DNA from: Oscillospiraceae bacterium
GTDB taxonomy: Bacteria; Bacillota; Clostridia; Oscillospirales; Ruminococcaceae
Direction of reading: 5' to 3'
DNA: 64,000 nucleotides
NCBI GenBank assembly: GCA_017991935.1
Contig: JAGOPP010000003.1
Location: 62,001 to 126,000 of the forward strand
Within the stretch, counting starts at the first letter, position 1. Every line of letters begins with the position of its first letter. This document shows, in pieces, positions 1 through 64,000 of the stretch. The notes beneath the pieces were generated by a model. The model worked only from the letters and a program-made list of their open reading frames with translations, was not told the origin of the DNA and did not search any database. A program made the translations under genes and the position numbers.

Positions 1-138
1 AGCCAGCTCGACCCCAAAGAGGTGCGGGAACAAAAATCCAAAGGCGGCCCCACCCTCGCCGAAAGCGCGCTTGACGGCGAGGGCCGCAACAACAAAAAAC
101 AGTCCGGCAGCCGCCACAAGCCGGGAAACGATCGATAG
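1..138 (+). CDS. C-terminal fragment of an unknown protein
   Basis: An open frame runs from the first base to a TAG at 136-138 and gives 45 residues, very hydrophilic and rich in K, R, N, G and S, ending KPGNDR. There is no start in view, so the gene begins outside the window. The tail contains LDPKEVREQKSKGG and looks like a charged, probably disordered C-terminus. The next small gene starts 14 bases downstream with its own Shine-Dalgarno, so the two may be co-transcribed. I do not recognise a family, and the only support for coding is the uninterrupted frame and the closely spaced follower. Confidence 0.4.
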   Translation, partial: SQLDPKEVREQKSKGGPTLAESALDGEGRNNKKQSGSRHKPGNDR

Positions 139-152
139 CGGAGGTTATGTAC

Positions 153-314
153 ATGGCGAAAGCAGGCATGCGCCGCCCCGACCCCAAAGAACCGCACGGA
201 ACCGAAGGCCATCAAAAGATGCACATTCCCAAAAACGACGCGCCCCCCGTGCCGGAACTGCAAGGAAAAGCGAAGTCGGCCGGAAAAAAGGCGAAGCCCC
301 CGGCGGAACGATAG
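153..314 (+). CDS. Small basic hypothetical protein, 53 aa
   Basis: ATG at 153 lies eight bases behind GGAGG (140-144); the in-frame ATG at 147 is too close to that site. The product is 53 residues, rich in K, P and G, without membrane segment or cysteine. It begins MAKAGMRRPDPKEPHG and contains PPVPELQGKAK. The even spread of charged and proline residues and the good ribosome site argue for a real gene. It resembles, by impression only, short conserved clostridial proteins of unknown function; I cannot name the family. The transcript would end at the strong terminator at 397-440. Confidence 0.55.
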   Translation: MAKAGMRRPDPKEPHGTEGHQKMHIPKNDAPPVPELQGKAKSAGKKAKPPAER

Positions 315-396
315 CCGCGCCGCCCAAGGAGAGCGCCGCTTCGGGATTCGCGAAACCAAGCGAATTTTTGAGCGGCACCTCCAAACGGAGTAAAGA

Positions 397-440
397 AAAG
401 ACCGCTTCAAAGCGCAAAGGCTTTGAGGCGGTCTTTTTTT
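397..440 (+). terminator. Rho-independent terminator
   Basis: A long stem (AGACCGCTTCAAAGC against GCTTTGAGGCGGTCT, loop about six bases) is followed by an uninterrupted T run at 433-440. It closes the small-gene transcript before the LuxR pseudogene. Confidence 0.9.
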
Positions 441-542
441 GATTTACGGGGCCGCTCCTGTCGGCCGCGCTCGGGCCCGCCTGCCCCGCCGCCGCGCGGC
501 GGCGAATCCGTTTGCAATCCCCCGCGGCCGGAAGTATATATA

Positions 543-2520
543 ATGAAGCCACGAAATTTTCCGGGGCGGGGACGCAAAGAACACCCCGCGCGGAAGGAGG
601 GCCATCCCGGGAAAAAGAGCAAGACTCTCCAAAGGGAGCGCGTCAACCGCGCCCTCATGAGCATATTCGACTATCCTCTGACCATAGTGGAGGCCCCGAT
701 GGGCTACGGCAAGACTACGGCGGTGCGGGAATTCCTCGCCGCAAGGAGCGTGCGGGTCGTGTGGACGTCCTTCTATTCGGACAGCGACACGAGGGAGGCG
801 TTTTGGGACCGGGTGGCGGCGGCGGCCGGCGGCTTAAACGAGGCGGCGGGCCGGCGAAATCCTCAAAAAGCTGCGTCAGGAAAACGCCTTCGTCTATTAC
901 GATGAGGCAAAGGGCGTCTACCGGATCCACCATGTGCTGCTGGCCTTCCTGCGGGACAGGCAGACGGACCCGGCGGAGGTCTCTTCGCTCTATCGGCGGG
1001 TGGGCGAATGGTTCCTGATGAAAAAGGCGCTCAAACCGGCCTATGCCTACCTCTGCCGCGCCGGGGAGACGGAGCGCGTCCTTTCCCTCTTGGACGAGGA
1101 GGACGCCATCACCAAGGATTCCTCCGAATTTGAGGGCTCCGCGGAGATATTCGCCGCCGCGCCCCGCGGGCTGCTTTTTCGGTACCCGCTCGCCTATCTG
1201 CAATACATCGTCGGGCTGCTCCTTTTTAGCGGCGGCGGGGCCGCCGCGCGGGACGCCGTGTCCCGTCTCGACGAGCTGGAGGCGCATTACGAGGGGCTTG
1301 CGGAGATTCGCCCCGGCCGCCCCGGCCGCCGCGACCGCGTCCTCGCGGAGATCAGCGTGGCGCGTATTTTCGTCGCGTTCAACGACGCGCGTCAGATGCT
1401 TTTTTTCACCCACAAGGCGCTGCGGCTGTTGGACGGCGGCGTCTCCTGCCTCGTCAAGCGGGACGCCGAATTCACCTTCGGCTCGCCCCATTTCCTCTAC
1501 ACCTATTACCGGGAACCGGGGAGCCTAAAGGAGACGGCGGAGTTTATGGCAGCCGAGTTTCCGGCGTTTTCAAGGCTTTCGTCCGGCTGCGGCGCGGGCT
1601 GCGACTATGTGACGCTGGCCGAATACGCGCTGGAAACCGGGGACTGGCAGGCGGCGGAGCTCAACGCCTTTAAAGCCATCTACAAGGCGCAGACCATGGA
1701 GCAGACCGGCATCATCCTCTGCTCTGGGCTGACGCTCGTGCGGCTTTATCTCTATCAGGGCAAGATCGGCGAGGCGCTGGAGCACCTGCGGCGGCTCCGA
1801 ACCGACGCCTCCAAGGAGGAGAACGCCGTTTACAGCACCACGCTGGATCTGATCGAGGGCTACGCCTACGGCTGCATGGCCCGGCCGGACCGCATCCCCG
1901 AGTGGCTGCGGACGGGCGATCACTCCCCGGCCAATTTTATGTATCAGGGCATGGCGTTTCCCTTTCTCGTCCAAGGAAAGGCCCTGCTGCTGGAAAAGGA
2001 CTACATCCGTCTGGAGATGCTGACGGAGACCCTCCCGCAATCCTTCGGCATTTTTCGGAATCAGCTCGGCTTTCTGCACAACGACATCCTCGCCGCCGCC
2101 GCCAGATACCGGCTGTACGGGATGAAAAAAGGCGCGGCGAGACTGGCGGAGGCGATCGACATGGGGCGGGCGGATCACCTGATCCTGCCCTTCGCGGAGT
2201 ACGCGCCCGAAATAACCGATATGCTGCGGCATCTCGCGCAAAACGATTCCCGCGACGGCTACGTCGCGGAGCTGCTCGAAGCCTGCGAGCGCTACATGGA
2301 GAGCCTCAGGCGCGCCCCGGAGAATCCCGTGACGCTCACCGAGCGGGAGCTGTAGGTGCTGGCCCTCGCCGCCGAGGGGCTCGCGCGGGACGAGATCGCC
2401 GCGCGGCTGTATGTGTCCGGCGCCACGATCAAGACGCATCTCGCGAACATCTACCGGAAGCTGGAGGTCGGCGGCAGGGCCGCGGCCGTAAAAAAAGCCG
2501 AAAAACTAAAAATTCTTTGA
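543..2520 (+). pseudogene. Degraded LuxR-family (MalT-like) transcriptional regulator
   Basis: Three pieces of one gene are visible. Piece 1 (543-905) starts at ATG 543 and carries the P-loop EAPMGYGKTTAVREF and the following WTSFYSDSD segment of a MalT/STAND-type ATPase. Near 820-855 most of the nucleotide-binding domain is missing and the frame changes; the true frame resumes at about 850 (EILKKLRQENAFVYYDEAKG, then HHVLLAFLRDRQ). Piece 2 continues to TAG at 2353-2355 as a tetratricopeptide-like helical sensor region. Piece 3 (2356-2520), in the same frame after the TAG, is the C-terminal LuxR helix-turn-helix (DEIAARLYVSGATIKTHLAN). The stop falls inside the HTH, right after LTEREL, where a CAG-to-TAG change would explain it. 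Intact members of this family are about 800-900 residues; here about 640 codons remain. Deletion, frame shift and nonsense together make it non-functional. Confidence 0.88.
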
Positions 2521-2562
2521 TTTTATGGAAAAATATACTTCATTCGGCCGATAGCGGTCGAA

Positions 2563-2603
2563 AAAAAAATCCCCTATACTCAGCAGTATAGGGGATTTTT
2601 TAC
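2563..2603 (+). terminator. Rho-independent terminator
   Basis: AAATCCCCTATACT and AGTATAGGGGATTT form a perfect stem around CAGC, with A-run before and T-run after, so it can act in both directions. It separates the LuxR remnant from the DUF2442 gene. Confidence 0.9.
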
Positions 2604-2638
2604 TTTTTCATTGCCCCGAGGAAAGGAGGCAGAGTCCA

Positions 2639-2896
2639 ATGAGCAAACTGCTCAAAGTGACGCCGGGGGACGATTATACCCTGCTTGTGGAATTTGAGCA
2701 CGGCAACAGCATCCTTTTTCATATGAAGGATTTGATCGAAACCATGCCCTACAACAGCCTAAAGGATTTAGACCGCTTCAGAGACGTCACATTGGAGGAA
2801 AAGGCCATCCGCTGGCCCGACCCCAATCCGGGAGAGACGGCGCGATACCCCGTTCGTCTGACGGTGGACAACATCCTGTTCGCCATCAGGGAGTAA
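2639..2896 (+). CDS. DUF2442-like protein, 85 aa
   Basis: ATG 2639 follows GAAAGGAGG at 2619-2627, an excellent ribosome site. The 85-residue product begins MSKLLKVTPGDDYTLLVEF, then has DLIETMPYNSLKDLDRFRDV and an invariant-looking tryptophan (IRWPDPNPGE), and ends with VDNILFAIRE. This layout, an alternating beta-strand N-terminus, a short helix and a late DNILF segment, is what is seen in the DUF2442 family, some members of which sit beside toxin-like DUF4160 genes. No such partner is present here: the neighbours are a regulator remnant and a secreted protein. Cytoplasmic, function unknown. Confidence 0.7.
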   Translation: MSKLLKVTPGDDYTLLVEFEHGNSILFHMKDLIETMPYNSLKDLDRFRDVTLEEKAIRWPDPNPGETARYPVRLTVDNILFAIRE

Positions 2897-2943
2897 CGCG
2901 GAAAACCCGCAACAATCAATCTATACTACGGGAGGAAACAGGT

Positions 2944-3891
2944 ATGAGAGAGATAAAAAGAGCACTGTCCGGCGCGCTGGCCTTCTTAATGGTAGTTATG
3001 CTGCTGCCGCAAACGGCGCGGGCGGCGGGAACCGGCTTGGGAAAACTCGAGGCGGAGGATGCGGTACTCGGCGGGGGAGCCACCATCTTCGGGGCCGCTC
3101 AGGGCGTGGGGGCTTCGGGAGGAAAACAGGTCGGGAATCTCAGCACCGCGGGCGGCAGCTACGTCCAGTGGAACAGCCTGCCCGCGGCGTCTCTGCTTGA
3201 AATACGGTACGCGAGCGTAAACAGCGGAACCATCAGCGTCTATCAAAACGGCGCTCATGTCACGGACGCCGCGTTCGCCTCCACCGGCGGGTGGTTTGGA
3301 GAGGGGCGCTTTGCCAGCCTGTTGATTCCTTTGGAAATCGGCGGCGGCGACAACGCCATATTAGACAGCGGCAGCAAGGTCACGATCGGCGGCGACCTGA
3401 CGGTGGACGGCGCGGGCGTCCAAGGCTTGGCTGTGGCGAATTACGACTGCACCGGCGTCGAGTTCCGGGTGCGCGGGGACATGACCGTGACCGGCGAGAG
3501 AGCCACAGGAATCCATTTGCGTTCCGATTTCGAGCTCGGCCCGCCGGAGGAAATCAGCGAAAAAATCGTGGTGGACGGCGCGCTGACGGTGAACGCCGGG
3601 AACACCGGCAGGATCTTTTGGTTATTCCCCTACAAGAGCAGCAACCTTATACTCTTAAACGGCGGGATCATCCGGTCGGCGAGGAGTTTTGTAACCGGGG
3701 ACGCGAACGAACCCTCCGACTACGAATACTGGTCGGAAGACGACTACGTATTGGTGACGAAGCCCTTTGAAACCTACCGGCACTATTATTACGAAGGCGA
3801 GCTTGATCTCCACGTGAGGACCTCGAGGGTAAACCCCGCGATCAGCCCGGTCACCGCGCTCATGCCCGCCACGGCTTCGCTCACGCTGTAA
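2944..3891 (+). CDS. Secreted protein with CBM-like N-terminal module, probably truncated
   Basis: ATG 2944 sits behind ACGGGAGGAAACAG. The 315-residue product has a signal peptide (positive start MREIKRAL, hydrophobic core to about residue 22, ARA-A cleavage near 27). Residues 34-125 resemble a carbohydrate-binding module of the CBM6/35 sandwich type: LEAEDAVLGGGA, GGKQVGNLS, GSYVQW and FASTGGWFGEGRF. From about residue 135 the character changes to short repeated beta segments (KVTIGGDLTV, RVRGDMTV, VVDGALTVNAG) like a beta-helix surface domain. The last residues NPAISPVTALMPATASLTL recall the start of a CBM_X2-type module cut short. There is no catalytic domain and no sortase motif. A polysaccharide-binding surface role is inferred; a truncated remnant of a larger protein is equally possible. 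Confidence 0.6.
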   Translation: MREIKRALSGALAFLMVVMLLPQTARAAGTGLGKLEAEDAVLGGGATIFGAAQGVGASGGKQVGNLSTAGGSYVQWNSLPAASLLEIRYASVNSGTISVYQNGAHVTDAAFASTGGWFGEGRFASLLIPLEIGGGDNAILDSGSKVTIGGDLTVDGAGVQGLAVANYDCTGVEFRVRGDMTVTGERATGIHLRSDFELGPPEEISEKIVVDGALTVNAGNTGRIFWLFPYKSSNLILLNGGIIRSARSFVTGDANEPSDYEYWSEDDYVLVTKPFETYRHYYYEGELDLHVRTSRVNPAISPVTALMPATASLTL

Positions 3892-4194
3892 TTTCCCGCG
3901 CCGATGGAGGGCCTGACGGGTTTTGCGGCGGCCCCGCGGGCGGCGCGCCGCTTGACACATCGTTTTTACAGCCGGGTTTACCGTTTTGGGTAGGCCCGGC
4001 CGTCTTTTGATAAACCGGCGCCTCCCGCGTAATCCGGGGGACGCCGGGCTTATTTGTTATACCTTAAAATCGGATGGACTTCCGCCGCCGCCCGCCGTCC
4101 CTCTCCTTTTCCCTACTTGGAATAACGCCGGAGGCACAAACTTCATAGGATGGGATGGCGCCTTAACGGCGCAATGAAAAGGGGGCGAAAAAGG
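3892..4194. other. Intergenic region before the Cys-rich mini-gene
   Basis: About 300 bases without a convincing gene. A GCCGGG...CCCGGC hairpin (3971-4000) followed by CGTCTTTTG could terminate the secreted-protein transcript. A small GCGCC-TTAAC-GGCGC hairpin lies at 4158-4172, just upstream of the cysteine-rich peptide start. I see no clear promoter. Confidence 0.5.
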
Positions 4195-4296
4195 ATGTGC
4201 TCTTGCAGATGCTTTCAATGGTGCCTCAACCGGTGCTTAAACCGGTGCATAAACCGTTGTTGTAATCGCTGTTTTAATCGCTGCCGCTGCTGCTAA
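4195..4296 (+). CDS. Cysteine-repeat mini-protein, 33 aa
   Basis: ATG 4195 is nine bases behind AAAGGGGG (4178-4185). The frame gives 33 residues, 12 of them cysteine: an opening MCSCRCFQWC followed by a four-residue repeat X-N-R-C (L, L, I, C, F at X) and a closing RCRCC, then TAA. The repeats are conserved as protein but differ at third codon positions (AAC/AAT, CGG/CGT/CGC, TGC/TGT), which is what selection on the peptide would leave and simple DNA slippage would not. An in-frame ATG at 4174 would add MKRGRKR but has a poorer ribosome site. No family is recognised. Metal or Fe-S binding, a spore or envelope structural peptide, or a secreted peptide precursor are all open; no processing enzyme is adjacent. 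Confidence 0.6.
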   Translation: MCSCRCFQWCLNRCLNRCINRCCNRCFNRCRCC

Positions 4297-4409
4297 GCGG
4301 CCCGCAGGTTTGCCGATCGGCCGGCCTGCGTACATTCCCGACGCGCCCCTTTTTGTTTTTTTCTATGGTTTCTTCGCGCGCCCCTCCTTTTCCTCTGGAA
4401 AAGATTGCG

Positions 4410-4438
4410 TTGAATTTTTCCTATCTAAATGATAATAT
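4410..4438 (+). promoter_or_regulatory. Promoter for the patatin gene
   Basis: TTGAAT at 4410-4415, a 17-base spacer and TAATAT at 4433-4438 lie about 40 bases before the ATG at 4478. Confidence 0.65.
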
Positions 4439-4477
4439 ATAAAAGAAAATTGGCGGCAAACCGAAGGGAGGAGCTTT

Positions 4478-5800
4478 ATGAAACGAGGCATCGTTCTTGC
4501 GGGCGGCGGTTCCAGAGGCGCCTACGAGATCGGTTTTTGGCAGGCGATCCGCGAGCTCGGCATCGACTATCAGATCGTCACCGGCTCCTCGGTCGGCGCG
4601 CTCAACGGCGCCATGATGGCGTCCGGCGATTTTGAGAGCGCGAAACAGATGTGGCTTCGCCTGCGCACCGAGGATGTGATCCTGCGCTCCGGAAAGCGGC
4701 CCGCGACGATCGCCGAGGCAAAGTTTCTCCCGGAATCCATGAAGGCGGTCTTTCTCGATTTTTTGGGCGACGCCATCACCACGCGGATGGACCCCTCCCC
4801 GCTCAAAGAGCTGATGGGCGTCTGGTTCAGCGAGGAGAGGATGCGAAAAAGCGGCGTCGCGTACGGCATGATGACGACGGAATACCCCTCGATGAAGCCC
4901 GCGCCCTTTTTGCTCTCCGACATCCCGGAGGGCATGCTCCCGGAATATATGATGGCCTCCTCCGCGGTCTTTCCCTCCATGCAGCCCAGAGAGATCGGCG
5001 GAAAAAAATATATCGACGGCGGATACAGCGACAATCTGCCGGTCAATCTGGCGCTCGACATGGGCGCGGACGAGATCCTCGCCGTGGATCTCAAGGCCGC
5101 CGGCCTCGAGCGCAACTATGAGACCGACCTGCCGGTGCGCGTGATCCGGCCGCAGTGGTCCCTCGGCAAAAGCATGGAGTGGGACACCCTGCTCTCCGCC
5201 CGGAACCTGATCCTCGGCTACAACGACACCATGAAGAGCTTCGGATACCTCGAGGGCGACCGTTACAGTTTCATCCCCGGGACGGCCGGCCCGCTGACGC
5301 AGGCGTGCCGGGAGACGTTTCCGGCGCTGCTGCTTGGGACCGGGATCTATGCCGAAACCGCGGCGAGGGATTTTTTCCACACCAAGCTGGTGCGGAGCGC
5401 CGCGGAAAGCCGGCGCCTGCGCCCGGGAAGAATGCCCATCCTGCTCGGCCTTGTCTCCGCGGAGATCGCCGGGGAATGCTTCGAGGTCGACCCTACCCCC
5501 GTTTACAGCGGCGACGGGTTCACCTCGGAGATCCTGACCGCGTTCCTGCCCTATTGGAAACAGGGCGCGGAACGCGTGGAGCTCGCGCTCGGCGCCGAGC
5601 GGGACCTCCGCCACCGCTCCGCCCTGCTCCGAAAGCTCGAGCGCCGGGACATCCTCTCTTTTATTTACTCGCTGATCGCGCCCGCCATGACCGGGGCGAA
5701 GCTCCCGCACGAGTACCGGCTGCTGGCCGGGTTTGTGCCGCAGGAGCTTCTGGGGGCCCTGTGGCTTTACAGCGTCACGAATTTGACATCCGGGAAGTGA
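4478..5800 (+). CDS. Patatin-like phospholipase
   Basis: ATG 4478 follows AGGGAGGAGC. The 440-residue protein has the complete patatin signature: oxyanion glycine loop GGGSRG at residues 9-14, nucleophile elbow GSSVG at 36-40 (Ser38) and the DGG motif at 180-182 (Asp180), which together form the Ser-Asp catalytic dyad of bacterial patatin-type acyl hydrolases. Residues 1-200 are the lipase domain; the remaining 240 residues are helical and not recognised, longer than in minimal patatins. There is no signal peptide, so it acts in the cytoplasm or at the inner membrane face. The next gene, a TAXI lipoprotein, begins five bases after the stop, so they are co-transcribed. The lipid substrate cannot be inferred. 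Confidence 0.88.
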   Translation: MKRGIVLAGGGSRGAYEIGFWQAIRELGIDYQIVTGSSVGALNGAMMASGDFESAKQMWLRLRTEDVILRSGKRPATIAEAKFLPESMKAVFLDFLGDAITTRMDPSPLKELMGVWFSEERMRKSGVAYGMMTTEYPSMKPAPFLLSDIPEGMLPEYMMASSAVFPSMQPREIGGKKYIDGGYSDNLPVNLALDMGADEILAVDLKAAGLERNYETDLPVRVIRPQWSLGKSMEWDTLLSARNLILGYNDTMKSFGYLEGDRYSFIPGTAGPLTQACRETFPALLLGTGIYAETAARDFFHTKLVRSAAESRRLRPGRMPILLGLVSAEIAGECFEVDPTPVYSGDGFTSEILTAFLPYWKQGAERVELALGAERDLRHRSALLRKLERRDILSFIYSLIAPAMTGAKLPHEYRLLAGFVPQELLGALWLYSVTNLTSGK

Positions 5801-5805
5801 TTTTT

Positions 5806-6738
5806 ATGTGGAAGAAAACCGCCGCCCTGCTGCTCGCGGCGCTCGTCCTGCTCGGGGGCTGCTCCAAAACGGAGGACCCCGGGAAACAATACCGCTTTGC
5901 CACCGGCGGGACCTCCGGCACGTATTACACCTTTGGCAACTACATGGCCGCCATCTGGGACAAGTACGCGGGCTGCCACACGGAGATCTTATCGACGGAC
6001 GGCTCCGTCACGAACCTCGGCATGCTCGCGAACGGGGAGACGGACTTCGCGATCGCGCAAAACGACATTTTGTATTACGCGCTGAACGGCGCGGAGATGT
6101 TCGCGGAACATAAGCTCAAGGGCGTCTCGGTCGTGGCCGCGCTTTACGCCAAGACCGTGCAGGTCGTCGTGCCGGCGGAGAGCGAAGTCACCTCCGTGGG
6201 CGGCCTCGCGGGTAAGGTTGTGGCCGTCGGCGAGTCCGGCACCGCGACCGAGGCCGCCGCCCGTGCGATCCTTGAGGCGCACGGCATCTCCTACGACGAC
6301 ATCACCGTCAAATACCAGAATTTTTCCGACGCCTCCGAGTCCATGGCCAAGGGCGCGGCGGACGCCGCGTTCGTCGTCTCCGCCCTGCCCAGCGCGGGCG
6401 TGCTCGAATATATCAAGACGCACGACGTCCGGCTTTTGAGCATGACCTCGGTGGCCTCCGCGAAGCTGATCGAGCAGTATCCCTTCTTCTCCTACGCCAC
6501 CGTCACCGCGGACGTCTACGGCACCGACATCTCCTGCGCGACCCTCTCGGTCGAGGCGCTGCTGGTCTGCCGCTCCGATCTCCCGGCCGACGAGGTGGAG
6601 GCGATGCTCTCCGCCCTGTTTGAAAACTTGGACGAGCTCGCCTCCGCCCATGTGAAGGGCGCGGAGGTAAACGCCGAGACCGCCTATTCCTCGAAGGTCG
6701 GCGCCTATCACGGCGGCGCGAAGCGGTATTTTGAATGA
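5806..6738 (+). CDS. TAXI-type TRAP transporter solute-binding lipoprotein
   Basis: ATG 5806 follows GGGAAGTGA, which overlaps the end of the patatin gene. The 310-residue product starts with a lipoprotein signal, lipobox LLGGC with Cys19. After it comes the TAXI receptor pattern: YRFATGGTSGTYYTFGN, then LGMLANGETDFAIAQND, AVGESGTATEAAARAIL and DAAFVVSALPSAGVLEY. Family members bind glutamate or other carboxylates and deliver them to a fused TRAP membrane subunit. No TRAP permease gene follows: the next gene is on the other strand. The receptor therefore either works with a permease encoded elsewhere or senses a ligand for another partner. The link to the patatin gene is by operon only. Confidence 0.88.
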   Translation: MWKKTAALLLAALVLLGGCSKTEDPGKQYRFATGGTSGTYYTFGNYMAAIWDKYAGCHTEILSTDGSVTNLGMLANGETDFAIAQNDILYYALNGAEMFAEHKLKGVSVVAALYAKTVQVVVPAESEVTSVGGLAGKVVAVGESGTATEAAARAILEAHGISYDDITVKYQNFSDASESMAKGAADAAFVVSALPSAGVLEYIKTHDVRLLSMTSVASAKLIEQYPFFSYATVTADVYGTDISCATLSVEALLVCRSDLPADEVEAMLSALFENLDELASAHVKGAEVNAETAYSSKVGAYHGGAKRYFE

Positions 6739-6815
6739 CCTTGGGCGGCGCGGCGTTTCTCTGCGGACGCCCGGATCGCGCCACCGGGCGGGGCCCCCGA
6801 TCGATCGGCGGCCGT

Positions 6816-6883
6816 GGGCGACCGCCGGGCGAAGCTTTCGATAGACCGACGCCCGCGGGTGACCTCCGGGCGACCGCCGGGCG
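6816..6883. repeat. 52-bp direct duplication
   Basis: GGGCGACCGCCGGGCG occurs at 6816-6831 and again at 6868-6883, with related sequence between. It lies in the spacer after the TAXI gene. Confidence 0.7.
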
Positions 6884-6950
6884 GAGATCGCCGTCCCTTA
6901 TCGTCGCGTGAAAAAGCGCGGGGCCGCTCCGGGCGGCTCATGGAAACGTT

Positions 6951-6980
6951 AAAAAAAGAGCCTCTTCCGAGGCTCTTTTT
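6951..6980. terminator. Bidirectional terminator
   Basis: AAAAAGAGCCTC-TTCC-GAGGCTCTTTTT is a perfect stem with A and T runs on either side. It serves the plus-strand TAXI transcript and the converging minus-strand gene at 6999. Confidence 0.92.
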
Positions 6981-6998
6981 CTTTTCTTATCTCCCGGC

Positions 6999-7397
6999 TC
7001 AGACCTTTTTGATAAAAGCCGTACCGCAGCTCGGGCAGCGGATCTCAATTCTGCCCCTGCCGCGGGGGACGCGGATCTTCTGCCGGCAGTTCGGGCAGTG
7101 GAAATGGCGGTACGCCTTTCGCTCCGCCGCGCCGCTTTGCAGGAGGCCCCACCGATTCTTCGCCTTCCACCAGAGGCCCACGAACTTCGCGTTCTCGGCC
7201 CGGCGCTTGCCCACGCTGCGCGAAAAGGTGCGGAAAAGGCTGTAAATGTAGCAGGCGAGCGACACCCCGTAGACCGGGATCCAGCCCGTAAACCGATAGA
7301 GGATCCCCAGCAGGACGCCGGCGGCAAGGAAAGCGAGCGCGAGCGCGTCGGTGCCGTTTCTCCCGTACATAAAATCCCGCAGTTTTTGCATCATCAC
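6999..7397 (-). CDS. Small membrane protein with C-terminal zinc ribbon
   Basis: The frame gives 132 residues. GTG 7397 and two ATGs (7394, 7391) are possible starts behind AAAGGAG; GTG has the best spacing. Residues 18-55 contain one or two hydrophobic segments (ALALAFLAAGVLLGILY, then PVYGVSLACYIYSLF). The C-terminal 40 residues carry two CPxC knuckles (FHCPNCRQKIRVP and IRCPSCGTAF), a rubredoxin-like zinc ribbon. The ribbon probably faces the cytoplasm. Such small proteins are common in Clostridia and have no assigned role. It stands alone, convergent with the TAXI gene. Confidence 0.75.
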   Translation of the reverse strand: MMMQKLRDFMYGRNGTDALALAFLAAGVLLGILYRFTGWIPVYGVSLACYIYSLFRTFSRSVGKRRAENAKFVGLWWKAKNRWGLLQSGAAERKAYRHFHCPNCRQKIRVPRGRGRIEIRCPSCGTAFIKKV

Positions 7398-7530
7398 AAA
7401 CCATCCGCTCCTTTTTTTAAATCCGGTATTATTTTACACCGAAACGGCGGCAAGGCGGTGAACGAATTATAAATTTTTTCCTGCGCCGGAAAAGCGCCGC
7501 CCGGATTTTCGATTTTTTCGCATTTTGCTG

Positions 7531-7560
7531 TGGACAAGATCCGTTTCCCTGTGCTATAAT
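7531..7560 (+). promoter_or_regulatory. Promoter for tRNA-Val
   Basis: TGGACA at 7531-7536, an 18-base spacer and an extended minus-10 TGCTATAAT ending at 7560 lie 14 bases upstream of the tRNA. Confidence 0.8.
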
Positions 7561-7574
7561 AACGAAGCACATCT

Positions 7575-7651
7575 GGAGGCGTAGCTCAGCAGGTTAGAGC
7601 GCCTGCTTCACACGCAGGAGGTCTCCGGTTCGAGCCCGGACGTCTCCACCA
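7575..7651 (+). tRNA. tRNA-Val (anticodon CAC), CCA encoded
   Basis: The sequence folds as a standard cloverleaf: acceptor GGAGGCG with CGTCTCC, D stem GCTC/GAGC, anticodon stem CCTGC/GCAGG around TTCACAC (anticodon CAC at the third to fifth loop positions), T arm TCCGG-TTCGAGC-CCGGA, discriminator A at 7648 and encoded CCA at 7649-7651. It reads GUG valine codons. It is a single-gene transcript, ended by the terminator just downstream. Confidence 0.97.
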
Positions 7652-7655
7652 AAGA

Positions 7656-7704
7656 TTTCCGCATAAGTAAGCCGTCTTTCGGCTCGCCTATGCGGATATT
7701 TTTT
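7656..7704 (+). terminator. Terminator after tRNA-Val
   Basis: TCCGCATA (7658-7665) pairs with TATGCGGA (7689-7696) and encloses a second small hairpin (AGCCG/CGGCT); a T run follows at 7699-7704. Confidence 0.85.
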
Positions 7705-8290
7705 GTCTTATTTTTGGTTTTGTTAGCAACGTGTTAGCAGCGTTTGCGATTTAATTTGCTAAATCGAATTATCTTTGTTCGCGCCTCCCGCCCCCGCCAG
7801 CTCCTCCACGCTGATGCCGAAAGCATACCAGTATCACCAGCAGACCTCGTCAGTTATAACGTTGCCGTTTTCGTCGGTGATTATGAGCCTGCAGCGGTAG
7901 GCCTCGTCTATCTGCCGTTTAACCGGATGAATATCCTTTGGGCATTGCTTAATTATGCAGGTTTCAATCAGTTCTTCCGGGATGCATTTGAAATCATCAT
8001 AAGCATCAACGGTCGCACCGTCCGCCATTCGCACCGCGATCGTCGCATTTGGGTGCTCTGGCACCTGCAAGCGCGCATAAGCCAAAATAAATTCCCGTGA
8101 AACTCCCGTTAATTCCATATCTGCCACACCGTTAATATGCAACATTCCTTTTACCAATCCCACTTTTACAACCTCTCTCCGTACAATAACCGTGTATGGG
8201 CGTTGTGTTGTTGTTTATTTACCATCTTCATCTTCATCGTCATCATATCATACCAAATGCAAAAAGTAATGGCAATTCTCGACAGGGCAT
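7705..8290. other. AT-rich islet beside tRNA-Val, possible mobile-element scar
   Basis: By eye this stretch is clearly richer in A and T than the chromosome around it. It starts at a tRNA 3' end, the usual integration target of tyrosine recombinases, and contains the direct repeat GTTAGCAACG / GTTAGCAGCG (7720-7742) of the kind that integrases bind. One damaged reading frame (7834-8163) is present. No integrase gene and no second copy of the tRNA 3' end was found, so this is a remnant at most. Confidence 0.4.
7834..8163 (-). CDS. Hypothetical protein, possibly cut short by a TGA
   Basis: GTG 8163 follows AGAGAGGTTGTAAAA. The frame gives 109 residues, starting MGLVKGMLHINGVADMEL and ending DENGNVITDEVCW before TGA at 7834-7836. 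It has a beta-rich, phage- or plasmid-like look, without membrane segments or motifs that I recognise. Beyond the TGA the same frame continues with protein-like sequence (YWYAFGISVEELAGAGGANK) to TAG at 7759-7761, so the natural product may have been about 134 residues and the TGA a nonsense change from TGG. Base composition differs from the neighbours, which fits foreign origin. Confidence 0.55.
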   Translation of the reverse strand: MGLVKGMLHINGVADMELTGVSREFILAYARLQVPEHPNATIAVRMADGATVDAYDDFKCIPEELIETCIIKQCPKDIHPVKRQIDEAYRCRLIITDENGNVITDEVCW

Positions 8291-8523
8291 AAAAAATAGG
8301 CTCCCGCTGATTAGCGCGAGGGCTTAAAGATCCCACGGGGATGGAGCGATTGGCCCCACGTTGTCGCCTTATTTCCTAAAGATCCCCCTGATGGCCGCGA
8401 GTTGCCGGCCCGGCCGCCCGGCGGCGAAAAAACGGCTCTCCCACCGCCCGCCGGACTTGCAGGAAACCCGAAATCCGTATATAATAAAGTATATATTATA
8501 AAAATGTCAAAGGATGCCGAAAG
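8164..8523. other. Intergenic region before speE
   Basis: It holds a purine/pyrimidine run of ATCTTCATC-like triplets (8222-8252), a weak hairpin near 8300-8323 (CCCGCT-GATT-AGCGCG) and, at its end, the speE promoter. I see no gene. Confidence 0.5.
8457..8485 (+). promoter_or_regulatory. Promoter for speE-nspC
   Basis: TTGCAG at 8457-8462, 17 bases, TATAAT at 8480-8485, then an A/T-rich start region before the ATG at 8524. Confidence 0.75.
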
Positions 8524-9417
8524 ATGATCCTGAAAATTTATGACGAAGACAATCAAAAAGAAAAGCTGATGTTCTTTGAGGACGAGTCCGATTCCATGAA
8601 GCTCGGCTACGAGATCGGCGGCATCCTCTATGAGCGGGAGGCCGAATGCGGCCAAAAGGTCATGATCTTTGAGCACAAGGACCTCGGAAAGACGCTCGTC
8701 ATCGACGACATCGTGCAGTCCTCGGTCAACACGGAATTCCTCTACAACGAGATCATGGCGCATCTCCCGCTCGACTGCCAAAAAGACCCGAAGCGCGTGC
8801 TGATCATCGGCGGCGGGACCGGCCTCACGATGAAGCAGGCGCTGAAATACCCCGTGGACGAGGCCGTGCTCTGCGACATCTCCTCCGAGATCCTTGAGAT
8901 CGCGGAAGAATACGAGCCCGAGGCGGTGGAGGCGCTGCATGACCCGCGCGCGAAGGTCGTGATCGCCGACGGCTTCGAGTACGTCAAGGGGCAAAAGGAT
9001 CTCGACGGCATCTTGGTGGACAGCTGCGACCCGGTCGGGCCCGCGAAGGTCCTCTACTCGGACGAATTTTATCAAAACTGCATCGCCGCGCTCTCCGAGA
9101 CGGGCGTCCTCTGCGTGCAGACCGGGGCCCCCCTGTTTTCGGCGGGGCGGCGGGAATACCGCGAGCTGATGCGCTATCTGCGGGGACGGGACGACGTCGC
9201 ATACAAACCGGTCATCTTCACCTGCCCGATGATCGTCGGCGGGTTTTATATGTTCGTGCTCATCACCAAAAACAAGGGCACCGATTGGAACGCGCATTTT
9301 CACATCCGGCGGGACGACGTGGAATATTACGACCCGGAACTGCGGGCGCAATACTTTGACATACCCAACTTTATACGAAAGAGGCTGGAAACGGATCCGG
9401 AGAGGGACGCGGATTGA
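8524..9417 (+). CDS. speE: Polyamine aminopropyltransferase (spermidine synthase family)
   Basis: ATG 8524 lies nine bases behind AAAGGA. The 297-residue protein has the two-part spermidine synthase fold: an N-terminal beta domain (LYEREAECGQKVMIFEH...DDIVQSS, then EFLYNEIMAHLPL) and a Rossmann domain. It would transfer the aminopropyl group from decarboxylated S-adenosylmethionine to putrescine or a similar diamine. The cofactor glycine loop reads GGGTG (96-100) where most family members have GGGDG, and the active-site loop reads DSCDPVGPA (166-174) where DS(T/S)DPxGPA is usual; the catalytic Asp166 is kept. These changes may reflect a different substrate. The following nspC overlaps by three bases. 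No S-adenosylmethionine decarboxylase is in view. Confidence 0.9.
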   Translation: MILKIYDEDNQKEKLMFFEDESDSMKLGYEIGGILYEREAECGQKVMIFEHKDLGKTLVIDDIVQSSVNTEFLYNEIMAHLPLDCQKDPKRVLIIGGGTGLTMKQALKYPVDEAVLCDISSEILEIAEEYEPEAVEALHDPRAKVVIADGFEYVKGQKDLDGILVDSCDPVGPAKVLYSDEFYQNCIAALSETGVLCVQTGAPLFSAGRREYRELMRYLRGRDDVAYKPVIFTCPMIVGGFYMFVLITKNKGTDWNAHFHIRRDDVEYYDPELRAQYFDIPNFIRKRLETDPERDAD

Positions 9418-10550
9418 AAAATTATTCCGAACTGTTTAAAAATCTCCCCACGCCCTGCTTTGTGCTCGACGAGGAGATGCTCGTGCGAAATCTTGAGCTT
9501 TGCAGGAGGATTGAAGAAGAAAGCGGCTGCAAGATCCTGCTCGCGCAAAAGGCCTTTTCGATGTACCGGGTCTACGGCCTGATGGCGCGGTATCTCTCCG
9601 GGACGGCGGCGAGCTCCCTGTTTGAGGCAAAGCTCGCGGCGGAGCATTTTCCGGGGGAGGTCCACATCTACGCGCCGGCCTACCGCGAGGAAGAATTCGG
9701 CGAGATCCTCGGCTGCTGCAGCCACATCGTCTTTAATTCCTACGCGCAGCTCGAAAAATTCTTGCCCGAGATTCGGGCGAGCAAAAAGAAGATCGAATAC
9801 GGGCTCCGCATCAACCCACAGGTTTCGACCTGCCCAAACCCGATGTACGACCCCTGCGCGCCGGGCTCCCGCTTCGGCATCCCGGCGGAGCGGTTCGACA
9901 AAACGGTCCGGGCGGACGGCCTCCACTTCCACACGCTCTGCGAGCAGGGCGTCGGCGATCTCAAAAAGACGCTCGCAAAGGTGGAGGAGGATTTCGGGGA
10001 CTACCTGCGCGGGATGAAATGGGTCAATTTCGGCGGCGGGCATTTCCTCACCGCCGAGGACTACGACACGCGGGAGCTGATCCGGGTTATCCGGGACTTC
10101 TCCGAAAAATACGGCGTGCAGGTCTATCTTGAGCCCGGCGAGGCGGTCGCCTACAACGCGGGCTTTCTCATCTCGCGGGTCATGGACGTCGTGCAAAACG
10201 GCATGGACATCGCGATACTTGATGCCTCCGCCGCCTGCCATATGCCACAGGTCTTGGAGGAACATTATCTGCCCGAGGTCCTCGGGGCGGGGGCTCCGGG
10301 CGAGTATCCTTATGCCTGCCGCCTCGCGGGAAATACCTGCCTCGGCGGCGACGTGATCGGCGACTATTCGTTCCCGCGGGAACTAAGGCCCGGCGACCTG
10401 CTGATCTTTGCCGACATGGCGCACTACACGATGGTCAAAACCAACTTTTTTAACGGCGTGAATCTCCCCTCGATCGCGAAGCTCGATAGGGACGGGACAA
10501 CCGAGGTGCTCAACACGTTCGGGTACGAGGATTTTAAATCAAAACTCTAA
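9414..10550 (+). CDS. nspC: Carboxynorspermidine / carboxyspermidine decarboxylase
   Basis: The start is TTG 9414, overlapping the speE stop (TTGA), with GGAGAGG upstream. The 378-residue protein is a fold-III PLP decarboxylase: PTPCFVLDE near the N-terminus, PLP lysine in LLAQKAFS (Lys46), LHFHTLCE, the phosphate loop NFGGGH, EPGEAV, and the substrate-side segment ILDASAACHMP. It removes carbon dioxide from carboxyspermidine or carboxynorspermidine. In this alternative polyamine route the precursor is made by a carboxyspermidine dehydrogenase, which is not in the window. Having speE and nspC in one operon is noteworthy because each can end a different branch to triamines. Confidence 0.93.
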   Translation: MKNYSELFKNLPTPCFVLDEEMLVRNLELCRRIEEESGCKILLAQKAFSMYRVYGLMARYLSGTAASSLFEAKLAAEHFPGEVHIYAPAYREEEFGEILGCCSHIVFNSYAQLEKFLPEIRASKKKIEYGLRINPQVSTCPNPMYDPCAPGSRFGIPAERFDKTVRADGLHFHTLCEQGVGDLKKTLAKVEEDFGDYLRGMKWVNFGGGHFLTAEDYDTRELIRVIRDFSEKYGVQVYLEPGEAVAYNAGFLISRVMDVVQNGMDIAILDASAACHMPQVLEEHYLPEVLGAGAPGEYPYACRLAGNTCLGGDVIGDYSFPRELRPGDLLIFADMAHYTMVKTNFFNGVNLPSIAKLDRDGTTEVLNTFGYEDFKSKL

Positions 10551-10834
10551 AAGCGGACGGAACCCCCGCCCGGCGGCGTGCTCATGCAGAGGAGGGGTGT
10601 TCCCTCTTTTCCATGGGAAACTCCCGGCTTTATAAAAGACCTCGGCGGGACAGGAGATTTACCCGGTGGCGTGCTCATTCGCAGAAAAAAGATTGCCGGG
10701 CCGCATGGGTTTCCCCTTTCCCCTCCCGGTTTTGAGCACGGCCGTCCCGGTTTTGAGCACGGGCGGCTTTTTTCTTGACAAACGGGGGCGTTTTGGCTAT
10801 CATCATTTAGGATCTCGGACCGGAGGCGTTAGAT
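10551..10834. other. Intergenic region with GAGCACGG repeats and yegS promoter
   Basis: GGCGTGCTCA occurs at about 10575 and 10671, and CCCGGTTTTGAGCACGG occurs twice in tandem (10726-10761), so CGTGCTCA/TGAGCACG arms can pair. The second copy forms a terminator-like hairpin CCGTCCCG...CGGGCGG followed by a T run (10743-10773). Confidence 0.55.
10775..10803 (+). promoter_or_regulatory. Promoter for the lipid kinase gene
   Basis: TTGACA at 10775-10780, a 17-base spacer and TATCAT at 10798-10803, about 30 bases before the ATG. Confidence 0.85.
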
Positions 10835-11722
10835 ATGGCAAAAAAACTGATGCTCATCCTGAACCCGTGCGCGGGTATGCGGGCCGCGAACCGCTGCCTC
10901 GCGGATATCATCGGGCTCTTTTGCGCGAGGGACTTCGTGACCACCGTGTTCGTCACCGGAAAGCGCGGCGACGCGACGCGCTGGGTCGGCGAATACGGCG
11001 CCCAATACGATGTGATCGCCTGCATCGGCGGCGACGGCACCTTCAACGAAACGCTGCACGGCATTTTGGAAAGCGGCATCCGGGCGCAGATCGGCTATAT
11101 CCCGGCGGGCAGCACCAACGACTTTGCAAACAGTCTCGGCCTCCCGCTCGACCCGATGGCCGCGGCCGCGGAGATCGCCGAGGGCGCGCCCCGGCCCTTC
11201 GACGCCGGCAAATTCGGGAGCCGGTATTTCTCCTATGTCGCCTCCTTCGGCGCGTTCACCCACGCGAGCTACTCCACCCCGCAGGCGGTCAAAAATTTCC
11301 TCGGCCACCTCGCCTACATCCTTGAGAGCACCCGCGATCTGCCGTATATGAAGCCGGCATCCATCAAACTGGACGCGGACGGCGAAATCTTCGAGGGAGA
11401 GTACCTCTTCGGCGCGATCAGCAACTCCACCTCGCTCGGCGGCATCCTGACCATCGACCCCAACATCGTGGATATGAACGACGGCAAATTTGAGGTTATG
11501 CTGATCCGGCCGCCGGAGACCGCCGCCGATCTCGCGGAGATCGTGCGCGCGCTGATCAACCGGCAGTACCGCTGCGGGATGATCGACTTCGCCTCCGCGG
11601 GCAGGATCACCGTGCTCTCGAATCCCGAGACCGGCTGGTCGCTGGACGGCGAATTCGAGCCCGGGCAGGACGGCGTGACCATCGAAAACCTGCACAGCGC
11701 CGTGAACCTGCTCTGCAAGTAA
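10835..11722 (+). CDS. YegS/DAGK-family lipid kinase
   Basis: ATG 10835 follows CCGGAGGCG. The 295-residue protein has the diacylglycerol-kinase catalytic fold: LILNPCAG at the N-terminus, the nucleotide motif IGGDGTFNE (GGDGT at 65-69), IPAGSTNDFA (90-98), and the late SLDGE segment of the C-terminal beta domain. It phosphorylates a lipid such as diacylglycerol or a related alcohol using ATP, at the inner face of the membrane, which feeds phosphatidic acid back into phospholipid synthesis. The gene has its own promoter and stands alone. Substrate specificity within the family cannot be told from sequence. Confidence 0.9.
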   Translation: MAKKLMLILNPCAGMRAANRCLADIIGLFCARDFVTTVFVTGKRGDATRWVGEYGAQYDVIACIGGDGTFNETLHGILESGIRAQIGYIPAGSTNDFANSLGLPLDPMAAAAEIAEGAPRPFDAGKFGSRYFSYVASFGAFTHASYSTPQAVKNFLGHLAYILESTRDLPYMKPASIKLDADGEIFEGEYLFGAISNSTSLGGILTIDPNIVDMNDGKFEVMLIRPPETAADLAEIVRALINRQYRCGMIDFASAGRITVLSNPETGWSLDGEFEPGQDGVTIENLHSAVNLLCK

Positions 11723-11911
11723 CCGCCCGGCGGCGCCTCCTCAAAAAAGCGACACGCAAAAAAGAAGATTTCGTAAAATCTCGCAAAAGATTTATTCACG
11801 GCCGGCGTGATAGAATAAAGGCGCAGGGAGGAAATCGTCAGGTCCTCCGGCAGTTTCCCCGCCGCCATGTCGGCCGGCAAGCAATTTTTTTCTTCACCTC
11901 TCTCCTTAATG

Positions 11912-11944
11912 AAAAAAGCGCCCGCTTTCGCGGGCGCTTTTTTC
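11912..11944. terminator. Bidirectional terminator
   Basis: AAAAAAGCGCCCGC-TTTC-GCGGGCGCTTTTTT lies between convergent genes, the lipid kinase and the minus-strand membrane protein. Confidence 0.93.
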
Positions 11945-11980
11945 GTGCGGGGGCGGCGGGATGTTCCCCCGCTCTGCCGG

Positions 11981-12463
11981 TCATTTATATTTGTCAATGT
12001 GGTAGCGGTCGAAAAGACGCAGCAGGAGCGGCGTCTTTGCGGCTTCCTTTTTGCCGCTGAGGAGGTCGCGGATGCGCTTTTGTCTGCGCAGCCATCCGAA
12101 AAAGCTGCCCGCCATGGCGAGCGCGGTGTAGACGAGCGCCGTCTTCCACGCGGCGCCGTAGCCGGAGAAAAACGCCGCCGCGGAGCCGTAGCTCAGCAGG
12201 AACACCGCCGGGTAAAACGGCGGGCAGACGCCGTCCCGGTCGCCCATCACATAGCCGGTGGCCGCCGCGAGCATCGGCAGACCGGAGATCAGCAGCAGGT
12301 AGACGAGATAGACCTCCCGGTCCGCCTCCGCCATCCATCCGCCCGCCAAGGGCGCGAGCCAGAGCCCCGCGGCCATGATCGCGATATATTGCAGAGATTC
12401 TTTGATTTTAAGGGACGCCCAAAACGTTTTTGAGCCTCCCCCTCCCCCTTTACGCTCATTCAT
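11981..12463 (-). CDS. Small integral membrane protein, 160 aa
   Basis: ATG 12463 overlaps the end of the cyclophilin gene by eight bases. The 160-residue product has about four hydrophobic segments (around residues 25-45, 50-70, 83-100 and 108-123) and a positively charged C-terminus (GWLRRQKRIRDLLSGKK). A glycine run near residues 6-10 precedes the first segment. It has no motif that I recognise. Overlapping genes suggest translational coupling with the peptidyl-prolyl isomerase, but a shared function is not implied. Confidence 0.7.
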   Translation of the reverse strand: MNERKGGGGGSKTFWASLKIKESLQYIAIMAAGLWLAPLAGGWMAEADREVYLVYLLLISGLPMLAAATGYVMGDRDGVCPPFYPAVFLLSYGSAAAFFSGYGAAWKTALVYTALAMAGSFFGWLRRQKRIRDLLSGKKEAAKTPLLLRLFDRYHIDKYK

Positions 12464-12944
12464 CGGCCAGATAGACCCGTTTCATCTTTTTGGCGTAGAT
12501 GGGGCGCTCATTGCGCACCGCGCTCTCGGCGACGGCGTCCACGACGTCCATGCCCTCGACCACGCGGCCGAACGCGGCGTACTGTCCGTCGAGGAAGGTG
12601 CTGTCCTCATGCACGATAAAAAACTGGGAGCTTGCGGAATTCGGACTTTGCGAGCGGGCCATGGAGACGACGCCGCGCAGGTGGGAGATCGGGTTTTCCC
12701 AGCCGTTCGCCGCGAATTCGCCCTTCACTGTGATCCCGGAGCCGCCCATGCCGGCCTTCATCGGGTCCGCGCCGTAGGGGTCGCCGCCTTGGATCATAAA
12801 GCCCTTGATCACGCGATGGAAAACGAGGCCGTCGTAAAATCCGGTGCCGGCCAGAAGCTCAAAATTCTCGCAGGTGAGCGGCGCGGCTTTTTTATCAAGC
12901 TCGATCTTGATGATGCCACCGTCCGCCATTTCAATGATTACCAT
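12456..12944 (-). CDS. Cyclophilin-type peptidyl-prolyl cis-trans isomerase
   Basis: ATG 12944 follows AATGGAGGCGTAG. The 162-residue protein is a single bacterial cyclophilin domain without signal peptide, hence cytoplasmic. The signature FHRVIKGFMIQGGDP contains the catalytic arginine; GVVSMARSQSPNSASSQFFI and FLDGQYAAFGRVVEGMDVVD complete the active-site wall. It speeds up proline isomerisation in folding proteins. It is the first gene of a two-gene unit with the membrane protein behind it. Confidence 0.95.
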   Translation of the reverse strand: MVIIEMADGGIIKIELDKKAAPLTCENFELLAGTGFYDGLVFHRVIKGFMIQGGDPYGADPMKAGMGGSGITVKGEFAANGWENPISHLRGVVSMARSQSPNSASSQFFIVHEDSTFLDGQYAAFGRVVEGMDVVDAVAESAVRNERPIYAKKMKRVYLADE

Positions 12945-12973
12945 GTCTACGCCTCCATTTTTGAATATAGTTT

Positions 12974-13002
12974 ATTTTACTATTTTGCGCGGAAGTTGTA
13001 AA
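12974..13002 (-). promoter_or_regulatory. Promoter for the cyclophilin gene
   Basis: On the minus strand TTTACA (13002-12997), a 17-base spacer and TAAAAT (12979-12974) precede the start by about 30 bases. Confidence 0.7.
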
Positions 13003-13111
13003 GCCAAAACGCGGGCGCGGGGGTTTTCTCCGGGGCGGGGCCGCGGCCGACCGGCGCGGATGCCCATGCCGGAGCAAAAAATCCCCGGCGGGGCCGCGCC
13101 CGGCGTCCACC

Positions 13112-13150
13112 AAAAAACCCTCCCGGCGGAAACCGGAAGGGCCTTTTTTC
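13112..13150. terminator. Terminator after the macro-domain gene
   Basis: AAAAAACCCTCCCGG and CCGGAAGGGCCTTTTTT form a stem with T runs on both strands. On the minus strand it lies 20 bases behind the macro-domain gene stop. Confidence 0.8.
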
Positions 13151-13170
13151 ATTTCAGGAAAGGACGCCGC

Positions 13171-13695
13171 TCACTCCGTGGCGAGGCCGAGGTCCTTCAT
13201 CACCTTATCGTAGGCCTCTTTCGTCTTGGCGTCAAAGCAGACCATGTAGACGTCTTCGATGCAGGTGTCGTTCTCAAGGAAGGAAAGGATGGTCTTGACG
13301 GCGATCGGCGCGGCTTGATCGAGCGGGAAGCGGTACGCGCCGGTGGAGATGGACGGAAACGCGACGCTGCGGCAATTGTATTCCACGGCGAGATTCAGCG
13401 CGCTGAGGTACGCCCTGCAGAGCATTTCCTCCTCGTTGTTAAGGCCGCGGTTCCAGATTGGGCCGACCGCATGAATGATGTATTTGGCATCCAGTTTGAA
13501 GCCCGGCGTGATCACGGCCTCGCCGGTTTTACAGGTGCCGATCCTCCGACAGCAGCTGACGAGCTCCGCGCCCGCGGCGCGGTGAATGTACCCGTCGACG
13601 CCCTCATCGCCCATCAGGCTGGTGTTGGCGGCATTGACGATCGCGTCAACTTTCATATCGACGATGTTGCCCTTGATGACGGAAAAATTAGACAT
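13171..13695 (-). CDS. Macro-domain ADP-ribose-binding protein
   Basis: ATG 13695 follows AAGGAAAGGAAAGAG. The 174-residue protein is one macro domain of the O-acetyl-ADP-ribose deacetylase type: VIKGNIVDMKVDAIVNAAN, then NTSLMGDEGVDGYIHRAAG and FPSISTGAYRFPLDQAA. The usual glycine stretch before GVDG (GGGGVDG) reads MGDEGVDG here. Known relatives remove acetyl groups from O-acetyl-ADP-ribose or ADP-ribose from acidic side chains. It is preceded on the same strand, 17 bases away, by a PH-domain gene, so the two are an operon. Confidence 0.92.
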   Translation of the reverse strand: MSNFSVIKGNIVDMKVDAIVNAANTSLMGDEGVDGYIHRAAGAELVSCCRRIGTCKTGEAVITPGFKLDAKYIIHAVGPIWNRGLNNEEEMLCRAYLSALNLAVEYNCRSVAFPSISTGAYRFPLDQAAPIAVKTILSFLENDTCIEDVYMVCFDAKTKEAYDKVMKDLGLATE

Positions 13696-13712
13696 GGCAC
13701 TCTTTCCTTTCC

Positions 13713-14090
13713 TTAATACTCAATCGCCCGAGCGGCATCTTCCAGATCCGCGCCGATATTGAGGGTATTGATGGTTCTGCGCTCCATGCGCTCCCGCTCC
13801 GACTGCTCGGCGATAAAATCCTTGACCTCTTTCGCGTGCCGGATGTGGCGCAGGGTGAGCTCCGGATGGGTGACGTCCCCGGTCCGGCAGACCACCGTGC
13901 CCAGCCCGAACAGGCGCTCGAACAGGGAGGTGCGAAAAACGGTATCTTGAATTTTATAGAGGTAGCAATCGTTCTCTTCCTGCCGCAGAAAGCCGGTGTT
14001 TACGGTCAGCTGCTCGCCGGTGACGGTGTATTTGGTAAAGGTCAGCGGCAGGCCGAACAGAAGCCAACGCTTTCTTTCGACGTATTTCAT
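13713..14090 (-). CDS. Bacterial PH-domain (DUF304-like) protein, 125 aa
   Basis: ATG 14090 is chosen because AAGGGGTGG lies eight bases upstream; the longer reading from GTG 14102 would overlap that site. The product begins MKYVERKRWLLFGLPLTFTK and has the bPH_2 pattern (KYTVTGEQLTVNTGFLRQEEND, LYKIQDTVFRTSLFERLFGLGTV, HIRHAKEVKDFI). Unlike membrane-anchored YdbS/YdbT proteins it lacks clear transmembrane segments. Family function is unknown. It shares an operon with the macro-domain gene. Confidence 0.82.
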   Translation of the reverse strand: MKYVERKRWLLFGLPLTFTKYTVTGEQLTVNTGFLRQEENDCYLYKIQDTVFRTSLFERLFGLGTVVCRTGDVTHPELTLRHIRHAKEVKDFIAEQSERERMERRTINTLNIGADLEDAARAIEY

Positions 14091-14187
14091 CACGGAATCC
14101 ACCCCTTTTTAGTTAATTATAGCATAGGAAACAAAAATATCAAGGGGATTTCCGCCTTCTAAAAGCAAAACCGACGAAAGAAAGCCC

Positions 14188-14568
14188 TTATTTTGGCTCG
14201 GCGTCCGCCGGAGCCTGATGTTCGAGCTTCGCGCGGGCGCGTTCCGCGCTCCGCCGGCGCAGCTCGTTGACCGAGCTGAGGATCACCCAAAGCACCGTCA
14301 GCGCGCCGGGCAGCACAAGCAGCCAGAAAAAGCCGACGATCCCCCGGTTTTGATATTGAAAGCGCGGGAAATAATAGAAAAACCAGAATACGTCGCAGGC
14401 GAAGGTCGCCGCCAGCATCGAGAGAAGCCCCCAGAGGACGCCCTTTTTGTTGCGGTTGCTCCGGTTGGCAAGGTAGGCGGCGAGGTAGACCCCCCAGCAG
14501 ACGCCGATCCCGATCAGCACCGCCGCGGCCCCCTCCACGCGGGACAGAGCGTACAGCCACGTAAACAT
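14188..14568 (-). CDS. Small integral membrane protein, 126 aa
   Basis: ATG 14568 follows AAAGGAAATGACAAC. The 126-residue product has three hydrophobic segments (about 14-34, 44-66 and 76-98), with basic loops (ANRSNRNKKG) and a charged C-terminal tail (NELRRRSAERARAK). No family is recognised. It is separated from its neighbours by short spacers and could be monocistronic. Confidence 0.7.
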   Translation of the reverse strand: MFTWLYALSRVEGAAAVLIGIGVCWGVYLAAYLANRSNRNKKGVLWGLLSMLAATFACDVFWFFYYFPRFQYQNRGIVGFFWLLVLPGALTVLWVILSSVNELRRRSAERARAKLEHQAPADAEPK

Positions 14569-14719
14569 GTTGTCATTTCCTTTCTGCAGTCATTTCTCCG
14601 GCGGCGGCTCCCGGCGCGAAAAAAGCGGAGCCCTCCGGCGTTTTTTTAAAAAAGCGTTTGCCGCCCCTCCGAAGCCCCCTTGAAACCGGGACGGCCGCGC
14701 GGGGTTCCCCCGGCATATT

Positions 14720-16387
14720 TTAGGTATCGCTCACCTTGGCCCAAGTGTCCTTGAGGCCGACGATCTCGTTCCAGACGCCCTCGTATTTGCTGTCCCGGAT
14801 GAAATATCCGCTGCGGACAAACTGAAACCGCTCGTCGTCCCCGGCCGCCGCGAGGGATTCCTCGAGCTTGCAGCCTTTGTGCACGACGACGGAATTCGGG
14901 TCGAGGAAATCGCCGAAATCCCTGCCCTCCGGCAGCGTGATCATGTTGGCCTCGGAGAAAAGGCGGCCGTACTCGCGGACCTCGGCGTCGACGCAGCGCG
15001 CGGCCGAGACCCAGTGGATGGTGCCCTTGGTCCTGTGGCCGTCGGCGGGCATGCCGTTGCCGGTCGCGAGGTCGGCGGTGCAGCGGATCTCGGCGACGTT
15101 GCCCTCCGCGTCCGTGTCGTAGCCGGTGCAAGTGACGAGGTACGCGCCCATCAGGCGAACCTCCCCCTCGGGCTTCAGGCGGAAAAACTTCGGCGGCGGC
15201 TCGGGCAGGAAGTCGCCGCGCTCGATCCAGAGCTCCTTTGTGAAGGCGACCTTCCGGCTGCCGGCGGCTTCGTCATTGACGTTGTTGGGCAGATCAAAAT
15301 AGACCGTCTCCCCCTCCGGGAAATTCTCGACGACGAGCTTCACCGGGTCGACGACCGCGAGCCGCCGCTCGGCGGCGCGGTTTAATTCGTCGCGGATGCA
15401 GTGCTCAAGCAGCCCGATGTCGACCACGCTCTCGGCCTTGGAGACGCCCGCCGTCTTGATAAACTCAATGATCGAGGAGGGCGTGTACCCGCGGCGGCGC
15501 ATGCCCTTGAGCGTGGGCAGGCGCGGGTCGTCCCAGCCGTCCACGACGCCGTTCTCGACGAGCATGCGCAGATAGCGCTTGCTCATCACGGTGTGCGTGA
15601 CGTTGAGGCGGGCGAATTCATACTGATGCGGCACCGGCTCCGGGAAGCCGATGTTCTCGACCACCCAGTCGTAGAGCGGGCGGTGGTTCGCAAACTCGAT
15701 CGAGCAGCACGAGTAGGTGATGCCCTCGAGCGCGTCCTGAATCGGGTGGGCGTAATCATAAAGCGGATAGATGCACCATTTGTCTCCCTGACGGTGGTGC
15801 GTCTCGCGCTTGATGCGGTAGATCGCGGGGTCGCGCAGATTCATATTTGGGCTCGCGAGGTCTATCTTCGCGCGGAGCGTCTTGGCCCCGTCCTCAAACT
15901 CGCCGGCGCGCATCCGGCGGAAGAGATCAAGGTTTTCCTCCGGGGCGCGGTCGCGGTAGGGGCTGGGCCTGCTGGGTTTGCCGGCGTCGCTGCCGCGGTA
16001 TTCCTGCATCTCGTCGCGCGAGAGGTCGTCGACATAGGCCTTGCCCTCGACGATCAGTTTCTCGGCGAACTCGTAGCACTTGTCAAAATAATCGGAGCCG
16101 TAGTAGATCCCGCCGGTCGGCTCGTAGCCGAGCCACCGGATGTCGTCCAGAATGGACTGCACGTATTCGTCGTCCTCGCGGGCGGGATTCGTATCGTCGT
16201 AGCGCAGGTTGAAAAGGCCGCCGTATTTCTCCGCGGTGGAGGCGTTGATCCAGATCGCCTTCGCGCTGCCGATGTGCAGGTAGCCGTTGGGCTCCGGCGG
16301 GAAGCGGGTGTGCACCGGCTTCGCGAAACCGGCCGCGCGGTCGGCGTCGATGATATCGTGGATGAAATTGGACACTTCTTCCGGCAT
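14720..16387 (-). CDS. glnS: Glutaminyl-tRNA synthetase
   Basis: ATG 16387 sits behind GAGGAG with six-base spacing; the frame is open further upstream but without a ribosome site. The 555-residue enzyme is a class I synthetase: PPEPNGYLHIGSAKAI (HIGH motif as HIGS, 38-41), FNLRYDDTNP, and VMSKR (267-271) in the position of KMSKS, typical of GlnRS rather than GluRS. It charges tRNA-Gln directly with glutamine. The C-terminal third is the anticodon-binding beta-barrel pair (LVTCTGYDTDAEGNV, GTIHWVSA). GluRS is the next gene upstream on the same strand, so both synthetases may be co-transcribed. Many Firmicutes instead use GatCAB transamidation for Gln-tRNA. Confidence 0.95.
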   Translation of the reverse strand: MPEEVSNFIHDIIDADRAAGFAKPVHTRFPPEPNGYLHIGSAKAIWINASTAEKYGGLFNLRYDDTNPAREDDEYVQSILDDIRWLGYEPTGGIYYGSDYFDKCYEFAEKLIVEGKAYVDDLSRDEMQEYRGSDAGKPSRPSPYRDRAPEENLDLFRRMRAGEFEDGAKTLRAKIDLASPNMNLRDPAIYRIKRETHHRQGDKWCIYPLYDYAHPIQDALEGITYSCCSIEFANHRPLYDWVVENIGFPEPVPHQYEFARLNVTHTVMSKRYLRMLVENGVVDGWDDPRLPTLKGMRRRGYTPSSIIEFIKTAGVSKAESVVDIGLLEHCIRDELNRAAERRLAVVDPVKLVVENFPEGETVYFDLPNNVNDEAAGSRKVAFTKELWIERGDFLPEPPPKFFRLKPEGEVRLMGAYLVTCTGYDTDAEGNVAEIRCTADLATGNGMPADGHRTKGTIHWVSAARCVDAEVREYGRLFSEANMITLPEGRDFGDFLDPNSVVVHKGCKLEESLAAAGDDERFQFVRSGYFIRDSKYEGVWNEIVGLKDTWAKVSDT

Positions 16388-16450
16388 GGTGTTCTCCTCT
16401 ATTTCAGCTATTTCAGCATGAATTCTTCGGCAAAATATTCGCCGCAGGCC

Positions 16451-16567
16451 CGGCGGCGTCCCGCCGTTTTTGGGAAGCTGCCCGGACAACGGCGCACGAG
16501 GGCCCTTATGGGGCGGCGAGGCGTCCGCAAAACCGGCGGTGTCCCGTTTTTTTCGGGAAGCCGCCCG
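16451..16567. repeat. Degenerate direct duplication, period about 82 bp
   Basis: CGGCGTCCCGCCGTTTTTGG (16454 on) and CGGTGTCCCGTTTTTTTCGG (16535 on), both followed by GAAGC(T/C)GCCCG, lie in the glnS-gltX spacer. The second copy forms a CCCG-TTTTTTT-CGGG hairpin. Confidence 0.55.
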
Positions 16568-16622
16568 AAAAACGCGCGCAAAAAGGTTTTGGCGGCGCGG
16601 CCTCTCCGGTATTCCGAAAATG

Positions 16623-18290
16623 TTATTCCCGCGGTCCGGCGAGACGCGCGAGGGCCGAGGCGAGCCGCTCCCTCACTTTTTCCACGCCCATGACATGCAT
16701 CACTTCGTACATATCGGGGCTGTTGACCCTGCCGGTGACCGCCATGCGCAGCACCGCGGAGATGTCGCCGACATGCCCTTTGTAAAGCTCGGGATGCTGT
16801 CGGTATTCTTTGGGCTGGGCGGCGTAGCCGTGGGCCGTGCAGAGATCCCGGATCTTCTGGAACCACGCCTCCTGATCGTCATGCTCATCATATAATTCCC
16901 GATATTCCTTGAGCACGGCCCGGACGTCCTCCATGGGCACGTTCTCCGGGTACTCCGCGCCGGGGACGAACAGCCCGTCGAAGAAAAAGGCCATGTAGTC
17001 CTGAAACTCGCTCCAAACCGCGATGTCCTTCCGCGGCTTGGGGACGCCGCGGCCGATCGAGAGGATCGCCTTCGTATAGTCCGGCCTGTCCGTAAGGATC
17101 GCGTAAAACTCCGGCGCGTACTCCCTCGCCCACTCGGTCAGATAGCCCCAGACCTCCTCCGTCGTCATCATGGCGACGACGTTGCGGGAGACGTCGCGGA
17201 GCTTGTCGAGATCAAAAAGCGAGCCGCTGACGCTCATTTTTCCGGTCGTGAATTTGAAATCGCCGACGGGCGCGGCCGGGTTCGCGAGCCGCCACTCCTC
17301 AAAATTGGAGTTGAGCAGCGTCAGCAGGTACTCCATCACGGAGGGGACCGGGTAGCCCTCGGCGAAATAATAATCCAGAGCGAGCTCCGGGTCCTTGCGC
17401 TTGGAGAGCTTGCGCTTGCTGCCGCCGTCCATCTTCATGAGCTGGGCGGTGTGGACGTACTTCGGCGGCTTCCAGCCGAGCGCCTGAAAGAGCTGGGCGT
17501 GGAACGGCCAAGTCGCGATCCATTCCTCGCCGCGGACGACATGCGTCGTGCGCATCAGGTGGTCGTCGATCACGTGGGCGAAGTGATAGGTCGGGATGCC
17601 GTCCGATTTGAGCAGCACGATGTCCTGCTCGTTTTCCGGCATGTCGATCTGCCCTTTCACAAGATCGGTCAGGTGGAGGTATTTCGCCGGGTCGCCCTCG
17701 CTGCGAAAGCGCAGCACCCACGGCTTGCCGGTTTCAAGTTCCTTTTTGATTTCCTCTAAGCCGCGGCCGCGCCAGAGCGCCCATTTGCCGTAGTAGCCGG
17801 GGTTCTCCCCCTCCGCCTCCTGCCGCTCGCGCATCCCGGCGAGCTCCTCCTCGGAGCAAAAGCACGGATAGGCCTTGCCCTCCGCGACGAGCCGCTTCGC
17901 GAAGACGTGGTAGATCTCCGCCCTCTGGCGCTGGCGGTAGGGGCCGTAAGATCCGAATTCGCCCTCGTTTTCGAGCGCGCCCTCGTCAAATTGCAGGCCG
18001 AATTTATGGAAGACGTCGAGGATCTTTTCCACGCCGCCCTCGACCTGACGCTTTAAGTCCGTGTCCTCGATGCGCAGCAGGAACACGCCGCCCGACTGGT
18101 GGGCGAGGCGCTCGTCCGTCAGCGCGCCGAAGAGGTTCCCAAGGTGCATGAAACCGGTCGGGCTCGGGGCGATCCTCGTGACTTTGGCCCCCTCGGGCAG
18201 GTTCCTCTTTGGGTATCGCTCCTCCATCTCCTCGGGCGTCGCGGCGACGTTTGGGAAAAGAAGCTCGGCAAGCGCCGCGTCCTCCATCAT
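16623..18290 (-). CDS. gltX: Glutamyl-tRNA synthetase
   Basis: ATG 18290 (or 18287) follows GGAGG. The 555-residue enzyme has TRIAPSPTGFMHLGNLFGAL (HIGH motif as HLGN, 49-52), the zinc/SWIM-like region CFCSEEELAGMRERQEAEGE, and KLSKRKDPE in place of KMSKS near residue 300. It attaches glutamate to tRNA-Glu. Length is somewhat above the 480-500 residues of common GluRS; about 30 extra residues lie before the catalytic domain (LAELLFPNVAATPEEMEERY), a form seen in clostridial GluRS. It heads a probable gltX-glnS unit. Confidence 0.95.
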   Translation of the reverse strand: MMEDAALAELLFPNVAATPEEMEERYPKRNLPEGAKVTRIAPSPTGFMHLGNLFGALTDERLAHQSGGVFLLRIEDTDLKRQVEGGVEKILDVFHKFGLQFDEGALENEGEFGSYGPYRQRQRAEIYHVFAKRLVAEGKAYPCFCSEEELAGMRERQEAEGENPGYYGKWALWRGRGLEEIKKELETGKPWVLRFRSEGDPAKYLHLTDLVKGQIDMPENEQDIVLLKSDGIPTYHFAHVIDDHLMRTTHVVRGEEWIATWPFHAQLFQALGWKPPKYVHTAQLMKMDGGSKRKLSKRKDPELALDYYFAEGYPVPSVMEYLLTLLNSNFEEWRLANPAAPVGDFKFTTGKMSVSGSLFDLDKLRDVSRNVVAMMTTEEVWGYLTEWAREYAPEFYAILTDRPDYTKAILSIGRGVPKPRKDIAVWSEFQDYMAFFFDGLFVPGAEYPENVPMEDVRAVLKEYRELYDEHDDQEAWFQKIRDLCTAHGYAAQPKEYRQHPELYKGHVGDISAVLRMAVTGRVNSPDMYEVMHVMGVEKVRERLASALARLAGPRE

Positions 18291-18329
18291 TCCAGCATCC
18301 TCCAGTCGGTAAATTTTACATACGTCATA

Positions 18330-18358
18330 AAGATACCATAAGCGGGCGTTTTTCGCAA
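18330..18358 (-). promoter_or_regulatory. Promoter for gltX
   Basis: On the minus strand TTGCGA (18358-18353), 17 bases and TATCTT (18335-18330) precede the start by about 40 bases. Confidence 0.65.
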
Positions 18359-18447
18359 GAATCTGTTGCTTGGAATCCGATTTTTCTTATAATTTTATGA
18401 ATTTCAGAGTTTTTTCTGTCTGAAACGTGGAAAAGCGGAATCCGGCC

Positions 18448-18456
18448 TGTTATAAT
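18448..18456 (+). promoter_or_regulatory. Extended minus-10 promoter for the acyltransferase gene
   Basis: TGTTATAAT at 18448-18456 is a perfect extended minus-10 element; no clear minus-35 is needed for such promoters. The start codon is at 18511. Confidence 0.7.
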
Positions 18457-18510
18457 GGAACCGGGCCTTTTGAAAAAACGGCGGCGCAAGCCGCGGAAAG
18501 GACAGAAACG

Positions 18511-19392
18511 ATGCAGAAAAGGAAAAAAAGACTCGGCGACCGCTACGACGGACGGAAGATCCGCACTTTGCCGCCGATGGACTATGTCGCTCCCTTTGTG
18601 ATGAAGACGCGGAACGACGCGAGCAACCTTTTCGGCGGATCGGCTGAACTGGGCAGAATCGACAACTATATCCGGGAGAAACGAAAAGAGGACGGCTTGG
18701 AGGGCTTCGGTTTCATGCACGTGATCGTGGCGGCCTACATCCGGCTCGTCTCCCAGAAACCCGGCCTCAACCGTTTCGTCGCCGGCCAGCGCATCTATCA
18801 GCACGAGGACTTTACCCTCTCGATGATGGTGAAGAAAACCATGGAGCTCAATTCGCAGGAGTCCGGCATTAAAGTCGTTTTCCAGCCGGAGGACAGTATT
18901 TACGAGGTCTATCATAAAATGGAGGATGCCATCGCCGTCGCGAGGCGGGCGGGCGATTCCACCTCCCTCGATTTCGTCGCGCGGGCGCTCGTGTGGATGC
19001 CGAGCGGGCTGTTTCGCCTGTTTGTCTCCCTGATCATGCTCCTTGATTATCTGGGCATCATGCCCAAGGCTCTGCACAAAGCCTCCCCTTTCCACTGCAG
19101 CCTTTTCATCACAAACCTCGGCTCGCTGGGCATCCCGCCGATCTACCACCACCTCTATAATTTCGGCACCTGTCCGGTGTTTATCGCGTTCGGCGCGAAG
19201 CGGACGGTCTATGAGACGCAAAAGGACGGCTCCGTGGAGAAGCATCGCTACATAGATTACAGAGTCACCTCGGATGAGCGGATCTGCGACGGCCATTATT
19301 TCGCCACCTCGTTCAAGTATTTTGAGCAGATTCTCCGCCGCCCGGAGGTGTTGGACAAACCGCCGGAGTCCGTCGTCGAGGATATCGACTGA
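18511..19392 (+). CDS. CAT-like / 2-oxoacid-dehydrogenase-type acyltransferase
   Basis: ATG 18511 follows CGGAAAGGACAG. The 293-residue protein belongs to the chloramphenicol-acetyltransferase-like superfamily: early RTLPPMDYVAPFVMKTRNDA, middle FMHVIVAAYIRLVSQKPGLNR, and the catalytic histidine segment DERICDGHYFA near the C-terminus, matching the DHRxxDG motif of E2 acyltransferases. There is no lipoyl or subunit-binding domain, so it is not an E2 subunit of a dehydrogenase complex. A hydrophobic patch (GLFRLFVSLIMLLDYLGIMP) may contact membrane or acyl chain. Acyl donor and acceptor are unknown. It stands alone with its own promoter. Confidence 0.8.
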   Translation: MQKRKKRLGDRYDGRKIRTLPPMDYVAPFVMKTRNDASNLFGGSAELGRIDNYIREKRKEDGLEGFGFMHVIVAAYIRLVSQKPGLNRFVAGQRIYQHEDFTLSMMVKKTMELNSQESGIKVVFQPEDSIYEVYHKMEDAIAVARRAGDSTSLDFVARALVWMPSGLFRLFVSLIMLLDYLGIMPKALHKASPFHCSLFITNLGSLGIPPIYHHLYNFGTCPVFIAFGAKRTVYETQKDGSVEKHRYIDYRVTSDERICDGHYFATSFKYFEQILRRPEVLDKPPESVVEDID

Positions 19393-19588
19393 CGGCGCGG
19401 GCCCCACGCCTCGTTTCCCGAACTTTATTTTGCCCGTTCCCGGGGGCCCATTCCGCTTTTCTTGATAAAAAAGGCGGGCGGGGCGCTTCCCGTGGATTTT
19501 CTCCCCGATTTTTTGCTTTTCCATATCGTGGGGCCAAGGCCGGCCGTCCGGCGAAAAAAACAGAGCTGTTTTCCTTCAAGGAGGTTTT

Positions 19589-20407
19589 ATGGATTTTACG
19601 ACTGCCTTTGTAATATTGGTGATCCTCTTTCTGGCGCTCGCGTGCGCGATCGTCTGGATGACCACGCCGAATCATTACCGCCCGTTTGAGCTGCCGCTCG
19701 TTTGGGCGCATCGGGGCCTCCACGACGCGGCGAAGCCGGAAAACTCGCTGGGGGCCTTCCGCGCCGCCGCGGAGAGGGGGCTCGGCTCCGAGCTCGACGT
19801 CCGCCTCACGAAAGACGGTGTGCCAGTGGTTTTCCACGACGCGAACACGGCGCGCATGTGCGGGATCGACCGCACGGTCGCCGAGACCGACTGGGCCGTG
19901 CTCAGGGAATTCCGCCTCGGCGGCACGGAGGAGCGCATCCCGCTGCTCTCCGAGGCGCTCGACGCCATGGAGGGCGCGCCGCTGCTTTGCGAGATAAAAT
20001 ACGCGGCGGACCCCGCCGACTGCGAGGTCTGCGAAAAGACCATACCGCTGCTCGACGCCTACGAGGGGCCGTTCGTCGTCGAATCGTTCAGCCCCTACAT
20101 TTTGAAATGGTTCCGCGAGAACCGCCCGGACGTCATCCGCGGCCAGCTCTCCTGCGACCTGCGGCATCTGACGGACGCCAAGCGCACCTTGGCGTTCCTG
20201 CTCGGGAACCTCTTTACGAATTTTTTGGCGAGGCCGGATTTCCTCGCATGGAACTTCCGGGACTCCACCTTCGGCTTCCGGCTCTGCCGCTATTACGGCA
20301 CGCGGATCGCCGCGTGGACGCTGCACTCCGCGGACGAGGTCGGACAGGCGGTCGAGGCCGGGGCCAGCTCGTTCATCGCGGAAAATTTCGATCTCTCGGA
20401 GGTTTGA
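19589..20407 (+). CDS. Glycerophosphodiester phosphodiesterase
   Basis: ATG 19589 follows AAGGAGG. The 272-residue protein starts with one transmembrane helix (residues 5-24) and then the GDPD barrel: VWAHRGLHDAAKPENSLGAF with the metal/catalytic histidines and glutamate, SELDVRLTKDGVPVVFHDAN, and LLCEIK. It hydrolyses glycerophosphodiesters to glycerol-3-phosphate and an alcohol, presumably at the outer membrane face given the anchor. The next gene starts six bases after its stop, and the third overlaps the second, so this is a three-gene operon with unrelated-looking products. Confidence 0.9.
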   Translation: MDFTTAFVILVILFLALACAIVWMTTPNHYRPFELPLVWAHRGLHDAAKPENSLGAFRAAAERGLGSELDVRLTKDGVPVVFHDANTARMCGIDRTVAETDWAVLREFRLGGTEERIPLLSEALDAMEGAPLLCEIKYAADPADCEVCEKTIPLLDAYEGPFVVESFSPYILKWFRENRPDVIRGQLSCDLRHLTDAKRTLAFLLGNLFTNFLARPDFLAWNFRDSTFGFRLCRYYGTRIAAWTLHSADEVGQAVEAGASSFIAENFDLSEV

Positions 20408-20413
20408 CGGGGC

Positions 20414-21172
20414 ATGAAGGAACTTTTTGTCGAAGGCAAAACGCTGCCGGAGGCCTACCATAAAGCCATTCTCGCGCTATACGAACAGGGCGACGTGCTC
20501 CCCTGCTCCGACTGGGGCCAGACGCAAAAGGAGGTCGGCATGACCTTCGCCGTCGACGAGGCCCTCGCCGAGCCGATGGTCAGCCGCCTCTACATCGGCG
20601 GCTTCTACGAACTGCAGCAGTATGTGATGGAGATCCTTGACGGCATCCTCGATTTCAAGATCGGCGAGGGCAACTGCTGGGAATACACCTACCACGACCG
20701 CTACGCGGGGCAGCTGCCGTTCATCCTTTCGGAACTCCGCCGGAATCCCGACACCCGCCGCGCCGTCATGAATATCCGGGATTTTGAGGTCGACAGCAAA
20801 AACGCCGACCCGGCCTGTTTACAGAGCATCCAGTATTTCATCCGCGAGGGAAAGCTCCACTGCAAGGTGATGATGCGCTCCAACGACGCGCCGCAGGCCT
20901 CCTTTATGAACGCCTTTGCCTTCATCATGCTGCAAAAGAAGGTGGCGGGCGAGCTTGGCGTGCCGGTCGGCTCCTACACCCACCGCGCCAACAGCTACCA
21001 CGCCTACGAAAAGACCTTTCGCATGCTGGAGCAGTACGCCGACGCCATCCGCACGAAGCCCATCGAGGAGCTGACCTACGAATACGAGGGTTTTTATAAA
21101 GAGATGATGGAGGAGAGCGTCCCCGAGATCCTCTCCGCCGTGGAAAAATTAAAGGAGCGATCCCGCGTATGA
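20414..21172 (+). CDS. Thymidylate-synthase-fold protein, atypical (archaeal-like) ThyA relative
   Basis: ATG 20414, 252 residues. The C-terminal half aligns by motif with ThyA: DPACLQSIQYFIREGKLHC (catalytic Cys135), RSND (155-158, matching the phosphate-binding RSxD), Asn166, and SYHAY (His196, Tyr198, matching HxY). The expected loop before it is YTYHDRYAG (91-99). The residue after the catalytic cysteine is Leu instead of the His of standard ThyA, and the N-terminal region is much shorter and different, as in the archaeal-type enzymes. It may methylate or hydroxymethylate a pyrimidine nucleotide, or act on a related base. It lies between GDPD and YbaK genes in an operon. Real dTMP synthase activity is uncertain. 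Confidence 0.7.
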   Translation: MKELFVEGKTLPEAYHKAILALYEQGDVLPCSDWGQTQKEVGMTFAVDEALAEPMVSRLYIGGFYELQQYVMEILDGILDFKIGEGNCWEYTYHDRYAGQLPFILSELRRNPDTRRAVMNIRDFEVDSKNADPACLQSIQYFIREGKLHCKVMMRSNDAPQASFMNAFAFIMLQKKVAGELGVPVGSYTHRANSYHAYEKTFRMLEQYADAIRTKPIEELTYEYEGFYKEMMEESVPEILSAVEKLKERSRV

Positions 21173-21663
21173 GCAACAAAGAGGACAAGACCAACGTCAT
21201 GCGGATGCTCGAGCAAAAAAAGATCCCCTATACGCCGCATGGCTACGAGCACGACGGGGATGAGGCGGTGGACGCTCTCTCGGTCGCGGAAAAAATCGGC
21301 ATCCCGCTCGAACGGATCTATAAAACGCTGGTGACGCAGGGCGCCTCCGGCGGCTATTTTGTGTTCGTCGTGCCGGGCGGGGCCTCGCTCGATCTCAAAA
21401 AGGCGGCGAAAGTCGCCGGGGAAAAATTCGTCGTCATGGTGAAGGTCCCGGAGCTCTTGCCTCTGACCGGATACGTGCGCGGCGGCTGCTCGCCGATCGG
21501 CATGAAAAAGCCCTTCCCCACATGGTTTGACGAAGCCGTGCTCGGGTGGGAGACCGTCGCCGTCAGCGGCGGGCGCATCGGCAGGCAGGTGGAGGCCGCT
21601 CCCGCCGATCTGATCCGCATGGCGGGCGCGAAGACCGCGGACCTCTGCGGCGAGGAAATATAA
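21169..21663 (+). CDS. ybaK: Cys-tRNA(Pro) deacylase, YbaK/EbsC family
   Basis: ATG 21169 overlaps the previous stop (ATGA), with AAAGGAGCG upstream. The 164-residue protein has the YbaK signature: N-terminal NVMRMLEQKKIPYTPHGYEHD, IYKTLVTQG, the active-site lysine region LDLKKAAKVAGEKFVVMV and GYVRGGCSPIGMKKPFPTWFD. It removes cysteine wrongly attached to tRNA-Pro, or related misacylated products. The overlap implies translational coupling with the ThyA-like gene. Confidence 0.93.
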   Translation: MSNKEDKTNVMRMLEQKKIPYTPHGYEHDGDEAVDALSVAEKIGIPLERIYKTLVTQGASGGYFVFVVPGGASLDLKKAAKVAGEKFVVMVKVPELLPLTGYVRGGCSPIGMKKPFPTWFDEAVLGWETVAVSGGRIGRQVEAAPADLIRMAGAKTADLCGEEI

Positions 21664-21672
21664 GGGAAACCG

Positions 21673-21699
21673 GCGGGCCCCATCGGGGCCCGTTTTTTT
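21673..21699 (+). terminator. Terminator after ybaK operon
   Basis: GCGGGCCCC-ATC-GGGGCCCG is followed directly by TTTTTTT. Confidence 0.93.
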
Positions 21700-21895
21700 A
21701 TTGTTTTTGATTCCACCAACGGAAGCGCGGCTCTCGCCGCGTCGCCTTCGGCCTTGCCTATTTTTCGCTCTCCGCATTTTTTGGTTTCCTCTCTTGCCTT
21801 TTATCCCCCGCCTTCCGAGCCCCGCAAAGCGGCTCCTCGAAGCTCGGCTTTTTTTTGCCGCTTTTCATACCCGGACGGAAGCGCGGCTCCCGCCG

Positions 21896-21917
21896 CGCCG
21901 CCGGGCGGCGTTTTTTT
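21896..21917 (+). terminator. Second terminator
   Basis: CGCCGCC-GGGCGGCG followed by TTTTTTT, about 220 bases downstream of the first. Confidence 0.75.
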
Positions 21918-22005
21918 ACAGATAGTAATATTTTTTCTAAAAGAACGGCCGCGCATTTTTTGCTTGGAGGAGCGCAACCGTTTTTTTGAAAGCCCGTATT
22001 TTCCC

Positions 22006-22034
22006 TTGACAGAAGCGGGACAAGCGGCTATAAT
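22006..22034 (+). promoter_or_regulatory. Consensus promoter for the BlaI-type repressor gene
   Basis: TTGACA (22006-22011), 17-base spacer, TATAAT (22029-22034): a perfect match to the sigma-A consensus, the strongest promoter in the window. Confidence 0.95.
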
Positions 22035-22042
22035 AGGAAAAC

Positions 22043-22060
22043 CTTCTACATTTGTCGAAG
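22043..22060. promoter_or_regulatory. BlaI/MecI-type operator
   Basis: CTTCTACA-TT-TGTCGAAG is an 18-bp dyad with one mismatch and contains the TACAnnTGTA core of BlaI/MecI boxes (one change). It covers the expected transcription start, so binding of the gene's own product would block it. Confidence 0.75.
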
Positions 22061-22087
22061 CAGTTTCAGCGGAAAGAGGGGATTCTG

Positions 22088-22486
22088 ATGGAAAGCGGCA
22101 TTCGGACACTGCCCGAGACGGAATTGGCCGTTATGATCGCACTCTGGGATTCGGGATCGCCGCTCACCGGCGCGCAGATCGGGGAGGCGCTCGGCGGCAG
22201 CCGCGGCTGGGCGACGACGACCGTGCTCACGTTTCTTTCCCGGCTGGTCAAAAAGGGGTTCGTGCTCTGCGAGAAAAAAGGGCGCGGCAATCTCTATTCC
22301 GCGAGGGTCACGAAGGCGGAATACCTCGACGGCGAAAGCGGCCATTTTTTGGACCGCTTTTACGACAGCTCCATTATGAACTTTTTTATCTCCTCCTGCG
22401 TGCCGGACGCGCTTTCCGACGAGGAGGTCGAACAGCTCAAAAAGGTTGTCTACGGGATTCGCAGCCAAAAAAGCCCCGCGAGCTGA
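22088..22486 (+). CDS. BlaI/MecI/CopY-family transcriptional repressor
   Basis: ATG 22088 lies behind AGAGGGG. The 132-residue protein has the winged-helix domain of penicillinase repressors: LPETELAVMIALWDSGSPLT, then TTVLTFLSRLVKKGFVLCEKKGRGNLYSARVT. A short C-terminal dimerisation region follows (DRFYDSSIMNFFISSCVPDALS). Relatives repress beta-lactamase, mecA or copper genes and are inactivated by a membrane protease, BlaR/MecR, usually encoded next door. No such partner or resistance gene is in this window. The operator in front of the gene indicates autoregulation; other targets must lie elsewhere. Confidence 0.92.
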   Translation: MESGIRTLPETELAVMIALWDSGSPLTGAQIGEALGGSRGWATTTVLTFLSRLVKKGFVLCEKKGRGNLYSARVTKAEYLDGESGHFLDRFYDSSIMNFFISSCVPDALSDEEVEQLKKVVYGIRSQKSPAS

Positions 22487-22675
22487 CCGCGCCCGCAAAG
22501 CAAACGTTCGCGGCGACCGGAGAGCTTTTCCTCGGTCCGGAGACGGCGGGCGGCCCCCCAAAAGCGCCGTTTTCGCCCTGATGGGACATAATTGGACTTT
22601 ATAATATAATAATTTAATTTATATACCGATTTTATTTGGCTTGTGGAAGCCATTTTTTTATTAGGAGGTGAGAAG

Positions 22676-23359
22676 ATGGAGAAGGCGATCAAAGAGGAGC
22701 TGCTCTCTCTCGCCGAGCCGGAATATGCCGCCTTCGCCGGGAAGCTGATCCCGCAGGAGGAGCATTTGCTCGGCGTCCGCCTGCCCAAGCTCCGCGAGAC
22801 GGCGAGGCGGATCTGCAAATCCGATTGGCAGGGCGCGCTCTCCTCCGGCGGAGACGAGTTTTTTGAGGAGACGATGCTTCGCGGGTTTGTGATCGCGGGC
22901 GCGCGGATGCCGGCGGAGGAGCGGCTGCGGCGTGTCGCGGATTTCCTGCCGCGGATCCGGAACTGGTCGGTCTGCGACAGCTTTTGCGTCTCCTTCCGCG
23001 ACGTCGGAAAGAATCGGCGGGTCTATCTGGATTTCCTTGTTCCCCTGCTCGCCGACGAGCGCGAGTTTGCCGTCCGGTTCGCGGAGGTGATGCTGCTCGA
23101 CCACTTCGCGGAGCCGGAGTTCGTCCCGACCCTGCTGGAGCTTTACGGCTCCGTCCGGCACCCGGGAGCTTACGCGAAAATGGCCTGCGCATGGGGCATT
23201 TCGGTCTGCTACGTCCTCTCCCCGGAAGTCACGGAGTCTTGGCTGCTGCAGGCGCATTTGGAGCGTCAGGTTTTTTTGCTGGCGCTCAAAAAAATCTCCG
23301 AATCCTTCCGGACCGGAGAACGCGGCAAAGAGCTGTACCGGGTTTATAAAAATTTATAA
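22676..23359 (+). CDS. DNA alkylation repair enzyme, AlkD-like HEAT-repeat protein
   Basis: ATG 22676 follows TAGGAGGTGAGAAG. The 227-residue protein is an all-helical HEAT-repeat protein of the AlkC/AlkD group: LLGVRLPKLRETARRICK near the start, FFEETMLRGFVIAGARMP, then IRNWSVCDSFCVSFRDVGK (the NWxxxD-type segment of the DNA-binding face). AlkD removes bulky or positively charged N3- and N7-alkylated bases without flipping them. This form is somewhat short and typical of Firmicutes. It stands alone. Confidence 0.88.
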   Translation: MEKAIKEELLSLAEPEYAAFAGKLIPQEEHLLGVRLPKLRETARRICKSDWQGALSSGGDEFFEETMLRGFVIAGARMPAEERLRRVADFLPRIRNWSVCDSFCVSFRDVGKNRRVYLDFLVPLLADEREFAVRFAEVMLLDHFAEPEFVPTLLELYGSVRHPGAYAKMACAWGISVCYVLSPEVTESWLLQAHLERQVFLLALKKISESFRTGERGKELYRVYKNL

Positions 23360-23482
23360 TCCGATCTGTATAAGAAACGACGCGCGGCCCGCGAGAAAAA
23401 CGGCGTCTGAACAATGCTCACAGTTCTTCCGCCCAAGGAGGCAACGTCGCCTCGCGCCTGTTTTCTTTTATCGCCAACGTAC

Positions 23483-23520
23483 AAAAAAAGTTCCCGTCCG
23501 AACCGGACGGGAACTTTTTA
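23483..23520. terminator. Terminator of the tuf transcript
   Basis: AAAAAGTTCCCGTCCG-AA-CCGGACGGGAACTTTTT is a long perfect stem between convergent genes. On the minus strand it lies 16 bases behind tuf. Confidence 0.95.
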
Positions 23521-23536
23521 TTGCTTTTTAGCGAAC

Positions 23537-24742
23537 TTATCCGTCGATCTCGATGACGACACCGGAACCGACCGTGTGGCCGCCTTCGCGGATGGCGAAG
23601 CGGAGGCCTTTTTCGATGGCGATCGGGGTGATCAGCTCGACGTTCATCTCGACGTTATCGCCGGGCATGCACATCTCGACGCCGGCCGGCAGCGTGATGA
23701 CGCCGGTGACGTCGGTGGTGCGGAAGAAGAACTGCGGACGATAGTTGTTGAAGAACGGAGTATGACGGCCGCCCTCATCCTTTTTCAGGACGTAAACCTG
23801 ACCGACAAACTTGGTGTGCGGGTGGATGGAGTTGGGCTTGCAGACGACCTGTCCGCGCTGGACGTCGGTTCTCTGGATGCCGCGGAGCAGCAGGCCTACG
23901 TTGTCGCCGGCCTCGCCGTAATCAAGGATCTTGTGGAACATCTCGACGCCGGTGATGACGGCTTTCTTTTTCTCATCGGTAAGGCCGACAATTTCCATCT
24001 CTTCGCCAACCTTGACCTGTCCGCGCTCGATTCTGCCGGTGACGACGGTGCCGCGTCCGGTGATCGTGAAGATGTCCTCGATCGGCATCAGGAAAGGCAG
24101 GTCCGCTTTGCGCTCCGGAGTCGGGATATAGGTGTCCACCGCGTCCATGATCTCCTGAATGCACTTATAGCACTCGGCGTTCGGGTCGTTGGAGGTGTCC
24201 TCGAGGACGGCAAGGGCGGAGCCGGCAACGATCGGGGTGTCGTCGCCCGGATAGCCGTACTCGGTCAGCAGTTCGCGGACTTCCATCTCGACAAGCTCGA
24301 GCATCTCGGTGTCGCCGTTGAGCTGGTCGACTTTGTTGAGGAACACGACGATATACGGAACGCCAACCTGACGGGAAAGCAGGATATGCTCACGGGTCTG
24401 GGGCATCGGGCCGTCGGCCGCGGAGACAACCAGAATCGTGCCGTCCATCTGCGCGGCGCCGGTGATCATGTTTTTGATATAGTCGGCGTGTCCGGGGCAG
24501 TCGACATGCGCGTAGTGGCGGTTTTCGGTCTCGTATTCGACGTGGGACGTGTTGATGGTGATCCCGCGGGCTTTTTCCTCAGGAGCCTTATCGATGGCGT
24601 CATATGCCTCATACCGGGCCAGACCCTTCAGGCTCAGATACTTGGTGATGGCGGCGGTAAGGGTGGTCTTGCCATGGTCGATGTGGCCGATGGTTCCGAT
24701 ATTCACATGGGGCTTGGTTCTCTCAAAATGTTGTTTGGCCAT
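23537..24742 (-). CDS. tuf: Elongation factor Tu
   Basis: ATG 24742 follows AAGGAGGATAATCAA. The 401-residue GTPase is near identical to bacterial EF-Tu: P-loop [15 protein letters not shown], switch [14 protein letters not shown], NKxD as [12 protein letters not shown]. It carries aminoacyl-tRNA to the ribosome. The usual histidine of the GHVDHGKTT loop is kept. It is the last gene of the rpsL-rpsG-fusA-tuf unit, with a 118-base spacer behind fusA that contains a possible weak promoter (TTGCAT-16-TTAAAC). Confidence 0.98.
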
Positions 24743-24860
24743 TTGATTATCCTCCTTACAGTTTGGCGTTTTGTATCGTGACTCTTATTTTTCTTACTAC
24801 AAAGGTAGTTTAACAAAATCTTCCGGGAAATGCAAGATGTAAATGGATTCTGCGGCCGGC

Positions 24861-26930
24861 TCAGCGCTCTTTGACGATTTTCTCGGCGAGAGACTTCGGC
24901 ACCTCGACATAATGGCTCGGTTCCATGACATATTGGCCGCGGCCCTGCGTCTTGGAGCGCAGGTCGCTCGCGTATCCGAACATCTCGGACAGCGGGACGT
25001 AGGCGCGGATCTCCTGAGCGCCGAAGGTCGCCTCCATGCCTTGGATCTGCGCGCGCCTCGAGTTGAGATCCCCGATGACGTCGCCCATGTATTCCTCGGG
25101 CATGCTGACGGAGACCCTCATGATCGGCTCGAGGATGACCGGATCGGCCTTGCGCATGGCCTCTTTGAAGGCCATGGAACCGGCGATCTCGAACGCCATC
25201 TCGGAGGAGTCGACCTCGTGGAAGGAGCCGTCGTACAGAGTGCAGATGACGTCGACCACCGGATACCCGGCGAGCACGCCGGCCAGCGTCGCGCCTTGGA
25301 TGCCCTTGTCGACCGCGGGGATATACTCCTTCGGGATCGCTCCGCCGACGACTTCGTTGTGGAATTCGTATCCCTTGCCGCTCTCGTTGGGCTCCACGCG
25401 GATCTTGACATGGCCGTACTGGCCCTTGCCGCCCGACTGGCGCACATATTTGGTCTCCTGCTCGGCCTTTTTGCTGATCGTCTCTTTGTAGGCGACCTGC
25501 GGCTTGCCGACGTTGGCCTCGACACGGAACTCACGCAGCAGGCGGTCGACGATGATCTCCAAATGGAGCTCGCCCATGCCGGCGATGATCGTCTGGCCGG
25601 TCTCGCGGTCGGTGTAGGTGCGGAAGGTCGGGTCCTCCTCGGAGAGCTTTGCCAAGGCGATGGCCATTTTTTCCTGACCGGCCTTGGTCTTGGGCTCGAT
25701 GGCGAGGCGGATTACCGGCTCCGGGAAAACCATCTGCTCCAGCAGGATCGGGTGCTTCGGATCGCAAAGGGTGTCGCCGGTGGTGGTGTATTTCACACCG
25801 ACCGCGGCGGCGATATCCCCGGCGTAGCAGGTCTCCAGATCCTTGCGGTGATTCGCGTGCATCTGAAGGATCCTGCCCATGCGCTCGTGCTTCTCTCGGT
25901 CGGGGTTATAGACGCCCGAGCCGGAGTCGACGGTGCCGGAATAGACGCGGAAGAAGCAGAGCTTCCCGACAAAGGGGTCGGTCGCGATCTTGAAGGCCAA
26001 GGCCGCGAAGGGCTCGTCGTCGGAGGTTTTCCGCTCGAGCTTCTCGCCGGTCTTCGGATCGGTGCCTTCGACCGGAGGGATGTCCAGCGGCGAGGGCAAA
26101 TAATCCACGATCGCGTCCAGCAGCTTCTGAACGCCTTTATTCTTATAGGAGGTCCCGCAGGTGACCGGGACGAGCTTGTTGTCGACGGTGCCTTTTCGGA
26201 TGGCGGCCTTGAGTTCCCCGATCGAGGGCTCCTCGCCTTCCAGATATTTTTCCATCAGCTCGTCGTCCATCTCGGAGGCGGACTCGATCATCTTTTCGCG
26301 GTACTCTTTGGCAAGGTCCGCCATATCGTCCGGAATCTCGCGGACTTCGACGTCGGTGCCCATCTCGTCGAGGAAATAATACGCTTTCATTTCCAGCAGA
26401 TCGACGAGGCCGGTGAATTCGGCCTCGGCGCCGATCGGGAGCTGAATCACAATCGGGTTGCACTTGAGCCGCTTCACCATCATATCGACGACGTGAAAGA
26501 AATTTGCGCCCGTGATGTCCATCTTGTTGACGTACACCATTCTCGGCACGCGATATTTATTTGCCTGACGCCAGACGGTCTCAGACTGGGGCTCAACGCC
26601 GCCCTTCGCGCAGAGGATGGTTACGGAACCGTCCAACACGCGCAGCGAGCGCTCCACCTCGACGGTAAAATCGACGTGTCCGGGGGTGTCGATGATATTG
26701 ATGCGGTAGCCGTTCCAATGGGCGGTGGTGGCGGCGGAGGTGATCGTGATGCCACGCTCCTGCTCCTGTTCCATCCAGTCCATCGTGGCATTGCCGTCGT
26801 GCGTCTCGCCGATCTTATAATTCACCCCCGTATAATAGAGGATGCGTTCGGTCGTCGTCGTCTTGCCGGCGTCAATGTGGGCCATGATCCCGATATTTCG
26901 GGTCATCTCAAGGGAAACGTCTCTTGGCAT
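24861..26930 (-). CDS. fusA: Elongation factor G
   Basis: ATG 26930 follows GAGGAG. The 689-residue translocase shows all EF-G parts: [49 protein letters not shown], then domain II, III and IV ([29 protein letters not shown]) and the C-terminal domain ([20 protein letters not shown] reads [19 protein letters not shown] here). It drives tRNA-mRNA translocation and ribosome recycling. It sits 44 bases behind rpsG. Confidence 0.98.
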
Positions 26931-26974
26931 AAAAACTCCTCAATTGTAAAATAAAAGTTGCGGTCGGAAGGAGA

Positions 26975-27445
26975 TCACCATCTGAAATGGGCGAAGGCTC
27001 TGTTGGCCTCGGCCATCTTGTGGGTGTCCTCTTTCTTCTTGAAGGCTCCGCCCGCATTGTTGAGCGCGTCCATGATCTCGCCGGCGAGGCGTTCCTTCAT
27101 GGTGCGCTCGTTGCGGCCGCGCGAATACGACGTGAGCCAGCGCAGGCCGAGCGTCTCGCGGCGCTCGGGGCGGACTTCCATCGGGACCTGATAGTTCGCG
27201 CCGCCGACACGGCGGGATTTGCACTCCAGCGCGGGCATGATGTTTCCCAGAGCTTCCTCGAAGGCCTCCAGCCCGTTTTTACCGGTCTTGGCTTCCACGA
27301 TATCAAAAGCCCCATAAACGATCTTTTGCGCGACGCCTTTTTTGCCGTCGAGCATGATGTTGTTGATCAGACGGGTGACCATCTTGGAATGATACAGCGG
27401 ATCAGGCAAGACGTCCCGTTTTGCGATTTGTCCTCTTCTTGGCAC
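26975..27445 (-). CDS. rpsG: 30S ribosomal protein S7
   Basis: GTG 27445 is chosen as start: GGAGGG lies seven bases upstream and the product then begins [16 protein letters not shown], exactly like other S7 proteins, with the standard 156 residues. It contains [20 protein letters not shown] and [20 protein letters not shown]7 nucleates assembly of the 30S head by binding 16S rRNA. Confidence 0.97.
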
Positions 27446-27589
27446 TTTACTTCCCTCCTTCATAAAATGAATTCATAGGTACTCGAAAGCGACAAACTCC
27501 CGTTGTGCCGAATTGCGGACGATGGTTATATCTCTATATCGATCGCCGCCTCCCGGCAGCAGTATTGCATTCATAAACAGGAAGTTCTC

Positions 27590-28018
27590 TTACTTTTTCG
27601 CAGCACCGGCTTTCGGACGCTTGGCGCCGTATTTGGAGCGGGCCTGCATCCTCTTCGCGACGCCCTGCGCATCCAGAGTTCCGCGAATGATGTGGTAACG
27701 GACGCCCGGGAGGTCTTTGACACGGCCGCCTCTGATAAGGACGACGCTGTGCTCCTGAAGGTTGTGTCCGACACCGGGGATGTAGCAGGTGGCTTCAATC
27801 CCGTTGCTGAGGCGGACCCTCGCGATCTTGCGAAGCGCGGAGTTCGGCTTTTTGGGCGTCGCGGTACGGATGGCCGTGCAGACGCCTCTCTTTTGCGGGC
27901 TGTGCTGATCGATCACCGTCTTCTTTTTGGAGTTCCATCCGCGAAGAAGCGCCGGGGCGGTGGACTTGGTTTCCAGAATCTCTCTTCCATGACGAACGAG
28001 CTGGCTAAAAGTTGGCAT
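27590..28018 (-). CDS. rpsL: 30S ribosomal protein S12
   Basis: ATG 28018 follows AAAGGAGGAAACTC. The 142-residue protein begins [20 protein letters not shown] and has the decoding-site loops [20 protein letters not shown] and [28 protein letters not shown], where streptomycin-resistance changes arise in other bacteria; Lys at PKKPNS is wild type. It is first in the rpsL-rpsG-fusA-tuf unit with its own promoter. Confidence 0.98.
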
Positions 28019-28114
28019 GAGTTTCCTCCTTTCTTCTGATTTTTATATCCTAAGGGCGGAAAACCGCCCCAAAGACCGAAAATAACCCCTTATTTCAGGC
28101 GTCACCAAGGGTTA

Positions 28115-28143
28115 ATCATATCATTTCAGGCATTTTTTGTCAA
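28115..28143 (-). promoter_or_regulatory. Promoter for rpsL-rpsG-fusA-tuf
   Basis: On the minus strand TTGACA (28143-28138), a 17-base spacer and TATGAT (28120-28115). The minus-35 and spacer lie in one arm of the inverted repeat at 28124-28182. A leader of about 90 bases follows, with a GGGCGG-AAAA-CCGCCC hairpin near 28055-28070. Confidence 0.85.
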
Positions 28144-28182
28144 TCCCTGTGTTTATCAATATTCCACAAAAAATGCCTGAAA
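28124..28182. repeat. 17-bp perfect inverted repeat between rpoC and rpsL
   Basis: TTTCAGGCATTTTTTGT (28124-28140) and ACAAAAAATGCCTGAAA (28166-28182) are perfect reverse complements around a 25-base loop. A third partial copy, TTTCAGGC, lies at 28093. The arm overlaps the rpsL promoter. Confidence 0.9.
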
Positions 28183-28197
28183 CGTTTGTGCGATCTC

Positions 28198-31794
<3,597 letters not shown>

Positions 31795-31808
31795 GTTGCA
31801 GCCCCCCC

Positions 31809-34800
31809 TCACATATCTTCATCGTCGGAGCCGAGGCTGAGCGAATCCAGCCCGGACAAAATCGTATCGTCCGGCTCGGATCCCTCGTCGTCGCCCTCCT
31901 CGATGGTATAACCGTCGCTAAAATCTTCCTCGGTGGCGATGCTGTCGTAATTCGGCAGTTCGTCGCCCGGAATCAGGCCGGCGTCTTCGTTGTCGTAATT
32001 CTGCTTGAGGTCGATCTCTCTGTTTTCTTTATCCAGCACCTTCATATTCAAACCGAGGGACTGAAGCTCTTTGATCATAACCTTGAAGGACTCCGGGATG
32101 CCCGGCGTCGGGACGTTGCGGCCCTTGACGATGGCCTCGAACGTCTTGACGCGGCCGACCACGTCGTCCGACTTGACGGTCAGGATCTCCTGAAGCGTGT
32201 AGGCGGCGCCGTAGGCTTCGAGGGCCCAGACCTCCATCTCTCCGAAACGCTGGCCACCGAACTGCGCCTTGCCGCCCAGAGGCTGCTGCGTGACAAGGGA
32301 GTACGGGCCGGTGGAACGGGCGTGGATCTTATCGTCGACCAGATGGTGCAGCTTGAGGAAGTACATGTAGCCGACGGTGACCTCGTTGTCGAAATACTCG
32401 CCGGTGCGCCCGTCGCGGAGCTTCGATTTGCCGCTCTCGTCGAGCCCGGCCTGCTGCAAAAGCTCGCGGATGTCGCGCTCGTGCGCGCCGTCGAAGACCG
32501 GGGTCATGACTTTGTAGCCCAGCGCCGCGGCCGCCCGGCCGAGGTGCACTTCCAGAACCTGTCCGATATTCATACGGGACGGGACGCCCAGCGGATTCAA
32601 AACGATGTCGAGCGGGCGGCCGTCCGGCAGGAACGGCATATCCTCCTGCGGCAGGATGCGGGACACGACGCCCTTGTTGCCGTGGCGTCCGGCCATCTTG
32701 TCGCCGACGGAGATCTTTCTCTTTTGGGCGATATAGCAGCGCACCACCATGTTGACGCCCGGATTCAGCTCGTCGCTGTTTTCGCGGGTGAAGACCTTGA
32801 CGTCCACGATGATGCCGTACTCGCCGTGCGGCACGCGCAGCGAGGTATCCCGGACCTCTCTCGCCTTCTCGCCAAAGATGGCGCGGAGCAGGCGCTCCTC
32901 GGCGGTGAGCTCGGTCTCGCCCTTCGGCGTGACCTTGCCGACCAGAATATCCCCGGCGCGGACCTCGGCGCCGATGCGGATGATGCCGCGCTCGTCGAGC
33001 TCCTTGAGGGCGTCCTCGCCGACGTTCGGGATGTCGCGGGTGATCTCCTCGGGCCCGAGCTTGGTGTCGCGGGCCTCGAGCTCGTATTCTTCGATATGGA
33101 TGGAGGTAAACGTGTCGTCGCGGACCAGCTTTTCGTTGATCAGGACGGCGTCCTCGTAGTTGTAGCCCTCCCACGTCATAAAGCCGATCAGCACGTTTTT
33201 GCCCAGCGAAATCTCGCCGCTGCAGGTGGCGGGGCCGTCGGCGATGACCTGCTTCTCGGCGACATGCTCGCCCTTGACGACGACCGGGCGCTGGTTGACG
33301 CAGGTGCCTTGGTTGGAGCGCAGGAATTTGACCATCCGGTAGACGTCCTCGCCCTCGCCATCGTCGCGGTGGACGACGATCTGATCGGCGCAGGCTCTGG
33401 CGATATAGCCCGCGTGCAGCGCGAGCACGGTGACGCCGGAGTCGATGGCGGCCTTGTATTCCATGCCGGTGCCGACGATCGGGTTCTCGGTCTTGAGCAG
33501 CGGCACCGCCTGCCTCTGCATGTTGGAGCCCATCAAGGCGCGGTTCGCGTCGTCGTTCTCCAAAAACGGGATCATGGCGGTCGCGACGGAGACGACCATC
33601 TTCGGCGAGACGTCCATGTAATCGACGCGGGAGGTCTCGACCTCGATAAACTCATCTTTATAACGGGTGTTGACCTTGGGTTTCGCGAAGCGGCCGAACT
33701 CGTCGAGCGGCTCGTTGGCCTGCGCGACGACATAATCGTCCTCGACGTCCGCGGTCATATACTCCACGTCGTCCATGACGATGCCGGTGGCTCTGTCCAC
33801 CTTGCGGAACGGCGCCTCGATGAAGCCGTATTTGTTGATCCTCGCGTAGGTGGCGAGGTAAGAGATCAGACCGATGTTGGGGCCCTCCGGCGTCTCGATC
33901 GGGCACATGCGCCCGTAGTGGCTGTAATGGACGTCGCGCACCTCGAATCCCGCGCGGTCGCGGGAGAGGCCGCCGGGGCCCAAGGCGGAGAGGCGGCGCT
34001 TATGCGTCAGCTCTGCCAGCGGGTTCGTCTGGTCCATAAACTGGGAGAGCGGCGAGGAGCCGAAAAATTCCTTGATCGCGGCGACGACCGGCCGGATGTT
34101 GATTAAGCCCTGCGGCGTGATGGTTTCGCTGTCCTGCGCCTGAATCGTCATGCGCTCGCGGATCACGCGCTCCACCCGGCTGAAACCGATGCGGAACTGA
34201 TTTTGCAGAAGCTCGCCGACGCAGCGGACGCGGCGGTTGCCCAGATGGTCGATATCGTCCACGTTGCCGAATCCCCAGTAGAGATTGCACATATAATTGA
34301 TCGAAGCGTAGATGTCGTCGATGACGATATGCTTCGGAACCAGCTCGTCTGCGTTGTCTTTGATGAGCGCGACCAGCGTCTCCCTGTCGTCCCCGGCCTG
34401 CTCCATGATGTCGCACAGCACGGTGAAGCGGACTCTGTCGTCGACGAAGAGCTTCTCGAGCTCCTCTTTGCTCATCGGCAGGAAGTCCTCGGCGTTGACC
34501 ATGTTGTTGGAGATGATCTTGATCTCGCGGCCGCTGCCGGAGTCGACCCAGACCTCTTTGACGCCCTTTTTGTCGAGCAGCGCGCCGTCGGCTCTCGTGA
34601 GCGCGGCGCCGGCCTCGAACAGCACCTCGCCGGTCAGCGGGTCCGCGGCCGGCCTTGTCAGCGTGGCCCCGGCGACGCGGCGCGCGAGGGAAAGTTTTTT
34701 GTTGTATTTATAGCGGCCGACGTTGGAGATGTCGTATCTCCTCGGGTCGAAAAACAGGTTTGCAAGGTGAGTCTGGCTGTTCTCGATGGTCGGCGGCTCG

Positions 34801-35531
34801 CCCGGGCGGAGCTTGCGGTAGACCTCGAGCAGGGCCTCCTCCATGGATTTGGTGGCGTCCTTTTCGATGGTGGCCTCAAGGACCGGCTCGTCGCCGAAAT
34901 AATCGCGGATCTGGGCGTCGCTGCCGAGCCCGAGGGAACGGATGAAGGTTGTGACCGGGAGCTTGCGGTTTTTATCGATGCGGACGTAAAACACATCGTT
35001 CTGATCGCTCTCGTATTCGAGCCACGCGCCGCGGTTCGGGATGACCGTGCTCGAAAATAGTTTTTTGCCGGTTTTATCATAAGCCAAGCCGTAATAGACG
35101 CCCGGGGAACGAACGAGCTGGGAGACGATGACCCGCTCCGCGCCGTTGATCACAAAGGTGCCGCTCTCCGTCATGATCGGGAAATCGCCCATAAAAATAT
35201 CCTGTTCCTTGATTTCGCCGGTCTCTTTGTTCTGGAGCCTTGCGCGGACGCGCAGCGGCGCTGCATAGGTCACATCGCGCTCTTTGCATTCCTCGATGGA
35301 ATACTTGGGCTCTTTTTCGAGATGATAATCGATGAAATCGAGGATCAGGTTGCCGGAATAGTCGGAAATTGCGGAAACGTCGCGGAAAACCTCTCTAAGT
35401 CCCTCGTCAAGAAACCAGTCGTAAGAAGCCTTCTGTACCTCGATCAGGTTGGGCATCTCGAGGACTTCATTGATCTTAGCGAAACTCATGCGGACATTCT
35501 TGCCGAGCGTGACAGGTTTCATATTTACCAA
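31809..35531 (-). CDS. rpoB: RNA polymerase subunit beta
   Basis: Start chosen at TTG 35531, with GGAGTGGG about six bases upstream, giving 1240 residues beginning [17 protein letters not shown]; the ATG at 35522 is the alternative but has no ribosome site. The rifampicin pocket is intact ([20 protein letters not shown], then [11 protein letters not shown]). Conserved catalytic segments [12 protein letters not shown] and the C-terminal [18 protein letters not shown] are present. The usual rplJ-rplL genes upstream are not here; instead rpoB has its own promoter. Confidence 0.97.
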
Positions 35532-35655
35532 ATTTAGCCCACTCCATTCATCCGTATTTACGTCATTTTTTTCGTTGGGACCACTTGCATTCCCGCACAA
35601 TTTGTGGTAAGATAATCTTTGTACGGCACAGCTATCCATGATGGTACATTTTATT

Positions 35656-35684
35656 ATTATATTGCTTTTAAGAAAAGGTGTCAA
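35656..35684 (-). promoter_or_regulatory. Promoter for rpoB-rpoC
   Basis: On the minus strand TTGACA (35684-35679), a 17-base spacer and TATAAT (35661-35656): full consensus. It leaves a leader of about 115 bases before the rpoB start. Confidence 0.93.
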
Positions 35685-36238
35685 GTTCTTTTTTGGGCTT
35701 TACGCCTATTTTTTTATCTATTTCTTAGTTATAAACGAAAAAGGCCTCTTTTGCGGATTCTTGGCCAAAATGTTCCAGCCTATGCGGCGGCGGCTAAGTT
35801 TCCGTTTTGCGCCCCGCGCGGTGAAAAAACGTCCCACTCATCCGTGTGTTTCATTTGTGCATATTCTTGCGTGTATTTTGTCTTTTATGGAACATTATGC
35901 ACTCCGTTTTCCGTGGAAAAAGCGGCTTTCCGGGCCCGGAGACTCCTCGGCGGGAGCCGCCCCGGCCGGGCGGCCCGGCCCCGCTCCCCTCAATCGTCAA
36001 AAAGCGACATTTTATTTATAGGTAACATAATAAAGAGGAGGCCGGGGAACCCGGAGCTTTTTTTCGGGCCTCGGGACGCCCCTCTCGGCGCCGCGCCGGG
36101 CGCCGCCGGGGGAGCCTCCGGCCGGTTCGGCAAAATTTCGCGGGTCCCGAAGGAATCCGGCGGTTTTTTCTTCCCCCCTGCGCGCGGCGGCACAAAAAAC
36201 GCATCGGAGACGATCCTGCATTTTCGGCGAACAAAAAA

Positions 36239-36274
36239 GAAGAGGCCGGGGGATTTCATCCCTCGGCCTTTTCT
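36239..36274. terminator. Terminator
   Basis: AGGCCGGGGGAT-TTC-ATCCCTCGGCCT is flanked by A- and T-rich runs. It lies 135 bases behind the minus-strand pncB stop. Confidence 0.8.
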
Positions 36275-36409
36275 AAAATCCGGAGAAAGAGGCTCGCCGA
36301 CTCAGCCCGCAAAACCGCCGGCCAGACGGAGTTTCCATGGCGCGGGCGGTTTAAAAGCGCCTCGAATCGTCGGCGGCGCGGAAAAAGCGGCGCAGAAGAA
36401 GCCCGGCCG

Positions 36410-37867
36410 TCAGACGGCCCCGTGCTCGGCGCGGTGGAGCATGGAGTCCTTGAGCGACCAGAGTTTCTGAGAGAGGTCGACGTAATACTTGTGCGGATAC
36501 TCGAGGCGGCGGAGTTCCTCCCAGAGGGTATCGAGTTGCGCGGCGCAGTATTTCTGCACCTCGCGCAGCGGCGGGCACGCGTAGACCTGCTCGCCGTGGC
36601 GGAAAATTGGCATGAGCATCTCCTTTACCTCGACGTTCTCAAGCCTTTTGCGCTTCCATGTCGCGTTCGGGTCGAAAATCTCAAACGGCGCGGAGGTGTC
36701 CGGCGCGGGCTCGTCGCGCAGGCAGATGTAGTCCGCGTTGGCCTTGCCGGTGTCTTTGTCGTAGAGGCGGTAAAACGTCTTGAAGCCGGGGTTCGTGATC
36801 TTCCCGACGCTCTCGCTGATCTTGATGGCGGGCTCGAGCACGCCGCCGCGCTCGACGGCGGCCAGTTTATAGACGCCGCCGAAGACCGGGTCGCTCTTGG
36901 CCGTAATCAGATTCTCGCCGACGCCGAAGCTGTTGACGCAGGCGCCCTGATGGATCAGGTCGCTGATTAGGTACTCGTCCAGCGAGTTGGAGGCGACGAT
37001 GCCGCAGTCTGGGTAGCCGGCGTCGTCCAGCATCTTCCGCGCCTGCTTGGAGAGAAAGGCGATGTCGCCGCTGTCGATCCGGATGCCCTTAGGCCGGACG
37101 CCCATGGGCTTCAGCACGTCGTCAAAGACCTTGATCGCGTTCGGGACGCCGGTTTTCAGCACGTTGTAGGTGTCGACCAGCAGCACGCACCCGGTCGGGT
37201 AGGTCTCGGCGTATCTTCGGAACGCCTCGTATTCGGATGGGAAAAGCTGCACCCAGCTGTGGGCCATGGTGCCGACGGCGGGGACGCCGTAGTCCCGGTC
37301 GGCGATCGTGCAGGCGGTCGCGCCGACGCCCGCGATATAGGCGGCCCGCGCGCCGAGGATCGCGGCCTTTGCGCTCTGGGCGCGGCGGGAGCCGAACTCC
37401 ATGACCGCCCTGCCCTCCGCGGCGTGCATGACGCGGGCGGCTTTGGTCGCGATCACGGACTGGTGGTTGAGCGTGAGCAGGGTCATCGTCTCGACGAGCT
37501 GCGCCTGAATGACCGGGCCCTTTACGACGACGATCGGCTCGCCGGGGAAGATCGGCGTGCCCTCCGGGACGGACCAGACGTCGCAGGTAAATTTAAAATG
37601 CAGGAGGTACTCCAAAAACGCCTCGCTGAAAATGCCCTTTCCGCGCAGATATGCGATGTCCTCCTCGTCAAAGGAGAGGCTGTTGTAATAGTCGATCAGC
37701 TGCTCCAGACCGGCGCAGACGGCGAAGCCGCCGTGATCCGGTACCTCCCGGAAAAACATGTCGAAGACGACCTCCGTGTCCCCCATCCCCTCGAGGAGAT
37801 AGCCGTTCGACATGGTCATCTCGTAGAAATCCGTGAGCATGCTCAAATTATAATTGTCTTTTGCCAT
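36410..37867 (-). CDS. pncB: Nicotinate phosphoribosyltransferase
   Basis: ATG 37867 follows CGAGGGTTTT; the open frame runs 76 codons further upstream but that part is arginine-rich shadow. The 485-residue protein begins MAKDNYNLSMLTDFYEMTMS and contains FEFGSRRAQS-type motif (MEFGSRRAQSAKAAILGARA), TMAHSWVQLF, and the phosphoribosyl site KGIRIDSGDIAFLSKQARK, ending with the C-terminal zinc-free extension typical of bacterial type enzymes. It makes nicotinate mononucleotide from nicotinate and PRPP in NAD salvage. It is monocistronic. Confidence 0.95.
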   Translation of the reverse strand: MAKDNYNLSMLTDFYEMTMSNGYLLEGMGDTEVVFDMFFREVPDHGGFAVCAGLEQLIDYYNSLSFDEEDIAYLRGKGIFSEAFLEYLLHFKFTCDVWSVPEGTPIFPGEPIVVVKGPVIQAQLVETMTLLTLNHQSVIATKAARVMHAAEGRAVMEFGSRRAQSAKAAILGARAAYIAGVGATACTIADRDYGVPAVGTMAHSWVQLFPSEYEAFRRYAETYPTGCVLLVDTYNVLKTGVPNAIKVFDDVLKPMGVRPKGIRIDSGDIAFLSKQARKMLDDAGYPDCGIVASNSLDEYLISDLIHQGACVNSFGVGENLITAKSDPVFGGVYKLAAVERGGVLEPAIKISESVGKITNPGFKTFYRLYDKDTGKANADYICLRDEPAPDTSAPFEIFDPNATWKRKRLENVEVKEMLMPIFRHGEQVYACPPLREVQKYCAAQLDTLWEELRRLEYPHKYYVDLSQKLWSLKDSMLHRAEHGAV

Positions 37868-37972
37868 AAAACCCTCGCTTTCGCGCGTCTCGCGCCGGTT
37901 CTTTCTAAAGTTAGAATACCACGATCCGCCGCCATTTTCAAGGAAAACGCCCTTATTCCGCAGGCTCCCGAT

Positions 37973-38009
37973 AAAAAAAGCCCCGCCCGGTACGGGCGCG
38001 GCTTTTTGT
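37973..38009. terminator. Terminator after the ispH-S1 gene
   Basis: AAAAAAGCCCCGCCCG-GTAC-GGGCGCGGCTTTTT, 19 bases behind the minus-strand stop at 38028. Confidence 0.9.
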
Positions 38010-38027
38010 GCAGCTATGTAGTCTCGA

Positions 38028-40262
38028 TCATTCCTCCGCGGGAACGTCGGCGGGCGTCTCCTCCGGCTCCTCGTCCGGCTCTTCGGCCGGAACATCCTCC
38101 GGGGCGTCCGCGGGTTCTTCGACCGGCTCTTCGATTAGAGCCTCAGCCGGGGCTTCCACCGAAATCTCCGTCGGCTCCTCGACCGGCTCTTCGATGAGAG
38201 CCTCAGCCGGAGCTTCCACCGGAGTCTCCGTCGGCTCCTCGACCGGCTCTTCGATTAGAGCCTCAACCGGGGCTTCCGTCGGCTCCTCGACCGGGGCTTC
38301 CACCGGAAGTGCGGCGGAAACTTCGTTCCTGGCCAGCGGCTCGAGCAGCGCCTTGATCGAAAGGCTCACGCGCTTTTTATCAAAATCGATGTCGGTGATC
38401 TTGACCCCGGCCTCCTGCCCGACGGAAAGCACGTCCTGCGGCTTCGCGATGCGGTCATAGGAGATCTGGGAGATATGGATCAGGCCGTCGATGCCCGGGA
38501 TGACCTGAGCGAAGGCGCCGAACGCGGTCATGGAGACGATCTTTACGGTGCAGATCGTGCCGACCGGATAGTCCCTCCTCAGGATCTCCCAAGGGTTATT
38601 CTCCTGCTTTTTGTAGCCGAGAGAAATCTTTTTGGCCTCTTTATCGACATCTTTGACATAAACTTCAAGGAAATCGCCAACTTTGACGACGTCGGACGGA
38701 TGGGCGACCCGCAGCCAGCTCAGCTCGGAAACGTGGACCATGCCGTCGACCCCGCCGAGATCGACAAACGCGCCGTAGGAAGTCAGGGATTTGACCTTGC
38801 CGGTGTAGATCTTGCCGGGCTCGATCTCATCCCAGAAGGTGGATTCGCGGGCTTTTCTCTCCTCGGAGAGGACGGAGCGGATCGAACCGATCGCACGTTT
38901 GCGGCCCGGGTTGACTTCAAGGATCCTGAAGCGGACATTCTGTTTCAGCAAACCTTCCAGGGGCTCGTTGCGGGATGCGGTTGCTTGAGAAGCGGGGATA
39001 AACACGCGGATTCCGTCAGTGACGGCGATGGCGCCGCCCTTGACGATCTCGACCACGACGCCTTCAAGAATCTCTCCGGACTCAGCGGCATCCGCCACTT
39101 TTTGGAAATTCTGCTCGGCGTCAATTTTCTTTTTGGACAGGGAAACGGTGCCTTCTCTGTCGTCGACGTGGAGTACGATCAACTGAAGCTCATCGCCGAC
39201 TTTGACGATATCCTGCGGCTTGGTGCTCAGGTCTTCGCTCAGTTCCTCCGGAGCGATATAGCCGGTGTGCTTGGTCCCGACGCTGATGATGACCTCATTC
39301 ATCGGGGTGAACCCTTCCACTCTGCCGGTGACCTTTTCGCCGTTGTGGATGCCGTTTTTAAAAGATTGGTCGAGCAGCTCCGCAAAGCTCATTTCCTCTT
39401 CCGGTTTGTTTTCCAGAATCTCACTCATTGTTTCAAGAACCTCCTTAATGATGCCGGGCGGAGTTGACGCACCGGCAGTGACGCCTATCACCTTACTGCC
39501 TGTCCAATCCATCCGCCGAAGCTCGGAGGGGTCCTCCACCAGGACGGAAGGACAATTCCCTGCACAGGTTTCGTAAAGCCTTGCGGTATTGGAGCTTTTC
39601 CTTCCTCCCGCGATGATCATGCGGTCACAGCGTTTGGAAAGAAGCTCCGCCTCCATTTGTTTAGTATGGGCATCATGGCATATTGTATCAAATATTTTTA
39701 AATTTGTATAGACTTTTTTCGCAAATTCTTCGCATTTTTTCCATTCGGAGCTTAAAAATGTGGTCTGGGAAAGCAGCGTATGACATTTTTCGCCAAAAGG
39801 GGCTTCGTTTCGCACATATTCCTCCAGCTCCCCCAGATCCCGCAGCACGGCCGCGCTCCCGCCGCAGTGGCCGAGGATGCCTTTGGTCTCGGCGTGCTCG
39901 GGATCGCCCATGATGAGCAGGATATCCCCGGCGGCGGTGCTCGCGTCGGCGAGGCGGTGGATCTTGGCGACAAACGGGCAGGTGGCGTCGCAAAACGGAA
40001 TGCCCAGCTCCGCGATCTGCCGCATCACCTCCGGCGAAACGCCGTGGGAGCGCAGGATCAGCGTGGCCCCGGGCGGGCACTCCCGCGGCGAGGTGACCGG
40101 CGGCACGCCTTTTTTTGCGAGCCGCGCGACCACCTCCGGGTTATGGATCAGCTCGCCCAGCGTCACGGCGGGCTCGCCCCTATCTGCAAAGCGCTCCGCC
40201 ATCTCGACCGCGCGCTTTACGCCGAAGCAGAAGCCCGCGCTCTTCGCAAGTCTCAGTTCCAT
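38028..40262 (-). CDS. ispH: Fused HMBPP reductase (IspH) and S1-domain RNA-binding protein
   Basis: ATG 40262 overlaps the end of plsC by ten bases. The 744-residue protein has two parts. Residues 1-285 are IspH, the last enzyme of the MEP isoprenoid pathway, with its three Fe-S cysteines ([29 protein letters not shown]). Residues about 300-640 are four S1 domains (for example [20 protein letters not shown]), like ribosomal protein S1. This fusion is known from Clostridia. Residues 640-744 are a proline-glutamate-rich tail with a 20-residue repeat ([13 protein letters not shown] core), clearly added by tandem duplication. The reductase needs a 4Fe-4S cluster and reduced flavodoxin or ferredoxin; the S1 part probably binds mRNA on the ribosome. 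Confidence 0.95.
38128..38300. repeat. 60-bp in-frame tandem repeat in the ispH-S1 tail
   Basis: The units start at 38128, 38188 and 38248 (TCTTCGATTAGAGCCTCAGC and variants). Exact 60-base period keeps the reading frame and gives the 20-residue PE-rich repeat. The third unit is shortened. Confidence 0.9.
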
Positions 40263-40831
40263 TTCGCCGCCTCCAGCATCGCGTCCACCCGGTCGTGGAT
40301 CACGCCGGACGCTCTATGCAGCGAGTTTCCGAGCTCCTCGCCCGGAATGAGCTCCCCGTAGCGGACCGTGACTTTTTGGAACAGTTTCAGGTTTCCTTTG
40401 AAATCGACCGCCACGGGCAGGACGCCCGCGCCGGTGCGTTTGGCGATGAAGGCGGCCCCGGTCTTAAACGGCCCCATCTCGGCGCTTTGGCTTCTGGTGC
40501 CCTCCGGGAAGATCATCAAAATGCTCCCGCCCCGCACAAACTCCGCCGCCGCCTCGATGGCGGCCATGTCGCCCTTGCCGCGCTCGACGCCGAAGCAGCC
40601 CAGTTTCTTCAGGATCCATCCCACAACGGGCCACCGCAGGGCCTCGGCCTTCGCCATAAATTTCACCCGCTCGAGCGGAAGTTGGCAGCCGACAAAAAAG
40701 GGGTCCAAGTAGGACCGGTGGTTTGGGCAGACAAGATAGCCCCCGCCCTTCGGGATGTTTTCGAGCCCCTCGAATTTCACGCGAAAAAAGCAGTGGAGCA
40801 GCACATATACCGTGATTCTAATAAAATTCAT
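40253..40831 (-). CDS. plsC: 1-acyl-sn-glycerol-3-phosphate acyltransferase
   Basis: ATG 40831 overlaps the cmk stop (ATGA). The 192-residue protein is a PlsC-type acyltransferase: NHRSYLD (NHx4D motif), GCFGVERGKGD and FPEGTRS. It adds the second acyl chain to lysophosphatidic acid, at the inner membrane face; the first 20 residues are hydrophobic (IRITVYVLLHCFFRV). It is embedded in the cmk-plsC-ispH/S1 operon common in Clostridia. Confidence 0.93.
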   Translation of the reverse strand: MNFIRITVYVLLHCFFRVKFEGLENIPKGGGYLVCPNHRSYLDPFFVGCQLPLERVKFMAKAEALRWPVVGWILKKLGCFGVERGKGDMAAIEAAAEFVRGGSILMIFPEGTRSQSAEMGPFKTGAAFIAKRTGAGVLPVAVDFKGNLKLFQKVTVRYGELIPGEELGNSLHRASGVIHDRVDAMLEAAKWN

Positions 40832-41499
40832 GGTTCCGCATCCGCCGCCCTTTTTACGATTTCGGCGACGCGCAGGGCCGTCTCCCTCTCGCCGAGAAAG
40901 GAGCTGTCCAGCAGCACGGCGCCGTCCGCCATTTTGAGCGGGGCCGCCGCCCGGTGGGAATCGTTCCAGTCCCGCTGCCGCACATCCGCGAGCACGTCCT
41001 CATACTCGGCCCGGACGCCTTCCTCCGCAAGCTGCAGCATCCGCCGCTTCGCGCGGATCTCCGGCTCCGCGGTCAGGAAGATCTTCACCTCCGCGTCCGG
41101 CAGCACCACCGTGCCGATGTCCCGGCCGTCCATCACGACGTCGTTTTGCTCCGCGATATCCCGCTGCAACCGGAACAGAAATTCCCGCACCTCCGGGATC
41201 GCCGAGATCGCCGAAGCGCCGCGGGAGACCTCCTCGGTCCGGATCAGGGCGGAGACGTTTTCGCCGTTGAGAAGCACGCGCTGCTCCCCGTCTTGGTAGC
41301 AAAGCTCCGGCCTCATCTCGGCGAGCAGCGGCAAAACATGCTCCGCGTCGCCGGGGGCCACGCCCCTGCGGATCGCAAAGAGCGCCGCCGCGCGGTAAAG
41401 CGCGCCGGTGTCCACATAGAGAAATCCCAGACGATCCGCCACCGCCCGCGCAACCGAGCTCTTCCCCGCGCCGGCGGGGCCGTCTATCGCAACTTTCAT
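40828..41499 (-). CDS. cmk: Cytidylate kinase
   Basis: ATG 41499 follows AAGGAAGG. The 223-residue protein starts with the P-loop MKVAIDGPAGAGKSSVARAV and YVDTGALYRA, and has MDGRDIGTVVLPDAEVKIFL plus the lid region EIRAKRRMLQ. It phosphorylates CMP and dCMP. It leads the operon with plsC and ispH-S1, each overlapping the next by a few bases. Confidence 0.96.
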   Translation of the reverse strand: MKVAIDGPAGAGKSSVARAVADRLGFLYVDTGALYRAAALFAIRRGVAPGDAEHVLPLLAEMRPELCYQDGEQRVLLNGENVSALIRTEEVSRGASAISAIPEVREFLFRLQRDIAEQNDVVMDGRDIGTVVLPDAEVKIFLTAEPEIRAKRRMLQLAEEGVRAEYEDVLADVRQRDWNDSHRAAAPLKMADGAVLLDSSFLGERETALRVAEIVKRAADAEP

Positions 41500-41845
41500 G
41501 GATCGTACCTTCCTTTTGTCATCCGTTTTTATGCTTGGCCTTGCCCTTCGGCTTTCCCGCCGCGTGCCGTGCCCCGCTCAAGGATTCCGGGGTAGGTAGA
41601 TTTCATATCGGGCTTCGCCGGAGGATCATGGAGGGACTCCGTTATTCCCGCATAAAGAAATGTAATGGCAGCCCAGTTTCTCCGCCGCGGCCGCCCGGGA
41701 ACGATGCGCCGGTTGGCGAACGCGAAATAAAACCTTTGTACGCCGCGGTGCGCCTCATCGCGTTGGGTGGGTATAATAAATATCCCCGTTCATAGGCGTT
41801 CCCGGAAATTTCTTATCAAAAGCGGCTTGCGCCGTTTTTACCTAT
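41500..41845. other. Intergenic region between the FAD oxidoreductase and cmk genes
   Basis: About 345 bases with no convincing gene. A GCGGC-TTGC-GCCG hairpin with T run (about 41820-41840) could terminate the oxidoreductase transcript or serve the plus strand. GGTATAATAAAT near 41770 resembles a plus-strand minus-10 but no plus-strand gene follows. Confidence 0.5.
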
Positions 41846-43072
41846 CTAAATGGCGCTCCCGGCGCAGAAGCCGGTCGCGAAGGCGATTTGCAGGTTGTAG
41901 CCGCCGGTCTCGGCGTCCACGTCCAGCACCTCGCCGGCAAAATAAAGCCCCGGCAAGCGCTTCGACTCCATGGTCCTCGGGTCGACCTCCTTGACCGAGA
42001 CGCCGCCCGACGTCACCACCGCGCCCTCGATCCGGTCGAGCGCCTTGGGCGTGACCCGAAAGGCTTTCATCGCCGCGATGAGCGCCATGCGCTGCTCCCT
42101 CGTGATCTGGTGAACCTTTAAATCGCGGGGAATGCCGCTCTGCGCGACCACAAAGGGCATGGCCGCCGACGGCAGCAGCGCGTCCAGCGCGTTCGCGAAA
42201 TCGCGGTTTTGCCGCTCCCCGAAATCCCGCAGGATCCGCCGGTCGAGCTCCTCCGCGGAGAGGCCGGGCTTCCAGTCGATCTCCATGCGGTATCTTGCGC
42301 ACGGCTCCCTCATATAGGCGGAGGCCGTGAGCACGAGCGGGCCGGACACCCCGTAACGGGTGAACAGCATCTCGCCGTCCTCGGAATAGACCGGTTTCTT
42401 TTTGTCCTTTAAAAATAGCGTGAGCTTCACGTTTTTGAGCGAAAGCCCCTCGAGCGCGGAGAAATCCTCCTCTGTGAGCACGCCGACCAGCGAGGGGCGC
42501 AGTTCCGTGACCGTATGGCCGGCCTGCCGCGCGAGATCGTAGCCGTCGCCGGTGGAGCCGGTGGCCGGATAGGTCACGCCGCCGGTCGCGATGAGCACGC
42601 GCGGCGCAAAGTAGACCGCCCCGTCCTCCGCGCGGACTCCGGCGAGCGCGCCGCCCTCGATTTGCAGGGAAACGGCGCGGCCCTCGGCTACGGTGACGTT
42701 TTTTTCATGAGCCAGCCGCTGCAGCGCGTCGGCGGCGTCCATCGCCCGATCCGAGACCGGAAAGACGCGCCGGCCGCGCTCCGTTTTGAGCGGGACGCCG
42801 AGGCTCTCAAACAGCTCCATCGCGGCCGCGGGGGGAAACCGGCTGATCGCCCCGGTCAAAAAGCGGGCGTTGCCGCGGACGTGCCGCAGGAATTCCTCCG
42901 GCGGGCAATCGTTCGTCAGGTTGCAGCGGCCCTTCCCCGTGACGAGGATCTTGCGCGCGGGGCGCGTATTTCGCTCCAAAAGGAGGATTTTTCGGCCGCG
43001 CCTTGCGGCGAAGCCCGCCGCGACGCACCCGGCCGCGCCCGCGCCGACGACGATCGCGTCGTATTCAGGCAT
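41846..43072 (-). CDS. NAD(P)/FAD-dependent oxidoreductase, HI0933/YhiN family
   Basis: ATG 43072 overlaps the RpiR gene end by eight bases. The 408-residue flavoprotein begins with the FAD-binding loop YDAIVVGAGAAGCVAAGFAA and has GKGRCNLTND, VLIATGGVTYPATGSTGDGY, and the late GGVSVKEVDPRTMESKRLPG plus GLYFAGEVLDVDAETGGYNL. This matches the HI0933-like BaiN/YhiN family, whose BaiN member reduces bile-acid intermediates but most of which are uncharacterised. The gene next to cmk is a conserved arrangement in Clostridia. Confidence 0.92.
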   Translation of the reverse strand: MPEYDAIVVGAGAAGCVAAGFAARRGRKILLLERNTRPARKILVTGKGRCNLTNDCPPEEFLRHVRGNARFLTGAISRFPPAAAMELFESLGVPLKTERGRRVFPVSDRAMDAADALQRLAHEKNVTVAEGRAVSLQIEGGALAGVRAEDGAVYFAPRVLIATGGVTYPATGSTGDGYDLARQAGHTVTELRPSLVGVLTEEDFSALEGLSLKNVKLTLFLKDKKKPVYSEDGEMLFTRYGVSGPLVLTASAYMREPCARYRMEIDWKPGLSAEELDRRILRDFGERQNRDFANALDALLPSAAMPFVVAQSGIPRDLKVHQITREQRMALIAAMKAFRVTPKALDRIEGAVVTSGGVSVKEVDPRTMESKRLPGLYFAGEVLDVDAETGGYNLQIAFATGFCAGSAI

Positions 43073-43946
43073 TGGACAGATCCCGGTCGTCGGTTTTCGC
43101 ATAGACGTCGTACTCCTCCCAGATGCTCTCGAGCTGGGCGAAGGTTTGGGAGATCTCGGCCTTGCGGCGGTTGCCGATCGCGACGATCAGCGCGTTGATC
43201 AGCGAGAGCGGCGCGACCAGCGAATCGGCGAAGGAGGCCATGTCGCTGCGCGCGAGCAGAAGGTTGTCCGCGTAGGCGACGATCGGCGCGGTCGGGCTGT
43301 CGGTCAGCGCGATCACGGTGGCGCCCTTATCCTTGGCGAATTTGGCGGCCTTCACCGTGCGCTGCGAATACCGCGGGAAGGTGATGCCGATGAAGACGTC
43401 GCCCGGGCCGATATTCATGATCTGCTCAAAGACCTCGCTCGTGCTGCTGGTCGCGACGTTGCGGACGTTATCAAAAATTTTATAGAAATAAAAGCTCAGA
43501 AAGCCCGCCAAAGAGGCGGAACTGCGCACGCCGAGGATATAAATATGGCGCGCGGTGACGATGGCGTCGGCGACCTTGTTGAATTCCTCGACGGAAGTCT
43601 CCTCGAGCGTCCTTCTGATCTTCTCAATATCCATGTTGAGCACCTTGGCCAGCACGTCGGAGCTGCTCATGCGGTCGCTGGTGATCTCGATGCGCTGCAC
43701 GGTGGTCAGGCGGTTGCGGATCATCTCCTGCAACGCGCGCTGAAGCTCCGGGTAGCCGTCGTAGCCGAGCTCCGACGCGAACCGCACGACCGTGGATTCG
43801 CTGACGCCGACGGCCTCGCCCAGCCGCGCCGCGGTCATAAAAGCCGCTTTGTCATAGTGTTCCAGAATAAAATTGCCGATGCGCTTCTGTCCCTTGGAAA
43901 ATTCATGCATCCTCTCGGAAATGCGGTGAAGCAGATCTTTCGCCAT
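43065..43946 (-). CDS. RpiR/MurR-family transcriptional regulator with SIS domain
   Basis: ATG 43946 follows GGGAGG with ten-base spacing; the upstream ATG at 43964 has no site. The 293-residue protein has an N-terminal HTH (MTAARLGEAVGVSESTVVRFASELG) and a C-terminal SIS sugar-phosphate-binding domain (HIYILGVRSSASLAGFLSF, GDVFIGITFPRYSQRT, VIALTDSPTAPIVAYAD). Such regulators respond to phosphosugars. Its transcript runs into the FAD oxidoreductase gene; no sugar pathway gene is adjacent, so its targets are unknown. Confidence 0.93.
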   Translation of the reverse strand: MAKDLLHRISERMHEFSKGQKRIGNFILEHYDKAAFMTAARLGEAVGVSESTVVRFASELGYDGYPELQRALQEMIRNRLTTVQRIEITSDRMSSSDVLAKVLNMDIEKIRRTLEETSVEEFNKVADAIVTARHIYILGVRSSASLAGFLSFYFYKIFDNVRNVATSSTSEVFEQIMNIGPGDVFIGITFPRYSQRTVKAAKFAKDKGATVIALTDSPTAPIVAYADNLLLARSDMASFADSLVAPLSLINALIVAIGNRRKAEISQTFAQLESIWEEYDVYAKTDDRDLSNA

Positions 43947-44167
43947 TTCAAATGTGCCTCCCATTCGTCTATTCTGTGATTCATAATACCGCTTCTTCCT
44001 GCAAAAATCAAGGGGCGTGTTTGGATTTTAGGCTAAAATCCGGTAATTTTTGCATGAAATTGCAGCAAATGCGTGATTTCTATTCATTCTTTCATTTATG
44101 GGAGGCGATCGGCCCTCCGCCCGGGCGCGTCTGTCCGGCGCGAAGGCCCGCGCCCGAAAACTTGCAT

Positions 44168-44194
44168 GAAAAAAGGCGGCTCGCGCCGCCCGTA
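44168..44194 (-). terminator. Terminator of the lipoprotein gene
   Basis: On the minus strand GGCGG-CGCGAG-CCGCC is followed by TTTTTT, 14 bases behind the stop. Confidence 0.8.
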
Positions 44195-44208
44195 AAAACG
44201 GTCCCGGT

Positions 44209-44649
44209 TCAGCCCTGTGCCGCATAGGCCTCCGCAACCGCTTTTTTATACGCCTCGATCCGGTCGAGCAGGATGGCATCCACCGCCTCGGAGAATTTCT
44301 CCCGGTCGCCGGGATTTTCCTCCTTCGCGGCCCTGATCTCCGCGCCCAGCCCTTTCGCCGCTTTTCCGGCCTCGCCGATGAGCTCCGCCGTCGCTTTTAC
44401 AAAGCTCCCCTCGCCTTGGAGATAGGCCTTCGCGGAGTCGGCGGTCTCGTCGGCCGCGGCGCGGAATTCCTCCCGCACCTCGTCGGAGGGCTTATATCCG
44501 TAACCCGTCAGCCGCTCCTCAAAGGAAGTCCAAGACGACTCCGCCTGCTGGCGCCACTCCTCCCCCTTCTCCGCGAGGTCGGACGCGTCGCAGCCGGAAA
44601 GCGCCAGCAAAACCGCGCATACCGTTATTATTGAAAGAAACCTCTTCAT
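44209..44649 (-). CDS. Small lipoprotein, 146 aa
   Basis: ATG 44649 lies behind GGAGGAGG. The product begins MKRFLSIITVCAVLLALSGC with lipobox LSGC and is otherwise hydrophilic and helical, rich in A, E and K, with possible coiled-coil character (EWRQQAESSWTSFEERLTG, EKFSEAVDAILLDRIEAYKK). It would be anchored to the outer face of the membrane. There are no further motifs; function unknown. It is monocistronic. Confidence 0.78.
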   Translation of the reverse strand: MKRFLSIITVCAVLLALSGCDASDLAEKGEEWRQQAESSWTSFEERLTGYGYKPSDEVREEFRAAADETADSAKAYLQGEGSFVKATAELIGEAGKAAKGLGAEIRAAKEENPGDREKFSEAVDAILLDRIEAYKKAVAEAYAAQG

Positions 44650-44758
44650 CAAACGGAGCCTCCTCCCCGGTTATTTTTATGGAACTATTTTCTTGCAACA
44701 ACAAGTATATGCGCGTTTTCGCTCCCGAAAAAGCGCTATTTTGTGAACAATCGGAAAC

Positions 44759-44797
44759 TCAGTCGTCCCTGTCGTCCCTGTCATCCCTGTCTTCTCT
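44759..44797. repeat. 9-bp tandem repeat at the 3' end of the deacetylase gene
   Basis: GTCGTCCCT-type units occur three to four times in tandem and encode the DRD repeats of the extreme C-terminus. Confidence 0.8.
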
Positions 44798-45559
44798 GGC
44801 GAGGCTCACCTGACGGCCGTTCGTGTCGATCGAATACTCCTTTTCGTAGATCAGATCCGAGACATTGACAAAGTCGTAGTCCTGATCGGTAAGCCCCTGC
44901 AGGATCTGCGCGAGGGCCGCCGGCGTGTTTTTCGCGCCGGAATGAAACAGCAGGATGCTGCCCGGGCGCACGGCCGAAAGCACGTTCTCCGCCATCTCCT
45001 CCGAGGACGGGTTCTGCCAGTCGCGGCTGTCGACGTCCCACTGGATCGTCTGATAGCCGAGCTTCGCCGCCACGTCGATCAGCTGGTTGTCATAGGCGCC
45101 GGACGGCGCGCGAAACAGTACCGGCTGGATCCCGCAGGCCCTTTTGATATGCTCCGCCGAGCGGTCCAGCTCCTCCCGGATCCTGCCCTCCCCGATGCCC
45201 GTCATATTCGGATGGGTGTTGCTGTGCGAGCCGATCTCATGGCCGGCCTCCGCGATCGCCCGCGTGGAATCGGGGTATTTTTCCGCCCATTGGCCAAGAA
45301 TAAAAAAGGTCGCCTCCACGTCGTACTCGTCGAACAGCGCCAGCAGCTCCGGGATATCGGCGTCCCCCCACGCGCAGTTGACCGTGACGGCCACATCCTT
45401 CTCGTCGGTCTCCACCGAATAGATCGGAAGATGCGGGCCGCCTTCCGCCACCGCTTTATACACAAAAATCCCCAGCGCGAGGAAGATAACGAGCGCGGCA
45501 CCCGTCACCGCCAGCGCGAGCCTCCATTTCTTCTTCCGTTTTTCAGACACATCCATCAT
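44759..45559 (-). CDS. Polysaccharide deacetylase, PdaB-like, membrane-anchored
   Basis: ATG 45559 (or 45556) follows AAAGGGGGGGCT. The 266-residue protein has an N-terminal transmembrane anchor (residues 13-35) and a NodB-type barrel. The metal histidines are present (SHSNTHPNM, His112 and His116) and RAPSGAYDNQLID follows, but the usual first motif TFDDG reads TVNCAWGD (59-66), so the catalytic base/metal aspartate is replaced, as in some clostridial sporulation-linked relatives. The C-terminus DRDDRDDRDD is a 9-base DNA repeat. It may trim or bind cell-wall polymers; catalytic activity is uncertain. Confidence 0.85.
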   Translation of the reverse strand: MMDVSEKRKKKWRLALAVTGAALVIFLALGIFVYKAVAEGGPHLPIYSVETDEKDVAVTVNCAWGDADIPELLALFDEYDVEATFFILGQWAEKYPDSTRAIAEAGHEIGSHSNTHPNMTGIGEGRIREELDRSAEHIKRACGIQPVLFRAPSGAYDNQLIDVAAKLGYQTIQWDVDSRDWQNPSSEEMAENVLSAVRPGSILLFHSGAKNTPAALAQILQGLTDQDYDFVNVSDLIYEKEYSIDTNGRQVSLAREDRDDRDDRDD

Positions 45560-45973
45560 AGCCCCCCCTTTCGGCTTCGATCAATCCTATTCGCGAAAGG
45601 TGGGCGAATTGTCAAAGAAGCGTCGCGGCGGGAAGAAAACGAAAACGAAATTTGAGTTTGGGCAGTTTGATGGCGCTTTTGGGTTGTCCGACATCGGGTG
45701 AGGCGGGGCCTCCGCGCCGGTCGGCGCGGGAAAAACGAACGCCGCATTCCTCCGGCGGGCACGCCCGGCGGGGCCGGCCCGCGCGCCGAGAAATAAGATA
45801 AAATGAACCTGTGAACAGAGATTCATATATGAATATTTCAGCCCTATTTTTTTCAGGCGGATCGCTTTTTTACGCTGTTTCCTTTCTTTTTCGCGATGGC
45901 TATTGACAAAGTTTCATTCATATATCATAATAATATTTTGTTCCCTGATTTCTTACGAAAAGAGGCATTTTTT
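45560..45973. other. Divergent intergenic region with palindrome
   Basis: No gene seen. It contains the start region of the deacetylase, a perfect 14-bp palindrome ATTCATATATGAAT at 45821-45834, a related ATTCATATAT at 45916-45925 and the metal-exporter promoter. Confidence 0.6.
45903..45931 (+). promoter_or_regulatory. Promoter for the metal-exporter gene
   Basis: TTGACA (45903-45908), 17-base spacer containing ATTCATATAT, CATAAT (45926-45931). The half-palindrome inside the spacer is a plausible repressor site. Confidence 0.8.
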
Positions 45974-46831
45974 ATGCTGGATACCCTGCTCGACCTCCTG
46001 CTCGATACCGTCGTGGACGGCCTCAAGATGCTGCCGTTTCTGTTTGGCGCGTATCTGCTGATTGAATTTTTGGAGCACCGGGCCGGGGAAAAGTTTGTGA
46101 CCTCCCTGCAAAAATTCGGAAAGGCGGGCGCGCTCGCCGGCGCGGTGCTCGGATGCGTGCCGCAGTGCGGCTTCTCCGTCGCGGCGGCAAACCTCTACGC
46201 AAATCGGCTGATCACGCCGGGCACGCTGCTCGCCGTCTTTATTTCCACGAGCGACGAGGCCGTGCCGGTGCTGCTCTCCCACCCGGAGAGCTCGGGAAAA
46301 ATCCTGCCTCTGCTGCTTGCAAAGATCGTCCTCGCCACCGTGACCGGGCTCGCCGTCGATTTCAGCGGGGTCCTCAAGGCGCCGCAGGAGGACATCGAGG
46401 CCGTCCGGGTGGAGCACTGCCACTGCCATACCGAGGGCGAGGGCGGCATTTTGGTTTCCGCGATTTTGCACACGCTGCAGATCTTCGGGTTTCTGCTGGC
46501 CGTCATGTTTTCCCTCAACCTGCTGATCGAGCTGGTCGGCCCGGCGAGGCTCGGAGGGCTCCTGATGAGCGGCAGCCCGCTCCAGCCGGTGCTTTCCGCG
46601 CTGATTGGGCTGATCCCGAACTGCGCCGCCTCCGTCGTGATCGCCGAGCTCTACGCGGAGGGCGCGCTGAGCTTCGGCTCCGCGATGGCCGGGCTGTCGT
46701 CCGGCGCGGGGCTCGGCCTGCTGGTGCTCTTCCGCACCGACCGCGACCGCAAGGAGTGCCTGCACATCACGGCGCTGCTGTTCGCGGTCTCGGCGCTGAC
46801 CGGGCTCTTGTTGCAGCTCCTGATCGGATGA
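45974..46831 (+). CDS. Putative 10-TM heavy-metal (manganese/arsenic-type) exporter
   Basis: ATG 45974 follows AAGAGG; the longer reading from 45896 overlaps the promoter. The 285-residue protein has about eight to ten hydrophobic segments in two similar halves, each with a cysteine-bearing bend: GCVPQCGFS (61-68) and LIPNCAAS. The central cytoplasmic loop carries HCHCH (148-152), a likely metal-binding patch. This matches the ArsP_2-type / putative manganese transporter family. Gene isolation and the palindromic upstream elements suggest control by a metal-sensing repressor encoded elsewhere. Confidence 0.82.
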   Translation: MLDTLLDLLLDTVVDGLKMLPFLFGAYLLIEFLEHRAGEKFVTSLQKFGKAGALAGAVLGCVPQCGFSVAAANLYANRLITPGTLLAVFISTSDEAVPVLLSHPESSGKILPLLLAKIVLATVTGLAVDFSGVLKAPQEDIEAVRVEHCHCHTEGEGGILVSAILHTLQIFGFLLAVMFSLNLLIELVGPARLGGLLMSGSPLQPVLSALIGLIPNCAASVVIAELYAEGALSFGSAMAGLSSGAGLGLLVLFRTDRDRKECLHITALLFAVSALTGLLLQLLIG

Positions 46832-46887
46832 CCGAAGGGCCACGCTCCGGCTGGCGAGCACCCGCAAGTCCATAAATTACGGCAACG

Positions 46888-46933
46888 AAAAAAGCTGAGA
46901 GATGGGAAGTTTTTCCCGCTTCTCGGCTTTTTT
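46888..46933 (+). terminator. Terminator
   Basis: AAAAAAGCTGAGAGATGGGAA pairs with TTCCCGCTTCTCGGCTTTTTT (one bulge), 57 bases behind the exporter stop. Confidence 0.85.
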
Positions 46934-47106
46934 ATGATACGGAACCAAGCGGGCCATAAAGGGAACCGGGCGCTTTCTCCCCGATCTTTTCACCTTTTAA
47001 TATCACGGAAAAAAGCGTCGGGCGGGGAGGCTTGACTGTTTTCCGCCCTTTCCGGCGGCTTTAAAAGCCCGGGGCCACGGAACGGAGTTCGCGCCACATT
47101 TTCCGT

Positions 47107-47535
47107 TTATATGATATAATCCCCGTTTGGAGCGTTTTTGGCGAGATCCTCCAGCGTGATCCCCTCGAAAAAACGGTCGATCAGGCGGTTCTGCTCGGCC
47201 CACATCGGCAGCGTTTTGCATGTCGCCGCGCGTGCGCAGGGATTGCAGGCGGGCTCGAGACAGGCGACCGGGGCGAGCGTCCCCTCCGTCAGCTTGAGGA
47301 CGCTTCCCACGGTATATTCCCCCGGGCCGCGGCTCAGCTTGTAGCCGCCGCCCTTTCCGTGCAGCGCGTCGACAAACCCGGCCTTCGAGAGCGCGGCCAT
47401 GATGCTCTCGAGATATTTCTGCGAGATCTCCTGCCGCTCGGCGATGTCTTTAAGAGGAATATAGGCCCCCGTCGTATGCTCCGCGAGATCCACCATCACG
47501 CGCAGGGCATACCTGCCCTTTGTCGAAACCATCAT
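47107..47535 (-). CDS. Rrf2-family regulator, IscR-like with Fe-S cysteines
   Basis: ATG 47535 lies behind GGGGGAG. The 142-residue protein has the Rrf2 winged helix (MVSTKGRYALRVMVDLAEH, IPLKDIAERQEISQKYLESI, GKGGGYKLSR). Four cysteines follow at 92, 97, 100 and 106 (ACLEPACNPCARAATCKTL), in the region where IscR binds its cluster, so an iron-sulfur sensor is likely rather than the cysteine-free CymR. It lies 123 bases behind cysK on the same strand, which suggests control of cysteine or Fe-S supply. Confidence 0.88.
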   Translation of the reverse strand: MMVSTKGRYALRVMVDLAEHTTGAYIPLKDIAERQEISQKYLESIMAALSKAGFVDALHGKGGGYKLSRGPGEYTVGSVLKLTEGTLAPVACLEPACNPCARAATCKTLPMWAEQNRLIDRFFEGITLEDLAKNAPNGDYII

Positions 47536-47658
47536 GCCGCGCTCCCCCGTTTCCATTTCTTTTTTTCGGCGGCGGTTTCCGAAAGCGCCGGATACCGCTT
47601 ATAATCCGTTTCTGATCCCGTTTTCGCCTCTGTCTTCCGTCTCCCGCGAGCGGCGGGG

Positions 47659-48591
47659 TCACTCCGCGAACAGCGGGGTGGAGAGATACCTCTCGCCGGT
47701 GTCGGCGAGCAATGCCACGATGATTTTACCCTTATTTTCGGGTCTCTTGGCAAGCTCGGCCGCCGCCCAGAGCGCCGCCCCGGAGGAGATCCCCACGAGC
47801 ACGCCGTCGGTCCTGCCGACCTCTTTTCCGGCCGCGAAGGCGGCCTCGTTTTCGACCGTGATGATCTCATCGTAAATTTTGGTATTCAGCACCTCCGGCA
47901 CAAAGCCCGCGCCGATCCCCTGAATCTTGTGCGGGCCCGCGGTCCCGGCCGAGAGCATGGGCGAGGCTGCCGGCTCGACCGCGACGATTTTGATCGCGGG
48001 GTTTTGAGCCTTCAGATATTCGCCGACCCCCGTGATCGTGCCGCCGGTGCCGACGCCCGCCACAAAAAGATCGACCTTCCCGTCGGTGTCCTCCCAGATC
48101 TCCGGGCCCGTGGTGGCGCGGTGGATCGCGGGGTTCGCCGGGTTGGCGAATTGCCCCGGGATAAAGCTGTTGGGGATCTCCCGCGCGAGCTCCTCGGCCT
48201 TGGCGATCGCCCCTTTCATGCCCTTGGCTCCTTCCGTCAGCACGATCTCCGCGCCGTAGGCTTTCAGCAGATTTCTGCGCTCGACGGACATGGTCTCGGG
48301 CATCGTGATGACGATCCGGTAGCCCCTCGCCGCCGCCACCGAGGCGAGCCCGATGCCGGTGTTGCCGCTGGTCGGCTCGATGAGGACGGAGTCCTTTGTC
48401 AGCGCGCCCCTCGCCTCCGCGTCGTCGATCATCGCCTTGGCGATCCGGTCTTTGACGCTGCCGCCGGGATTAAAAGATTCGAGCTTCGCGAGGATTTTCG
48501 CGCCGAGCCCGTTTTTCGTTTCGAAATTTGTGAGCTCCAGCAGCGGGGTCTTCCCGATCAGCTGATCGACGGATGTATAGATGTTTGACAT
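47659..48591 (-). CDS. cysK: Cysteine synthase A (O-acetylserine sulfhydrylase)
   Basis: ATG 48591 follows AAGGGGGAACG. The 310-residue PLP enzyme has the cofactor lysine in [11 protein letters not shown] (Lys47), the substrate loop [25 protein letters not shown] and the late serine PLP contact [11 protein letters not shown]. It makes cysteine from O-acetylserine and sulfide. It has its own promoter, with operator-like sequence at the transcription start, and is followed by the Rrf2 gene. Confidence 0.96.
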
Positions 48592-48840
48592 AATCGTTCC
48601 CCCTTGTTTTATACTATATTGTTACGGGCCCGAATCCGTGCTCAAGACCGGCGGGAATGCCGCCGATCCGCTCCGCGCCGCCCGGCGGGGAGCCGCGAGG
48701 CTTCAAATCCGTACGGATGATCCGGCGTGGAAACGTCTCGCCTTCCGGCGCGTCCGTCTTTTTACGCAGGGCGACATCGGCGCGCCCGCCCGAACCGGAA
48801 ATCCGCCCGGGGGAACATCCCAAGCAAGTTTTTCATCGCT

Positions 48841-48899
48841 ATTTACCTACCATTCTTGTAGACTAATAGGATAGTAGCATATCCTTCCCGCGAAGTCAA
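48841..48899 (-). promoter_or_regulatory. cysK promoter with operator-like start region
   Basis: On the minus strand TTGACT (48899-48894), 17 bases and TACTAT (48876-48871). Just downstream, TCCTATTAGTCTACAAGAAT and GGTAGGTAAATAG resemble the bipartite A/T-rich, CTA/TAG-containing sites of Rrf2 regulators. Confidence 0.7.
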
Positions 48900-49005
48900 T
48901 GGAAAGCTTGGAAAACGCCCCCTCTTTTTTCTTCGGCGGGGCGGGAAACGGTTACGGGAAAGGGGACGGATCTCCGATTTTGCTCTCCGGAATGTGGGTT
49001 TTATC

Positions 49006-49034
49006 TTGCAATGAGGTCAAAAATATGATAAAAT
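49006..49034 (+). promoter_or_regulatory. Promoter for yebC
   Basis: TTGCAA (49006-49011), 17 bases, TAAAAT (49029-49034), 38 bases before the ATG. Confidence 0.75.
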
Positions 49035-49071
49035 TTCTTGTAAACCATTTTACCGAAGGGGCGAATGAGCG

Positions 49072-49815
49072 ATGTCCGGACATTCCAAATGGAACAACAT
49101 CAAACGTAAAAAAGAAGGAAACGACGCTGTAAGGGGCAAGATCTTCACGAAAATCGGGCGTGAAATGACCGTTGCCGTCCATGAAGGCGGCCCGGACCCT
49201 GTGAATAACAGCAAGCTGGCCGCCTTGGTCCAGAAGGCGAAGGCCAACAACATCCCGAACGACAACATCGACCGCACCATCAAAAAAGCCGCCGGCCTCG
49301 GCAGCAAGGAGACGTTTGAAACCATCTTCTACGAAGGCTACGGTCCCTGCGGCATCGCGGTCATCATCGAGGCGCTGACCGACAACCGCAACCGCACCGC
49401 CGGCGACATCCGCCACTGCTTCGATAAGTGGGGCGGCAACCTCGGGACCAGCGGCTGCGTCTCCTTCCTGTTCGACCGCAGGGGCGTCATCGTGATCGAG
49501 GACGAGGACCTCGACGAGGACAAACTGATGGAGGACGTGATGGAGGCGGGCGGCGAGGATTACAAATATGAGGACGGCGTCGCCGAGATCTATACCGATC
49601 CGAACGACGTCATCAGCATCGCCTCCGCGCTGCAAAAGATGGGCTATACCTACAGCTCCGCCGAGCCGGAATATCTCCCGCAGACCCTCACCGCCATCGA
49701 CGACGAGCATCAGGCCAGCAAGATGACCCGCCTGCTCGAATACCTCGACGACAACGACGACGTCCAAAACGTCTGGCACAACTGGGATCAGCCGGACGAG
49801 GAGGAAGAGGAATAA
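49072..49815 (+). CDS. yebC: YebC/PmpR-family protein
   Basis: ATG 49072 lies behind GAAGGGGCG. The 247-residue protein begins MSGHSKWNNIKRKKEGNDA and contains NKGN-type RNA/DNA contact AKANNIPNDNIDRTIKKAAG, EGYGPCGIAVIIEALTDNRN and CVSFLFDRRGVI. The family was first described as transcriptional regulators; more recent work places YebC/TACO1 proteins on the ribosome in translation of difficult sequences. Acidic C-terminus (WDQPDEEEEE). Single gene with own promoter and terminator. Confidence 0.95.
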   Translation: MSGHSKWNNIKRKKEGNDAVRGKIFTKIGREMTVAVHEGGPDPVNNSKLAALVQKAKANNIPNDNIDRTIKKAAGLGSKETFETIFYEGYGPCGIAVIIEALTDNRNRTAGDIRHCFDKWGGNLGTSGCVSFLFDRRGVIVIEDEDLDEDKLMEDVMEAGGEDYKYEDGVAEIYTDPNDVISIASALQKMGYTYSSAEPEYLPQTLTAIDDEHQASKMTRLLEYLDDNDDVQNVWHNWDQPDEEEEE

Positions 49816-49834
49816 TCTTTTCCTCGATCGAACC

Positions 49835-49870
49835 AAAGACGCCCGCGCCGGAAAGCGCGGGCGTCTTTTT
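49835..49870 (+). terminator. Terminator after yebC
   Basis: AAAGACGCCCGCGC-CGGAAA-GCGCGGGCGTCTTTTT, 20 bases behind the stop. Confidence 0.95.
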
Positions 49871-50000
49871 CATCCGGGAATCCCGGGGGGACGGGGACCG
49901 CGAAGCCCACGAGGTCCCGCGGGAGAGCGAATTTTTTAGAGGGTATCACCCGTCCGGGGCCGGCGGAACTGGAAAAGGCACCCCTGTTTCGGAAACAAAA

Positions 50001-50038
50001 ACAGCGCCCGCATTTTTTTGATGCGGGCGTCTTTTTCA
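50001..50038. terminator. Terminator after the AlaX gene
   Basis: GCGCCCGCAT-TTTTTTG-ATGCGGGCGT with A and T runs; a partial copy of the yebC terminator arm (AGACGCCCGC). On the minus strand it lies 43 bases behind the AlaX stop. Confidence 0.85.
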
Positions 50039-50080
50039 TCCGAAAATCTCAGTGGGCGGCGATCTTGCGATTTAAAAACC

Positions 50081-51229
50081 TCAGAGCGCGGAGAAATACG
50101 CCTCGATCGCGGCGCGGTCCGCGCCGCAGCTCCCCTGTGCGAGCTCCGGCTTTCCGCCGCCCCTCCCCTTGCAGGCCGCGTTAAAAGCGGCGGCCAGCGG
50201 CCGGACGTCCTCCGTCTTGGAGGCGACGGCGTATTTCCAGCTCTGCCCCTCTCCGGAAAAGACCGCCGCGACCGTGAACCTCTCCGTGAGCACGAGGCAG
50301 TACCGGGCGATTTCATCCGGCGTCAGGCCGTGCTCAAACGCGCAGACCCGCGCCCCGGCGCCCAGTTTTTCGGCTTTCAGCTCGAAAAGCTCTCTCCTCA
50401 GGCCGGATTCGAGGATCTTGCGCTCGGTGATCTCGTGCTCAAGGCGCGCCACGGCAAGGTCCAGCTCCTCCGGTTTAACGGAGAGCCGGGACGTGACCGC
50501 ATTCACATCGCGCACCTTTTTCTGGCAGTCCAGCAGGGCGCGTTTCCCGCAGAGGAGGGTCAGGCGGACGCCGCCTTTGTAATTCATGAAAGAGGTGATT
50601 TTGATGAGCCCGATTTCGCCGGTGCGCCGCACGTGCGTCCCGCAGCAGGCGCAGACGTCGTAGCCGGGCACCGTGACGATGCGGACGTTTCCCTCCAGCG
50701 CCTTTTTGCTGCGATATGGAATGGTTTGCAGCTCCTCCGGCGTCGGGTGCGCGATCTCCAGCGGGAGATTCTCCCAGACCGCCCGATTGGCGAGCGCCTC
50801 GGTTTGGAGAAGCTCCGCCTCCGTCATCGGGACGTCGAAGTCGATGGTCGTGGCGTCGAGGCCGAGGTGGAAACCGACGTTCGCCGCGCCGTAATATTTG
50901 TGGGCGAGGCCGGAAAGAATATGCTCGCCGCTGTGCTGCTGCATAAAATCGAACCGGCGCTCCCAGTCGAGCCGGCAACGGACGTCGGCACCGGGCTCGA
51001 AGGGCCGGTCGACGGTGTGCCAGACGATGCCCTCGCGCTCGTGCGCGTCGGAGACGAAAGCGTCCTCCATCGCGCCGTTGTCGGCGTACTGGCCGCCGCC
51101 CTCCGGGAAGAAGGCCGTCCGGTTCAGGGCGACCAGCCAGCCGCCCTTTTCCTCGCGGCAGGCGAGCACCTTCGCCATGAAATTTTGAATATACGCGTCA
51201 TAATCATAAAGACGGATCGTCGGTTCCAA
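50081..51229 (-). CDS. Alanyl-tRNA editing protein (AlaX, long form)
   Basis: TTG 51229 is taken as start because AAGGGGG lies seven bases upstream; the frame continues upstream as repeat-derived, arginine-rich sequence. The 382-residue protein begins MEPTIRLYDYDAYIQNF. The editing-site zinc ligands are HSGEH (His99, His103) and CCGTH (Cys195, His199), as in the AlaRS editing domain; the C-terminus RGGGKPELAQGSCG is the DHHA1-type domain. It hydrolyses Ser-tRNA(Ala) or Gly-tRNA(Ala) in trans. Long AlaX with DHHA1 is found in Clostridia. Confidence 0.9.
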   Translation of the reverse strand: MEPTIRLYDYDAYIQNFMAKVLACREEKGGWLVALNRTAFFPEGGGQYADNGAMEDAFVSDAHEREGIVWHTVDRPFEPGADVRCRLDWERRFDFMQQHSGEHILSGLAHKYYGAANVGFHLGLDATTIDFDVPMTEAELLQTEALANRAVWENLPLEIAHPTPEELQTIPYRSKKALEGNVRIVTVPGYDVCACCGTHVRRTGEIGLIKITSFMNYKGGVRLTLLCGKRALLDCQKKVRDVNAVTSRLSVKPEELDLAVARLEHEITERKILESGLRRELFELKAEKLGAGARVCAFEHGLTPDEIARYCLVLTERFTVAAVFSGEGQSWKYAVASKTEDVRPLAAAFNAACKGRGGGKPELAQGSCGADRAAIEAYFSAL

Positions 51230-51263
51230 AGGCAAGCCCCCTTTTGCCAACCAGTATAGCACG

Positions 51264-51481
51264 CCATACGCCGGACCACAACCGCGCAGGCCGCGCTTTT
51301 TGAAAAGGCGGGCCGGAGATTCCCTGTCCCGGATTTTTTCACGAAGCGGCCGTAATCGCCGGCGCCGGGCTGCGATCGCGCGGACCGCATTTTTTTGAAA
51401 GAGACATGCCCCCGCCCCCTTCCGGATTTTTTGCGGGATCGGCCGCCGCGGCCGACGCCAAATCCCAATTGCGCGGACGGC
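51264..51481. repeat. Degenerate 93-94-bp tandem repeat, 2.3 copies
   Basis: Read on the minus strand, units start GC(C/G)GTCCGCGC(A/G)AT at 51481 and 51388 and a third partial unit (GCGGCCTGCGCGGTT) at 51294. Each has AAAAAATCCGG in the middle and TTTCAAAAA near the end. Confidence 0.7.
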
Positions 51482-51497
51482 GGTTCCATGGTATAAT
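51469..51497 (+). promoter_or_regulatory. Promoter for the SDR gene
   Basis: TTGCGC (51469-51474), 17-base spacer, extended minus-10 TGGTATAAT ending at 51497. This puts the start near 51504, upstream of the palindrome. Confidence 0.8.
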
Positions 51498-51551
51498 ATC
51501 ACAAAGCAGCCATGACGCGGGGTCTGATCGGCCCGGCCATGGCGGCGGCCA

Positions 51552-51585
51552 ATTTTGTCATAACGCGGCCGCGTTATGACAAAAT
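51552..51585. repeat. 34-bp perfect palindrome in the SDR leader
   Basis: ATTTTGTCATAACGCGG followed directly by its exact reverse complement. Without gap or mismatch; no T run follows on either strand, so it is not an ordinary terminator. An operator or a leader hairpin is likely. Confidence 0.9.
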
Positions 51586-51612
51586 ATAGGATAGAGGGAG
51601 GCGGCGGACGCG

Positions 51613-52332
51613 TTGGCAAAGGTCGTGCTCGTCACCGGCGGAAGCCGCGGCATCGGGGCCGCCGTCTGCCGGAAATTCGCGGCGGAGGGATATGCCGTCG
51701 CGGTGAATTATCAGAGCAGCCGCGAGAAGGCCGAGGCCGTCGCCGCGGAATGCGGCGGCGTCGCCGTCCAAGCCGACGTCTCGGATCGGGCGGCGGTGAA
51801 CGCGATGTTTTGCGCGGTCGAGGCGAAGCTCGGGGACGTCTCCGTGCTGGTCAACAACGCCGGGATTCAGCGGATCGGCCTGTTTCAGGACTGCCCGCCC
51901 GAGGATTGGGAGCGGGTGTTTGCCGTCAACGTCCGCGGCGTGTACCACTGCTGCGAACGGGCGCTCCCCGCGATGCTGCGGGAGCAGGACGGCGCCATCG
52001 TGAACCTCTCCTCCGTCTGGGGCCTCTGCGGCGCGAGCTGCGAGAGCCACTACTCCGCCGCGAAGGCCGCCGTGATCGGCTATACCAAGGCGCTCGCGAA
52101 GGAGTGGGGCCCCTCCGGCATCCGGGTCAACTGCGTGGCGCCCGGCGCCGTCGCGACCGATATGAACGCGTGGCTCTCCGAGGCGGACAGGCAGGCCCTC
52201 TGCGAGGAAACGCCGCTGGGCCGGATGGGATTGCCGGAGGAGATCGCGGAGGCGGTTTTTTTCCTTGGAAGCCCGAAATCCGCCTTCATCACCGGCGAAA
52301 TCCTCAATGTAACCGGCGGACTGTATATTTAG
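51613..52332 (+). CDS. Short-chain dehydrogenase/reductase, FabG-like
   Basis: TTG 51613, with GGGAGG upstream at slightly long spacing. The 239-residue protein has the SDR fold: LVTGGSRGIG (6-15), NNAG (81-84), the catalytic Ser in NLSSVWG, and YSAAK (Tyr147, Lys151), then VAPGAVATDMN. It most resembles 3-oxoacyl-ACP reductase, using NADPH, but no other fatty-acid gene is present, so a more specialised ketone or alcohol substrate is possible. Translation from TTG and the leader palindrome suggest tight control. Confidence 0.9.
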   Translation: MAKVVLVTGGSRGIGAAVCRKFAAEGYAVAVNYQSSREKAEAVAAECGGVAVQADVSDRAAVNAMFCAVEAKLGDVSVLVNNAGIQRIGLFQDCPPEDWERVFAVNVRGVYHCCERALPAMLREQDGAIVNLSSVWGLCGASCESHYSAAKAAVIGYTKALAKEWGPSGIRVNCVAPGAVATDMNAWLSEADRQALCEETPLGRMGLPEEIAEAVFFLGSPKSAFITGEILNVTGGLYI

Positions 52333-52369
52333 GTTATAATAATTATGATTATATATTGGAGGCATTGCC

Positions 52370-52873
52370 ATGGTTAAACTTTCCGGAGCACAGAGAGAGC
52401 TGATGGAGATCCTTTGGGAAAACGGCCCAATGACGCTGCACGATCTGACAAAATGCGCGCTTGGCAACTTGGTCAGCCCGACCCGCACCGAGACCGTCCG
52501 CTATCTGCTCTTACAGATGGTCACGAAAAAAGCCGTGACCGAGGACGCCACCGTCTCCCCCCATATCTACACGGCGGCCGTCGGGCGGGACGAGACGGGG
52601 TTTGAGTCCGCGTTTATGGACGTCGGCAAAAACGAGGGCAGCGCGATTCTGACCGCCCTCTCGAGCGGCATAGGCACGGCCGGCATGATATTTAGCGAGA
52701 GCAGCGCCCAGAAGATCGACGAAAAGAAGGGCAACAAGGGCGAAGTGACCGACGAAGCCCGCAAAGAGGCGGTCAAAGAGATGATGGCGAAGATCTGCAA
52801 GGAACGCGACGAATACGAGGCCGAAAAAGCCCGCAAAAAGGCGGAGCAGCCGGAATCCCCGGACAAGGAATAA
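52370..52873 (+). CDS. BlaI/MecI-like winged-helix protein with charged tail
   Basis: ATG 52370 follows TTGGAGGCATTGCC. Residues 1-70 of 167 resemble the penicillinase-repressor winged helix (LSGAQRELMEILWENGPMTLHDLTK, then TETVRYLLLQMVTKKAVTED) but weakly. The middle (AILTALSSGIGTAGMIF) is mildly hydrophobic, and the C-terminal 60 residues are highly charged and helical (EARKEAVKEMMAKICKERDE). It could be a DNA-binding regulator or a protein-interaction module. It lies 37 bases behind the SDR gene. Confidence 0.6.
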   Translation: MVKLSGAQRELMEILWENGPMTLHDLTKCALGNLVSPTRTETVRYLLLQMVTKKAVTEDATVSPHIYTAAVGRDETGFESAFMDVGKNEGSAILTALSSGIGTAGMIFSESSAQKIDEKKGNKGEVTDEARKEAVKEMMAKICKERDEYEAEKARKKAEQPESPDKE

Positions 52874-52954
52874 AAAGGGCCGATCCTTCCGCCCGAACGC
52901 GGCGCTTCGGCCCGCGACAGACACGGTGACTGACAAAAAAGGAGTGTTTCGAAG

Positions 52955-53161
52955 ATGAAATGTCCGAACTGCGGCAAAGAGATGGAGGAGGGCTTCCTGC
53001 AGGCAAACGGAAGCTCGATCATCTGGAGCAAAAATACGCACTGCGCCTCCATGCTCGCGAATCCCCAAAAGGGCGAGGTGCAGGTGGCCCACAGCCTGCT
53101 GGAGGTCTCCGTCCCGGCCTTCCACTGCAAGGATTGCCGGTTCGTTGCGGCGAAATACTAA
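52955..53161 (+). CDS. Small zinc-ribbon protein (DUF6487-like), 68 aa
   Basis: ATG 52955 follows AAAGGAG. The product begins MKCPNCGKEMEEGFLQANGS and has a second cysteine pair CKDCRFV near the end, so a four-cysteine zinc ribbon with a long central loop containing SSIIWSKN. This matches the small PF20097/DUF6487 type proteins. Cytoplasmic; function unknown. Confidence 0.82.
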   Translation: MKCPNCGKEMEEGFLQANGSSIIWSKNTHCASMLANPQKGEVQVAHSLLEVSVPAFHCKDCRFVAAKY

Positions 53162-53474
53162 AGCGTTCTCCACGGGGCGCGGGGCACAAGATTTGAAAAA
53201 AGGCGAGGGGCCGGTATTTTTCCGGCTCCCCCGCCCTTTTTATTTGGAGTTTCCCTCCGGCCGCCTGTCCTCTATAATCAGAGCAGGGCACAAGATTTGA
53301 AAAAAGGCGGGAGGCCGGTATTTTTCCGGTTCCCCTGCCCTTTTTATTTGGAGTTTCCCTCCGGCCGCCTGTCCTCTATAATCAGAGCAGGGCACAAGAT
53401 TTGAAAAAAGGCGGGAGGCCGGTATTTTTCCGGTTCCCCCTCCTTTTATATTTGGCAGCGGCCCGCCCGGCGGA
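53162..53474. other. Intergenic region made of terminator-bearing repeats
   Basis: Almost all of this 310-base gap is the 104-bp tandem repeat described separately. I see no gene. Confidence 0.75.
53183..53450. repeat. 104-bp tandem repeat, 2.6 copies, each with a terminator hairpin
   Basis: Units begin GGGCACAAGATTTGAAAAAA at 53182, 53286 and 53390, exactly 104 bases apart. Each carries a hairpin of the form AAAAAAGGCG...GCCGG-TATTTTT-CCGG...CGCCC-TTTTT and, near the end, CCTCTATAATCAGAGCAG. Copies 2 and 3 are nearly identical and differ from copy 1 mainly in the stem, where some changes keep pairing. Confidence 0.95.
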
Positions 53475-55109
53475 TTAACCCTTGACCTGCTGGGCCACGA
53501 GGGACTCGCCACAGTAAATCTTGCGGAGCTTCGGTTTCTCGATCTTGCCGGTGGGGTTGCGCGGCACGGCGGCGAAGATGATCTTCCTCGGGCGCTTATA
53601 ACGCGGCAGGCCCGTGCAGAACTGCTCGATCTCCTCCTCGCTGCACGTCATGCCGGGCTTGACTTGGATGATGGCCGCCGCGATCTCGCCGAGGCGCTTA
53701 TCGGGCAGGCCGATCACCGCGACGTCGCTGATCTTGTCGTTGCGGCGCAGGAAATCCTCGATCTGCACCGGGTAGAGGTTCTCGCCGCCGGTGATGATGA
53801 CGTCCTTTTTCCGGTCGACCAGATAGATGAAGCCGTCCGGGTCCTCCATCGCCATGTCGCCGGTACAGAGCCAGCCGTCCTTCAGAACCTCGGCGGTGGC
53901 CTTCGGATCCCGGTAGTAGCAGAGCATGACGCCCGGCCCCTTGACGCAAAGCTCGCCGACCTCGCCCCGCTCGACCGGCTCCCCGTTTTCGCCGACGATC
54001 TTCGTCTGCCAGCCGTACCCCGCCTTGCCGATGGCGCCGACTTTATGGAGATTCTCGATGCCCAGATGCACGGCGCCCGGGCCGATGGACTCCGACAGGC
54101 CGTAGTTGGTGTCGTATTCGTGATTGGGAAACACGGTTTTCCATCTCGTGATCAGGGAGGGCGGGACCGGCTGCGCCCCGATGTGCATGAGCCTCCACTG
54201 GCCGAGCTGATAATCCTCAAGATTCACGTCGCCGCGGTCGATGGCGTCAAGGAGATCCTGCGCCCACGGCACCAGCAGCCAGACGATCGTGCACTGCTCC
54301 TCGGAGACCGCTTTCAAAATCCACTCCGGCTTGACGCCCCGCAGCAGCACCGCGCGGCTCCCGCTGAGCAGGCTGCCGAACCAGTGCATTTTTGCCCCAG
54401 TGTGGTAGAGCGGCGGAATGCAGAGAAAGCAGTCGCCGCGCTGTTGGCCGTGATGGGCCTGCTCGACCTCGCAGGAAAATACCAGCGCCTTATGGGCGTG
54501 GAGGATCGCCTTCGGGAATCCCGTGGTGCCGCTCGAAAAATAGATCGCGGCCTCCTCGTCGTCCGTGAGCGGGATCTCCGGATTTTTGGAGCTAAAGAAT
54601 TTCTCCAGATGGTCGTAGCTCTCCGCGAAGGTGGGGCAGTTTTCGCCGACATAGAATTTTTGCCCGACGCGCGGGATCTGCTCGTAGATCGCCTCGACGC
54701 GGCCGATGAATTCCGGGCCGAAGACCAGCGTGTCCGCCTCCGAAAGATCGAGGCAGTACTTGATCTCGTCGGCGGAAAAGCGAAAATTCATCGGGACGGC
54801 GAGCGCCCCGGTGCGCAGGATGCCGAAATAGATCGGCAGCCACTCGAGGCAGTTCATCAGCAAAACGGCGACCTTGTTGCCCTTGCCGACGCCGCGGCTC
54901 AGGAGCAGGTTGGCAAAACGGTTGGCGCGGTCGTCAAACTCTCTCCACGTCATCTCCCGGCGGGAATGCTTGGCCGGATCCGTCTGCACGAGGTCGTATT
55001 CCTTCCAAGTCACGGCGCGGGATTCCGCCACCTCCGGGTTGATCTCCGTGAGGCACACCTCGTCGCCATAGAGCGCGGCGTTTTTGGCAAGCAGTTCGGT
55101 AATCGGCAT
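53475..55109 (-). CDS. AMP-binding acyl-CoA synthetase
   Basis: ATG 55109 follows GAGAGGGTG. The 544-residue enzyme has the adenylation motifs: IYFSSGTTGFPKAILHAHKA (P-loop-like A3), YGLSESIGPG, GWLCTGDMAMEDPDG with the catalytic aspartate, VDRKKDVIITGGENLYP and the final PRNPTGKIEKPKL with the catalytic lysine. It activates a carboxylic acid with ATP and CoA. The N-terminal insert VTWKEYDLVQTDPAKHSRREMTW is longer than in common acetyl/propionyl synthetases. Chain length and substrate cannot be assigned. No beta-oxidation genes are nearby. Confidence 0.92.
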   Translation of the reverse strand: MPITELLAKNAALYGDEVCLTEINPEVAESRAVTWKEYDLVQTDPAKHSRREMTWREFDDRANRFANLLLSRGVGKGNKVAVLLMNCLEWLPIYFGILRTGALAVPMNFRFSADEIKYCLDLSEADTLVFGPEFIGRVEAIYEQIPRVGQKFYVGENCPTFAESYDHLEKFFSSKNPEIPLTDDEEAAIYFSSGTTGFPKAILHAHKALVFSCEVEQAHHGQQRGDCFLCIPPLYHTGAKMHWFGSLLSGSRAVLLRGVKPEWILKAVSEEQCTIVWLLVPWAQDLLDAIDRGDVNLEDYQLGQWRLMHIGAQPVPPSLITRWKTVFPNHEYDTNYGLSESIGPGAVHLGIENLHKVGAIGKAGYGWQTKIVGENGEPVERGEVGELCVKGPGVMLCYYRDPKATAEVLKDGWLCTGDMAMEDPDGFIYLVDRKKDVIITGGENLYPVQIEDFLRRNDKISDVAVIGLPDKRLGEIAAAIIQVKPGMTCSEEEIEQFCTGLPRYKRPRKIIFAAVPRNPTGKIEKPKLRKIYCGESLVAQQVKG

Positions 55110-55265
55110 AAAGCACACACCCTCTCAAAAAAAAGTTGTTCCCATCATACTACAAAAAAATTGTTTTGAAAAGATGCTTTAAAGCATAAAAACTTTAAAT
55201 CGCGAAAATATTTTTATGCGTTCCGTATATTTTTCGACAAGCATTCCCATCCGTTATCGCGAAAA

Positions 55266-55831
55266 GCGCGTTTCACCGCCGGGAGGAGCGGCGCGGACGG
55301 AGGTTGTTTCCCAGCTTAATGTGGCGGGGGCGCGTTTTTCCGCCGGAGGAGCGGCGCGGACGGAGCCGCCGTCCGGCCATGCGCCGGAGATTGTTCCCCG
55401 GCTTGCTATCGCGGAGGCGCGTTTCGCCGCCGAAGGAGCGGCATGGACGAAGCCGCCGTCCGACCACGCGCCGGAGATTGTTTCCCGGTTCGCTGTGGTG
55501 TGGGCGCGTTTTTCCGCCGGAGGAGTAGCGCGGACAGAGCCGCCGTTCGGCCATGCGCCGGAGATTGTTCCCCGGCTTGCTATCGCGGAGGCGCGCTTCA
55601 CCGCCGGGAGGAGCGGCGCGGACGGAGCCGCCGTCCGACCACGCGCCGGGGATTGTTCCCCGGTTCGCTGTGGCGGGGGCGCGTTTTTCCGCCGGAGGAT
55701 GGCATGGACAGAGCCGCCGTTCGGCCATGCGCCGGAGATCGTTTCCCGGTTCGCTGTGGCGGGGGCGCGTTTTTCCGCCGGAGGATGGCATGGACAGAGC
55801 CGCCGTTTGACCGGGTCCCGGAGTTTGCCAT
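55266..55831. repeat. 87-bp minisatellite, about 7 copies, alternating unit types
   Basis: GCGCG(T/C)TT...CCGCC marks unit starts at 55266, 55330, 55417, 55504, 55591, 55679 and 55765; most spacings are 86-88 bases, the first is shortened to 64. Two versions alternate: type A contains GGCCATGCGCCGGAGATTGT then GGCTTGCTATCGCGGAG, type B contains GACCACGCGCCGG then GGTTCGCTGTGG. Unit length divisible by three keeps long open frames on both strands, but none has a ribosome site. Confidence 0.93.
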
Positions 55832-55864
55832 AAAAAGAGCCGGCGTAAGCCGGCTCTTTCTTTA
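55832..55864. terminator. Bidirectional terminator after the PduT-like gene
   Basis: AAAAAGAGCCGGC-GTAA-GCCGGCTCTTT; 13 bases behind the minus-strand stop at 55877. Confidence 0.93.
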
Positions 55865-55876
55865 TTTCTGTTCGGG

Positions 55877-56425
55877 TTACAGCAGCGAATCGTAGAGCTG
55901 CTGGGCGTATTTCGGGATGACGGTGCTGCCGACCAAAAGTCCGCTCTTGCCGGCCTCCTCGCAGGCGGCGGCGACGGCCGAGCGCACGGCGCCGACGTCG
56001 CCGGTCAGGGTGACATAGCCCTTCCCGCCAATGGCGAAGCCGGTCACGATGTTGATCAGGCTGATCTGCGCGTTTTTCGCGGCGACATCGGCGGCCTTGA
56101 TCGCGGAGGTGATGGAATAGAACTCCATCACGCCGACCGCGTCGCCCTTGATCGGCTGGGCGGTGCCGGAGATCGCCGGGATCAGCTGCGGATGGGCGTT
56201 TTGGATCTGCATGACGTCCACGACGCTGTCCCCGCCGTTTTGCTGGCCCGCGAGGATGGATGCCTTAATCGCGCCGGTGTCTCCGTAGATGATGACGATA
56301 TATTTGCCGGGGCAGACGGTGGAGGTGCGGACCAGATCCACCCTCGCCGCTTTGAGCATGACATCGCAGGACTCGATGCCCTTCGCTATGCTGTTGAATT
56401 CGAGCATCCCAAGCGTCTGAGCCAT
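55877..56425 (-). CDS. pduT: Trimeric microcompartment shell protein with two BMC domains (PduT-like)
   Basis: ATG 56425 overlaps the PduS stop by one base (TAATG). The 182-residue protein contains two BMC repeats (MLEFNSIAKGIESCDVMLKAA and VMEFYSITSAIKAADVAAKNA), so it is a tandem-domain BMC-T protein forming pseudohexameric trimers. Cys38 lies in STVCPGKY, the position at which PduT holds a 4Fe-4S cluster in the pore. Together with the PduS-like gene it would pass electrons across a protein shell. No other shell gene or enzyme of a microcompartment is in the window. Confidence 0.9.
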   Translation of the reverse strand: MAQTLGMLEFNSIAKGIESCDVMLKAARVDLVRTSTVCPGKYIVIIYGDTGAIKASILAGQQNGGDSVVDVMQIQNAHPQLIPAISGTAQPIKGDAVGVMEFYSITSAIKAADVAAKNAQISLINIVTGFAIGGKGYVTLTGDVGAVRSAVAAACEEAGKSGLLVGSTVIPKYAQQLYDSLL

Positions 56426-57783
56426 TATTTATCCCTCCTGATCACAATTCTGTCGGTAACCGATTTCACGGTGCCGCCGACGCTCGCATGGACGTTGGCG
56501 CCGAGCTTGCCCTCGTCGATCTGCCCGATCAGGGCGCCGGCCTCGACCTTATCCCCCGCGGCGACGCAGGCGGACGCCGGCGCGCCGATGTGCATCCTGA
56601 GCGGGATGGCGACCTCGTCCGGCTGGAGCTCGACCGCGTCGTCGCTCGCCAGATGGCGGCCGTAATATTTGTTGAGCTCCAGACGGGCCACAAGGCGGTC
56701 CGTCGGGATCTTTCTGAGCTCCATAGTCTCCCTCGGAATCGGGTTTTGCAGCTTCGGCACGTCGATGCCGCGCTCCCGCAGCAGCGTCTTAATATAAACG
56801 TTGACCTTTCTCGGGGAGAGCAGCATCGGGCAGGCGAACATCTCGCAGATGCCGCACTCGGAGCAGTTGACCGCGTCGCCGAAGGCCCGGGTGAATTCCT
56901 CGTCGCCCATGTTGCCGTCGACGCGCCAGAGGTTGCGCATCACGAGATTCGGGCGCATGTTGTGGCCGGTCTGGAAGCGCGGGCACATATCGGTGCACAT
57001 CTTGCACTGGATGCAGGCGCTCCGCGTCTGATTCTTCATGGAGAGGGGCTGCAGCGCCGCGCGGCGGAAGAGATAGTGGTTCTTCGGCAGCACGATGATG
57101 TTGCCGTCGGTCTTCGTGATGACGAGCTTGTCGATCTCCGCGTCGTCGGTGACGGTTTTGCCCATCATCGGGCCGCCCATGATGACGCCGTAGTTCCGGA
57201 TGGTCGGGCGGGCCGCCGCGACGCATTCCCGCACGGAGATTCCGACCGGGACATGGAGCATCACGGGCTTTTCCACCTCGCCGACCACCGAAAGATATTT
57301 GTCAGACACGGCCCTGCCCTGCTCCACCGCGTCGAGCACGCTCAAAATGGTGCCCACGTTCTCGACGACCGCGCCGCAGGCGATCGGAATCCCGCGCTCC
57401 GGCACGGTCTTCCCGGTGATCTCGCAGACAATGACCTGCTCGTCGCCGGCCGGATAGAAATAAGTCATCTTATGGAGCCGGATGTCGCTGCCCGCGCGCT
57501 TGATCGCGGCCTCCAAGAGGTCGATCTCGCGTTTGTAGGCTGCCTTTAGGGCTATGTATTTCTTCGTGGCGCCGAGCTCCTTTGCGATCAGCTCCACGCC
57601 GCGAACCAGATCGTCCGCGCGGGTACGCATCAGAAATTTGTCGGTTTCGATCAGCGGCTCGCATTCGGCGCCGTTGACGATAAAATATTCGGCCTTGGTC
57701 GTATTGAGTTTGACGTGCGTCGGAAAACCGGCCCCGCCTTGACCGACGATCCCGGCCGCTTTTACGGTATCAAGGAAACTCAA
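56425..57783 (-). CDS. pduS: PduS/RnfC-like Fe-S flavoprotein (SLBB domain)
   Basis: TTG 57783 follows GGAGGTGAGAGAAAG, an excellent site. The 452-residue protein begins MSFLDTVKAAGIVGQGGAGF and has the NADH/FMN-binding RnfC-type domain (NGAECEPLIETDKFLM), the SLBB segment (VPVGISVRECVAAARP), and two 4Fe-4S motifs (CIQCKMCTDMCP, CSECGICEMFACP). In Pdu microcompartments PduS is a cobalamin reductase that binds PduT. Here the pair is alone, so the electron acceptor is unknown. The C-terminus is a biotinyl/barrel-sandwich-like domain. Confidence 0.9.
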   Translation of the reverse strand: MSFLDTVKAAGIVGQGGAGFPTHVKLNTTKAEYFIVNGAECEPLIETDKFLMRTRADDLVRGVELIAKELGATKKYIALKAAYKREIDLLEAAIKRAGSDIRLHKMTYFYPAGDEQVIVCEITGKTVPERGIPIACGAVVENVGTILSVLDAVEQGRAVSDKYLSVVGEVEKPVMLHVPVGISVRECVAAARPTIRNYGVIMGGPMMGKTVTDDAEIDKLVITKTDGNIIVLPKNHYLFRRAALQPLSMKNQTRSACIQCKMCTDMCPRFQTGHNMRPNLVMRNLWRVDGNMGDEEFTRAFGDAVNCSECGICEMFACPMLLSPRKVNVYIKTLLRERGIDVPKLQNPIPRETMELRKIPTDRLVARLELNKYYGRHLASDDAVELQPDEVAIPLRMHIGAPASACVAAGDKVEAGALIGQIDEGKLGANVHASVGGTVKSVTDRIVIRRDK

Positions 57784-58222
57784 CTTTCTCTCACCTCCGC
57801 AGGTCCGCCGCAAGACGGATGTCCTTTTCTTTATTCTACTAATCTTTTGGAATTATAGCAACTGTTTTTTCGATTTCCAATAAAATTCCCGCCGGAACCG
57901 GGCCCTCGGCCATCAAAACGCGGAAAAAACGCCCCGCGCGCCGCGCGGCTCCCCACAAAAAGGCCCTTGGCCGTCCCACGGTAAAGAAAACTTCCCCCGG
58001 GCGGAGAATTCGGCGGATAGCTCCTTCGATTCGCCGTTCCCGTCCGGGCGGCGCCGTGGATTTTCCATAGGAGACTCGCGCGAGGCTCCCGGCGGCTTTT
58101 TTCCGAACCGGTCTTTATCAGGATACCCGGCGAAATGAAATTGATGCGGGACGATCCCCTTCTAAAAAACGGATAAAAAAAGCGGCCCCCCTTCCGGTTT
58201 CCGGAAAAAGGCCCGCGTGGGA
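57784..58222. other. Intergenic region upstream of PduST-like pair
   Basis: About 440 bases. Near 57830-57860 is an AT-rich area (minus-strand ATTATAG) that may hold the promoter; the middle is GC-rich and featureless; at 58175-58217 is the sdaA terminator. No gene seen. Confidence 0.55.
58175..58217 (-). terminator. Terminator of sdaA
   Basis: On the minus strand GCGGGCC...GGCCGC with an inner CCGGAAACCGG, followed by TTTTTTT. Confidence 0.75.
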
Positions 58223-59443
58223 TCAGGGGTTCGCGCCCTTGTCGTAATAGCTCTTCGCGAGGCCGCCCTCCGACGTCTCGCGGTAGTGGCCGGGGATGTC
58301 GCGGCCGGTCTCGTACATGGTGCGCACGACCATGTCGAAGGAGATCTTCCGCGTGTCGGTCAGGAAATTCGCGAGCGAGAGGGCGTTCATCGCGCGCATC
58401 GCGGCGACGGCGTTGCGCTCGATGCAGGGGATCTGCACGAGGCCGCCGATCGGGTCGCAGGTGAGGCCGAGCATGTGCTCCATCGCGACCTCGGCCGCGT
58501 ATTCGATCTGCTCAAGGCGCATGCCGTAAAGCTCCGCCAGCGCGGCGGAGGCCATTGAGCACGCGCTGCCGATCTCCGCCTGACAGCCGCATTCGGCCCC
58601 GGAGATCGAGGCGTTGGTCTTGATTAAGTTGCCGATGATGCCGGCGGTCGCGAGCGCGTGCAAAACCTCCGTATCGGCGAGCCCGCGCTTCTGCTGGGTA
58701 TAATAGAGGATGGCCGGCACGACGCCGGAGGCCCCGCAGGTCGGCGCGGTCACGACGATCCCGTTGCCGGCGCTGTGCTCGCTGACCGCGAACGCGTAGG
58801 AGCAGACGATGCGGTTTTCCCGCGTCTCGGCGCTCTCGTCCATGTGATATTGGCTGTAAAGATAGGCGGCCTTCCGCTTCACTTCAAGGCCGCCGGGCAG
58901 GACGCCCTCCTCCGAGAGCCCCTTGCGGATGGACTCCCGCATGACGGCCCAGATCTCCTCCAGAAAAGGCCAGATCTGCGGGCCCTCTTTTTCCTCCACG
59001 TACTGCCAGAGCCGGAGTCCCCGCTCCCGGCAGTAATCGGCGATCTCGGCGAAGGTGTTCTCCGCGTAGACCTCGGGCGCCTCGTGGTATTCGGAGCCGA
59101 TCACCCGGATCGAGCCGCCGCCCACGCTCATGACGCGCCAGTTTCCAACCTCGGCGCCGCCCCGGTAGGCGAAAAGATCCATCGTGCAGGGATGCGGCAG
59201 ATCCTCCTCCGGCGTGTCCGTGTCGAACAGGATCTCCGAGGGCATGGGGGCGAAGTTCTGGCGCAGAACCGCGTCCGTCATATGGCCTTTTCCGGTTTTG
59301 GCAAGCGACCCGTAGAGGATCGCCCGGAAGCCGTCCGCGTCCGGATACGCCTCTCGAAACAGCTCGGCCGCCCGGCCCGGGCCCATCGTATGGGAGCTCG
59401 AAGGCCCGTTTCCGATGCGGTACAGCTTCTGCAGGCTTTTCAT
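58223..59443 (-). CDS. sdaA: Iron-sulfur L-serine ammonia-lyase, single chain
   Basis: ATG 59443. The 406-residue enzyme has both parts of the 4Fe-4S type fused: the beta-like N-terminus GNGPSSSHTMGPGRAAELF and the alpha-like C-terminus GAECGCQAEIGSACSM, CDPIGGLVQIPCIERNA. The cysteines in these motifs hold the cluster. It deaminates serine to pyruvate and ammonia. Firmicutes often split it into two genes; here it is one. The degV gene lies 23 bases upstream on the same strand, so both form an operon. Confidence 0.95.
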   Translation of the reverse strand: MKSLQKLYRIGNGPSSSHTMGPGRAAELFREAYPDADGFRAILYGSLAKTGKGHMTDAVLRQNFAPMPSEILFDTDTPEEDLPHPCTMDLFAYRGGAEVGNWRVMSVGGGSIRVIGSEYHEAPEVYAENTFAEIADYCRERGLRLWQYVEEKEGPQIWPFLEEIWAVMRESIRKGLSEEGVLPGGLEVKRKAAYLYSQYHMDESAETRENRIVCSYAFAVSEHSAGNGIVVTAPTCGASGVVPAILYYTQQKRGLADTEVLHALATAGIIGNLIKTNASISGAECGCQAEIGSACSMASAALAELYGMRLEQIEYAAEVAMEHMLGLTCDPIGGLVQIPCIERNAVAAMRAMNALSLANFLTDTRKISFDMVVRTMYETGRDIPGHYRETSEGGLAKSYYDKGANP

Positions 59444-59466
59444 CGTATTTCACACCCCGCGCGTTT

Positions 59467-60333
59467 TTATTTTTTGGTGTCCTTCCTTTTGTGCAGGTAC
59501 AGGATGCCGAGGCAGCATGGCCCGCAGTGGCCGGAGATCGTGCTCCCGGCCTCGGTGACGAGCACCTCTTTAAAAGGCTGATAGCTGCGGATCTTTTTTT
59601 CCAGCGCGTGGATGAGTTTTGGGTCCACGGCGGTCCATGTGAAGAAAATGCGGTGGAGGTCGATGTCGTCGCGGTCCTTGAGGCGGTCGGCGATATATTC
59701 CTCGCAGCACTTCTCAAAGTTTCCGCGGTATTTTTTGCCGACGGCCATCTTGCCGTTCACAACCTCGATGCAGGGCTTGAGCTGCAACAGGTTCGCGCCC
59801 AAGGCCGCCACTCCGCTGCACCGCCCGCCTTTATAAAGAAATTCGAGGCTGCTGAGCACGAAGCTCGAATCCACGCGGCCCACGGATTTCGCGACATAGT
59901 CGGCGATCAGCGGCGCGCTGTGGCCCCTCGCGGCGAGCTCGGCCGCCATCAGGACCAGCTGGCCGATGCCGGTGGAGAGGTTACGCGAATCCACGACCCA
60001 CACGTGCCCGACCTCCTCGGCGGCGAGGCGGGCGTTTTGGTAACAGGCGGAAAACTCCGAGCTGATGGTCAGGTGGATCACGTCGAACCCGTCCGCCACG
60101 GCGGCGGAAAAGGCGTCGATATAGTCCTGCACGCTCACGGCGGCGGTCTTCGGCAGCTCTTTATATTCATGATAATGATTAAAAATATCCGTAGCGTTGA
60201 TTTCCACAAGGTCCCGGTACGTCCGATCACCCAGCGTAATATAAAGAGGCAAAACGGTGATGTTGAATTTCTCAATGAGCTCCGGGGATAAATCGGCGGT
60301 ACTGTCTGTGAAAATTCGGATCGGTCTCGTCAT
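59467..60333 (-). CDS. DegV-family fatty-acid-binding protein
   Basis: ATG 60333 follows TTGGAGG. The 288-residue protein starts MTRPIRIFTDSTADLSPEL, the DegV hallmark, and has HLTISSEFSACYQNARLAAE and VWVVDSRNLSTGIGQLVL. Relatives (FakB) bind fatty acids for phosphorylation by FakA. No fakA is adjacent. It is the first gene of the degV-sdaA unit. Confidence 0.93.
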   Translation of the reverse strand: MTRPIRIFTDSTADLSPELIEKFNITVLPLYITLGDRTYRDLVEINATDIFNHYHEYKELPKTAAVSVQDYIDAFSAAVADGFDVIHLTISSEFSACYQNARLAAEEVGHVWVVDSRNLSTGIGQLVLMAAELAARGHSAPLIADYVAKSVGRVDSSFVLSSLEFLYKGGRCSGVAALGANLLQLKPCIEVVNGKMAVGKKYRGNFEKCCEEYIADRLKDRDDIDLHRIFFTWTAVDPKLIHALEKKIRSYQPFKEVLVTEAGSTISGHCGPCCLGILYLHKRKDTKK

Positions 60334-60635
60334 GGGAAATCCTCCAATCGTTAAATTGTCCATTTATATCGGATATAGTATACACCTTTTTTATAAAACA
60401 TGCCACTGTTTTTTTATTCACCGGCCGGATGCGAAACCGCGTGAAATGTGGTAGAATAGCCCAAGAAGGAAAGCGCGGCCATTCCGCGGCGATCCCTGCG
60501 GCCCGCCCATGGCGGCGGCTGAGGACGCCGCACGGGCCAGCGATTGCCGTGGAATCGGCGAAAAGCCGTGCTCACGCGGAAGCGTTTGAGCACGGCGAGG
60601 CGCGGGTCTTTTTATCAAAGGAGGTTTGAGCATCG
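60334..60635. other. Intergenic region with GAGCACGG hairpin
   Basis: Divergent spacer between degV and the RluA-type gene. TAGAAT at 60452-60457 may be a minus-10. GCCGTGCTCA (60565-60574) and TGAGCACGGC (60587-60596) form a perfect 10-bp stem of the same GAGCACGG family as seen at 10726-10761. Confidence 0.65.
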
Positions 60636-61529
60636 TTGGAACTTTTCTATAAAGACGCGTCGGTGATCGTGTGCGATAAACCCGCGGGGCTTCTCTCCGA
60701 GGGGGGCTCCGGCAGGGGCGCGCCCGATCTGCTCGCGAAGGAGCTCGCCGCGCGCGGGGAAAACCCGGCGCTCTATCCGGTCAACCGTCTGGACCGCGAG
60801 GCGGAGGGGCTCCTGCTGCTCGCAAGAGACGAGAGTTCGGCGGCCGAACTCTCCCGTCAGGTCGCCGCGCGTCTGGTGGAGAAGGAGTATCTGGCGGTCG
60901 TTTTCGGCGAGCCGGAGGAACCGGCCGGCGTCTTGCGCGACTTGCTCTTTCACGACAGCCGCAAGAACAAGACCTATGTGGCCGACCGCCCGCGCAAAGG
61001 CGTCAAGGAGGCCGTTTTGCGCTATCAAACGCTCTGCACGGTGGGCGGCGTATGCTCGGCAGACGACGAATCGGTGAATGACGGCTCATCGGGCGAGGGC
61101 AGTCCGGCGAGTAGGGACTCATCGGGCGATGGCTCAGCGAATAACGGCTCATTAGACGACGGCGGCTCGGCGAGCGGTGGCTTACCGGGTGGTGATGGTT
61201 CGGCAGACGGTAGCCGCCCGGAGGATATTTTCTATTCCGTGAGTGGCCGCTGCTCGGTATCCGGCGGGGAAAAGGCGCTCAGCCTCCTGCGGATTTGGCT
61301 CGAGACCGGCCGCACCCATCAGATCCGCGTCCAGTTCGCCTCCCGGCAGATGCCGCTCTTCGGCGACGGGAAATACGGCGGCGGCCCGGGGAAGCTGGCG
61401 CTCCAGTCCCACCGCATCACGTTCCGGCACCCGTCGAGCGGGAAGACGGTCACGGTCTCCGCCCCTTACCCGGAGGGGGAGCCGTGGGACCTCTTCCCGG
61501 CGACCCACGACGCGGTTTCGATAAAATGA
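60636..61529 (+). CDS. RluA-family pseudouridine synthase with low-complexity insertion
   Basis: TTG 60636 follows AAGGAGG at long spacing. The 297-residue protein has the RluA catalytic motif as NRLDREAEG (Asp53; HRLD is usual) and GRTHQIRVQFA (225-235). Between them, residues 136-211 are a serine/glycine/aspartate-rich stretch (for example DGSSGEGSPASRDSSGDGSA) that is absent from normal family members, which need only about 220-240 residues. Its DNA uses different codons and is less GC-rich than the flanks. The insert should loop out of the active-site domain. RNA target unknown. Confidence 0.85.
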   Translation: MELFYKDASVIVCDKPAGLLSEGGSGRGAPDLLAKELAARGENPALYPVNRLDREAEGLLLLARDESSAAELSRQVAARLVEKEYLAVVFGEPEEPAGVLRDLLFHDSRKNKTYVADRPRKGVKEAVLRYQTLCTVGGVCSADDESVNDGSSGEGSPASRDSSGDGSANNGSLDDGGSASGGLPGGDGSADGSRPEDIFYSVSGRCSVSGGEKALSLLRIWLETGRTHQIRVQFASRQMPLFGDGKYGGGPGKLALQSHRITFRHPSSGKTVTVSAPYPEGEPWDLFPATHDAVSIK

Positions 61530-61553
61530 AGGCTCGCCGAAAAAACTCCACAG

Positions 61554-61590
61554 TAAAAAACGCCGCCGAATGCTCGGCGGCGCTTTTTTT
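61554..61590. terminator. Terminator
   Basis: AAAAAACGCCGCCGA-ATGC-TCGGCGGCGCTTTTTTT, 24 bases behind the RluA-type gene. Confidence 0.93.
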
Positions 61591-61735
61591 GAATCAATAA
61601 CGAGTGAACGGATTTCCCGGGCCGGAGGGCTTTCCCGAATCCGTTTTCGCGCGGCCGGGCCGCCCGCCGGTCTTCAGCTCTACGTCCTTTTGCCCGCGCA
61701 GCCTTGAGCGGGATGGCGAAGGACTTTTCCCGAGC

Positions 61736-62632
61736 TTATTTTTCCGGCGATTCGGCGGCCGGCTTGACCGCCCGAAGTTCGATATATCCTCTTGTGCCGA
61801 CCGGCTCCAACTGGATGCGGGGATTCGCGTCGTCCCACACATACCCGATGGCCGCCGGGTGATACCGGTTCATCGCGGCCTGCACCGCTTCGATCGCCTC
61901 GCAATAGTCCTCCTCCGCGAAGGGCTCCCCCTGAAACATCAGGTATTTGGCCTGCGGCAGCGCGATCACGTCAAACCCATCGGGCACGGGGCCGTTATAA
62001 TCGGCGGCCACCTCGGCGCCCTGCACGTATTCCGAGGTCCCGGGCCTGCGATACCGCTCGGGCAACCAGAGGCAGACCGGCTCCCCGGACAGGGATTTGA
62101 TGCTCGTGAGCACGCCCCACACATCGCAGCCGACCTCCTGACAATAGGTCCAATACTCTGCCGCGGTCTGGCCGCGGCGGATGATAACATTTCGGGCAGG
62201 TTTGTCGACGATCTGAATGAAAACGTTCCGAATATGCTCCATGTTGTTTCGCTCCTTCCAAAGTTCTCTGAATTTGACGCCGTAGGAAGTGAAAAGGGAC
62301 AGGGGAACCGGATTGAGCGCGTATTCTCTGGGGTTGCGGCCGAATTCCCGGAAGAACGCGCGCTGATACCCGTCCACGCTGCCGAATCCCATGTCGTAGG
62401 CCACGTCGATGATCCTGCAGGCCCCATCCCGCAGCCGAAGCGCGGATCTGGAGAGCTTGCGCCGCCGGATGTAATCCGCCGGGGACAGCCCTGTCAGCTC
62501 CTTGAACAGCCGGGCGGAATACCACGGCGAAAAGAAGGCGGCCCGGGACAGATCCGCCGGCGTGATGCGCTCCGTCAGATGGTCCTCGATATAGTTTTGC
62601 ATCCGCTGGACAGCTTCCACCTTTTCCGACAT
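61736..62632 (-). CDS. AraC-family regulator with GyrI-like effector domain
   Basis: ATG 62632, 298 residues. N-terminal AraC double HTH (MQNYIEDHLTERITPADLSR, then GLSPADYIRRRKLSRSALRL and DMGFGSVDGYQRAFFREFG). From about residue 130 a GyrI-like ligand-binding domain follows (IQIVDKPARNVIIRRGQTAA, WLPERYRR, YLMFQGEPF). Relatives such as Rob or BmrR-type sensors bind hydrophobic drugs or cofactors. The OFA transporter gene lies upstream on the same strand but about 460 bases away. Confidence 0.9.
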   Translation of the reverse strand: MSEKVEAVQRMQNYIEDHLTERITPADLSRAAFFSPWYSARLFKELTGLSPADYIRRRKLSRSALRLRDGACRIIDVAYDMGFGSVDGYQRAFFREFGRNPREYALNPVPLSLFTSYGVKFRELWKERNNMEHIRNVFIQIVDKPARNVIIRRGQTAAEYWTYCQEVGCDVWGVLTSIKSLSGEPVCLWLPERYRRPGTSEYVQGAEVAADYNGPVPDGFDVIALPQAKYLMFQGEPFAEEDYCEAIEAVQAAMNRYHPAAIGYVWDDANPRIQLEPVGTRGYIELRAVKPAAESPEK

Positions 62633-63089
62633 CCCTATCGCCTCCCGGCAGTTATCATTATCCCGGTTTTTTAAAAAATTTCTCGACTTTCTTTGCTCGA
62701 TCCTTCATGCGCGACGGAACGGCCGGCCTCTCGAATCCCGTTTTTACAAGGAGGGCGGCCCTGAATCTATCATACCACGCTTTTCCAAATAAGGCGACGG
62801 CGGAGAAAGCGTTTTGCGGCCGGCTGGCGTCGGATATAAATAAAAAGCAGGGAAAACGTGCCGATCATAAAGAAAAAACGTACCACCAATCGCTTGGTGA
62901 TACGTTTTTTTAATGTTAGGGAAAGAGACGGAAGGAAAACGGGGGAAAAGCCGCGGGCAGCGCGCCCGGGTCTCAGTCCTTCAGCGGCATGACGATTTTT
63001 GTCAGCAGCTCGCTCTCGGGGCGCGGCATCCGTTCGGATGCCGGAGGATACGCGCCGTTATCCCGCGGATGAACGGAGAAAAGGAGGGC
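62633..63089. other. Intergenic region between transporter and AraC genes
   Basis: About 460 bases on which I support only the terminator at 62873-62911. Short frames here lack ribosome sites. Directly behind the transporter stop the same frame stays open for 38 codons (ending MPLKD at about 62974), with protein-like composition but no start signal. Confidence 0.5.
62873..62911. terminator. Terminator of the transporter gene
   Basis: AAAAAACGTACCACCAA-TCGC-TTGGTGATACGTTTTTT, a 16-bp stem with one bulge and T runs on both strands. Confidence 0.93.
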
Positions 63090-64000
63090 CTATTCCGCTT
63101 TCGCCTTTGGATGCTTGGCAAAAAACATGATGACCGCTCCCGCCAGAGACGTTACGGACGCGATGAGAAAGGCCGTGAATAAAATGTTGATGTCCAACAC
63201 TTGGGGGTCGGCAGCCTTTGCCGCGTCGATGAAATATCCACCGATATAGGACGCCAAAACCGCCCCCACGCCAAAGCCGAGCAGCACCATCCCGTAGATC
63301 ATGCCGACATGCTTCGGGCCAAAATAATCCGCCGTGAGCGCGGGGAACGTGCCGAGGTAGCCCCCGTATAAAAATCCGATCGCGGCGACCAGCGCGAAGA
63401 ACAGCATGTTCGTGACGACCAATTTCACAAGGAGCACACATACGGCGGTGCTGACAAGCAAAATCAGGATCGTGGTTCTTCTGCCCAGCTTGTCGGAGAT
63501 CCAGCCCCAAAACAGCCTTCCGAAGGAGTTAAACAACGTAACGGCCATAACCCCCGCAACCGCGACGGCCTTCAGTTCCGGTTGATAGCCCGCGATCGTT
63601 TTTCCAAACGCGATCATCATCAGACCCGCCATGCAGGCGAGCATCAAAGTAAAGGTGATCGCATAAAACTGCGGCGTTTTGAGGGCCTCCGAGGGTGTGA
63701 AATCTTGCTGCTTGACGCCGGACTTCGGAGCCGGCGGCGTCCACCCCTTGGGGCAATACTCTTTGGGCGGGTTGCTGATAAATAGTCCGCCTATGGTGCA
63801 TACGATCAAGAAAATAAGCGCCAGCCACCGGAATGTGACAAGCTCGCCGACCCCGGGGACGCCTCCGCCGTATTTGGCGATCAGCAGTTCCGCAAGCGGT
63901 GTGAAAATAACGCCGCCGAATCCCAGAGCGGAGACGATGATCCCCGTGATGAACCCGCGCTTATCGGGGAACCATTTTTGGCAGCACGCGATGGTCGTCG
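63090..64000 (-). CDS. OFA-family MFS transporter (oxalate/formate antiporter type), partial
   Basis: The frame is open from the window edge to TAG at 63090-63092; at least 303 residues are visible and the N-terminal third lies outside. Visible features: CCQKWFPDKRGFITGIIVSA, the family's central motif; LLIAKYGG; several membrane segments; and the second-half motif GRLFWGWISDKLGRRTTIL. The OFA group exchanges oxalate, formate, or other small carboxylates across the membrane. The C-terminus HPKAKAE is cytoplasmic. Substrate unknown. Confidence 0.88.
   Translation of the reverse strand, partial: TTIACCQKWFPDKRGFITGIIVSALGFGGVIFTPLAELLIAKYGGGVPGVGELVTFRWLALIFLIVCTIGGLFISNPPKEYCPKGWTPPAPKSGVKQQDFTPSEALKTPQFYAITFTLMLACMAGLMMIAFGKTIAGYQPELKAVAVAGVMAVTLFNSFGRLFWGWISDKLGRRTTILILLVSTAVCVLLVKLVVTNMLFFALVAAIGFLYGGYLGTFPALTADYFGPKHVGMIYGMVLLGFGVGAVLASYIGGYFIDAAKAADPQVLDINILFTAFLIASVTSLAGAVIMFFAKHPKAKAE

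Follow-up and report, generated by a model that had tools for sequence, protein, structure and literature searches.

Spore-shell components are poorly known beyond Bacillus, whose spore coat includes the cysteine-rich proteins CotX, CotY and CotZ, and Clostridioides difficile. In the latter, the cysteine-rich exosporium proteins CdeC (44.7 kDa) and CdeM (19.1 kDa) have a suggested cross-linking role (PMC9542656), and sigma-K promoters combine a -35 element AC with a -10 element resembling that of sigma-E promoters (PMC3789822). Cysteines spaced along a helix also have a copper-binding precedent: in Csp3, Cu(I) is held by the two thiolates of a CXXXC pair on a single helix, with an Asn side chain as an additional ligand of one Cu (PMC5171941). 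Here we examine a short open reading frame (ORF) within a 64-kb window, the whole stretch of DNA that was analysed, from an Oscillospiraceae bacterium. Its predicted product resembles CdeC/CdeM and CotX/Y/Z in its high cysteine content, its sporulating host, its apparent mother-cell control and the suggested disulfide cross-linking. By contrast, CdeC and CdeM are far larger, and the ORF peptide is without a family match.

The ORF encodes MCSCRCFQWCLNRCLNRCINRCCNRCFNRCRCC, followed by TAA. Translation bears out what the original prediction had counted, namely 33 codons, 12 cysteines and five XNRC units behind an ATG; the Shine-Dalgarno-like AAAGGGGG lies upstream (Table 1). The cysteines occupy residues 2, 4, 6, 10, 14, 18, 22, 23, 26, 30, 32 and 33 of the 33-residue peptide (36% Cys), in CXC, CC and CXXXC spacings. 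The five units stand as described, and the regularity extends further than had been noted: between C2 and C30, cysteine recurs at intervals of four residues, so that eight cysteine-first tetrads form an i+4 ladder, which shuffling of the same residues reproduces at a frequency of 0.00012 (0.012%). The first tetrad position is Cys and the second mostly hydrophobic, the third and fourth are mostly Asn and Arg, and hydrophobicity is periodic at 90 degrees per residue (p about 0.001). The peptide is basic, with seven arginines and zero acidic residues. At the DNA level, TRF splits the 12-bp repeat into two arrays (4220-4256 and 4258-4283). Further in-frame ATGs lie at 4150 and 4174 (48- and 40-residue versions), and the best Shine-Dalgarno sequence among the in-frame starts is that of the ATG at 4195. 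With a Cys fraction of 0.36, the ORF ranks at the top of 4,087 short ORFs in 462 kb (60% G+C) of its own genome (1.78 Mb, 34 contigs), the runner-up reaching 0.25. Were the ORF translated, its product would stand out among bacterial proteins for its exceptional Cys density, as an orphan that falls under the length cut-off of gene finders.

The repeat carries a coding-like pattern of change. The synonymous third-position variation reported earlier is confirmed, with TGC/TGT for Cys, AAC/AAT for Asn and CGG/CGT/CGC for Arg. Between neighbours, the five clean repeat units show 2, 2, 6 and 1 differences per 12 positions; every change outside the variable X codon falls on a third position and is silent, a pattern that the codon test did not find in the other frames of either strand. 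When repeat decay is modelled as neutral, three invariant codon columns with silent variation have a probability of 7e-5 in this frame and 1.6e-3 in any of six, and column shuffling gives 8e-4 and 7e-3, respectively; these p values need some discount because the ORF was chosen from 64 kb for its striking look. The codon test supports the earlier claim of selection on the peptide, and we consider translation of the ORF, with selection acting on it, quite probable.

The foremost competing explanation is that there is no gene here, and that a short, degenerate, intergenic 12-bp tandem repeat happens to leave one frame open. The lineage specificity of the repeat ORF, the ease with which off-frame readings of other 12-bp repeats yield (XNRC)n frames and the predicted occlusion of the Shine-Dalgarno sequence (see below) all agree with it. 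Against it stand the codon-position pattern (p 0.002-0.007 even across six frames), the continuation of the Cys ladder into the DNA-diverged units CSCR and CFQW, and the correct order and spacing of a promoter-like site, Shine-Dalgarno sequence and T-run. On balance, we judge a chance frame unlikely, if the most serious of the alternatives.

Unannotated homologues had been anticipated, an expectation that failed: none was present in 14 congeners or in 397 family, 394 order and 391 class genomes (these samples overlap), and protein searches returned none among roughly 1,000 related genomes, including 150 relatives. The patatin gene downstream of the ORF is kept in 12 congeners at 42-45% identity, and at the syntenic patatin locus of these 12 a Cys-rich ORF resembling 4195-4296 is absent before the gene. 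Because a homologue was found nowhere searched, the ORF has no between-species conservation to its credit. The claim that no described family fits held up, with zero Pfam and NCBIfam matches and nothing significant in a PDB sequence search, where the hits, including small TIM proteins with twin CX3C motifs, were at chance level. At the DNA level, the own genome and its genus yielded short chance matches only, plasmid and phage sets gave zero matches (a low-complexity filter may mask the query there), and Rfam found only a tRNA in the window.

Candidate relatives from further afield were rejected upon reading. The best outside match (E 2.6e-6) reads a TPTE repeat in antisense; the other outside protein matches that were read run off-frame or antisense to longer frames. 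A three-unit motif scan of public genome contigs, which also permits Ser in place of Arg, gave more than 100 matches, mostly fragments of other open frames or simple repeats; a promising one in Lachnospiraceae appears, by eye, to run off-frame through a P-type ATPase. Four matches in viral contigs all run off-frame through repeat proteins or through a long frame. Because the matches read are off-frame readings of other repeats, the XNRC motif alone is no family marker.

The ORF is predicted to form its own transcription unit between the terminator-like hairpin of the upstream unit and a downstream T-run, although a simple terminator scan made no call at 4303-4362. The predicted full transcript folds more stably than shuffled sequences (z -3.1). 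In it, the Shine-Dalgarno region (4177-4187) is complementary to 4342-4353, just before the T-run, and almost wholly paired. This pairing would hinder translation, and because it involves the segment preceding the T-run, translation and termination could compete. The next start codon lies 181 nt beyond the ORF stop codon, where the patatin-type gene begins; a TAXI solute-binding protein is also encoded downstream. None of the annotated genes next to the ORF relates to metals, cysteine or sporulation.

Table 1. Positions of the features discussed. Coordinates refer to the window, except in the rows for comparator proteins, which refer to their own contigs.
Feature	Position	Strand	Details or basis
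Terminator-like hairpin ending the upstream unit (gene 2944-3891)	3971-4000	+	12-bp stem, 8 G-C pairs, then CGTCTTTT
Putative sigma-K-type promoter	4125-4151	+	-35 AC 4125-4126, N17, -10 CATAGGAT 4144-4151
Shine-Dalgarno-like AAAGGGGG	4178-4185	+	9 nt before ATG
33-codon ORF and stop	4195-4296	+	Translation, codon constraint, Cys fraction outlier
Eight Cys-first tetrads (CSCR CFQW CLNR CLNR CINR CCNR CFNR CRCC)	4198-4293	+	i+4 ladder
XNRC units (LNRC, LNRC, INRC, CNRC, FNRC)	4225-4284	+	Translation, codon test
Stem-loop (4303-4330) and T-run (4350-4362), probable 3' end of small transcript	4303-4362	+	Inverted repeat I2, folds
Patatin-like phospholipase gene	4478-5800		Downstream of ORF; annotation
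L251, small Cys-tetrad protein	637-807	+	MNCFGNGYWWIIILILIILF... with CGNN repeats
L238, small Cys-tetrad protein	1408-1653	+	
L252, small Cys-tetrad protein		reverse	
L054, small Cys-tetrad protein		reverse	

Upstream of the ORF, a sigma-70 promoter scan of its strand found nothing. A candidate sigma-K-type site, AC-N17-CATAGGAT, sits 43 nt before the ATG; because it was sought after the sigma-70 scan had failed, it does not constitute a pre-planned test. Measured against the AC ... CATANNNTA consensus, the site lacks the A that should follow the final T of the -10 element. The form AC-N16/17-CATANNNT occurs in about 0.004 of shuffles of the 135 nt upstream of the ORF; the single-strand background across 462 kb of the own genome is 0.003 per 135 nt. 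AC-N17-CATAGGAT is the sole such site outside long open frames in the window. The genome encodes Spo0A, SigE (350 bits, above its cut-off), SigK (299.5 bits for PRK05803 against a cut-off of 252; slightly below the cut-off of TIGR02846 on a partial sequence) and SpoIVA, and spoIVA carries CATATAGT at -49. Taken as a whole, the ORF looks like a real, lineage-specific gene of a spore-forming bacterium, and from these sequence features we lean slightly towards mother-cell production during sporulation. Intergenic sigma-K-type sites are otherwise few in the 462 kb; one of them (L206, 9682, minus strand) precedes MAEQKANSTMSAASSACFKEAVCIDAGRVYDSCSD..., where by eye a conserved clostridial spore protein seems to begin before the reading frame is apparently lost.

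Four unannotated small Cys-tetrad proteins in related genomes (L251, L252, L238 and L054) provide a comparison. They came from a six-Cys ladder search of 397 family genomes, whose matches were mostly simple repeats or off-frame readings and whose reversed-pattern control often scored equally high, together with the motif scan, and their selection as plausible ORFs preceded any look at the DNA upstream. L251, L252 and L238 belong to the same taxonomic family as the window and L054 is recorded as Oscillospiraceae, and Pfam and NCBIfam hold no family for any of them. Like the ORF at 4195-4296, they are short and have putative sigma-K-type sites upstream: AC-N15/17-CATANNNT lies within 160 nt in 4/4 and within 100 nt in three, each of which carries CATANNNTGTA, while the L054 site is 122 nt from its ATG. 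The corresponding shuffle frequencies are 0.04, 0.02, 0.003 and 0.008 for L251, L252, L238 and L054, respectively; a joint figure is not to be taken literally because N15 was accepted as a spacing only once L252 had been seen. The trend towards putative sigma-K-type sites before the comparators is clear. The proteins also share with the ORF peptide cysteines at i+4 and often an Asn two residues past the Cys (C-G-N-N/S versus C-x-N-R). They cannot be aligned with it, however. They are Gly/Asn-rich and lack an Arg repeat, and in L251, L252 and L054 a transmembrane-like WWI(I/L)ILILI segment is followed by C-G-N-N/S-type repeats. Because of this composition and the transmembrane-like segment in three of the four, we regard them as analogues rather than as demonstrated relatives of the ORF peptide. 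A further ORF, of 148 residues with 39 Cys, some of them in runs such as CCCCC, starts at 1402 on the reverse strand of contig L234 (reverse-strand coordinate); it has zero Pfam/NCBIfam matches and an AC...CATACAAT site 85 nt upstream.

The original prediction had left metal or cluster binding and a disulfide-linked structure side by side. The putative sigma-K-type promoter, the sporulation sigma factors and the comparators favour the structural branch, and specifically a place at the spore surface. Our leading reading, held tentatively and at somewhat less than an even chance, is that the ORF is an orphan mother-cell micro-gene whose product is a thiol cross-linked component of the coat or exosporium. 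The putative sigma-K-type promoter would drive the ORF in the mother cell late in sporulation, and translation would yield a small basic peptide with an i, i+4 Cys ladder. This peptide would then enter the outer spore layers, where its 12 cysteines could form disulfides within the peptide and with adjacent Cys-rich coat or exosporium proteins. A broader and more speculative extension, which we think rather unlikely, is that this group of spore-forming Clostridia has a fast-evolving, unannotated class of micro-proteins under sigma-K control. A four-residue Cys ladder would be their common plan (C-x-N-R in the ORF peptide and C-G-N-N/S in others, with a membrane anchor in some), and they would form a disulfide or thiolate network in the spore shell, the ORF being a recent, soluble, Arg-rich member. 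The putative promoter link offers a cheap filter, a short Cys-ladder ORF plus AC-N15/17-CATANNNT, for hidden spore-shell components.

Among explanations that accept a translated peptide, the next in line is a thiolate metal-binder, metallothionein-like or a miniature Csp, in which a helical hairpin or small bundle would hold Cu(I) or Zn(II) between cysteines at i and i+4. The cysteine content and the CXC, CC and CXXXC spacings suit such a role, as does an AlphaFold2 model with helices at 4-16 and 20-32 (mean pLDDT 74), which carries low weight since it was built on a single sequence. The Csp3 precedent of helical CXXXC thiolates holding Cu(I) points the same way, and CXXXC on helices is a feature that Csp1 and Csp3 share with the ORF peptide. 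Unlike it, both are four-helix bundles that form tetramers with 13-19 Cys per monomer, and Csp membership was rejected: there is no family match, and 33 residues are too few for a four-helix monomer. Against metal binding more generally, metal transporters and regulators are absent among the annotated neighbours, Pfam and NCBIfam give zero sequence matches to metallothionein or Csp families, and seven Arg with no acidic residue would be unusual for a metallothionein. We consider a thiolate metal-binder unlikely. In reduced form, such a helical hairpin could bind Cu(I) through its CXXXC pairs; an oxidised one, on the spore surface, could cross-link.

Less probable still is a secreted cationic antimicrobial braced by disulfides into a helical hairpin, akin to the plant alpha-hairpinins, antimicrobial peptides with four Cys that form a short helix-loop-helix (PMC11591084). 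The net positive charge, the periodic hydrophobicity and the CX3C-Xn-CX3C spacing within the two modelled helices recall these peptides, yet the ORF peptide contains twelve Cys, eight of which share one register, and this ladder departs from the hairpinin pattern. Moreover, a leader, exporter or modification gene was not found adjacent, and the cysteines would stay reduced in an anaerobic cytosol.

Least probable is a poly-cysteine leader, in which ribosome stalling under cysteine shortage would control the downstream gene: its mycobacterial precedent, Cys-rich leader ORFs that act as cysteine attenuators (Canestrari et al. 2020, as cited in PMC9094748), shares with the ORF its very short length, Cys richness and following RNA structure (here a stem-loop and T-run 3' of the ORF, with the Shine-Dalgarno sequence able to pair with the stretch before the T-run), but those ORFs are leaderless and precede cysteine-responsive operons, whereas the downstream genes here, the first of them 181 nt beyond the stop codon, do not belong to cysteine metabolism and the ORF also conserves Asn and Arg, for which attenuation has no need.

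The peptide is also distinct from SCIFF, a widely conserved peptide with six Cys in forty-five residues and a radical-SAM maturase. Both are short, Cys-rich clostridial peptides, and a SCIFF-like copy, MEHIKTINKANLKESCAKGGCGECQASCQSACKTSCTVANQECENQARTQSK, occurs in this genome (L197 1023-1181, reverse-strand coordinates), and its recovery was the positive control of the Cys scan. The spacing and sequence of SCIFF are different, NCBIfam gave zero match for the ORF peptide, the neighbours are not radical-SAM genes and the SCIFF-like ORF is a separate one; membership was rejected.

Elsewhere in the window, a broken regulator, LuxR/MalT-like by eye, spans 541-2520 (+). An N-terminal ATPase-like fragment is followed by a frame change around 860-930 and then by an ORF at 934-2355, which ends at a TAG inside the helix-turn-helix (LTEREL*VLALAAEGL) and reopens to 2520. 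A 132-residue protein at 6999-7397 (-) has a dual CXXC end and a weak, sub-threshold CxxC_Se_CxxC match. At 8524-10550 (+), a spermidine synthase-like gene is followed by one for carboxynorspermidine decarboxylase (nspC), forming a polyamine pair.
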